DNA of 48,026 nt from Diatrype stigma (taxonomy: Eukaryota; Ascomycota; Sordariomycetes; Xylariales; Diatrypaceae): contig JAKJXP020000175.1 of assembly GCA_022225965.2 (NCBI GenBank), forward strand, positions 1 through 48,026, in the 5' to 3' direction. This document shows positions 1 through 48,026 of the stretch, piece by piece. Numbering within the stretch: the first letter of the stretch is position 1; each line of letters opens with the position of its first letter. The translations under genes were made by a program, and so were the position numbers. The notes beneath the pieces are model-generated. The model saw only the letters and a program-made list of their open reading frames with translations. It did not search any database and had not been told where the DNA came from.

Positions 1-869
1 CCCCCCCCCTAGAACAACAACAATTGCAATACTCGATTTCATAACAACGACATAACGTTCATACCTATAAGGGGTGGCACGCTGGCGTTTAGGTAGTGTC
101 CATTAAGTTACAGTGGACTGCGTGCGAAGCTTTAGGGCAGTTTGCGATTACCTCGGAATTGATATTTAACGGTGTTTTATCTTTATACTTCACTTATACG
201 TTATTCCGCCAAAAGAAATCGCAAAAATAATCGGACTTCGGGAATTACTAGATTTGTACATAAATTTAATAATACAAGTGAAGCATTAATTAGGAATTGT
301 ATTATTTGGAGATTATTTGTAAGGAAGCAGTAAGTGCAAGAGGGTGGCAGCGCATTTGGACGGAGCGGTGCCACTTGGCATTTGGAAACTAAGGTGTGAA
401 AACTAAGGTGTGAATAGGAGTACTCAATATGTTTTCCCCTTTCAACCCCTTGTCTAGTGAAAGCTAAAATAGTATGCTTTTTACTTTATGAATATTCTCA
501 TTGTAAGAAACCTTATCCATTATAGTTCATCTCTTCTAAACGAGCTAGCGAAAGCTCACAATGGTATAGTTGTCGTTTCGTTATCAACTGACTTTTCACG
601 GAGATTCATGAAGTGTAGAGCTTCTAATCTCCATAAGCCCGAAAAGCTATAAATACTTCCCTACCTCCCAGTTCGAATGATGTCCCCTCCTTTGCTTTCC
701 ATATGTTCTCCATCCATCCTACGATACCTACCTCTTACTTCTGGCTATATATAGTGGAATATATGCCACAATCGCTCTTTTACCTAGCTACATTTCCTAT
801 TCCAAGATCAAATTGTATATATATACCTTTCATTCCTAAGACTACATTTCTTGCTACGAAGCTGACAGA
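1..869. other. Non-coding 5' stretch of window
   Basis: No supported gene. The sequence opens with a C run. A 13-base direct repeat (aactaaggtgtga) occurs at 387-399 and 401-413. The stretch is moderately AT-rich but still contains many CpA and TpG, so it does not look RIP-mutated like the later AT-rich blocks. Its last part should hold the promoter and 5' UTR of the gene starting at 870. Confidence 0.5.
746..753 (+). promoter_or_regulatory. TATA-like box upstream of the 870-1872 gene
   Basis: TATATATA lies about 120 bases before the proposed start codon, in a pyrimidine-rich context. Position and sequence fit a core promoter element, but only sequence similarity supports this. Confidence 0.3.
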
Positions 870-1872
870 ATGAGTTGCCACGTAAGTTTTGTAGTTTTTA
901 TCTTTTGAATCTCATAGAATCCCATACTAACGAGGTACTAGGCTCGCTGCAATGGGCAAACATGCTCCAACGACACCTTCATGAGTTGCTTATGCCCTGA
1001 ACATCACAGGCAAGAAAGGGCATTATATTTTTACTACAAAGAACACGAAGCGTGCTACGAATTCGCTAAACAGGGTGCGGAAACTGGAGAACAACTAGCC
1101 AGAGCTCACAAGCACCTTACCATCACGATATGTGCGAGATTGCTCCATACGGAGTGGTTCTTTGACAACGATGCCGACCCGGGCCATGAGCATTGGTACA
1201 AGGGACTCGTATACGATAGGCTTTGCCTGCACGGGAGCATCTTTGATTTGGACCTTGCTTTCATCAACGATAATGTCGAGGAGGAGATCATCTCCCGGCT
1301 CAAGGAAGAGGTGCCAAAGGCAGGCCCTGACTGGCCTAAACGTAAGTGCTCATCACTGACATATCCACCCTTCCCCCATTTCCACCTGTCGAAGACTAAC
1401 AGATTCCATAGAAGAGAACAGATCTGAACTCTTTGGACCCATGCCTTCTATTAAAATCACTGAAGTAGGAACCCCCGGCTCCCATTGCCGCCAAAAACCA
1501 AAGGAGCCGGAGTTCGAGTGGTGGGAAGGCCATGCAACCGTCGCGGTATGGGATTGCGATGCGGCCATCGAACACGACCCATACTGGCACGACGAGCCTG
1601 ACAAGGACAGGCCCGACTATGATCACTCCCTAATAAAAGTGGCGGAGGAAAAGATGTAACTTCATGGCTTATTGGGTGGCGACACAGATCTTGATTGCTA
1701 ACATACTCACAGAAAAAATCGCAAACTCGCCTGGCTGCGTACAGTGGCCGCCGCCACATATAGATGGCTGTATGCGCTATCTTTGGCAAAGCCTAATATT
1801 GGCCCGATTCTTGCGGAGTTCGGAATTTCAGATTGTGGGAGAGTTACCTACACGAGCTTCGGAGATTCTTGA
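870..1872 (+). CDS. Unknown 271-aa protein, four exons, Cys-rich N-terminus
   Basis: I do not recognise the family. The model joins exons 870-881, 942-1341, 1412-1655 and 1713-1872 (816 nt, 271 aa). Introns are 60, 70 and 57 nt, with donors gtaagt, gtaagt and gtaact, branch-like ctaac before each acceptor, and acceptors tag, tag and cag. Each junction keeps one frame open to the TGA at 1870-1872, which is good evidence for the model. The first exon codes only four residues (MSCH). Exon 2 continues with ARCNGQTCSNDTF, so the first 22 residues carry five cysteines, including CLC near residue 20. There is no signal peptide or membrane segment. The middle is acidic and rich in Trp, His and Tyr. 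The last 50 residues (exon 4) are basic, then hydrophobic. Without the first exon the reading would start at the internal Met at 981 and lose most of the cysteine cluster. Confidence 0.7.
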
Positions 1873-3385
1873 ATATGGGCCAACGTACTATTACAACCAC
1901 TTGCTATCCTGCAGGCGAATAAGCCGATATCCCATATTCCCACATATAAACTAGCGTGGGGGCGTTTGGGACTATATAAGAGCCTCTCCCCTCCTCCCTC
2001 CCCCCTACCTAACAGTTGTTCTGTCACACCCGGCACCAAAGCACATGACAGGTTCAGGGAGCCAGTGGTATACAACATATTATAAACAGCAGCTAGTTGT
2101 TTGCGAATTGGAAATATATCTTCAAGACAGGATAACATGGTGTGTTCTCTTTGATGTTTGCAAAGTGTAATGGTCTATTGTATAATATCTAGTGACTGGT
2201 GTAATCGTGTTAGAAGCCCAATGTAGGTCCCAAGACCTACTGAAACCAAGAGTAGAAGTGCTGCAGTATCCGAACTATGCGTACAAAGAAGGGGCCTTTA
2301 CCAATTGGAAGAAACCAGTAACAGATCACCAACGGGAATGGAACGGATGGGAGACAATAAGACAACGAACATGTTGCTCGGAACTACTCAGGCAAGCAAG
2401 CAGTCAGGTAGAGGTGATGGTAGGTACCTACATACATGTACGGGTAGTGAAGCCTTAGAACGTATATAGTTCTTGTGAAGGAAGGCATTAGCCCCTGATG
2501 TCATTTCCTGGCCTCACCTCACCTGCCAACATCGAAGCCCAAAGTCCCAGCACGCACTGAAGGCCCGCTATGTCCCAAAGAACATACATAGGATTTACCT
2601 GCAATGGAGTGGTTAACAGCTTCTTGACAACAATACTTGATGTTTTCTCATATCGTCACGGGCGATTATCTCTCAAAACTGATCTGTGAACCCTGGCGAC
2701 CTTATAAACCGACCTTATAAACCGACCTCACGAACCGCCCCCCCCCCCCCCCAACCCTCCTAGGTACCTTTCCCTAAACAGGTCCCTCCTTTGATAAATT
2801 CTACCCCCAGGCGATGTCACTAATGCGGGTATATGTGCCTTGTGCTTGACCACAACAAGACCTTTGTCCCCCAGCAGTGGTCCATGCCTCTGCCTACACA
2901 AGTAGACACCTCGTGGCCTTGAAACTGTGTGTGCCCTGTCCGTCAGCCACCCAAGCCCTGCTGCCCACGTTTTTTATTTCTACAAAAAAACACTTTCCCA
3001 TCATCACCCCAGCTGGAGAAGCTACCTCTGACTTGTGGTTTCATAAAGTCTCTCCTTCTTCGGACTCTGCTTCCTCTACTCAGGCGAACAGCTTTGGTCA
3101 TCCATACCCGCGTACGCATGTGAGTTTATCCCTTCAGTTGTTTCCCGCTCAGTTCTTCAGCATCAGCATCAGCATCAGCATCACTGCCCTCGATTCATAC
3201 TATCCAAGACAGTGACGAGACCTTCTGCGCTCTTGATAACTACTTCGCAAACATATCTTGACTTTCGCAGTCTCTTCATGCTTCTATCGAACCTCGCGTC
3301 GCCTTGCCATCTTCGCTCCACCATCTAACGGATACCACTAACGTGTTTTTACGTATATTAGTCTGAAGCAACACCCTCTCCCACG
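1873..3385. other. Intergenic region with poly-C tract
   Basis: No supported gene. The open frames here use non-ATG starts or are short and repetitive. It contains a tandem pair of gaccttataaacc around 2698-2723 and a 15-base C run. The 3' part, from about 2880, is pyrimidine-rich with a cagcat triplet run near 3160-3182, typical of a fungal 5' UTR. A 5' UTR intron from the gtgagt near 3120 to the tag near 3361 is possible but not demonstrable. Confidence 0.5.
2738..2752 (+). repeat. Poly-C run (15 C)
   Basis: Uninterrupted C homopolymer between two short repeated motifs. Length in such tracts is prone to sequencing and replication slippage. Confidence 0.9.
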
Positions 3386-5996
3386 ATGGCGCATGAACTC
3401 GCCGCACACGGCGGTGGAGTTGGAGATGCCACCTTCGTCACCCGCAGCATTCCCGATATCTCTCCCAATGCCGGACTAGTTGCGCTCTGCACCGTCCCCG
3501 GCAACAGAGCCGGCCCGGATGATCTCGGATGGCATATCGCTGATTTCCTCGCATTCAAGACCATATTGGGCGGATACCTTCATGAGAACGCCCAGACTTG
3601 GTTGGCCCATTGCGACATTGCCAAGCTCATCAAAGCGAACCCCGAGGCTTATACCCACGGAGCTGACCGTCGCATTTTCAGCCCAGGCAAGCTAACAGAC
3701 AACATTCGTGTCGAGTCTCCAGCAGCTGTCCTCATCAAGGAGTTCTCTGCGGCTATCACCAAGACAGTCGATATTGTCAAGAAGTATGAATATGACTTGG
3801 TCATCATCATTTGTGGCCCTACCACTCTTGAGCAGGATGCCTATTTCGGCAATGCCATCTACAGACCTTACATTAGTAGCACTGATATACGAGCTGCTAT
3901 TGGTTCTGATGACTGCAGTGCCATGGTAATCACTCCTGCTTTGTTCTCGGCGGGCTGGCAAGTCAATCCGTCTTTCTGCAGACATGCCAGGTTCAACCCA
4001 CGCGTCGAACGCGTACACTTCATGGCGAAACAGTTCGGCGCCATCTTCGCGAGATCGATCGTGGACAAGGTTACTAGCTGGGATTGCCCGATGTTGGACT
4101 CGAGCCGAGTCGACCCTACTCGAAAGGGTAAGGTTCGCTATCCCGGATTCCAGAAAGCCTCCCCGGAGAATACTATGTTGCAGGTTGCATTGCAAAGCGC
4201 GTTGGCGGCACGACTGATGCAGGAGCACTCTGATCATTCCTTCTCTTTCGATGGTAGCAATGACGACTGGGTGAAGCTAATCCGTACCCGCAAACATCGT
4301 ACACTTGCAGAACACCAGCACGAGTGGGAGAAGCTTCCAACAGCACAGACTCCGGTTAGTATTGATCCGGATCGGCTTTACCAAGGGAACGTGTTTGGTG
4401 GAGTCAAGGCCTCCCAACTGGCTCACCTCAAGCACCTGATCCGAGACTCCCTGATGATGTGGCAGGGTGTCTGGGTTAACGAGTTGGGAAGGGGCGCTAG
4501 AGCGAAGTTTCAGGAGTTCTTGTTCGATGAGGACCCTCACGAGAGCGATTGTCTAGAGATGGTCTATGTCATGGAGCAACGCTCCACCCTGCTTGTGATG
4601 GGGGATCTACTGGTCGACCTCTTCAACCTTCCTGTCCCAGACGGCAAGCGCTGCCGCGATTATGATGGCACTTCCGCCCAGTCTGGAAGAACTGGCCTGA
4701 CCTTTGATCTCATGTGCAAAAGCATCCCTGGGGTCAACCTGCACCCTGACCGAAGTGTCTACAAGTTCGGGAAAATCCAGGCCCCTCATTATCGCGATGC
4801 CCACTACGTAGTGACAGCATTGGGTGAACTGTACACGGACTCGACTAGTTTGGATGCTGCAGTTGGACGTATTCGAAATCGTAGGTGATTACCATGCATT
4901 GTCTGCACGACTTGAGCTAATCATCTCTTTAGTCTTCGACGTTATCAAAGATCGCCAGCTCAGACTACTCTTCGAGAATCCAGATATTCGACAGAAGTGT
5001 AGGCTTTGGCTTACGGCGATCAACATGCCAGTCTTATCTGTTCCACGTTTCAATACCCCGAGACTGGCCTACGAGGACAGCAGCGCCCTGCCCAATATCG
5101 TCATGTCAGCTTTGAGCATTAGTAGACCTACTACGAGCCACGGAATGTCTGACAACCACAGACACGCTGAGAACAAGACCACGGGGAGCACTCAGGTTCA
5201 GAAGGGACCTTTTACTGCGAGCCATGGAGTGTCTAACAATCATGGACACGTTGAGAATAAGATCGCAGTGAGCACCAAGGCTGAGGAGAAATCTTCTCCT
5301 GTCAAAGGCAGCGTTGCTCTGGATAAACGACCTGGAAACGTCATTGTCCAAGGCAAGGCTGGTATTTCTCTCAGTGGCATGACTGCTACTTCCATGGGTA
5401 CTTCCAAGGGTACTTCTGACGGCATTTCTGACGACACTACTGACCGCGCTTCGAACGACACTCTTACCAAGCTTGGTATCCGACAGAAGGCCATGGCATA
5501 CGTGACTGGTAACATAGCGATCGTGTCACCTGAAGACGCGAAGCTCGCATTGGAGATGTGCCCTGACTTGAAAGATGCCTTGTTGAATCGCATGCTGACG
5601 GGCGAAACCATTGATCCTCCCCCCTCGACCACCCAAACTCCAGTGCGTCAGAGTGTCACTTCTGCTTTCCCTTCCACCCAAGAGCGTGGCGACTCCCGAA
5701 CTACTACTGGGGATCCAGAGCAGACAACGGATGAGGGACAGGCTGTCATTCCGAAGCTCTGGGTTCGGCCTGACATGAGAGGTGAAGAGGGTACCAGTTC
5801 CGCTCTTCACTCGACCCAAGTGCGTGGCGACCCCCAGACCACCACCAGTGACCCAAAGAAGCTTGCGGATGAGGGACGTGCTGCTTTTCAGGTCCAGCCT
5901 GTCCTTTGGCCTCACTTGAGCGGTCGCCAGAATACCAATTCTTCTCTTTCTTCCACCCAACCGCGTGGCGATCCACAAGGTACCACCAAGAAATGA
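3386..5996 (+). CDS. Unknown 852-aa protein with repetitive C-terminal tail
   Basis: Two exons, 3386-4880 and 4933-5996, joined across a 52-nt intron (donor gtaggt, branch gagctaatc, acceptor tttag). The junction restores one frame: without it the first frame stops at 4888, and the second has no convincing start. The ATG has a good context (cacgATGg). Residues 1 to about 560 look globular and mixed alpha/beta. A hydrophobic strand (DLVIIICGPTTLEQ) lies near residue 140. I cannot place it in a family. From about residue 600 the protein is low-complexity, Ser/Thr-rich and polar: first two related segments with SHG(M/V)S(D/N)NH, then three copies of a 46-47-residue unit containing TQxRGD, TTxDP and DEG. 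There is no signal peptide, so the tail is probably cytoplasmic or nuclear despite the RGD tripeptides. Confidence 0.8.
5671..5990 (+). repeat. In-gene repeat, 138-141 bp period, three copies
   Basis: The core cgtggc recurs at 5685, 5823 and 5964. Each copy encodes TQ-x-RGD followed by a TT(T)-rich stretch; the third copy is cut short by the stop codon. The period is a multiple of three, so copy number can change without a frameshift. Copies have diverged, which suggests an old expansion. Confidence 0.8.
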
Positions 5997-7115
5997 CACA
6001 GAGAAGACAACGAATGAAGGGCAGACTATTACTCCGAGCGAGACCTATGTTTAGCTTGCTTCACTTGAGACGGCGTCAGCATTAGGATTTGCCTAATGAC
6101 CCTTCCGGTTGGTTCTCGACGATAACTACCGCGAACCGCGTTTAGTCTCGATTTCATCTCATCACTCATCACTGTAGGTTCGTTCGACTTGGCCAAGGAG
6201 ATATGTTTCTGAGGATCTCTGGTCTATGTCCACGAGGACACACGCACGAGTTCGCGTTGGTTAAGGATATATCTTTGATAGTCCTTTGGTTTGCGATTTC
6301 GTTATGAATGTACTGCGGATGGATGTAGATGAACAGACTCTAAAGTCTGCTCGTATTTCCCGAGGTGGCACTTTTTTAGACGAGGCCCAAGTCCAAGATA
6401 GCCATTGAAATCAATATGACTAGGTTTGACCAAATTCTTTAGTTCCTAATCGTCTGCACAACCCCTCATCCCCCAACTTGAGATTGAGAGCCACGGCATT
6501 TCTGTGGAAGGAAGACGACCCTAAGTGACTACAGTAGCTCCGAAATATTTCGTTTATATCTGCATCTAGGGGTATACTGAAGAGGCTTGTTCCAAGTCAT
6601 GTTATCTATCGTCTAGAGCTCCAGGTTTTGTAGGTTAATCCATTACAAAGCCACAGATTCACCTCGTTATTTATCCCTTGTAGCCTGCTTTGTTACCCAA
6701 AGACACTATCACCACCTAGAACTATCTCCCAAACGATAACAGTTTACTTTATATTTGCGTATGGGTAGATGCCTTCTAGGATGGCTAATGAGCATTACTG
6801 ATTGATGTCTTGTTCTTAGCTGATGACCTTTAGGCACCAACTCGACCAAGGGCCCTCATGGGACAATCGATATCTAGGTCGATGGATGACAGCACGGACT
6901 TCCCATGCCCTTTCTTTTGATTGGTGTGTGGATTGGTCGGCTGTATGTACCAGTATATCATCTTTTGAAGCACCTAGAAGTATGCACATGAAGCAAACAC
7001 TACAACGAAAGCCCCCGCAGATATCGCCATCCCCATCCTTCCATGCATGCACCCAGAACTCCGCTAATCAAGAAAAAAGAGATAAAATGAATTCTCTTCT
7101 CGAACTTCCTCCCTT
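5997..7115. other. Intergenic region, convergent gene ends
   Basis: No gene supported. It lies between the 3' end of the plus-strand 852-aa gene and the 3' end of the minus-strand methyltransferase-like gene, so it should contain two terminators. Composition is ordinary, with no repeats noticed. Confidence 0.5.
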
Positions 7116-8603
7116 TCATTCCCCACCATCTCCACTCCCCTCCCTCCGCCGCAGCGCCTCCGCCCTCCTCCCGCGCTGGAACACGAACATCGCGTCGTCC
7201 TTGCCAGGGAAGGAGGGCAGCGGCACCTGGGCGACCTTGGTCCAGGCGGGCTCCTCAGCCGCCATGTACTCGTCCATGCTGCGGCCGAGGAAGCCGGTGT
7301 AGCCGTTGCGGTTCTGCGTGCCGACGACGGCGAGCGTGTCGCCCCGGTACGCCCGCAGCAGGCCCCGCGTGAACCCGCCCTCCTCGCCGCCCGCCACCCC
7401 GCCGCCTACGATCGGGTACACGACGAGCAGGACCCGGTCGTCGTCGATGCCTTCTTCATCTCCCGCGTCCTTGTTCTTGTCCTCGCCCCGAGAAGAAGAA
7501 GTCTTGGCCAACCACTCCGCCGCGTCCGCCTCGACCGTGTCCCGCACCCACATGGTGCGCCACACGCTCTGCTTGCTATCAACCGGTATTATCGCCACAT
7601 CACCACCACCACCACTTCGCGCCGCCGCCGCCGCCGCCTCGTAAGCCCGCAGCATGAACGTCCAGTACCCGTTCCCGGAGCCGGCGTCGACGATGGGGCG
7701 CCCCCCCGCCAGCACCCGCAGGATCTCCAGCGCCTCGTGCGACGGGCACGCGCACCCGAAATGGTGCATCAGGATCGGCAGGATCGGGTGGCCCCGGTGG
7801 CCCGCGCCCGGCGCCTCCTCCGACAGGTCGCAGGGCCCCGCCCACTCCAGGTTCCGGGACGCCCAGGCGGCGAACTGGAGGTAGGGGTTTGCTGGGGGGT
7901 AGGAGGGGGGCGACGGGGCTGTCTGTTGTTGTGGATCGGTGTTGTTATTGTTATCGTTGTTGGTGGTGGTGGTGGAGGAGGGACTTGTCGGGTTGTTCGG
8001 CTTCGGTTTCTTGGCCTTGACCTTGACCTTCGGGATCTCGAGGCCCGGGAGCAGCGCCGGGTGCAGGAACCGCTTGGACAGCAGGTAGTCGGCGACGCGC
8101 CGCCGCACCGAGTCCTTCTTCGCGTTGGCGGCGAAGCTGCGCAGGGCCGCGGGCGTCGCGGTCGTCGGGTCGAAGATCGACAGGTAGGCGTCGATGTCCG
8201 GCCTTCCGGGCGGGTTCCGGTGGGGGATCGGTTGCGGTTCCTCGTCGCCAGAGGAGGGGGCGGGCTCGGGGTCGCGATACCAAGCGTGCAGGTACTCGCC
8301 GGGGCCGCCGTCGCCGAGCGCCACGGCCTGCTGGGCCTGCGCCAGCGTCAGGCTGATGATGGCGTGGTAGACGAAGGTGTCGCCGGTCTTGCCGGTGCGC
8401 GCGCTGCGCTGCTGCGGCGGCGGCAGGGGCCGCAGGTGGAACGACTCGGCGATGGCCCCGTACAGGTCGTCTTTCTCGAGGCGCGCTGCCGCTCGCGCCT
8501 GGGCCGCGTGGTCTGCTGCGTACCGCGCGGGGTGCCATGTCGGCGAGCCCACGCAGTACGTGAAATGGTCGCCATCTCTCTCGGCGGCGGCAGCTGGGGC
8601 CAT
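7116..8603 (-). CDS. Putative SAM-dependent methyltransferase-like protein (495 aa)
   Basis: Single exon with an ATG at 8603 and very GC-rich codon use. The clearest motif is a Rossmann-type SAM-binding glycine loop, VDAGSGNGYWTF, at about residue 305, preceded by a predicted helix (EALEILRVLAGGRPI). Downstream comes an acidic strand-like segment (IIPVDSKQSVW) and a later hydrophobic strand (VLLVVYPIVGGG). Residues 205-235 are a linker rich in Pro, Thr, Asn and Gln, separating an N-terminal helical region from the catalytic-like domain. Family-level knowledge supports a class I methyltransferase fold; the substrate cannot be told. There is no signal peptide or membrane helix. It is not closely similar to the LaeA-like protein at 10558-12466. 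Confidence 0.75.
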   Translation of the reverse strand: MAPAAAAERDGDHFTYCVGSPTWHPARYAADHAAQARAAARLEKDDLYGAIAESFHLRPLPPPQQRSARTGKTGDTFVYHAIISLTLAQAQQAVALGDGGPGEYLHAWYRDPEPAPSSGDEEPQPIPHRNPPGRPDIDAYLSIFDPTTATPAALRSFAANAKKDSVRRRVADYLLSKRFLHPALLPGLEIPKVKVKAKKPKPNNPTSPSSTTTTNNDNNNNTDPQQQTAPSPPSYPPANPYLQFAAWASRNLEWAGPCDLSEEAPGAGHRGHPILPILMHHFGCACPSHEALEILRVLAGGRPIVDAGSGNGYWTFMLRAYEAAAAAARSGGGGDVAIIPVDSKQSVWRTMWVRDTVEADAAEWLAKTSSSRGEDKNKDAGDEEGIDDDRVLLVVYPIVGGGVAGGEEGGFTRGLLRAYRGDTLAVVGTQNRNGYTGFLGRSMDEYMAAEEPAWTKVAQVPLPSFPGKDDAMFVFQRGRRAEALRRREGSGDGGE

Positions 8604-10557
8604 TGTGGTGGAAGCGAAGAAGGCACTTGATTAATGTGTTGGGGAAAGCTGAGCACGGATTGGGATTGGAGGGGCTGAGGGGTTTGGAACTTCACGGTCT
8701 ACGGTTGTGACGTCGATCGATCTGTGAATGATTTGGTGGGATGGTGGGATGGTGGGATGGTGGGATGGTGGGATGGTGGGATGATGGTGGGGTAAGTACA
8801 ACGCTACAGTGGCTGAGTGGGTGAGCTCTGCCCCGCCATCTCAGGGGCCGTTGCAGGGTAAGTCGTCTCAAACTTGTGCGACGTTTAGTTGCTGTATTTG
8901 GTGTTCATCCACTATACAATCACCTCTGATTCACCAGTGCCCATGGGCCTCTTAGGTGTTGTTTGGTCTATGAAAAAATACGGCATGCAAGAATGCATAA
9001 CATTCTGGCTTCTAAGAATTGGGAAGTTTACTTATACGATCTACTTGCACAGGTCAGATTGACGAACACTCTAGAGAGGGGCGCGAACCCGGCATGAAGC
9101 CAATATTGGCAACGTACTGTCGCTAGGGCGACTGTTTCCGACAACCAGAGCACTGTTTCGCTGATCCACCCAGGCATTCCTAACATCATGAGATATGGCG
9201 TGCTCGTTATAGTGCGAAAGACTTCTTACTTTGCGCTCAAGCAAATGCCGGCACTATACGGAGACGCTCCAGGTAACCTAAGATGGCCTTCTAAGCGCTA
9301 TGGAAGGACTTCCAAATTAGATTGAAAGGGCGTAGAGGCTAATAACCATATATCCATATATACTAGTTACACACCTCTGCGGAGGCGGTTCTATGGAATG
9401 GGCTGCTCGCATATCACAGATCACGAAGTACACATACATGCAAGCGATGATTTCATGTGTGACGCCAACACGACCGCAGCCGCCCGTATCCTCGTTTAAC
9501 CCCCTGTCTGTTCTTGCCTTCTTTTCGCTATTGCTTGAATCTATTTCTGGCGAACGGCCCATGTAAAGTCGTGACATTGAATTATATCGAGTTTGGTACC
9601 AGTGCAATAGTGGCCCAAAGATGGGTCATAAACATTACCGACAGATACATCTATCTTTACCTAACCAAGAGCATCTTTATTAGTTGATTCGGGGAATACG
9701 TTCACCAATCAGCGTCACCGCCGGCCTTCCTTGGTACATCGTAGTATAATACTTCATTAAACACACTCATGACCTACCGAGGGTGTACCTCGGATGTGAA
9801 CAAGCTCAAATTGGGCTCGAGTGGTGTAACTTTGCAGGAGTGCTCCTCGTCGACCGGCCAGGAGCGACAGGCGTAAATTGCTATCAGTGACACCCCCTGA
9901 GCGCGACCTTCATATACAAAGGTTGTTACAGAGTGCTCGCCTTGTTCATAAGTATAGAGAACCTTGCATGCTCTGTACGCCCACACCTGGTCTAAGTGAG
10001 GCGGAACGAAGTTCCATTCTGTCACTGCTATCCCTCCTTTCCTTTCTTCGAAACCGCATACTGATCGGCCCTACCCGCAAGCCTCTGGCCCCAATTCGGG
10101 ATCATAGCAGCAGCTGTACTGCTGTGCTGTAGCATCTTACTTTTTAGTGCGCGGGTACCTCAGCGATTCGATCTTTGAACAACCATCGCAACTGCACCTA
10201 TCCGTCTCTTGACTTTTCGATTATTCATCAGCTATGTTAATGCAATTTGATTTGTTACCTACTCTCCATAAGAACTCCGAAGTGATAATCTGTAGGCGAG
10301 CCTGATCAAGGTCATGAGAACTGGCCGATGAGATCTAGAAGGAATGATGGACTTCTACGGATCGGGGCCTTCAGAACCGATCATTTAAACCCTTCAAAGC
10401 CCCTCTCAATCATGGTGTTGTTTGACTGTACGTAGTTATATGGAAACGCGCCACAACCAACTGCATCTTTGTATCACGTCCTTTTGAGTACAGGCAATGG
10501 ATTGATATCTCCCCCAGTTATCACTGATCACCTTTGCCTTTTCTCCCCTCTTTCGAA
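8604..10557. other. Intergenic region between divergent genes
   Basis: About 1.95 kb separating two divergently transcribed methyltransferase-type genes. It holds the GGGATGGT array near its left end. Open frames at 9317-9607 and 9774-10025 (minus) start on TTG or GTG and show no coding character. A short palindrome (gccaatattggc) and a small hairpin (gtcgctagggcgac) lie near 9100-9135. I tested this area as a tRNA and rejected it. Confidence 0.5.
8735..8792 (+). repeat. GGGATGGT tandem repeat, quadruplex-prone
   Basis: The 8-base unit ggtgggat is repeated about six times and ends with a variant (gatggtgggg). The plus strand carries many GGG/GG runs separated by two-base loops, fitting the pattern for intramolecular G-quadruplexes. 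It lies 130-190 bases upstream of the start codon of the minus-strand gene, in its probable promoter, on its non-template side as C-rich sequence. Confidence 0.85.
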
Positions 10558-12466
10558 ATGAAGAGTCATGAGGAACAGTTGATATTTGATCATCCAAGCC
10601 CTCGGGATACTCCTGAGAGCCCAGCGGCAGAGAGCTTTCTACCCTCCGCACCTTGCTCACAGCATGATAACCCTATTCCGAACACATGGCAGCCTAATGA
10701 GCCTAATCCCTTGCAGCCTCCATATTCTAGATCTGCACAGCTTGCTGAATACCCAGGCAATTCGCATGTTCAAGAGCTCTCTACTGAAAGTTCACCTGGA
10801 AACGAGCCAACGCATTTCTATGTGCATGAGCGCCCTGGTGGGAGGCTGTCGAGAGCTCAGATAGCTGAGACTCGGTTGCGCTACGATGCAGGGGTCTCGG
10901 CGGCAGCTCGGTGCACAGGGATCACTCCCAGTGAGCTGAGCAACTTGGAACATGCTGATGGCCACGATGTCGCGGGCGGATCCCTTACCTACGAGCAAAT
11001 CTCGAGCCCAGAGCTGCAGGCCGCGTATGGTACGGTGGCTTCCGCCGCTACCGAGCAGGCCAACATGGGGGTCGTCATAGCAGATGTTGCCCTCATCGGA
11101 TACGAAGACGGAAACGGAGACGACGACGACGACGCTTCGATGACTGACGCGGGGTACGAGTCGGACGCCTCGACAACGGGGTCGACGTCGATCACGCCCA
11201 GCATCTGGGACCACTCGTTCGAGAACGGGCGGCGGTACCACAAGTTCCACGAGGGCGCGTACCACTTCCCCAACGACGACGCCGAGCAGGAGCGCGAGGA
11301 CATGAAGCACTCCATGGTCAAGATGCTCTGCAACGACCAGCTGCACTTCGCGCCCATTGGCCCGAGCCCGCAGGCGATCCTCGATATCGGGACAGGGACG
11401 GGGTCGTGGGCTATGGAGAGTACGTAATGGCTAGCTACTGTAGCTTCAAGTTTTCCCTTGATTTTCTGTATTATCCCTTATCACGTTGACCCCCCCTCAC
11501 GAGATCTTAATGATTTCTTTGGCACAAACGAGAGTGCTCGTCCTCTGACCTGTGCAGTGGGCGAGCGGTATCCGAGCGCCAGTGTCCTCGGCGTTGACCT
11601 GAGCCCCATCCAGCCGGACTGGGTACCGCCCAACGTCCGGTTCATGGTCGACGATGTCGAAAGCCCGTGGCTGCATCCGAGGGACCACTTTGATTACATA
11701 CACTTTAGACATACCGTCATGGCCATCAAAGACTGGGATATCTTGCTACGGAGATGTTACGAGTAAGTCGGTACGCACGGTGCGGAATGCCACTTGGCTG
11801 GCTACCTACCTACCAAAGCAAGACGATATATGCGCTTGGCTTCGATTATACAGTCCAATAGCTGACAATGAAAACCCCAACCCCTCGTTTCCCCAAAATC
11901 ACAGACACACCAAACCGGGCGGCTGGGTAGAGCTACAGGAGATCCACCACTTCCCGATGAGCAACAACGGAAACGGCAACGGCAGCCACGCCGGCGGCGG
12001 CATGATGCCGCCAGATCACCCAGTAGCGCAGTACTGGCGGCGCATAGACGAGGGCCTAGCGCGACTCGGGGTAGTGGGGTTCGGGCAACGGGCGTCGGAG
12101 CCATGGTCCGAGTCGGGATCGGGATCGGAGTCGACGGCGCTGGAGCTGCTGCGGGGAGCCGGGTTCGTCGAGGCGACAGGGCGGCGCGTGTTCCACATCC
12201 CGATAGGTCCGTGGCCGCGCAACAAGGTGCTCAAGGGCGTGGGGGTGTACTGGCGGACGATCCTGGTGGACGGGCTCCAGGCCACGGCGCTGCGCCCCCT
12301 GATGCGGGGCTTGCGCTGGGAGCGCGCCCGCGTCGAGGCTTTCCTTGTCGCTGTGAGGCGGGCCTACCTCGACCTCGACCTCGACGACAACGAGGGCTCC
12401 CAGATGTACATGCCGCTCGTCTGCGTGTACGGGCAGAAGCCGCTGAACGGAAGACTATTGAGCTGA
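10558..12466 (+). CDS. LaeA-like SAM-dependent methyltransferase (542 aa)
   Basis: Three exons: 10558-11419, 11558-11762 and 11905-12466. Introns of 138 and 142 nt have donors gtacgt and gtaagt, and acceptors cag. The junctions rebuild the diagnostic blocks: WAM|EMGERYP after motif I, and YE|HTKPGGW later. The start is the ATG at 10558; the open frame upstream has only a TTG. The N-terminal ~210 residues are disordered, with an acidic DGNGDDDDDAS patch. The catalytic domain begins with the family-typical ENGRRYHKFHEGAYHFPNDD. Motif I (ILDIGTGTGSWA) is near residue 275, then GVDLSPIQPDWVPPN, a DYIHFRH block and GGWVELQEI. This matches the fungal LaeA/velvet-associated methyltransferase-like family. 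Many paralogues exist in each genome, so regulation of secondary metabolism by this copy is only an inference. No biosynthetic cluster is visible nearby. Confidence 0.9.
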
Positions 12467-14068
12467 GATGAGCTGGGTTGGGATCAATTGAACTGAACTG
12501 AGCCGCCGGGAATTATGGACGATCATTTACTTGCCGACCGCGAGTTGGTGGTGTTTTGCCTAACTTAAACCTCGACGGGCAATACCTTGCCACCATGCGC
12601 TAGATGGGTCCTCACAGTACCATCATATCTCAGCTATTGGTGTATTCTTCTTGGGATCTATTATAGAACGCAGCTGTACTGCAACTCCGGGCCATCACGG
12701 GATCCGCTGATCGCGCACAGGAGAAGGAAATGGGGGAGAAAAATCGAGAAGGACTGGATAGAGAGGTGACTATGGGCTTGCGCATGAATGAGAACTACCG
12801 ATGATACCTGAGATGAGGATACATGTATAGTGCATGGAAGGAGCGTGTCATCCGGGTTTTGACGGTATGGTTCGCGAGTGTCATGGCCATCGAGGATGGG
12901 GCTTCACGGTCACATTATAGAGAGGTGTTGTGATCCTTCTTTTGCTGGCTAGTATCAATATCAATGTAGCCGGTAATCCTTTATGGTTGCATGTTGATCC
13001 CCTAGATCATGTTCAAAGTGCCGTGTAATGTTCTTGAACAGCGATCTGTTGAAGCCTGCCCCAACAAGCGCCGGGATAATATATATGTTCTCAAAGAAGT
13101 TCGTAATTAGCTAACATATCAACTCAGGTCCGCACATAGCTCACTAAAAGAAGATCAATCTTCATAGCTATTTGTTACTGCTGCTTCCCTACGTTGTATT
13201 TCAACGGGTCGTTCAGAATTGCCAACGGTGTCTTCACTTATTCTACGACTCCCAGACTATCTTGGGTAATTTCCCCAGTATCCATGAGAGGCAGGAGACA
13301 TTGGCAAGACCTTGATGTGATTGGCTGGTGCGGCGAGTGATATGCAAACGTTTAGTAAGGCGGCTCATCACGATCCCTAAACACTCCTTCGGTCCCGAAG
13401 TCTCCTATAATTATATGCGGGACACCCGATGCCGAACCCACTTTTTCAGGACGGGGTTTGCCGTTCCAGATAAGTCATAAGTAGCCGACACCACACAGCC
13501 ACCCCGTCGTGTCCGGCATAGTTCCATTGCAGTAGCAGCTGGACTTGTCAAGCCAGGGGAAGGCTGGGGTCGTTCAACGACGGTTGCTGATACCCCCAGC
13601 AACTACTAAATCAGGATCGAAGACTGTAACCAACTGCACTAGACATCGTCGTGGGCAATAGTAATCCGCCGATCAGGGAAGGTGTAGGAGTGGCAACCGT
13701 TACAGCGTTATAACGGAATAGGTCCTTTTTGATAAGAGGCAACGTCACAATGGACCGGCGTGTGCTATTGAAATTGAGAACATTGCATTTATTAATCCTG
13801 CTTGATCAGGAGCTCTCGCTGTCTCATTGCAGTCGCGATTGGGTTGCGGTTGCTGCGATGCAGAGTTTCAGTCGTTTGTTGAGCACATCTATCAGGGGAA
13901 CGTTGATGGTGCCGGTAGTGAATATTAATGATCATGCCCTCAAGTGCTCAGACTCATTGTCCTTACGAGATGGGAGCAGCATTACTATCTCGGACGAACA
14001 CCTGAACTGATTCTTCAAAACCAGCACCAACTTGAGCATCCTCCCAGTCGTCGTGTTTCTTCGTCCAT
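12467..14068. other. Intergenic region
   Basis: No supported gene over 1.6 kb. Short ORFs (for example 12587-12769 and 13729-14010) lack coding features and homology I can recognise. No repeat or RNA gene seen. Confidence 0.5.
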
Positions 14069-15364
14069 ATGGCTGGAGTCACAGCTATGGCCGTGGTCGC
14101 CTCCACTTGGACTTTGTACATCACTTCTGGTCTTTTTGTCGGGCTTCGACTGTGGTGCAAACTCCGTCGTATTAACTATGGTAGAACTCGTGGCATCACA
14201 ATCGATGACTACCTCCTTTCTTTCGCATGGGTAATGCATCTTGACCCTCACCATGTCTTTTTTCTCTCTTATGCGGAAGGCACACTGCTAACGGGGTCCA
14301 TGCTATGTAGCTCGTACTTGGCGCAGCTTGCATTGTCGTGACGTGGATGATAGGCCAGGGGTTCGCGACGGCGCCTGGGATGACGACGCCCCTTTTCACG
14401 GCCCAGACATCCGCTAGCAGTCTGGAAAGCATTGCCTTAGGGGCCAGCAAGACTGCGTTTTCCCTCATGCTTGTCAAGATCACTCAGGGCTGGCAGACGA
14501 AGTTGGTCTGGACGGCGACATTCTTAGTCGATGTCAGCTACGCTCTGACCGCAATCATGCTGTGGCGAAAGCCGTGTGTGCTTCCTGGGCCCCCCGGAGC
14601 CGTGATTGAAAGGCCGAACCTTCCAGGCTCGTCCTGTCAGTCCATTGACTTCTCGGGTATCTTAACTCAAGAATCTACCGGTAAGGGCATATATACACCC
14701 GTAGTGGATACACTTCATCGCCGAGATACTGATGCCGCCTAAGTGATGTCACTACTATTTGATTGCCTAGTACTGGGGTTACCATGGATGATCATCCGAA
14801 ACCTCCACCTCAACAAACGAGAGAAGGCTGGGCTCACTTTTGCTATGAGTCTTGGAGCTCTGTTAGTCCAGTCCCTATCCATAATCATATTTGCCCCTCT
14901 CTACAATTGCCTCATGCTAACATGTTTCGAAGAGCCGGCATCGTTACAGTAGTTAGGCTGTATCGATCGCTAACGAATTGGGAGGTAAGGGCGACAGAGT
15001 TTCTCGGTATGTAGTCAGCCCTTCGAACATCTTACGATGGAATCCTAGGAGCGGCGCCCCTGACAGGGTAGCAGCCGTCCTTTCTGAAAACCATATCTGG
15101 GCCATAGTTGATGGGGCAGCCACCATCATTGGCACCACTATTCCGGTGCTTCGTGTACTCGTTAGAGATGAATACCGAACGAGATTCAGTCTTAGGCATA
15201 GCGCCAGACGGCATCCGAAGCTGTCGTCTAAGCAACGATCCGCTCCGATAGATCCACTAACGGCGTCTGAAGAGGGCAAGCTCGGTAAAGATGCCTTGCG
15301 TTCCCATACAGAAAGTTTCAAGTCTCTGAAGGAACCACCTCCTACATATATTCCATTAGAATAG
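14069..15364 (+). CDS. PTH11-like integral membrane (fungal rhodopsin-domain) protein, 338 aa
   Basis: Five exons: 14069-14230, 14311-14680, 14744-14861, 14933-15006 and 15072-15364 (1017 nt). Donors are gtaatg, gtaagg, gttagt and gtatgt. The third intron has a strong gctaac branch. The fourth intron (15007-15071) could instead end at 15074, which changes one residue. The protein shows the family pattern: TM1 followed by GLRLWCK, then the GITIDDYLLSFAW block before TM2, a Cys-containing loop, the LVLGLPWMIIRNLHLNKREK block, MSLGALAGIVTVVRLYRSL, and a last helix IIGTTIPVLRVLVRDEY followed by a basic, Ser-rich cytoplasmic tail. About seven membrane helices are expected. The family includes the Magnaporthe Pth11 surface sensor, but it is large and most members have no known ligand. 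No CFEM domain is present. The short N-terminus before TM1 is as expected. Confidence 0.85.
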
Positions 15365-16223
15365 CACCGCTTTCTTTTGACACACACAATTTATCATGCC
15401 TTTCCTTCATGACTATGGTGTCGAATATCTGTTAGGATTTCTATAATTTCACTAATTGGTTCGGAGTACTAAGAAGATATCATCAGGGATAGTAGGAACT
15501 TGCCGTTCATTATGACTATACGGTGTACATAACATAGGGTTTAGCTTTGGCTTCTCGGGTAAACATATGGATATTCATCTTTCGGTGTCTCAGAGGGGTT
15601 TCAAATAACAGAATCGGTTGTCAAAACAACACGGCCCGCCTGTGATCTCTCGCAGTAAACCTCGTTACATGTACTGTTACCACACCGAAGTACGATGTAT
15701 CTACCAAGCAATGTGAAATGTCATATATCAAGTCTCCTAAAGCTTTACATGGCTGATAAAAGGGGTGAACAGATGCCAAATCCGTTATGCCATATGCTGT
15801 TCTTTTAAAGTTCTACGAGCACGGGCTGTTTGTTGAGAGCGGAAGGGGGCGGGAGGGAGTGGCTTATTTGCTTTTCATGATTGACAAACTGCGGCAACTA
15901 CGGACTCTATTTGAATCATATCGGATCACTTCAGTGGACATAGAGTAGGTTTGAAAGTTGGCATCTCGTTTCTGTCCTTCAAGATGATGTCTGGGAAGGG
16001 ACGGTGAACGTAACACCAACATAACCAAAAGGCGGTGGTTTGCCTGTTTGGCGATACGCCTTTCAGACATAAATAGCAAGACTGTATGCTCCTACCATGG
16101 GCGAAGTATACATCAGTGCTCGTGAATCAAACCCGGAAAGTACGTTCAGCCTCAGGTCGTACATCCCCCCTCACCCTCCTTCCTCGAAACCATCAACCAG
16201 TCCAGAAGAGCAAAAGCAACACA
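15365..16223. other. Intergenic region
   Basis: No gene supported. Ordinary composition; it contains the promoter and 5' UTR of the 2EXR-type gene at its right end. No repeat noticed. Confidence 0.5.
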
Positions 16224-16886
16224 ATGTCCCCAACCCCAACCCCAACCCTCAACCCCTCCCCCTCCCCCCTCTACCGGCTCCCCCTATCCCTACGCCTGCG
16301 GATCTGGCGAACGACCTGGGAAGTCCGGCGCGTGCGACTCGTGCACACGGTGCGGCGCCTCCGCCCGCACGACCGCGACGGCCCCGCCATCCGCATCACG
16401 ACGGCCGCGACGCCGCCGGCCCCGGCCTCGCTGCACGTGGACCGGGAGTCGCGGCGCGAGACCCTGCGGCACTACGAGGCCGCCTTCGCGGTGCAGGGGG
16501 GCTTCTCGCACGTCTGGTTCAACTACGACCTCGACGTCCTGGAGCTGCCCCCCGCCCGGGCGTTCGGCGACGGCAATAGCCTCATGCGGTTCCGCGACTT
16601 CGCCCGCCTGCGGAAGGTATCCCTCTCTGGGGATATTCTCGATCACCGTCGCGGGCTGCTCGATGGTGACAGAGACTGTGGCCCCGACGACGTCGTGGGA
16701 GAACGTCACGCTTCATCTTCGTCTTCTTCTACGGCCGAGGAGTGGTTTGTGCCGGCAACGAGCTGTGCTACGAGGAACCCTTCGCTCATGACTCTCTTGA
16801 TGCCAAACCTACGTGAGATATGGCTCGGTGATACGCTGGTGTGGAGTGGTCCTGGTGCTTGGCCACTGTTCTCGATGGCATACTAG
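16224..16886 (+). CDS. 2EXR-domain-type protein (220 aa)
   Basis: Single exon. The frame is open from 16086, but the ATG at 16224 (acacaATGt) is chosen because the domain begins right after it and the upstream residues look like translated leader. After a Pro/Thr/Ser-rich start come PLYRLPLSLRLRIW and PASLHVDRESRRETLRHYEAAF. These are the two conserved blocks of the fungal 2EXR family, an F-x-x-L-P-type motif and a P-x-L-x-V-N/D-R-E-S-R element. A following block (VWFNYDLDVLELP) and LRKVSLSGDIL are also in family order. Function is unknown across the family, which is strongly expanded in Pezizomycotina. It is shorter than many members (often 250-350 aa), so the C-terminus may be reduced. Confidence 0.75.
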   Translation: MSPTPTPTLNPSPSPLYRLPLSLRLRIWRTTWEVRRVRLVHTVRRLRPHDRDGPAIRITTAATPPAPASLHVDRESRRETLRHYEAAFAVQGGFSHVWFNYDLDVLELPPARAFGDGNSLMRFRDFARLRKVSLSGDILDHRRGLLDGDRDCGPDDVVGERHASSSSSSTAEEWFVPATSCATRNPSLMTLLMPNLREIWLGDTLVWSGPGAWPLFSMAY

Positions 16887-17245
16887 ACATATATGGCTGC
16901 AGTTCCCTAGTATCAGGAGTCCAGAATAGTGATGGTATTGTATAAAGATATCAGGGAGCCTACTTGTTAGTAGATAAAGCCCTGTAGCACACCGGGTTCA
17001 TATCAATTTAGCAGGTCATTCACCATAATGGGAGAGATCCTGGAAGATCATATCAGTTCGGATAGACACTCCTTGATTAAATCGTTATCATCATCAGGCG
17101 TGACAACCCAGTTGGCATTTCATAGATGCATCTCAAAGTCCCTATTTCATAGCTGCGTAATGCCAACGCCACCTAAAGAGCAAAGCCCTCCAGCAAAAAA
17201 GGAATAGCTCAAGATCTATCCAGAGATTCAATCGATATCTCATAA
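16887..17245. other. Short intergenic region, convergent ends
   Basis: Lies between the 3' ends of the 2EXR-type gene and the minus-strand DNA methyltransferase gene. No feature seen beyond ordinary sequence. Confidence 0.5.
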
Positions 17246-17326
17246 TTATTCCTCCAAAGGTAGAGTGACCGACCGCTCCCGCGAATCCATGACCATCAAA
17301 TCATCATCATCATCATCATTGTCGCC

Positions 17327-17370
<44 letters not shown>

Positions 17371-19444
17371 TGCCGTTGCCGTTGCCGTTGCCGTTTCCGT
17401 TGCCGTCTTCCTGCGCATCTCGCCCATCATCATCCAAAATTACAACTTCGATATCGTCGTTTTGATCGCCGTCTACTTGGAACCCATCTTCCTTCAGGAG
17501 CCAGCGATGGATGTGCTCATAGATGACCTTTACCGAGGTCGGGGGAAATGCATTTCCAATCTGCTTCCGTATACCACTGCCCGTAAACTCGTGATGGGAG
17601 GGGAATCCTTGAAGTGCGGCAAACTCTCGTAGAGTAAAACCACGTTCCCCGGAAGGGTGATAATCTCCACTATTACCGGTCGTAATAGTGTAACGGAGGA
17701 GGGTATGGGGGTCGTACGGGGGCTTAGGGAAAGCCGGATTTCTAAGGGCCCTGGCTAGGACCTCGTCGACATCGTTAAGCGTAGCCCTACTTTTGATCGT
17801 AGACAGGGCATCTTCGATTGTAAAGAGCTCGAATAGTGGCTCTGGGAACGGTGGTAGTCTTTCGCCCGGACAAGATGCAATCATGATGAGTCGTTTGCGA
17901 TTCTGAGTACTGCCGATTTCCGATAGGTTCATAACTTTGTAGGCAACAGAGTAACCCGTCATAGTGAAGCAGTGGAGAAACTGGTTGAAGAATAACTCGA
18001 ATCTTTTATGTAAAATCCCGAAGGTCTGTTCTACGGTAACGATCCGTGGCCGGAACTTGAGCAAGACTTCTAAGCAGGCGTAAAGCGCGGCTAGGTTGGC
18101 CTCATCATTCTTCCCGGGATTGGTATGTGCTGGGCTCCAGACTTGACAAGGTGGCGATATATGTAGGATATCTACCGGCACTGGGGAGTGAGTTGTCGCG
18201 AATTCATGGACGCTCATCTCGTAAAGATCGGTATAGGGGAAGTTCAATCGGTACGATGCGCAGGCGTTCGGATCCATGTCGCATGCCATAGTAGTTCTGA
18301 AGCCCGCTGCTTTTGCGCCAGATGTGACGCCGCCTTGATCAGGATCTCGAGTCAGTATCTTCAGTTCTCTAGTTCTGAAAACTTGAAGTCGCTTACCTGC
18401 CCCGCAGAACATATCTGCATGTGTATATCTTTGGCCGCGCTGGCGATGCTTAGCTGGGTTTATATCCTTGGTAAGATCGATGATCGGGGACTCTGGACAA
18501 TACGACCCCCCTCTGACTTTCCCAATACGCCATTTCTGGATCAGTTCGTCATCGGGGACTTGGAGATCAGGGTTCGTTATCTCGTGTGCCCTGAGCCTGA
18601 CGAAGAGTCGATTATGAAGCCGTCCCTCCTTTTCGGCGGCAGCGGATTTGTAGAAAGAGACCATTTTCCACCGGCATGTGAGTACAGCGAGTTCTTCGGC
18701 CTCTTCGGGACTCTTGAATTCCTTGATATCATACCTGTGGGTAGGATAAAGAGCATTGGTAAACTGGAGCTGCCTGATCTGCATGACTTCCTTGATGTTG
18801 ACCTCAATCGCTGCCTGAGTGGTCCATTCCCGAAGATCGTCCTCATGTATATTCAAGACGGCGACAACCTCATTCCTTTTAGGGGGGAGTTGGCCTCGGG
18901 TTTTTCGAGCCCTAGCATATGGTATACCGCGTATGATTATATCGTCACCTTCCTTCCGGATCAGTTGGATTTCCAAAAACTCAATGCCAAGGGTGTTCTG
19001 ATGTTTAGGCATTGGGTTTATTTCGACGACAACACCTTCCTGGACCAGCATTGCATTATGGCGACAGCTTGGAAGACGTAGGTGGTCTTCCACTGGCTTG
19101 TTCCGCGATGTATCACCCAAGTCAGGGAGAGCATCCCACTCATAGTCGAGGATATCTATAACCTCAGCAATCTCCTGTTCTAAGTCGTCTTCCACGGCAG
19201 CTTCTAGCTTGAGTTTATTGTCTTCCTCATCTTCGTCTTTGTCTTCAGCATCATCAATAATGATTGGGCTGTGGTCATCATCGTCAAGTACGATGGCATT
19301 CTGTTGACTATGGCCAGTCTGCCAAAAATGTGTTAGCATCCGTCGATAATCTGGACCAAACTCCACTCCATCATCATCATTGTCATCGTCGATAACGATG
19401 ATGTCAGGTGTATTATGCCGTCCGTTCATCTTCAAGGACTTCAT
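17246..19444 (-). CDS. rid: RID/Masc1-type DNA cytosine-5 methyltransferase (711 aa)
   Basis: Start is the ATG at 19444; the frame is open further upstream only from a TTG, through non-coding tandem repeats. One in-frame 63-nt intron (18334-18396, donor gtaagc, acceptor aag) splits motif I; removing it gives DMFCGAGGVTSGAKAAGF at about residue 344. Other motifs: catalytic SPPCQVWSPAHT with PPCQ at 410-413; TVEQTFG (EQT at 451, where most C5 methyltransferases have ENV); GSTQNRKRLIMIA; and the terminal RKQIGNAFPP near 605-614. The EQT variant and the WSPAHT context are those of the RID/Masc1 group, needed for RIP in Neurospora and for MIP in Ascobolus (established knowledge). Residues 130-310 form a BAH-like N-terminal region, preceded by very acidic stretches. 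The C-terminus is an unusual Gly-Asn/Gly-Asp hexanucleotide-encoded tail. All key catalytic residues are present, so the gene looks functional. Confidence 0.92.
17321..17407 (+). repeat. Hexanucleotide repeat gccgtc/gccgtt in the methyltransferase gene
   Basis: About 14 hexamers run in the coding region of the minus-strand gene: gccgtc units (Gly-Asp on the minus strand), then gccgtt units (Gly-Asn). They encode a (GN)n(GD)n tail just before an Asp run near the C-terminus. The unit is a multiple of three, so length changes keep the frame. Confidence 0.9.
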
Positions 19445-19582
19445 AATGAGGTTTCCCCGAGGTATAGTGGTAGTAGTGAAGAAGGGGATAAGTATGATGA
19501 TAAAGTCATTAAAAGCGTTAGGTCCGACCAGATCAAGTATGCATATGAAAAGTCGTTGATGGTGCCGAGTCAATCGTGAGAA

Positions 19583-19758
19583 CTCGGCGAGATGGAAGTG
19601 CGATGCTGGCAAGTCAATAGCGGCAAGTCGGCGAGATGGAAGTACGATGCTGATAAGTCAATAGTGGCAAGTCGGCGAATCGAAAGTATGATGATGTTAA
19701 GTCAATCATGCCAAGTCGGCGAGATCAAGATGTGATGATGGTCAGTCGTTGGCGGGAT
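19583..19758 (+). repeat. 44-bp tandem repeat, about four copies
   Basis: The motif (g/c)tcggcga(g/a) recurs at 19583, 19627, 19671 and 19715, exactly 44 bases apart, followed in each copy by related gatg and aagtcaat segments. Forty-four is not a multiple of three and copies are degenerate, so this is non-coding sequence in the promoter or leader of the minus-strand DNA methyltransferase gene. Confidence 0.85.
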
Positions 19759-19956
19759 TGGGTGGGTAGAGGAAGTTCGACAAGACAAAGCATTGAATGA
19801 CTTCCTTCCCGTCGTTGATCCTTCCTTTCCATCAAGTCGGCGAGGTCAACATGTAATGATGGCAAGTCGTTGGCAGGATTGGGTGGGTAGAGGAAATTCG
19901 ACGAGACAAAGCATTGAATGACTGACTTCCTTCCTGTCGTCGATCCTTCCTTTCCA
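19715..19956 (+). repeat. 121-bp tandem duplication
   Basis: Two copies spaced 121 bases apart: gtcggcgag at 19715 and 19836, and agtcgttggc at 19744 and 19865. The copies share gattgggtgggtagagg and caaagcattgaatgac. The second copy has a 4-base insertion (tgac) and scattered substitutions. It overlaps the last unit of the 44-bp array, so the longer unit probably arose from it. Confidence 0.85.
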
Positions 19957-21342
19957 TCGCCGAGTGTCAAAATCGTTGCAGGCAGTTACATGCACGCCAT
20001 ATCAGACGAGTGGTAGAACCGTTGTCGTCGAGTTGGTAGGTACGCTGTGATCACTCGAAAGTTGCTGCATCCAGCTATGTTGGAAACCCTTCCACGCATT
20101 GCTGCACTCGAGTTGCACGTATATTAACTGCGGCCGCGGAAGGGCCGCTCCTGCTGATGTGCAGACAAACATTATATCCATTCTTGCAGTGTTATGCCAG
20201 CTATCACATCAACGAAAGTGATACTATATCTGTTGCCATCTGCGGAATAGAACAGCTATTGCAGTCGGGACGACGTATAGATGTGCACGCAGGCAGTGAA
20301 TTCAGGTTGAGGCTGTATGTATTCCAGTGCAGTATCAGAGTATGCAGTAGGTGAGATTGTAGGTACAGATTCAGATTCACAAGAGCTACAGATAGGTTTC
20401 CACGGATACCTACCTAGGTAACAGGTGCATGTAGGCAGGTCCGACCTACATACGGGGTAACCTCCACAGGGCAGTGTCTTGCCTGTATACTTCCGGGTTC
20501 CATTGTCTACATACGTGTAGATAGTATGCTTGGCAGGTCACCCAATTCACTTCTTTCTTGTTGCAATGTGAATGGGAGATACGGAAGGTTCGACGCAAAA
20601 CTCCTGCAATGCACAACATACTAGGTAGGGGGGGGGGTAGGTACGCATGCACGGGTATGTAGCTGCATTAACACAAACATCGAAGCCTGCTTAGTACTTA
20701 GGTACCATCACGACGCAAACCCTTGTAACCACTCCCTAGATGGAAATAGCTATACAGTAAATGGATTATATCTTTATTAGTCATAGGTACGAGGACAAAC
20801 CTTGTTTTGTTACTCTAGCGAAGCAGCTGAAAGCAATGTTCTCCATCAAACGAGATTCGACTTGATTATTAGCATTTACCGGCCCATCGGAACCGCGAAC
20901 GGATGCAAATAGCACGGTGTCCGATAACCCAAGGATGGCGGCCGGCACGAGTCTTGCAGTTACTACCAGCGGGGCCCATGAAACTAGCGGAACTAAAGCT
21001 TAACTAACCCCTAATCGACGAGCCGTGGCTTGGCATCTGAAGTTATATATGTAAAGGTAGTCTTCAGTGCTACATTAAATCATCGAGAATCATCTTCTTA
21101 TGTCCCTCATCCAAAGCTGGATATAGATGATAGAGATCAGTTCTGTTTTGGGATAATAGATATCCCAGAAACCTGGTGATTGGAACAGATCTGACATTGG
21201 AGCTGGCGGAGCTACAGTTAATGCCTAGTACCTACTTGACTAAACCACCAGCACCCGAATGCCGGAACCCACTTGAAAGGCACGGAGGTCGGCGTTTGCG
21301 TTTTCCGCTTCTAAGGGGAGTTCCCAGGTGGAGTCTAGGGCT

Positions 21343-21350
21343 GTCGCCTT
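21343..21350 (+). repeat. Target-site duplication, left copy (GTCGCCTT)
   Basis: Perfect 8-base match to 21875-21882 on the other side of the 524-bp element. Confidence 0.85.
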
Positions 21351-21874
21351 TAGGGGTGTTCAAAACACGTGTTATGACCACTAACACCTGTATAATACGG
21401 ACCCACCCACAAAACACCCAAATACCCATACTAAAGCCCGTGTTATACCGTGTTTTGGTATTTTGCCTATACCGCACCGCATTAATAACGTTTGCAATAC
21501 TCTTGAAGCTATATATATTCGAATTAACCTGTCCCTTTGTAATTCTTCGTATTTACGATGCCGCCCCTTCGTTTGAATACCCTCGAGCACTTCATCGATG
21601 CCCCGAAAGGCGACTTCCGGCAGCCGCGCAAGGCCTATAGGCACTGCGGAAAAACTTACGCTATCGGTTTGGGCAGTTCAAAAATGACGCAGCATCTCGA
21701 CGATAAGTAAATAGGCTTTATAGCGAGATGCTTGCCGCATCGGGTTAGCGTACATTATATATGGGCCCGGAAAGGGGTAAATCCGGCTCCGACGCGTGTC
21801 AGGGCCTATAACACATGTATTACACGGCGTTATACGTATTATACACTACACGTATTTTGAAAGTTGCAACCCTA
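21351..21874 (+). mobile_element. Non-autonomous hAT-type element, 524 bp
   Basis: The element starts TAGGGGTGTTC and ends with the complement of TAGGGTTGCAACTTTC, giving imperfect terminal inverted repeats that extend into acacgtgtta / atacgtgtag. It is flanked on both sides by an identical 8-base duplication, GTCGCCTT (21343-21350 and 21875-21882). Eight-base duplications and TAGGG/CAGGG-type ends are hallmarks of the hAT superfamily. The interior keeps a short BED-finger-like ORF, so it looks like an internal deletion derivative of an autonomous element. It still has many CpA/TpG, so RIP has been light. Confidence 0.85.
21558..21710 (+). pseudogene. BED zinc-finger remnant of a hAT transposase (50 aa)
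   Basis: An ATG-initiated frame inside the hAT element encodes a basic segment, then YRHCGKTYAIGLGSSKMTQH, which matches the second half of a BED finger (C-x2-C ... SSK/N-M-x-x-HL). The first zinc cysteine is replaced by Tyr, a change that a single G-to-A transition would produce (TGT to TAT), as expected from RIP. The frame stops after the HL element; no catalytic RNase-H-like domain follows. It is the left-over N-terminus of a transposase. Whether it is still translated is unknown. Confidence 0.65.
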
Positions 21875-21882
21875 GTCGCCTT
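21875..21882 (+). repeat. Target-site duplication, right copy (GTCGCCTT)
   Basis: Perfect copy of 21343-21350. Confidence 0.85.
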
Positions 21883-22421
21883 TGGCCGCCGTCTCCTCGA
21901 TCTACTCCGACCCAGTCCTGTAGCCTCAACCGGGCCCGGCTAACAGCTGAGCAGGCGTAACTCCGTGGAGTAATAACTGCAATAACACTCAAATACTTGA
22001 TGTGTTTCGAGGTGCTGTGCGGCCATGTTGTCATCACTCGCAGCTCACACCTCGCACCTCGCACCTCGCCATTCAAGGTAGGTACGAAACTCCGATAAGG
22101 CTGCAACAAAGCAGGCGCTGGCGCTGGTTTGTTCGAAGCTAGCATCGTGCCGCAAATTTGGTCATGCCACCCACCTATTGATCACAAAGAGTGAAACCAT
22201 GATTGCGATCGAGGTTAAGTATTTAATGGATTGGCGTGCCGTCGAGCCCTTTGTACGCGATGGGCATATGTCCTAGCAAGCAAGCTGATCACATATACCC
22301 CTAACTCACCACACCTACCACTACCGACTTGCCCACCAGGTACTTATATCAACTACTCCTACCTACGATAGGACCTGCTTACAAGCAATCTCCCCTCACT
22401 CACCTCACCACCACCACCACC
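21883..22421. other. Promoter region of the membrane-protein gene
   Basis: Roughly 540 bases between the hAT element and the start codon at 22422. A tandem run of ctcgcacc-type units lies near 22044-22068, and a CAC-rich leader precedes the ATG. The insertion therefore sits within about 550 bases of this gene's start and could affect its promoter. The minus-strand ORF 21846-22145 ends inside the transposon end and is not supported. Confidence 0.5.
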
Positions 22422-23417
22422 ATGTCACAACAGTCGCCCGCGGCAGAAGGGCCGCCCTACGCCTCCACAACCGCCGGCCTCGGCGGCCTCCCAACCATCA
22501 TCCCCGACGTGCCCATCTGCGCCGTCTTCATCGCGCTGTTCGCGTGCTCCGCGGCGGCCAACATGACGATCCTGCAGCGCAACCGGCGGCGGGGCCACAA
22601 GTTCGCGCTGTCGGGCGTGATGTTCGGGTTCAGCATGGCGCGGATCACTACGCTGGTCCTGCGCGTGGCCTGGGCCGCCGTGCGGCCCGCCAGCGTGCGC
22701 CTCGCCCTCGCCGCCGGCATCTTCGTCAACGCCGGCGTCCTGCTGCTGTACGTCGTCGACCTGCTGTTCGCGCTGCGCGTGCTGCGCGCCCGCCGCCCCC
22801 GCCTCGGCTGGCACCCGCTCCTGCGCGCCGCCTGCGTCGCCGCCTACGCCGCCGTCGTTGCCGCCCTCGTCATGGTCATCGTCGCCGTCGTGCTGGCCGC
22901 CTACACGACGAGCGACCACGTCCACCGCGTCTGCCGCGCCCTGCAGCTGGCCGCCTCGACCTTCTTCCTGGTGTTCGCGGCCGCGCCGCTGGCCGTGCTG
23001 GCCGCCGCCACGTTCTTGCCGCGTCGAGCGGCGGAGGGGGGAGGGGATGAGGAAGAAGAAGAAGAACAGGAAGAGACGTTCGGCACCCGCGGCAGCATGC
23101 GCGCCAAGACGCTGATCGTGGCGCTGACGGGCGTGCTGTGCGTCGTCATCTCCGGGTTCAAGACGGGCGTGGCTTGGACGGCGCCGCGCCCCGCGGCCGA
23201 CCCGGCCTGGTATCATAGCAAGCCGGCCTTTTACATCTTCGTCTTCACGCTGGAGATCCTCACCGTCGCCTTCCTGACCGCCTTGCGCGTCGACCAGCGC
23301 TTCTGGATCCCCGACGGGAGCAAGGGGCCTGGCGACTACTCCGCCGGAAAGAGCCGGATCTCCAACAATGGCGACGGCTCTTTCTCCAAGAAGGAAGATG
23401 CTAATGGGAGATGCTAA
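22422..23417 (+). CDS. Seven-helix membrane protein, DUF3112-like (331 aa)
   Basis: Single exon. The ATG at 22422 follows a CAC-rich leader; the longer frame to 22329 starts with TTG. Hydrophobic segments: VPICAVFIALFACSAAANM; a FALSGVMFGFSMARITTLVLR block; LALAAGIFVNAGVLLLYVV; VAAYAAVVAALVMVIVAVVL; a helix near FFLVFAAAPLAVLAAATF; LIVALTGVLCVVISGF; and AFYIFVFTLEILTVAFLTAL. That makes about seven helices. The GFSMARI..LRVAWA block, RPRLGWHP loop and late FxFxxE element resemble the fungal DUF3112 family, sometimes labelled family C GPCR-like. An acidic EEEEEEQEE loop lies between helices 5 and 6. The tail is polar. No ligand or pathway can be inferred; codon use is extremely GC-rich. Confidence 0.75.
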   Translation: MSQQSPAAEGPPYASTTAGLGGLPTIIPDVPICAVFIALFACSAAANMTILQRNRRRGHKFALSGVMFGFSMARITTLVLRVAWAAVRPASVRLALAAGIFVNAGVLLLYVVDLLFALRVLRARRPRLGWHPLLRAACVAAYAAVVAALVMVIVAVVLAAYTTSDHVHRVCRALQLAASTFFLVFAAAPLAVLAAATFLPRRAAEGGGDEEEEEEQEETFGTRGSMRAKTLIVALTGVLCVVISGFKTGVAWTAPRPAADPAWYHSKPAFYIFVFTLEILTVAFLTALRVDQRFWIPDGSKGPGDYSAGKSRISNNGDGSFSKKEDANGRC

Positions 23418-24027
23418 TAATGGGGACCAGCGATAGTCAGGGTGGGGTGGAGCGAACCCCTTTCCCCAACACATAAGTAGCAAGGCGCGATTTCCCCTAT
23501 TCACAGAAGTAATGATGAGTGTAAGGATTATTGACCTTGTAATAGTAATAGAGATAGACAGTATACCCCAATAATAGAAGGAATAGATCACCGTTACGTC
23601 CCGGGCCACAGAAATGATTGCCACTCAGTGCTCTCCTGTCCACGAAACCAGGGTTATTCTATACTTTATATCACGATTACGAGATCCCGGTCTAGGTCTA
23701 GGCCACGGCCACGGCCAGCAGCGTCGGCTCCCTTCTCTTCCAAAGGCGTGTATAGTAATATAGGTTTCATAAAAGTTCTGAGACTACCAGACAAAGTAAA
23801 ACGTCCGTTCCCTGCTGAATGTACATGCCTAAAGTATGTACGTACGTGCGTGCATCTATTCATACATAGATACACATCCATCCTACCGCACAACATAACA
23901 AATAACCAACGTTAACCCAGGTCGAGCGGGTACCCTAACATCCATTCATCCTTCCTCCCTTACCCCCTTCCCTATAATATTTCCTTCAGACCTAAAAACA
24001 CATTTGAATACACCCTGTTTCATCTAC
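23418..24027. other. Intergenic region, convergent ends
   Basis: Lies between a plus-strand and a minus-strand gene end. It contains pyrimidine-rich sequence and taggtctaggcc-type short repeats near 23693-23706; no gene is supported. Confidence 0.5.
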
Positions 24028-27000
24028 CTACAAGGCAAAGACAGCAGCAACAGCGAAGACCAGCCCGCCCAGCGAGAAGGCAGCAGCGTTCTTCGCGGCG
24101 CCGGCCGCGACGATCGGCGTCTCGGGGTAGCCGGTCGTGCTGGGGCTGCTGGGCTTGGCAGTGCTGAGGGTGGAGGTCGAGGCGGTCGTCGGGACGGGCA
24201 CGGGGACGACGACCCCGGTGCCGGTGACGGTCACGGACGGCGCCGTGCCGTTGTTGTTGCCGCCCGTCGGGTACAGCGGCACGATGGCGCTGCCGGTGCT
24301 CGGGATATCGGTCGAGTACGTCGAGAAGAAGGTCGGGAACATGGAGGTCGGGATGGCGGGGACCTCTGTGGTGGTGGTGGGCGTGCCGACGGTCTCCGCG
24401 CCGTAGGGCCGGGTGTTGATGCCGGGCACGTTCGTGACCTGGGTCTGCGGGGCCGAGGTGGGGTAGGCAGGAGAGGTCTCGGCCGACGTCTCAGTCTCCG
24501 TCACGGGGCACACGGTCGTGCTGACGGCGACGACCTCCGTGGTGGCGGAGCCGACCGGGCAGTTGGTCACCGAGGCCGGGCACTTGGTGACGGTGGCCAC
24601 GCGCGTCGTGTAGATGGTGCTGGTGGTCAGCAGCGGGACCTTCGTCGTGGCGCCGGTGGTGGCGGGACCGGTAGCGGTGGCCGTGGCGGTGGCGCTAGCC
24701 GTGACGGGGCACACCGTCGTGTACAGCGCGATGGTCTCGGTCACGACAGAGCCGCGGGCCGGGCAGTCGGTCACGGTCGGGGCGCACGACGTCACCGTGT
24801 AGGTGACGGTGGTCATCACCGTGCTCGTCGTGTACGCCGTGGTGGAGGCGGAGGCCGAGGCCGAGGCGGAAGAAGGAGAAGAAGAGGTAGAAGTGGAAGG
24901 GACGCCGCTGGTGAGCGCGGAGGAGGACGACGACGGCGCTCCGGTCACGCTGCTGCTGCTACCGCTGCCGTTGCTGCTAGTCGAGGGAACGGCGGCGGCG
25001 GAGTAGGAAGAGATCACTACGGCACTGGTGCTGGTGCTGGTGCTCGAGGGAGCAGCGGAGGTAGCGGACACAGTAGAGGCCGTGGAAGTGGTGGCAGACG
25101 CAATTCCAGAGCTTGTCGAGGTCTCCTCCTCGCAGTCGTCTTCGCTGGAGGTGCTGGAGCTGGCAGCAAAAGTAGCGCTGGTGAGGCCGGTGGCGGTGGT
25201 GGTGGTGGACGCCGAGCTAGCGCTCGTGATGGACGCCGAGCTCAAAGTAGAGGACAGGACTCCAGAGCTGGTGCTCGCCGTAGCGTTGGGGGCGAAGGAA
25301 TAGCTGGAGCTCGAGATGGAGATGGACGTGGTCGGGTACGACGACACCACGCTGCTGCTTGCGGCGGAGGACGAGGTAGTGGCGTGGGCAGTAGACGAGG
25401 TCGAGTCGGTGCAGTCTTCCTCAGATGACGTGGCGGAGGAGATAGTGCTGGTGCTGGAGCTGGAGGTGACGCTCGCGCTCGCGCTGGTGATCTGGGAAGC
25501 ACTGTAGGAAGTGAAGGTCGCAGGATCGGAGACGGTGCTGGACGCAGAGACGCTGGAAGTGGCGCTCGAGATGGTGGCCGTAGAGGTGCTTGAGGCGCCC
25601 ACGGAAGTGCTGGAAGAGGTCGAAGGGTCGACACTTGCCGTGGTGGCGGAGGACGCCGACGTCGACGACGAGGTCACAACAGACGAGGTGCTGGCGCTGG
25701 CAGTTGCCGACGAAACCGTAGACAGGGTGCTAGAGCTGACAGTGGCCGACGAGGTCTTAGACACAGTGCTAGAGCTGGTGATCGCTGAGGAGGTCGTGGC
25801 CGCGCTGCTGGAGCTGGTGGTCGTCGTCGACGAGATCGTAGAGGTGCTGCTAGAGCTGGTAACAGCAGATGAGGTGGTGGATCGGACGCTGGAGCTAGTA
25901 GTTACGGACGACGAAGTCGTGGCGATAACGCTGGAGCTGGTAGTCGACGACGAGGTCGGGCGGGAGGTGCTGGAGCTCGTCGTGGGCTGGGCGCAGGTCT
26001 CGCCGTCGCAGCCGCACTCGAGGATCTTGGCGATGGAGTCGTAGTACGTCTTGCCACCCTCGATGTTCTCGGCCGCGAAGTACGCGTCCCACAGCATGAC
26101 ACCGGCGAACTGGCTCGAGCTCTTGGCCTCGCAGATGACGTCCCGGGCGCGCTCGCGGTCGATGTAGCCGGAGTCGGCGGCGGCCTCGCTGCCGGGCAGT
26201 CCGATGAACAGGTCCGTATCGCTGTTGGGCGTGACCGAGAGCAGCAGCTCCCAGGCGGCGAGGTTGAAGGTGTTGTCCGAGGTGGCGTCGCAGTCCTCGT
26301 TGTTGTAGAACTGGATCCAGATCTTGTCGAACTTCGCCACGGTGATGATGGTCGACATTTGGAACCAGTCGGCGGAGGTCGGGCACTGGGGCGCGGCTGT
26401 GATGATGATATCCGAGCCAGCAGCCTCGATGTGGTCCCGGAGTCTCGCAATCATGGCGACATATGGCAACTGGTCGGCTGTGATGAAGAAGTCTTGTTAG
26501 ATGGGGGCTTGCAACTGGCATGGCTTCAGGAGTGCCAAAGTGTCTCACGAAAGGGAGTGGGATAAGGGAAGCTTACGGAACTTGACCTCGATATCGAAAT
26601 CGAAGCCATCAACAGAGCTGTGCTCCGTCGCGCTAGGGTCAAATGGTCGGGGTCCATCGTAGCCCTCTTGGTACGGGCCGAAAGCCTCGAACATGAAGTC
26701 GGCAAACTCCTGTCCCTTCGTCACGGAAGAGAGAGAGTAGTCGTTGGAATCGGAGTAGACACCACCAATCGACAGCAGAACCTTCTTGCCCAGGGACTGG
26801 CATGTCTTGATGTCTGCCTTGATGAAGCTGCAATCCTGCAGGAGCTGCGACTTCTGTCCGTTGTTGTAGTACACACCCGCAGCGCAGTGGGCGGCGAAGT
26901 TGGTGCCCGGGTAGTCGGTACCGTTTCCATGCTCAGGCGACTGGTTAACGAAACCGAGGGTTACATAGTCAATACTATCTGAGGCGCAGTATTCCGCCAG

Positions 27001-27166
27001 TGTGTCTCCAACACCATTTTGGCCCTGAGCGAGTGTTAGCAGCTGTCTTCTAGATCGAAGTGGTCTTGCATACCCAGTATGTGTTGAGCTTGTAGTCCTT
27101 CTGGGCGGCTGCGGAAGTCGAGACAGCCAAAAGGCTGGCTACGACGAGGGGGTTCTTGGCAAGCAT
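24028..27166 (-). CDS. GPI-anchored class III (GH18) chitinase with Ser/Thr stalk (996 aa)
   Basis: Exons (minus): 27166-27074, 27024-26577 and 26477-24028, with introns of 49 and 99 nt (donors gtatgc and gtaagc). The chain opens with a signal peptide (about residues 1-21, cleavage after SAAA). The GH18 domain follows: KDYKLNTYW, LLSIGG near residue 118 and the catalytic DxxDxDxE motif as DGFDFDIE at 170-177, so the general acid Glu is present. Later blocks (IWIQFYNNE, LFIGLPGSEA, FAGVMLWDAY) fit plant-type/class III chitinases. From about residue 345 a 400-residue Ser/Thr-rich stalk, probably O-glycosylated, carries two Cys-bearing repeats (each with SC/KC-x-x-xVT-x-CP ... TTVCPVT). The C-terminus is a small-residue site followed by a hydrophobic tail, a GPI signal. 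It should act at the cell wall, cutting or remodelling chitin. Confidence 0.92.
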
Positions 27167-28334
27167 TTTGAATACAACTAAATATTAATCGGTGATATAA
27201 TGATTGTGGGGTGGTCAAGGGCGTAATAATGAGCGAGTGATCAACCACGGGGGTTCAATGAAAGGACGCAAACGAATGTTCGCAACGGCGGGCAATAGGG
27301 CCGTGTCTTGTCGGTTGGACAGGTTGGTGATGAGGGTGGAAAGACAAGAAGAGGAAAGGAAAGATGTGAGTTCCTGTAAATAAAAGGCATGCTCCGGCGG
27401 TTCGACCTAGCCCATACCAGCCGGTCATCGTTAGGCACCAGCCGTTATCCCCAGAGGAGGCATCGGTACAACTAGATTAGGGGCATGCTCGGAATGCTCT
27501 GAATGCAAGGTACGCTTTCCAAGCTCATTTCCCATAGATAATCTTGAGGTACATAATCCCATGCGCTTGAGACCTTCGTCCGTCGCGCCGGCGAGAGAAA
27601 GGGGGGCCGGTCAACGCCAGGAAACGAGCGATTGGTTATTCCCACCCACATCTTGCATTCAGCAAACCTCCACGGACGAATAAGATGGCCTCAGTTCAGG
27701 AACAGGAATAGTTCCAATGCGGACATCGGGTAAGTTAACCATGCCTAGACACCTACGCGTGCTACGGCACAGTGGGCTCCTCATCTTTTAGGCAGTCTGA
27801 CAGTCTGGATGGCATTAGACCTGAATATAGATGTCAAGCTATTATCTCATAGGCCATTGGTCGTCATGGAGTATCAACAATCCCTGCTGCCCTGCGCATC
27901 TAGCCAGATCCAAGACCCACAAGGCCGGCCTTGCACGCCTTGTCGATGTCAGTGCCAGGTTCGGGGAAAGAGCTCGGGCGCTGCGGGACTTTAATCAGTA
28001 GAGCTTGTTTGATGGAGAAAATACATATGAACAGGAAATGATCATCGTCCGAGTATGACAAGATCGGGATGACAGTACCGACTGCTTGGATCGTGTTTCA
28101 TCGCTATAGCGCAACGTCCTGTCTGGAGTCTGGACTGTCAAAATCCTCTGTCCTCTGCAAACGCTCACACATCTTCAACATTATGCAGTTCGATACAAGG
28201 CCACATCCTAAACAATTGCAGACCATAAATTGGACATAAGCGTAGATGATTAGCCCCTTTTTCAGCTTCGGCTAGAGGTATAAGCTGGCATTAAGCGCCA
28301 GGCGTTTATCGTGGTCGTTATAATAGTAATACCT
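27167..28334. other. Promoter of the chitinase gene and left flank of an AT-rich block
   Basis: No supported gene. The sequence is normal in composition until about 28250, where AT content and TpA start to rise before the Mutator-like element proper. The small ORF at 27809-27994 has no coding support. Confidence 0.5.
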
Positions 28335-28343
28335 AATGCTATA

Positions 28344-28464
28344 CGTTACGGCTATTCTAACGGTTTCTTAGGCTATTCTGACGGTTTTTAACCATATCCG
28401 GAAAAACGCTTTATACCGATCCATTATATACATTTAAATGGCGATACCGTAATACGCGTTTAGG
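28344..28464 (+). repeat. Left terminal inverted repeat of the MULE
   Basis: Starts CGTTACGGCTATTC and contains an internal direct repeat of ggctattct(a/g)acggt. It is more AT-shifted than the right copy: for example taacgg here where the right copy reads tgacgg. Confidence 0.85.
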
Positions 28465-29279
28465 ATAATATGGCGTAAAATACCGCTAATTATTTTTGTT
28501 TCGATTATTAAAGCTCAAAATCGAAGGTTGGCGATATTATTTAACGTTTAAAAGTACCTTTTGTAATGGATTTTATTAAACAGCTTATATAACGTAATTG
28601 GTCTTTTTATTAGGAAATATATAATGCTTTTATTATTACTGGCATTATCATAAGCTTTATCGCCCGAAAATAATGCAGCAAATGGGCCGACCGAATATAT
28701 GGCGAATACCGACGATATATTTATGTATATAATAAAAGCGATATTAATGCTTAAAAATATACGAAAGCCGCCGGAAATAAAGGTTAACGAAAGACCTTAA
28801 CGAAAAAATTTAATTACGGATAAAACGGAAAATTAATAAAATCTAGTAATAATAATTAATAAAAATTCGATTTTTTATATAATAAGGATAAAATATTTAA
28901 AAATTTATATAATCATTTTTTCGAAATTTATAACGCTATTTATTTCGTTATTAATCGACGCCATTAAAGAAATAATTCCAAAGTAATAATTAAAATCGAA
29001 GCTGCCGTTTAAAATTAAAAACTGTTCCATTATAATATTTTCGATTAAATAAAATCGAAATATTTCGAAATTAATTTTATTATTTCCGATATTAAAAATA
29101 TTCTTATAAAAACGTAACGTATTTAATACGGCAATCGAATAGTTATCTAATAGTTTTTCGAAACCTTCGAATCGAATTTCAAAATTTGGTATGTCGTATA
29201 TCGTAAAAATAATGATTTAAATAAAAGAATATAACGTATTTATTAGGCATATAAGTAATATATGGAATTATAAAAGGAA

Positions 29280-29900
29280 AATTCCGAACTTATTTCGATC
29301 GATAATACGTATAAGGTTAATAAATTTAATATGCCGCTTTATTAGATTTTAGGAATTATTCCCTTTTATATTACCTTTTCGATATCGTATTACTTGTTTA
29401 GCGGTAAGAAAGAAATATTGTTTTAATGGATTTTCGATACGTTAAAAAAATGCGCCCGTAAATACGGCGGACGGGCTATTAATAAAATAGATATCGATAT
29501 TTTCGGATAATGCTTTAAATTTAACGTAATTATTTCCGATTTCGATAAAGTTTTTAAACGCGCCGTCCGAACGGCTTTTTTCGATACCGTTAAGTATTAA
29601 TTTTATATATGGCATATTTTTAAAAACGTCGTTTATAATATTAAGAAAAAATAAAACGGCTTTTTCGAAAGGATTGTATTCGGTAAACGCGGCAGCGATA
29701 TAAGCAGTACTGATCCCGAAAAGAAAAATAAGGGAAATAATAAAAATAATTGCGATGCCAATAAGGACTGCTTTTTCGAAGGCGACATTTTCCTTAATAA
29801 AATATAACGCCTTTTCGTATTGGAATATCCGGACGAAAATATATACGATATATATATTAAAGCGTTAGTTACGAAGCTTTTTTAGCCCGGAAATAAAGCG
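29280..29900 (+). pseudogene. Broken MULE transposase catalytic region
   Basis: Reading one plus-strand frame through stop codons from about 29290 gives recognisable MULE transposase signatures: IDNTYKVNKFNMPL, then ILGI, a YYLFSGKKE block, and about 60 residues later WHIFKNV. These correspond to the first catalytic Asp region, the SGE/KxE block and the W-H-x-x-x-N-V block of the MULE transposase domain. Many codons are stops consistent with CpA-to-TpA changes (CAA/CAG to TAA/TAG, TGG to TAG/TAA). No intact ORF remains. Confidence 0.7.
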
Positions 29901-31079
29901 GTTCCTAATAGGAATTAAGTATTTACTTAATTAAATCCTCGCCATTACGGATTCGTTTCGTCCGGTTTTTTACGTAAATAGGCAGATAATGCCGACGGAA
30001 TAATGCTTATATAGCGAGTTTATATATATTCTTGAATTAAAATTAAATGAAATCAATATTAAGAACAATTCTAATAGGAATTTTCTTATTAATTATTTAT
30101 CGTGAATTATTTTTGGAATACTTATTTGTAATATAAGCTTAAATTTATAAAGTTCGCTATTAAGGATTATCGAAATTTCGGCTTACGGGTAACTTTATAA
30201 TCAAAAAGATTTTACGTTATATTAAAGCGGCATTTTAAGAATCGATTGGTTTTATTGTATTAATTTTATTATGCCGTTCATATGGCTTGGACGAAAATTC
30301 GAAGCAAATACGAAAGCCGACTTATAAAAAAAAAACGAAAAGATTAACGAATTAAAGAATGCCATTTTTTTTAATAACATTTATTATAACGTTAGTTTTT
30401 TCGCTTTTTGCAAAATGCTTTGGCAATATATTAAAGCGGTTAAAATAATTAAAAAAAACGTACCGCTTTTTGTTTACAAATGCGGTTTTTCCGGCCAATT
30501 TAAATTACCTTATTGGTATATAATTTATTTATTTTTGGTATAAAAATAATTATTTTCGATAAATCATTTTCATTTGCATTAATAGCTTCGAAAATTCGAT
30601 ATAATTATGACGTCGATTATTTTTTTTATTTAATTCTGATTAATAGAATAATTTTAAGCTATACGAATTATTGCTAACTTCGTTATTTCTTTTTATAGCC
30701 AATGTTTTCCAAAAAACGCATTCGCCGTAACGAATAAGACCCGAAAATCCTTTTTATATGCCGTCGCAATAAGAATGGTTCAGGTTTTTTAAAGCCGAAG
30801 CCGCCGAAGCCGCTAAAGCCGCTAAAACCGCCGGATACCTAAGCAAAAGAAATACAAGCAAAAGGGCAAAATAAAGCAATTGTAATACCTGCTACATAAT
30901 CGGCGCGGCTTTCGGCGTAACGGAGGGATTTATTTTATAATAAAAGCACGCGTCGTATTTCATTTTATAATAAAATGCCGCGAATATAATTTATAGCTAT
31001 TTAATCGTTACCGTAAATAATACCGTAACCGCCGGTTATTCTTTATACGGTAAATAAATTAAATGCTATAATATAAATA

Positions 31080-31320
31080 TAACGATTATAGCAATAATAA
31101 TAGGATTATTAATAATGGATATAATAATAGCGGCTATAGGAATAATAGCGGCTATAAAAATAATAGCAACTATAATAATAGCAGCAATAATAATTACCGC
31201 CGTTATAATAATGGCAATTACCGCCGTTATAGCAATAATAGCTATTGCCGTTATAGCCGCTATTGCCGGCTTAATTCGTAATAGTTTTATAGAAATAACA
31301 GCAGCAAAGAAAATATAAAA
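31080..31320 (+). pseudogene. Asn/Gly/Tyr/Arg-rich low-complexity tail near the MULE 3' end
   Basis: In the frame ending at the two stops just before 31275-31280, about 50 codons read as repeats of NNSGY, NNYRRY and NGNYRRY, built from AAT, AGC, GGC, TAT and CGY codons. This is probably the C-terminal low-complexity tail of the element's protein, or of a second protein, after RIP. AAT and TAT may derive from AAC and TAC codons. The overlapping 67-residue Ile/Ala-rich frame at 31115-31318 is a shadow. Confidence 0.4.
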
Positions 31321-31496
31321 AAAGTAATACTAGTTATAACCCCAGCCAATAGCCATGGCCGTAACGACAGTATTATTAATATCAATAAATTTCAAACGTA
31401 TAATTGTAATACCAAAAGACCTTCATAAGATTTCCGTTCCAGCTTCGTATGCCGACCTAAAACGCGGTATTATATACGCGGATGTAAATAATAGTC

Positions 31497-31618
31497 GCCC
31501 AAACGCATATTACGGTATCGCCACCTAAATGTATATGGTGGGTCGATACAAAGCGTTTTTCCGGATATGGTTAGAAACCGTCAGAATAGCCTGAAAGACC
31601 GTCAGAATAGCCGTGGCG
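31497..31618 (-). repeat. Right terminal inverted repeat of the MULE
   Basis: Reverse complement begins CGCCACGGCTATTCTGACGG. It retains more C and G than the left copy and is adjacent to the unmutated target duplication AGTGCTGTA. Confidence 0.85.
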
Positions 31619-31627
31619 AGTGCTGTA

Positions 31628-32749
31628 GGAACCGGATTATCTGGGTGGAACCGACCAAAATGTCTGTACCGTGGCAACTCCAAGCAAGCCGCAAGCAAGA
31701 TTCAGCTCCAAGTAGCCCCAGGGGATTTTCATAATGCTTTCACAAATCCCACCTCGGACCCCAGAATTTCCCAACTCGGACCTGCTAACGAAGTAGGTAG
31801 ACTAGATGCCAAGCCGGCGCGCGCCTTAGCTTCGATGCTAACTCCAGTGATTTGCTGCATATCACCATTACATCTACGATCAGAAAACCAGTTTCTTGGG
31901 AGGAAAAGGAAGGAAAAGGTGGCACGGCTTGTACATGTAGGCGTATGTAGTTGCACATCGCCCCTTGGAAGATAGCTGTCAGCAGCAATAGGGGTTCAAA
32001 GATAGGTAAGGATTAGCAGTTGATTAGGGATCAGAGCTACTGCGTGCTGTGTGTGATTCCACGTAGGCATTACGCGCAGTGAACCCACCTACCCTCCCAG
32101 TAAGTACCTAGGTATATAGGTATATTAGAAGCACAAGACGGGGGGGGCGAAGGACCCGGAGTCTAGTAGGGGAAATCAAAGCTCAAGCTCAGTCAACATG
32201 TCAGCCGTTATGACTTGGTGACTCAGAGGGGAGTAGCTCATTCCTCGGAATATAGGCAGCCTAAAGTACAGTGATGCAGTCGTTTGTAAGAATGCGGCAC
32301 AGTTCCTAATTCGGATCTGCGGCCCGATTTGAATGTCGGAGGTCGTCCGGGACCGGCTTAGCTCCATAGCCCCGTCTCTCAGCTTAGGTCCGCTTATACA
32401 AAGGTCCCCTGCCCCTGGTTCTTTGTCGTGAAAAAGACTCTGAATACAGTGGGCTGACTATTGCACATTATTTTATGAAACATATAGTATACAGTACGTT
32501 TATAGAATTGATTATGTATGATTCGGTCTTCTGGCTGGAATTCGAGCATTCGAAACCGCTCATTTCGCTAACATAATCGCCAGATGCAGAGAAAACATAC
32601 GAAGAAGACTCCCTAGTCTCAGAGCAAAGACTTTGCTCCTTTTGGCCACAGTTGTTGTAGATGTCTACTTCCTGGTCTCATATAATCCACTGATGCACAT
32701 CTATATAATCATTAGAGGCTGATAGGCGATACTCCTAGACGCCCATACA
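31628..32749. other. Intergenic region
   Basis: Composition returns to normal within a few bases of the transposon end. No supported gene; the open frames at 31613-31975 and 32176-32367 lack coding features. A G run (about 32140) and tacctaggtatatagg motifs near 32106-32122 are present. Confidence 0.5.
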
Positions 32750-33773
32750 CTAGGCAGTATCCAACACAACAACTTCGGCTTCGGCCTCGCCAACGCTCTC
32801 AACGGATAACTTGTCCCCAGCATTGAGACCGTCAACGAAAGCGCCATCCCCTTCATTCAAGATGTCCTCCCTACCGTCCAACCGAATTTTGGCCTTTCCT
32901 CCTTTCGTCGAAGGGAGGTGAATGTATACCTTTCTCTTGGTAGCTTCCGTTGCGTTCGCGCCGACATTCCATTCGAACCGTGCCTGAGGCGCAATGATCC
33001 CGGCACCCATGACAAAGTCGGCGTGGATGGGGATCGTGCCCGGGATCGTGGGCTCCGCCGCCTTCTCTTGCTCGAAGGAAGCCTCCGGGCCAGCCTTGAG
33101 AGGGCTCAGGATGGGCACGAAGCCCTGCCTTTTCTCTTCCTCATCGAAGTGTTTCGTGTGGTACCTCGGCGTAAGGCCCCTCTTCCAAGGGATGGCCCAT
33201 ATCTGGAGGAAATGCACCGTGTCCTTGTGGTGCTCGTTCTGCTCCGAGTGTGCAATCCCTGTACCACCCGTCGTGAACTGGACGTCGCCCCGGTGCATCC
33301 GATAGAACTTGTCCGACTGTTTCCCTTCCGCACCCTTGCGGAGCATGCTGTCACGGTGAGTCAACTCGCCAGACAGTACGTCTGCTATTTGTCAGCCACC
33401 ACCTCGCGTACACACTTCGACTGTCAGGTCAAGCAAGAACTGCACTCACTATATCCATGTTAGCACTTATACATTGCAAAAGCGTCAGGGCGGGTAACAT
33501 CATCATCATCATCATCATCACAACTCACCAGCTGAATATCTCGAAATCCCTATGCGGATGAGTTGGGAAGCCAGAGTTTGCCTTCACCCGGTCCTCGTTC
33601 AGCACGCGCAGCGACCCAAAGTGGCTCAACTTAGGGTCGTACCAATCTGCGAAGGAAAAGCTGTGATATGTGTCTAGCCAGCCATGATCCGCATGTCCTC
33701 GAGCTGCGCTCCGGTGAGGTGTAATCTTAGCATGTGACAGTGCTTTCGACATGGCGTTCTTGATGGTGTTCAT
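32750..33773 (-). CDS. Pirin-family protein (291 aa) with a twin intron
   Basis: Exons (minus) 33773-33530 and 33381-32750 give 291 aa, the usual size for fungal pirins. Diagnostic blocks: LDTYHSFSFADWYD; LNEDRVKANSGFPTHPHRDF with His72 and His74; SGELTHRDSM; and GDVQFTTGGTGIAHSEQNEH with His126 and Glu128. These are the cupin metal ligands of the family (nuclear cofactor or quercetinase-like activity in characterised members). The C-terminal pirin domain follows (VYIHLPSTKGG). The exon junction falls inside a Tyr codon (T|AC) and rebuilds FEIFSYVLSGEL, the family consensus. It does so only if the 148 bases between are removed as two nested introns (see next entry). A single GT-AG intron gives an immediate TGA. 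There is no signal peptide; a cytosolic or nuclear location is expected. Confidence 0.9.
33382..33529 (-). other. Spliceosomal twin intron ([D1,2] stwintron) in the pirin gene
   Basis: On the minus strand exon 1 ends AGCT, followed by G|gtgagt. An 80-nt internal intron (33528-33449) has donor gtgagt, branch gctaac and acceptor atatag. Its removal joins G33529 to tgagtg (33448 onward), recreating GTGAGT, the donor of a 68-nt external intron. That one ends with branch gctgac and acceptor tagcag at 33382. Both are normal fungal intron sizes with strong signals. Only this two-step removal keeps the frame. Removing the internal intron alone leads to TGA after eight further codons, and joining 33529 directly to 33381 makes TGA at once. 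The internal intron also holds a gat trinucleotide run. Confidence 0.82.
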
Positions 33774-34473
33774 AGGCTTCCCTTTCTCCTTTGGTGGCTA
33801 TTAGACAAATCCTGGCTTCAAAGGTAATAGATTGGCCCTTTTAAATGTCGACTCTGTTGTCCTTCTCGAAGTTGCGAACGCCCCTTCCCACGCCTTGAGG
33901 ACGATCAGAACCCGATTAAGATGTTTCGTAATAACAGCTCGAGGATTGCAAATACATGATCCAGCATGCTCTTGCGCTGTAGACGGCCGTGTCCACAAAT
34001 TCCATGGCTGTTCACCGTTTGACCCTATCATCGCTCGTCCCCGAGGGTTTGCTTCAATGCGTAGCGCATTGCAATGTGTTTTAGGCGCTGACAGGCGATT
34101 AGCTCATGCTGACTTAGAGATCACCCACCCCACAAATACCCAGGTACCTAGGTACCTACCAGCTTACACACCTGCTTACTTGAAGGATAAGAGCAGCATT
34201 GTGGGTTCATGGCATCATCTGCCTTAGCTAACAATATCAAATTGACAAGTAATCATGATAGAACATATTCGTTTCCATAACTTATAACTTGGGAACTTGG
34301 CCAGGACCATAATATGTGTTTGTCACCCCAGTGCTAATGTAGTTCTTACATGCATTGGCTGGCATGACCAGTCAACAGTGTCTTCCAGGCGTGAACTATG
34401 TATGGTAACACCACAGTAGCCCATATCTCATAGTTGCTCAAAGGAGCACTCTACAAAAAAAAGATCAGGGCAA
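33774..34473. other. Promoter of the pirin gene and left flank of the Fot1/pogo element
   Basis: No supported gene. It includes ccaggtacctaggtacctacc near 34139-34159, a palindromic form of a motif scattered through intergenic DNA here. Confidence 0.5.
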
Positions 34474-34475
34474 TA

Positions 34476-34516
34476 ACGTCAATTATGGGGTCACCGACCA
34501 CCCCCACTCCCTGACC
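34476..34516 (+). repeat. Left terminal inverted repeat of the Fot1/pogo element
   Basis: 41 bases starting ACGTCAATTATGGGG; pairs with 38564-38604 with three C/T differences. Confidence 0.9.
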
Positions 34517-35217
34517 ACACTATACAGCAAAAGTCCTATATTACAGCAAGGGGTTAACCCATAGATAAAAAATCGTAAAATTAAGGGGCTTTAAGCGTTA
34601 TATAAAGCTTTATAAGCGGTTTTAATTAATGTAATTATCGGTATCGTATAAACCGAATTACCGCCCGTTTCATACGTATAGCAATAGATTTAATAAGGCC
34701 GTATTTTTCTTTCTTTTTCTTTTCTTTTTTACTTTTCATAATTATAATAATCTTTTTTTTATATTCTTATTTTCGAAATTCTTATTTAAGGGCGGTAATT
34801 TATTGGTTCGTTATTTTTAAGGTTTTATATCTTTTTTATTTTCGCTGCGTATTATTTTTAACGTTCGTTATGCATAATTCGCTTAGCCATTACTTCCTTT
34901 ATGTTAATCATTCGTTCGTTCGGATCTTGGGCCATTTTTCTTATTTTTCTTGGCTTTAAGCGGTTAAATTTAACGTTAAGGCAAATAATTTTACGATCTT
35001 TAAGAGCAATTTCGAGGTTCTTATCGTTTAAGGCCTTATTTATAAAGCATATAGCTATTCGGGCATTAAGGATATTAATTATAAGCCTTTTATATAACGC
35101 CGTAACGTTATAACTATTATTAATGTCTTTTATATCGTAATTTTTATTATATAATAATAACTTAATAACGTTTTAAACTTTCGTATTTTTAATTATATAA
35201 AAATTATTAAAAACCTT

Positions 35218-35457
35218 TTAACGGTTTAAGAAATATAAGCCAGCGGTACGAAATCCGGACTTAATATTTAATGCTATAAGGCTATTCTTTTTTGTTTTAA
35301 CGTAGCAGCGAAGGAATTTAAACTTTCCAATAGGGGCTAAATCGTTTAATTCGGCCAGGTTCTTAAGATACTTTTTATACGTAACTTTTAAAACGTATAT
35401 ATAAATTAAATCCAAAAGCTGGAAAATATGACTTATATGGGCCGGAAAAAACAACAT
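35218..35457 (-). pseudogene. C-terminal DDE-domain fragment of a Fot1/pogo transposase
   Basis: A 79-residue open stretch on the minus strand reads PAHISHIFQLLDLIYIYVLK, then KFKFLRCYVKTKK and NIKSGFRTAGLY. This matches the end of the DDE_1 transposase domain: the PxHTSHLLQPLDV block before the last catalytic acid region, then the NI-x-x-GFR-x-x-G element. Substitutions such as Leu or Ile for conserved Pro and Val are consistent with C-to-T damage. The start codon shown by the frame is not a real start. It belongs to the element bounded by 34476-38604. Confidence 0.75.
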
Positions 35458-35736
35458 ATATATTCGATTTATAAAACACGTTTATAGGAATTTATCCGAA
35501 ACGTAGCTTTCGTATTTATTAATAATAAGAAAACGAACGTTATTAGGATCTTTCGGTTAAATTTGAAATAAAAAGACCTTTTTTAATTATTTTATAACAA
35601 TATCGTTATTAATTCATTTATTTTCGGACTTAACGAAATATTAATTAAGCTAATTAAATTCCCTTTTAAACCATTATGCCTATATCGTTTTTGCTTTAAA
35701 TATTAATAAGAAAGAAATCGCTTTTCTTAAGACCGA

Positions 35737-35949
35737 TATTACGGTAATAACCTAAAGAATAAATAAGATGATTAATACCTTAGTTATCTTTAGAATAATA
35801 AGCATTTATTTCCTATTGTTCCCATTTGTATATAAGCAGCTGGCCTTTCGCTAGTTTCCTTCCCTTTTCTTTTTTTCTGTAACTTATTATTATACGTTAA
35901 TTCCTAATAATTAGCAAAATGCGCCTTTTTTTAAATCAGTGCTATTATA
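35737..35949 (+). repeat. Left LTR (213 bp)
   Basis: Aligns without gaps of note to 37412-37624; differences are mainly C/T and G/A. Contains caataacctaaagaataaataaga-type AT-rich U3 sequence and a polypyrimidine tract near 35850-35880. Confidence 0.85.
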
Positions 35950-36279
35950 TAATAATAAGTTCCTTTGCCTGTTTTTTAAAGGAACAGCCGTTATATTTTA
36001 CGATACCTGTTGAAAATGGGCAATTAATACAGCAGTTCGATTCTTTTTCGATTATTCGATAAATTAATAACATAGCAAAACCCTTATCTCTATATAGCAA
36101 TTTTCCGTTTCCGTTTTTTCCGAAAAATTTTCACGAACTTCACGTTTTCGGGCTTTATGCCATACTTTTACGTTTCCGACTTTCCCGTTTCCGAAAAATT
36201 GCAAAGCTTTTGCTTTATTCGAATTGATAATGGCTTTATTTATTAGTGCCTAAGAAGCCTAAGCAATTATTTAGGCCGC

Positions 36280-37390
36280 TGTTACATATTTCCGCGACGA
36301 ACTGACCGCCTAATTCGCCATTGAAATTCATAAGCTTTAAGTAAAAAATAAAGCTTTAACCATTTAAATCGAAGCCTTCCAAACCAAATAAAACCTTCGC
36401 TTAAAGCTTTCCGATATAATGAAATTAAAAGGTCCCGGTACTTACGACGTTTGGCTTTTAGAAATTAAAGGCAAGTTTTGCGTTAATAGGGCTGCAATCG
36501 GCGATAATTACGTCCGTATGTATTACATTTATAACCGGCTGGAGCTTAAAATTAAAGACCTCGTTATTTTCTAAATTTATTATTCCGAACGTACCGATAA
36601 TTAAAATGACGCTTCCTAGCGTATTCTGGATGCCTTCGATCGCATTTACGACGATCCGAATAAGTCCTTTTATAATAAAGCCCGCCTTAAGAAAATAAAG
36701 ATAAAAAATAACGATTCCTTCCGTTAATTCCTTAACAATTAGAAACGCGCGTTATACGCGGCTCGAAACGATTTGGATGAAATAACCGAAAGCCAACGTA
36801 TTCGAAAGCTTCGTTACGTTTTTTCGGATAAACTCCAAATCAAAATCAATAACTTCGAAACCTTTCCAATTACGTATACCTTTTTCGTTAAGAAGTTTCA
36901 TAAATAATCCTACGACAAAGGTAACGGCGTTATTTATATTAACTATTACAATTTTTTCCATTAATTAATGAATATATCGTTCGGAATTATAAATACCGCT
37001 GCTGCCGTTATTCCGGAATCCAACCTTGCAAAGCTTTTAGGTATCGTTAATTTTTTATTCGTCGTTCTTTTGTTTAGTCCTGTTTAACGAAATAAGTAAT
37101 AACGTATTAACCGCTGCCGTTGCTGTGGTTTTATTAAGCATTTTATCCGTAATTGTAACAAATAACCTGCTTCCGGCCTTATTCGTATTATTGTAATTAA
37201 CCGTTTAAATGTCGAGGATTTCGATTCGGAAATAAAGGAACCCCAATACGGTAAAAAAGAATACTTGCCTTAATACATTAGCAGTGCTTTAAACGACCTG
37301 GTCCGAATAAATGGAATAAATAAAAGCTACCGGATTATAATGAATTACTTTTATTTAAAATAAAGGTAATTATAAAGCTTTAAGACGAAG
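36280..37390 (+). pseudogene. RIP-damaged gag with CCHC zinc knuckle
   Basis: A single plus-strand frame, interrupted by stops, keeps long readable pieces: KGPGTYDVWLLEIKGKF near 36430; RILDAFDRIYDDPNKSFYNK near 36620; and ITESQRIRKLRY near 36780. A retroviral-type zinc knuckle, CRCCGFIKHFIRNC (C-x2-C-x4-H-x4-C), lies at 37115-37156 with all four ligands intact. The order, a capsid-like helical region then a knuckle, is that of gag polyproteins of fungal LTR elements. Stops are mostly TAA or TAG at positions that CAA, CAG or TGG would explain. Some surviving stretches exceed 40 codons, so the damage is moderate. Confidence 0.75.
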
Positions 37391-37411
37391 CTTTTTCCGA
37401 AAGGAAAGTGA

Positions 37412-37624
37412 TGTTACGGTAATAACTTAAAGAATAAATAAGATAATTAATACCTTAGTTATTTTTAAAACAATAGGCATTTATTTCTTATTATTCCCAT
37501 TTATATATAAGCAATTGGCCCTTTGCTAGCTTTTTTTTCTTTCCTTTTTTTTTATAACTTATTATTATACGTTAATTTCTAGTAATTAGCAGAATGCGCC
37601 TTTCTTTAAGCCAGTGCCATTATA
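37412..37624 (+). repeat. Right LTR (213 bp)
   Basis: Partner of 35737-35949; begins TGTTACGGTAATAAC and retains gccagtgcc, where the left copy reads atcagtgct. Confidence 0.85.
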
Positions 37625-38563
37625 GCCAATATATATTTAACGAAAATCGTTTAAGCCCGGAAAAAATTACATTTAACGTTTGCCCTTTTCGTATCCGAAT
37701 TACTTATAATAAGCCCGTTAATTTCGAAACCTTTTATTATATTATTTTCGTTAGCATTTCATTAGTTTTCGGGTTTAATTCAAAGGAAATAAATTAGCCT
37801 ATCGAAAAAAGCGTGAATATTTTCGGGATTTGCAGCGTTAATATGCTTATAATCCAAACGGCGGCTTATTTTTGTTTTTATAACAGGATTTCGCTTAATA
37901 AAGCCTATTATTCATTCTTTTTTAAATGGCTAATGGTTTCCCTTTAATTATAATAACCTGGTAATAACAAATCGGATTTACTTATAGCTAAAGGCGTAAC
38001 TTAAAAATTCTTAATGCAACATTTATTGCATTATCTTATTTTCGTAAGCCTTAAAAAGTTTTTATTAGCTTTTATTTCGATTATTAACCGTAGAATTATC
38101 TAATATACGGTTTCGTAGCGTTAAACGAGAAATTCCGTATCATTAAATCGCTTAACGGTATTTCATATCGCTTAAGATCGCCTCGATGGCATCTTATATA
38201 TTTCTTTTATTATAATTACCCGTTATAATGCCGTATTTATATCGTATAAGGCTCGTTTAAATAAATATATTATAATAAGCACCATAAAAAAATTCCGGGA
38301 ATTTTACGATTTTTTTTATTAATTTAAAGGAATTACTATTTTGCGTAGTTTTCTTATTACTTAATTTCTAACGTTTAAGCGCTTAAATTTACCCATATTT
38401 TTTAATACCTAATTATAAGCCAGAAAAAAATCGCAAAATTACGCCATTTGGAAACCTTATTATATAAAAGAATTAAATTCTATTAATTAAAAAACGGCCT
38501 TAATTAACGCAATATAAGCCATATTACGTATAAGTGAATAAGTGGCCTTTTAATATAGAAAGC
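37625..38563 (-). pseudogene. N-terminal part of the Fot1/pogo transposase
   Basis: The minus strand to the right of the nested LTR element carries a broken continuation of the transposase. The clearest piece is NPENIHAFFDRL at about 37790-37840, matching the segment between the CENP-B-type DNA-binding region and the first catalytic Asp in Fot1/pogo proteins. Upstream codons are too damaged to read the helix-turn-helix region confidently. Confidence 0.5.
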
Positions 38564-38604
38564 GGTCGGAGAGTAGGGGTGGTCGGTGACCCCATAATTG
38601 ACGT
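38564..38604 (-). repeat. Right terminal inverted repeat of the Fot1/pogo element
   Basis: 41 bases ending AATTGACGT, followed by TA. Confidence 0.9.
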
Positions 38605-38606
38605 TA

Positions 38607-40483
38607 TATAAGTACTTAAGTACCTAATTGAAATTGATTAAAGGTCTGTTGAAATATGTCGCTTATTAATCTTCTTGTCTTGTAGTGATAAGCTCTCGTT
38701 ATATGTTACTCGGGTAACGGGTTCTCTGCTACATCAGTATTCCAGTGCTAATATTGCTTGATGTGAATACAGGAAGGAAAATGGGGGCAGTTACCTACAT
38801 AGGTAGTCCCTGCCCTATATGAGTCGACGGTCAACAACAGCCAGTGGTTTGTTTCTTCACAACTACCTAATCACTTGTGACGTCATAATGTCATTTTCAG
38901 CACCCAAGTACCTACACTCAAGTCTACGTAGTAGTCACACAACAAGAACAACCCGCTACTTATTTCATGACGGTTATTAATATCCCTTGGCAATCACTGA
39001 TTGCCATATAATGCTGGCCCTCGGTCGGATAGCTGTGCCAAAGTCGAATGCAACCGGAAGTTGAGGTCTTCCTACTGTATGTTACTTAGGTAAGTAGGTA
39101 AGTAGTTAGTTACCAGCCTATCAGGTCTTACTCTCTGCTATGGCACGTGATCACATCTGGGTAGCGGGAAAATATTCATACCTCCACTAAGGCTCTAACC
39201 AATGAAAAACTAAGAAGCACTTTCAGAGTCCCACTTAGTGTTCCATTTAAAAGAGCATCCAGCAATATTTTTTTACCTGCATCAATCTCATGTTCTTGCC
39301 ATTCCAAGTCTTTCTTACGAAAGCTTCCAGTGTGGCCCCGTCCAAGTCAAACCATGTTACGACAATTGCAATGCTAAGGTATGTCGATTTCACTGTTACT
39401 TTTGAGGAAAGGAATGTGCTCTGTAGGTAGTTACGTTGCTGTGTTGCTTTGGTGTGGCCTCTACAGATGCTTCATAGTTCTAGCAAGTTTGCCTGATGAA
39501 GTGTTATCTTCTGTGCCAACACTGCCTTGCCCATTGCACACAAAGCTTCTTGCACTACAAACTCTTCCTCCCCTGTACGCATTACTATGATGATTTTCTA
39601 TTTTTAAAATGTTCGACTGCCTAGAATTATGCTGCGGAGATATATACTCTGAATCAATGCGCTTTATCCATTATCCATACTCATCCGATCTAGGAGGTGG
39701 CAGGTTACTGACTTTCTGCAGGCAGAGTTTCCGTATATCTAGTGCTTGGTCGAGTGCCTAGATGGTCAAGGTCATTGCTGGATGATATCATGTATACGCA
39801 TGACCTTGCACATGATCTAAGTATCTAGCATTACCTGAGCCAACGCGCTCCTGGTAATGTTGGCAGGTTACCTACATATAGATGATATGCAAGTGTGGTC
39901 TTGGCTATTGCGGGTGGTAGAGCTCTTGCAGGATAGGTAGGTATGTTGCATTTGAAAGGCAAAGGGGAGCACAACAACACCGAAGGCCTTACTCAGTACA
40001 CATATAGGTATCGTGGATAGTATCTTTGTGTACTAAAGAAAACAATATTGAATGCAATAGCAATGCTCCTCTGATCAGTTTGAAAGGATCAAAAGTCAAC
40101 TAGTGTAACCTCTGTTAGAGGTTAGCTGCAATCTGCTAATAAGTTCCTCATGATGTGCATGAGAGCTATAGAGAAAGAGTAGCCAAACAAAGACCGGAAG
40201 AGCCAGGTCAAGGTGGTAGAGAAGACTGCATGGTGTATACATGGATGGATGCATCCGATGCGAATATGTGAAGCAGTGAGATGCCTTATGTACATACCTC
40301 GGCATCCTACCTAGGTAGCTCTTTCTGTTAATTCCTGCTTCCAGTCAACTTTACAGTTTGGGAGGGAAGGTACGACGTGTAGTGGTAACACTAACGTCAG
40401 TTATGGTTTCCAGGGGCGGGGGGGGGGGGGGGGGGGGGGGGGGGCGGGGAAGACACTGGGGGGCGGACGACCGGACAAAACTA
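38607..40483. other. Intergenic region
   Basis: No supported gene in about 1.9 kb. The frame 39381-39590 begins with ATG and is hydrophobic but has no recognisable features. Several taggtaagtaggt- and cctaggtagc-type motifs occur. The poly-G run lies at its right end. Confidence 0.5.
40418..40444 (+). repeat. 27-base poly-G run
   Basis: Uninterrupted G homopolymer, flanked by ggggc and cgggg, 40-65 bases beyond the stop codon of the minus-strand CorA-like gene. In that transcript it would be a C27 tract in the 3' UTR. Length may vary or be misassembled. Confidence 0.9.
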
Positions 40484-42749
40484 TCATGCATCTGTCGGTG
40501 CATCATCATCATCATCGTCATCCGGCGTTGTTGCTTTCCTGCCGCGGCGACGGCGGCCGCCGCCACGCGACAGCGCCCCCAGGGCCTTCTGGGTGCCGGC
40601 CTGGACGAGGTGGCCCGTCTTGGTGCCCATGCTGTCCAGCGTGTCGCTGAAGAACATGAGCAGGCGGCCGAAGAAGAAGAGGCAGAGGAACGAGATGCTG
40701 GCCACGCCCGCGAACGCGTACCAGTACGTCTCGGCCGTCCAGTAGTCGTTGAGGTCCTTGATCTCCACCCCGAAGTAGCCCGTCATGAAGCTGATGGGCA
40801 GGAAGAAGACGCTGAGCTTCGCCAGCAGCGCCGCGCTCCGGTTCAGCTTCGCCGTCGCCTGCGAGTCCTTCTGCTGCGTGAGGTTGAAGTACTGATTTGG
40901 TGGTCATCGTCAGCTAAGAAGGTGGGACGGGGCCTACGGCAAGGGAAGCAACTCACGGTGTCGGAGAGAGCGGTGATCTCTTCCAGATGCCCCTGGATCG
41001 TGTTCAACACCACCCATTCCAAGCGATCGGCTAACCGATCAAAGCGATCCATGGCCGACTTGGCCAGTATCACCCGCCGCTCCTCACCGAATCCTTCGGT
41101 GATAACGTTGTTGGCCAGGAAGCTCAGGTTGGATGACGAGCGCGCCGGCAAGTTCCATGGGTAATCGCCGGTAGCACCCTCCGGCTTAGTCGTCATCATG
41201 ATCTTCTTGATCAGGTTCTTGTAGTTCTCGAACAGATGCCTTAGCTCCCGCAGCTCCTTGCTCAGCTCGTGCAGGCGAGGGATGATCTCAGACGTCTTGT
41301 GCTTCATTCTCCGGCTCTATAAAAGGGTAAGCTAGAGGCTAGCTGGATGCTGCTACAAGGTATTTACTTACGTCGCTCTGCAACACTATCGGGGTCTAGC
41401 AACGGTTAGCAGATGCACACATCGTCGTGATGAATGGAGGACTAACTAGTTCACTGAGGGTGTCACGGGCCGCTTGAAATGGACCGGCTGCAGCATAGTC
41501 CTCAAACAAGTAGTAGAAGAGATTGCTAGCCCCTTCCTGGGCTACGACTTGCGAGAGTTCTTTTGGGGGTATCGTCGTCCGCGATTTCTTCTTTGCCTCG
41601 AGAGCCTGCAGAGCTTTCCTGACAGAGCTCTGGGTTAAAGGGTTAGGCTGTTTGTCTGTTCTGAAGAAACCGTGCTTCGATATTTGACTGAGTACACTGA
41701 GCATGTTGGCCCTCATGCTCTGTAAGTTGTCTAGGTCCCATTGCCTCTGGCTCATATGAGGAGGTGCTGGTTCCACGGTTGGCTCTTCGTGGAACGATAG
41801 GACGGTATCTAAGCTAGTCAATAGGGGCTGCCATTCTGAGAGCTTCCATGAAGAACTTACTGTCATTGCAGATAGTAAGCCACATCCAATGTTTGGGGGG
41901 CATATGTCTCGTCCCATCCTTGACTTTGGCCACTGCTGGCGTGGGCCTTCGGTAAAGCCAGTGAGCTCCGATACAGAGAGCTTTCCATATTTAGTACAAG
42001 AGCCTGAACTTTGGGAACAGGAACCATTACCTCGATCAGTGTGGTCTATTGAGAAATAGTTGACCGTGTCCTTCAACAAGAGATACAAAGCAATGTCCTC
42101 TCCTAACATGTTCGGGGCGCGTGGCATTGGAGGTGGCTCATCAGACTGAGTGTTTGACTCTGTATTCGACGCCTTCTCTCCCCTCTCCAAGGCTGACTCG
42201 GCTGATGTGACCCTGCCGCCGGGGGGCGTTGTTGCCTGTGCGACAGCGGGAGCTTGCCTCCGCCTCAAGCCGCTTTCTCCCAGAGACTTGGCACCAAGGT
42301 TCGGCTTCATTTTCATCAGGGCTCTCAAGCGCTCGGAGAAGTCATACTTCTCCCCAATAACCTCCACAGCATCCTGGTCCTTGTACGTATTCCAGATATT
42401 ACTAGAGATTGCATCAGATTCCGGTGAATAACCACAGGGTGAATGCAAACAAGGCGGGCGAGCAGCACCGGGCGACCTACATCCATCGGATCGGATACTC
42501 ATTCTCTGGAGCACCACCAACACCACCATCCTCCTCGAGAATCGATCTGAAATCGTCCGCCCCAAGGTCGCGCGCGACCCGGGCCTTGCGCGACCCGAAC
42601 TCGACGACGAAGTTTTTGCAGGCCTCGGAGCCAGCCTCGCGCTCGGTCGCCTGGAACACATCCTCGAGATCGAAGTCCTCGAACCTGTCGCGCACATCCC
42701 CCATCACAACGGGGTGTTGCTCAAGCGGAGACGTCGCAGTCGCAGCCAT
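40484..42749 (-). CDS. CorA-like Mg2+ transporter family protein (671 aa), five exons
   Basis: Exons (minus): 42749-42481, 42401-41447, 41395-41372, 41316-40957 and 40891-40484. Introns are 79, 51, 55 and 65 nt, with donors gtaggt, gttagt, gtaagt and gtgagt; all junctions keep the frame. The third exon is only 24 nt (eight codons, phase 0 on both sides). The N-terminal cytoplasmic domain contains GAPENEYPIRWI|NIWNTYKDQD and YDFSERLRALM, the usual fungal CorA-like blocks. A long helical stalk leads to two C-terminal helices: LLAKLSVFFLPISFMTGYFG and YAFAGVASISFLCLFFFG. The canonical CorA signature Gly-Met-Asn after the first helix is not present; the sequence is YFGVEIKDL, as in many fungal CorA-like proteins of unproven transport. 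A basic, then Asp-rich tail ends the chain. Membrane location is expected. Confidence 0.88.
41372..41395 (-). other. 24-nt micro-exon of the CorA-like gene
   Basis: Encodes eight residues (TPIVLQSD) between a 51-nt and a 55-nt intron. Because it is 24 nt and phase 0 on both sides, including or skipping it leaves the frame intact (SEL|SRRMKHK when skipped). Confidence 0.6.
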
Positions 42750-43600
42750 GGCGAATTAGTACGAAGTATAACAACTTGCATATACAAACACAGTGAATTA
42801 AAAAAACGATCGCTAAGTCTGATAGTTTTTGAACAACTACATCGGGAGATATAAACATGAAAAAAATCAGGACGCCCGTTCCAAGGAGCGCCGAGACGAG
42901 GCTCTATGCAGCAGCGTTATGGCGGCACAAGTGCACCCTCGTTAATAAGTCAGGTCACATCGTGTTGGCTGGCTGACCACAAGGTTGTTGATCTACATGC
43001 AGTGTGCTTGCGGCGCGCGCTAACTAGCCCAGGATACGGGGTCGATAGGCGCAGACAGGCAGCAGGGGGGCGCGAGGGGAGCGGATAGTCCCACTGGTCT
43101 TCTGCCTAACTACTACCTACTGCTAGGTGTTAGCTGAGCCTGTCATAAGGTCACCCGAGAGGTTAACCAGTTGGCCGGGCCGTGATGATTTTAGTGGCAG
43201 TGCTTTCGTACCTTCTCTTACATATCTTACATAGTACAGTAAGTACTAGGTATCGTCTCATAGTTAAGCGGCATCTCGTTCAGCTGCTTGCACGACTCAC
43301 CACTCAGTGACTCACTCACTCACATGTATCGGAGCAATGTCATGGGCTCACTTATAAAACACCCAGGCAGGCTATATCATTACGTAGTTGGCAATCATGG
43401 GGTTCGACCGTTACGATATAGCCTTCTTTCTTTGCGTCTCATCTCCCAGTTGATATTTTATTGCAGTTTTATAATTATTATTACGTCAATCAGCCAGCTG
43501 TGTCTCCGACTGCTGTTATTCGTGACCCTGACCTGCTGGAGAGGGATGAGCACGGGACCAACCACCCCCAACCAATCATCCAGCCGCACCTGAAACCAAC
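42750..43600. other. Intergenic region between divergent starts
   Basis: Promoter region of the CorA-like gene on the left. No supported gene; ORFs at 42906-43088 and 43288-43593 lack coding character. Confidence 0.5.
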
Positions 43601-43774
43601 ATGATCACCAGCAGCAGCGGCAGGCCCCATATCCCGTCCAGCCCGCCGCCCGACGAGGCTGAACGGTTGGCCATAGAACTTCTCGCGGCCGACGAGGAGG
43701 GTTGTCGGTTCTACCTCGAACACTATAAACCCTTCAGGCTGGAGGCGCTGCAGCAGGATCCGGATGGTACATAG
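43601..43774 (+). CDS. Exon-like ORF next to an AT-rich block, possible truncated gene (57 codons)
   Basis: The ATG has a good fungal context (accaacATGa). The reading is GC-rich and looks coding: a Ser/Pro-rich start, then PPPDEAERLAIELLAADEEG and FYLEHYKPFRLEALQQ, an amphipathic helical pattern. It stops at 43772-43774, but a donor-like gtacat lies at the end (GAT-G|gtacat) with an acceptor-like acccag near 43809. It may thus be the first exon of a gene whose remainder was displaced or destroyed by the AT-rich insertion that starts about 75 bases later. It could also be a chance ORF. No family recognised. Confidence 0.4.
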   Translation: MITSSSGRPHIPSSPPPDEAERLAIELLAADEEGCRFYLEHYKPFRLEALQQDPDGT

Positions 43775-43849
43775 GTCCAGCCTCGGTCTCCTTCTTCACC
43801 GCACCCAGGTAGGTAGCTATGCGTATAATGTCAGTCATAATATGCCCGT

Positions 43850-46800
43850 TAATATATTATGTATCGATCGTCTTAATATATATAATATACCTAATTAACG
43901 TAAGCACCAAACAAGTTAAATAAGGGATTTTAAATTTATTAATTAATATAATAACAATTAAAAAACAGGGCTTATTTAATTATTATTGGATTAATTAAAC
44001 AAAAAAACGTATTAAACAGGTACATACCGGGCCGTATAATAACCCTAAGCCGCCGAAAGATTCGTATTAATCCTTAATCCCTTAATTAACTTCCATAACT
44101 TCTTTGCATCGTTTTTAAGCCAATGCTTTAAGTATTAAATAATTTTAAGCATCGAGATTTTAATATTATTGCGTTACGAAATTATCGTAAACTTGCATTA
44201 GCTAAATACCCTTTTATATTCGGCTAATATAAGAAAAACCGAAAAAACGTCGAATGCAAAGCGGCTAAACTTAAAGAAATCCTCCTAGTACTTCCTTTAT
44301 TATTTAAGCACATTCTTATCCATAAAAATAAAGCCCGTTTTTCTTATCGTAAAATAACGTTAAAGCTTATCCTTATCTTTATCCGTAAATTCGGACGCAA
44401 TATTATCGAATAAAGCTTTAATACGAAAAAGCTTCTTTTTTCCTTTCCGAAAAAGAAATAAAAACACGGGAAAAACCGTAATTTCATTCGCTACCGAAAA
44501 GGCAGATTCCTCCGAATCGGCGTTCGAACCGGCAGTTATACCCAAATCCGCATAATGCTATAACCAATATTTTATAACCCTTTCCTTAATACTTTCAGTT
44601 AAGTCGGCATTTAAAGCCCGGATTTCTTTTAAGCGCTTACTTAAATAAAAAATAACAAAAACCTAATATATAATAACCTTATTTAATACTTTCCGATACT
44701 TTTAAAGCTTCTTATAAGCACGTTTAAAGCCGGCCCGAATTTCGTTATAATTGTTTTTTCCTAAAACCTCGGGGTCCGCCCGATTAAAATAAGCATTTAC
44801 CTTTTTTCTTTTACGAATATTCAAACGGAACATAACTTTAAGGCCGCGTTTAATAAGGATTCGCTTACGTTTTAAAATACGTTAAATGGACGTTTAAAAA
44901 AATTAAGATATGCTGTATTAAAAGGAAACAACAAATTAAAAAAAATCGAATAAATCGTTTTTGCAAATATCGAATTAATAAAAGAAAATTTATAACGGCT
45001 TAAAAAAAAGGCATATATTATTTTCATTTTTTTCTAACAATTTAAACCTATTTAGCTACAGCCGAAAATTTATTTTTAATTCGTATAACGAAGGCATTAT
45101 TATATTAATACTAACGCGATTCCTTTCGTACCATAACGTTATTTCCTCGAAAAACCAAAGGATCCCTTATACCGCTTCGAAAAAATGTCATTCCTCGGGG
45201 ATAATTTCGTACTTCCAAATTATTCGGGCTTTACGATTAGCTATTCGCGTCTGGAAATAATAAAACCGATTAATAAGTTCCTTAAAATTTAAGGAATTAC
45301 GCATTTCATATAATACTCTGTTTTATTTTGTATCGTTATATATTTTAAAAAAACAGCCGGTTTCATTTTTAACATCGGAATCGTAAATGGGAATATTTAA
45401 AATAAGATTATCGGAAAATTCGGCTTTATTATTTTCATCTTTCAGGAATTCATTTACGGTTTCTTCCGTAATTCCACAATTAATAATTTCCTTTTTAGCT
45501 TTAAATGCTCGTACCTTTCGTTAAAAGGCATTACGACGTAATACGCTTTATTGTATAAAGTTATTTACTTTATAAGCTTTGTTAACGGAACTAATTACAA
45601 TAACCTTCGTTTTATTCTTCGTTTCGAAAACGAAAAAAGTAATTACGATATTAATAATATGCCCCCAGCAGTAAAAGCGCTACGTAGCTATCATTTATTT
45701 TGCCTATTATTTAAAAAAAAAATTAGCGATAAAAGGAATAAAAATGCTTCGAACATAAGGCGAAGGGCTTTATCGTTAACTAGGAATATTTTTATTAATA
45801 ATTATTCCATATAATTTAAATAAAAAACTTACCTTTTACATTATTTAAAATAAAAAACCCTAGCTTATAATTAATGTTATATAAATCCAATACATTTTAA
45901 AGATAAAATAACATATTCTTTGCTATATGGCTATTCGCCATTTGCCGTAATGCAATAAGCCGCGTATAAAGCTTTCATCGTTTATTTATAAAATAAGCAA
46001 CAATCCTTAAAATCCCTTTTTTACTAAAGGACTTTTATATATTAAACGAAAAATGAATCTTCGAAAGGGCATCGTCGCGAAGTTGCTATATAATCGCGAT
46101 ACGGACGGATTCGAATAATTTCTTCAGCCAGGCAGAAATAATATAATATAAATCCCAAAAAATTTCTTTTACTAATATACAATTAAAAAAGCCCAGCAAT
46201 TCCTAAAATTAACCTCGAACGCAAGTTACCGGAAATATATTATAAACCGTAATTAATTCGATAAGCCGTTATTTATAATTATTTATCATAAAACGTACGA
46301 ATCGCCGCCAAATATAATCCCTTAGCTATTAATAAATCGAAGAAATAAACGTATTAAGCAAAGGACTATTATTAAACGAACTATTTGAAACCTTTATTAT
46401 ATTAAAAAAAACACCGAAATGGAAATAATTAAGGTAATATCTCGAATCATTTATAAAAACACCTTTATATAACCTAATAAAGTCCTTTTAATTACAGCAA
46501 AAATAATATTAATATTTATTACTTTTCGCAAAATCCTTTATGCCATCGTCGTTTTTAATGGCCTTTATGAAAATAATATATTCGCCATGCTCGAAAATCT
46601 TAAAATAAATGCTCGATTTTATTTACGAATAAGCAATAAACTTCTTATCGCAAATCTTTATTCGAAAAAGCAGCTTTAAGCTGGCATTAAGCTTTATAAA
46701 AACAGCCTTTTCGAGAAATTACTGGCAAAAAAAAATTCGAAAGGCCTTAAAAAAGGCGGCGCCCTGTTATAACTATAAAAATGAATTAAATATCGTAAAA

Positions 46801-47030
46801 AAATTAAGTTAATTTAATAAAATATAATAAAAATAAAGATACTTCGAAATAACAAACTGCCAAAAAAAACTTCGTTTTTTTATATAAAACTTTATAATAT
46901 CGGTGTCATAACATAAAAACCGAAAATCGAAAACGCCGAATTGGCTCGAACAGGCTTAAACGTATTAAGCCAGGGCTCGAAATACCGGAAAATCCCACGA
47001 TTCTTCTCTTATAAGTAACACGAATAGGTA
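43850..47030 (-). mobile_element. RIP-mutated transposon block with hAT transposase relics
   Basis: About 3.2 kb of AT-rich, CpA-poor, stop-filled DNA. Minus-strand frames between about 45.9 and 46.7 kb keep hAT transposase pieces: SKIHFSFNIWKSF near 46027-46080, followed by ILRIVAYFIND; and EHGEYIIFIKAIKN near 46560. The S/A-K-I-H-x-S-F-D-x-W-T-S block is one of the most characteristic of hAT transposases. Element ends and target duplication were not found. A readable minus-strand frame at 44360-44545, with a Glu/Ser stretch, does not fit the hAT catalytic domain and may belong to a second element or to the C-terminal region. Confidence 0.6.
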
Positions 47031-47250
47031 TATAACGTGAGGCCCCCCCGATCCGGAGGAGCACAAGAGCCCAAGTGTTAAATGCCAGCTTTAGGTGGTC
47101 AGTGCGTACAGCTTCTAGTAGCTGTAAGTGCGGAAAACCTTCCAGTGGCAGGTGCCAGGTGCGCAGAAGCTTTGCATCGCCAGGTGCCAGGTGCCCAAAA
47201 GCTTCCAGTGCCAGTTGCCAACGGCCCCCCCTCCCCCCCCAACCCCCCCT

Positions 47251-47280
47251 CCCCCCCTCCTTCGGGGGGGGGAGGGGGGG
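47251..47280 (+). repeat. C/G-rich hairpin, copy 1
   Basis: Perfect 10-base arms ccccccctcc (47251-47260) and ggaggggggg (47271-47280) around a G-rich loop starting ttcg. The preceding 25 bases are further C runs, so the region could also form i-motif or quadruplex structures. Confidence 0.85.
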
Positions 47281-47400
47281 CTTTTCCACTCCGGCAGACC
47301 CGTAATTCCGTACGATGCACCCAATTGCAGCCCACAGCTTACGTACCTGGACCCGTAATTCCGTATAATACACCCAATTACGGCCCCTACAGCCTAGGTG

Positions 47401-47412
47401 GCTTACGTAAGC
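47401..47412 (+). repeat. Palindrome gcttacgtaagc
   Basis: Perfect 12-base palindrome; it recurs at 47522-47533 and 47862-47873 within the tandem units. Confidence 0.85.
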
Positions 47413-47419
47413 TAGGTGC

Positions 47420-47640
47420 CTTATACCACCTACCTGCTGCCACCTACCTGCTGCCACCTACCTACCTGCTGCCACCTACCTACCTGCTGCAATCCTGGCC
47501 CGCTGATTGGGTGCATCCTTAGCTTACGTAAGCGGCCGAACTGCTGCTGCCACCTACCTACCTACTGCCACCTACTTACCTGCTGCCACCTACCTACCTA
47601 CTGCCACTTACCTACCTGCTGCCACCTACCTACCTGCAGC
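47420..47640 (+). repeat. cctacctgctgccac minisatellite
   Basis: Imperfect units of 11-19 bases (cctacctgctgccac with extra ctac blocks) in two runs (about 47428-47488 and 47551-47640), separated by a unique segment with gattgggtgcatcc. The array recurs in shorter form near 47889-47937. Confidence 0.8.
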
Positions 47641-47712
47641 GCCAGGTGCCAAATACCCAAAAGCTTCCAGTGCCAGTTGCCAACGGCCCCCCCTCCCCCC
47701 CCAACCCCCCCT

Positions 47713-47741
47713 CCCCCCCTCCTTCGGGGGGGGGAGGGGGG
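47713..47741 (+). repeat. C/G-rich hairpin, copy 2
   Basis: Same structure as 47251-47280 with 9-base arms; one G is missing from the right arm. Confidence 0.85.
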
Positions 47742-48026
47742 CTTTTCCACTCCGGCAGACCCGTAATTCCGTATGATGCACCCAATTGCAGCCCACAGCT
47801 TACGTACCTGGACCCGTAATTCCGTATAATACACCCAATCATGGCCCCTATAGCCTAAGTGGCTTACGTAAGCTAGATGCCTTATACCACCTACCTGCTG
47901 CCACCTACTTACCTGCTGCCACCTACCTGCTGCCACAGTTCGAGCCCTCCGATTGGGTGCATCCTCTAGTTATATGGGTCACCTACCTGTATTAGTACTA
48001 GTAGCTGCTGGCACCTACAATTGCAC

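Follow-up and report, generated by a model that had tools for sequence, protein, structure and literature searches.

How a pirin gene can encode a continuous protein when a 148-nt insert closes its reading frame is the question raised by a locus of the fungus Diatrype stigma. The window, i.e. the whole stretch of DNA that was analysed, is 48,026 nt long and lies in an assembly of 49 Mb in 224 contigs. On its reverse strand a reading frame opens at 33773, extends as far as the first base (T) of codon 82, where it meets GGTGAGTTG, and reopens at 33381, where it is preceded by GCTGACAAATAGCAG. We hold with great confidence that the insert is a real [D1,2] spliceosomal twin intron (stwintron), and the evidence for this reading is set out below together with the alternatives.

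AT-rich stretches with 26-35% GC per kb are found in the window at 28001-31000, 35001-39000 and 44001-47000, flanking the pirin gene on both sides, and the remainder of the window is mostly at ~ 50% GC or higher. Those around the pirin gene look like islands of repeat-induced mutation. An open frame of 788 aa at 17246-19612 on the reverse strand matches the C-5 cytosine DNA methylase family (PF00145) over two stretches. At gathering scores, no Rfam match was obtained anywhere in the window.

The pirin protein and the exon join

Exon 1 (33530..33773, reverse strand) holds codons 1-81 and the T of codon 82, its residues 1-81 being homologous to fungal pirins, and terminates in TTC AGC T at 33530. 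Exon 2 (32750..33381, reverse strand) opens with AC GTA at 33381, where it takes up codon 82 at its second base, and extends to the stop. Translation after complete removal of 33382-33529 gives a protein of 291 aa. This joined protein matches the Pfam Pirin family (PF02678) over residues 27-143, spanning the join (1.2e-25; 90.1 bits vs a cut-off of 26.1), and aligns with the solved YhhW with no gap at the join. The gene product is hence a predicted pirin, i.e. a YhhW-type cupin.

The join was examined in an alignment of 53 sequences, namely this pirin and 52 homologues chosen from the 120 listed (the best 120 of 3924). F80, S81 and Y82 are present in all 53 sequences and no inserted column separates S81 from Y82; furthermore, EI[F/L]SY stands at the join in all of the 120 best homologues out of 3924. 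Given the absence of a gap between Ser81 and Tyr82 and the invariance of these residues, the join is fixed by homology, whatever rule is applied to the splice sites. The preliminary description of the locus had proposed that the final T/AC join (slashes mark joins) gives the pirin consensus FSYVLSGEL, and the 52 aligned homologues bear this out, S81 and Y82 being invariant in every one.

Among the top 30 homologue rows 24 carry a named organism, with identities of 83-87%, and the named sources include Annulohypoxylon, Hypoxylon, Daldinia, Nemania and Biscogniauxia. Twenty-two of these 24 are presumably fungi of Xylariales or Xylariomycetidae, the two outside that placement being Cladorrhinum samala and Cercophora scortea; this places the genome analysed within Xylariales or close to it. 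An N-terminal leader of 39-72 aa is present in 24 of the 52 aligned homologues. In this gene an in-frame TAG is found at 33798-33800 (reverse strand), nine codons upstream of the pirin ATG, so that the leader is here either absent or on a separate exon.

Organisation of the twin intron

The insert (33382..33529, reverse strand) is a 148-nt [D1,2] stwintron of phase 1 by its sequence and, in a relative, by a protein-level sign at the equivalent codon, and it splits Tyr82 as T/AC. At 33529-33523 the sequence reads GGTGAGT, i.e. a single G followed by a complete internal donor. The G at 33529 would open the external intron as the first base of its split donor, and the relative has Trp (TGG) at the equivalent codon. 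The internal intron (33449..33528, reverse strand) is 80 nt long, runs from GTGAGT to TAG with a (TGA)n tract close to its 5' end, and ends in the acceptor region ATATAG. Its branch point is predicted from a motif match, GCTAAC at 33459..33464 (reverse strand), 7 nt before the TAG. The remainder of the external intron (33382..33448, reverse strand; 67 nt, TGAGTG to CAG) starts with TGAGTG at 33448 and, together with G 33529, makes a 68-nt intron. Once the internal intron is gone, G 33529 and TGAGTG form the donor GTGAGTG, with a GCTGAC of its own downstream (33391..33396, reverse strand; likewise predicted from a motif match), 6 nt before the CAG acceptor, whose last base is 33382. The coordinates, motifs and intron lengths (80 and 68 nt) first reported for the locus proved exact to the base. 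The RNA fold of the stwintron is nothing unusual (z 0.44), as 128 of 200 shuffles fold as well or better.

Based on this organisation, splicing would proceed in two steps. The spliceosome would first excise the 80-nt internal intron (33528-33449), whereby G 33529 would meet TGAGT and make the donor GTGAGT of the 68-nt external intron; the latter would then be excised at the CAG ending at 33382, and the exons would fuse as T/AC with Tyr82 restored. We infer the two reactions and their order from the sequence. G 33529 must be excised but has no conventional donor at its position; prior removal of the internal intron would create GTGAGT.

The partial products differ sharply from the 291-aa protein. 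With nothing removed the translation ends at 82 aa, one Trp codon after exon 1 being followed by a stop. Removal of the direct GT-AG span alone (33382-33528) gives an immediate stop and 81 aa, while removal of the internal intron alone (33449-33528) leads through eight codons to TGA and 89 aa; both outcomes agree with those first described, i.e. TGA at once for the direct long intron and TGA eight codons later for the inner one. Halting after one reaction or using the outermost sites would then yield a non-productive mRNA with a stop at the join or within nine codons of it. Conventional GT-AG gene models cannot represent introns of this kind, and pirin left unspliced or half-spliced would end at codon 81-89.

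Match to the published motif and chance expectation

A formula published for the detection of [D1,2] stwintrons (PMC9024468, section 2.1), hereafter model A, was applied to the window and gave one match, exactly at 33382-33529. In 200 dinucleotide-shuffled windows the mean was 0.175 model A matches each. With the first 7 and last 15 bases of the insert kept fixed, the full motif arose 22 times out of 13,565 when the interior came from elsewhere in the window, and 407 times out of 20,000 when the insert's own interior was shuffled.

The relative's proteins and the question of a base error

Protein catalogues were searched with exon 1 alone in order to catch unspliced reads of the gene. In such reads the residue following Ser81 is diagnostic, being Cys if the DNA reads T/GT and Trp if it reads T/GG. 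The best homologue, P0001, is a protein of 291 aa on a contig of 1311 nt; it reads FSYVLSGEL and is identical to this pirin at 253 of 291 residues (87%). From the length of its contig P0001 would be a spliced transcript, an uninterrupted genomic allele being also possible. Three further proteins, P0122 (on three contigs, the longest of 9072 nt), P0204 (8164 nt) and P0205 (10266 nt), carry 81 residues identical to those of P0001, followed by W and the end of the protein (HPHRDFEIFSW), where a stop codon presumably follows. The leaders of P0204 and P0205 differ, hence these are not one sequence listed twice. Since Trp is coded by TGG only, the DNA of the relative reads T/GG at codon 82. At the protein level, this implies that codon 82 of the relative also has a leading GG, as a shared [D1,2] stwintron would predict. 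More generally, the residue that follows the last codon of an exon in an unspliced protein entry (W pointing to GG, C to GT) offers a cheap screen for stwintron positions from protein catalogues alone.

In another protein gathered, P0130, the frame shifts just before the Ser of the equivalent junction (EIFKLYPLGRAYPP), probably through a base error or a frameshift in its contig.

These proteins bear on the foremost alternative, in which one extra G at 33528-33529, introduced by assembly or sequencing error, would disguise an ordinary 147-nt phase-1 intron. With one G fewer, T/GTGAGT...CAG/AC would indeed be a conventional intron that keeps the frame. However, three protein records of the relative, two of them with leaders that differ, also have Trp and not Cys at this codon. 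An extra G would moreover leave the donor remainder, as well as the branch point and acceptor of the internal intron, to chance, with the frequencies (22/13,565; 407/20,000) given above. The GG sign in the relative thus argues strongly against a base error, which we regard as very improbable.

Splice alternatives

All solutions with one or two introns between two anchors were enumerated; donors could be GT or GC, acceptors had to be AG, and the minimum intron length was 42 nt. Fifty-five conventional solutions keep the frame open and not one of the 55 yields FSYVLSGEL. Only two of them use a single intron and neither has a GT donor, so that the claim that no single GT-AG intron keeps the frame holds. 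Among the arrangements found, only the [D1,2] stwintron brings back the invariant FSYVLSGEL through canonical splice sites.

Two ordinary introns flanking a short in-frame micro-exon would be a conventional substitute, and frame-keeping options of this kind exist, such as GTGAGT at 33528..33449 combined with a GT or GC donor inside the remainder. Every such option, however, alters or lengthens FSYVLSGEL, whereas none of the 52 aligned homologues has an insertion at the join, and the options that keep both flanks need donors like GCAGTT or GTTCTT; a micro-exon is accordingly most improbable. We attach just as little credence to a removal of 33529-33382 in one step as a non-canonical GG-AG intron. 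It would produce an identical mRNA and the relative's Trp would fit it too, but the donor remainder, and the branch point and acceptor of the internal intron, would be left without a role. To our knowledge, GG-AG introns are extremely rare. Moreover, RNA reads of the two-step intermediate are reported for published Xylariales [D1,2] stwintrons (PMC12403724, PMC9024468). That the gene is a pseudogene with an insert that cannot be spliced, as the frame closed in the unspliced state might suggest, is hardly credible given 291 open codons across both exons, 87% identity to the best homologue, intact conserved residues and the same sign at the codon in a second lineage.

Returning to the [D1,2] stwintron, two variants of its splicing were considered and rejected. 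A TAG acceptor three bases upstream of the CAG is in frame but, as read from the sequence, FSSDVL would replace the invariant FSYVL; this TAG sits merely 3 nt past the external branch-point motif. An [A2,3] stwintron needs a G right after the last acceptor, and is rejected because base 33381 is an A. Conservation, for its part, supports the view that the stwintron would be functional.

Distribution and age of the position

The searches with exon 1 gave 79 proteins and the best 120 of 208. Proteins with HxH..EIFS followed by W or by Y...GEL were kept, 53 in all; those dropped were mostly of bacterial type, together with fungal ones showing a frame or sequence change near the join (e.g. P0125, P0130 and P0203). 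Fifty of the 53 kept short reads, which are of fungal type, go straight through with Y, and the three with W all come from the one relative (P0122, P0204, P0205). Cys, the sign of an ordinary intron, occurs in none of the 53, though the W/Y filter could not have retained it; EIFSC is likewise found in none of the 314 proteins gathered. Of the read-through proteins 45 of 50 stop before the AHSE motif, many right after TTGG, which suggests that these 45 would be unspliced genomic reads with an intron farther downstream.

Among the best 120 of 3924 full-length homologues, 31 have unannotated sources only and contigs > 5 kb, with a single frame through the join; the count was made by hand from the homologue table and the joins were verified separately. 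Gene callers of such catalogues usually ignore introns. If they did so here, the pirin gene is uninterrupted in the sources of those 31 homologues. A viral contig collection scanned for orthologous DNA contained no relative of the locus.

The stwintron position thus seems to be occupied in a small lineage only, with many relatives uninterrupted. With 50 of 53 reads uninterrupted at the join and the sign of an ordinary intron in none of the 53, occupation of the position looks new, and this narrow distribution points to a probable recent gain in a gene that seems uninterrupted in many relatives. We further propose, tentatively and with slightly less than half of our credence, that the pair was gained ready-made in one step in an intron-less pirin gene, before the split between this species and the relative, and that it was not assembled by insertion of a second intron into the donor of a pre-existing ordinary one. 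If true, this would define an intermediate age class between young sister stwintrons and old family-wide ones. With the position apparently filled in two related species but empty in many others, the gene is a usable test of twin intron origin.

Other candidates in the same genome

The genome was scanned with patterns representing the first half of a [D1,2] stwintron, using three internal donors. GTGAGT, the internal donor of pirin, gave 3 places vs 1 in the reversed control and 2 with a permuted motif, hence it is hardly enriched; GTAAGT gave 4 vs 3 in the reversed control and GTATGT 14 vs 3. Enrichment is clear for GTATGT alone, the three donors together giving 21 places vs 7 in the reversed control. 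Model A applied to the 21 loci gave 14 matches in nine of them, the pirin locus included; the others are L010, L015 (two matches), L017, L018, L021, L023 (three matches, two of them overlapping), L024 and L025. In the genome, 127 copies of the 10-nt 5' terminal element known from the literature were counted, vs 90 in the reversed control.

L023 is a glutaminyl-tRNA synthetase (GlnRS) locus (G000:C78, ~ 175433-175506, reverse strand), with a putative stwintron at positions 2623-2780 whose join, GNP/QMWDLAAYRVL, is continuous with the solved GlnRS in alignments, and a second candidate near the 5' end of the gene at positions 1501-1649. L024 (G000:C111, ~ 92780) is a 2OG-Fe(II) oxygenase gene in which 120 nt separate two insertions that resemble stwintrons (1501-1706 and 1827-1998); with both removed, the peptide matches PF03171 across both joins, weakly, at 28.3 bits (cut-off 23). 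In L010 the Pfam match begins past the join, and no Pfam match was obtained for the joined peptides of L025, of the second match in L015 and of the first in L023. L010, L015 and L025 are further candidates.

Comparison with known stwintrons

The preliminary description held that stwintrons occur in a small number of ascomycete genes, which is out of date, since hundreds to thousands are reported for Xylariales (PMC9024468, PMC12403724). Indeed, Hypoxylon sp. CO27-5 is credited with 117 [D1,2] stwintrons and Hypoxylaceae with > 1500, an underlying symmetry being reported for all 117 stwintrons of one species (PMC9024468), and 14 Xylariales with 288 sequence-similar ones (PMC12403724). In the latter report RNA reads from six species covered the joined exons; most cases also had reads of the intermediate, and distal mis-splicing that leaves one G was seen occasionally. 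The main text of PMC9024468 names neither pirin nor cupin, and no literature joining stwintron or twin intron with pirin, or stwintron with cupin, was found in a search that did not cover supplementary gene tables. Pirin is, as far as the literature was searched, a new gene for a well-described kind of intron. Of the earlier suggestion of a functional and possibly new case, function is supported through conservation and the novelty of the gene stands, while the kind itself was already well described.

As described for unique stwintrons of Hypoxylaceae (PMC9024468), the pirin stwintron starts with GG, has an external donor that the internal intron splits after its first nt, and carries canonical motifs. 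It also fits model A, its phase 1 is their commonest, and its 148 nt fall inside their 114-313 nt. Unlike them, it occupies a position read through in many relatives, whereas 68 of the 81 published ones are at positions common to all or most species of the family (PMC9024468). In its [D1,2] type and in a position empty in many relatives it rather resembles the propagating sister stwintrons of Xylariales (PMC12403724; PMC8469720), from which it differs by an external branch point merely 6 nt from the acceptor. A search for similar copies elsewhere in the genome returned only the stwintron itself at E up to 10. The complementary near-terminal 10-nt elements are absent from it, the longest end-to-end complementary run being 4 nt (6-7 with G-U), the same as in shuffles, and no inverted repeat of at least 8 nt was found in it. 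Membership of a propagating sister group was rejected on the lack of a similar genome copy, of terminal complementarity and of an unusual fold.

The pirin stwintron finally resembles that of Aspergillus nidulans AN7524 (PMC5639578), in which the internal intron also splits a GUGAGU external donor in phase 1. The two differ in gene and in fungal class; the intermediate of AN7524 was shown experimentally, that of pirin being predicted from the sequence.
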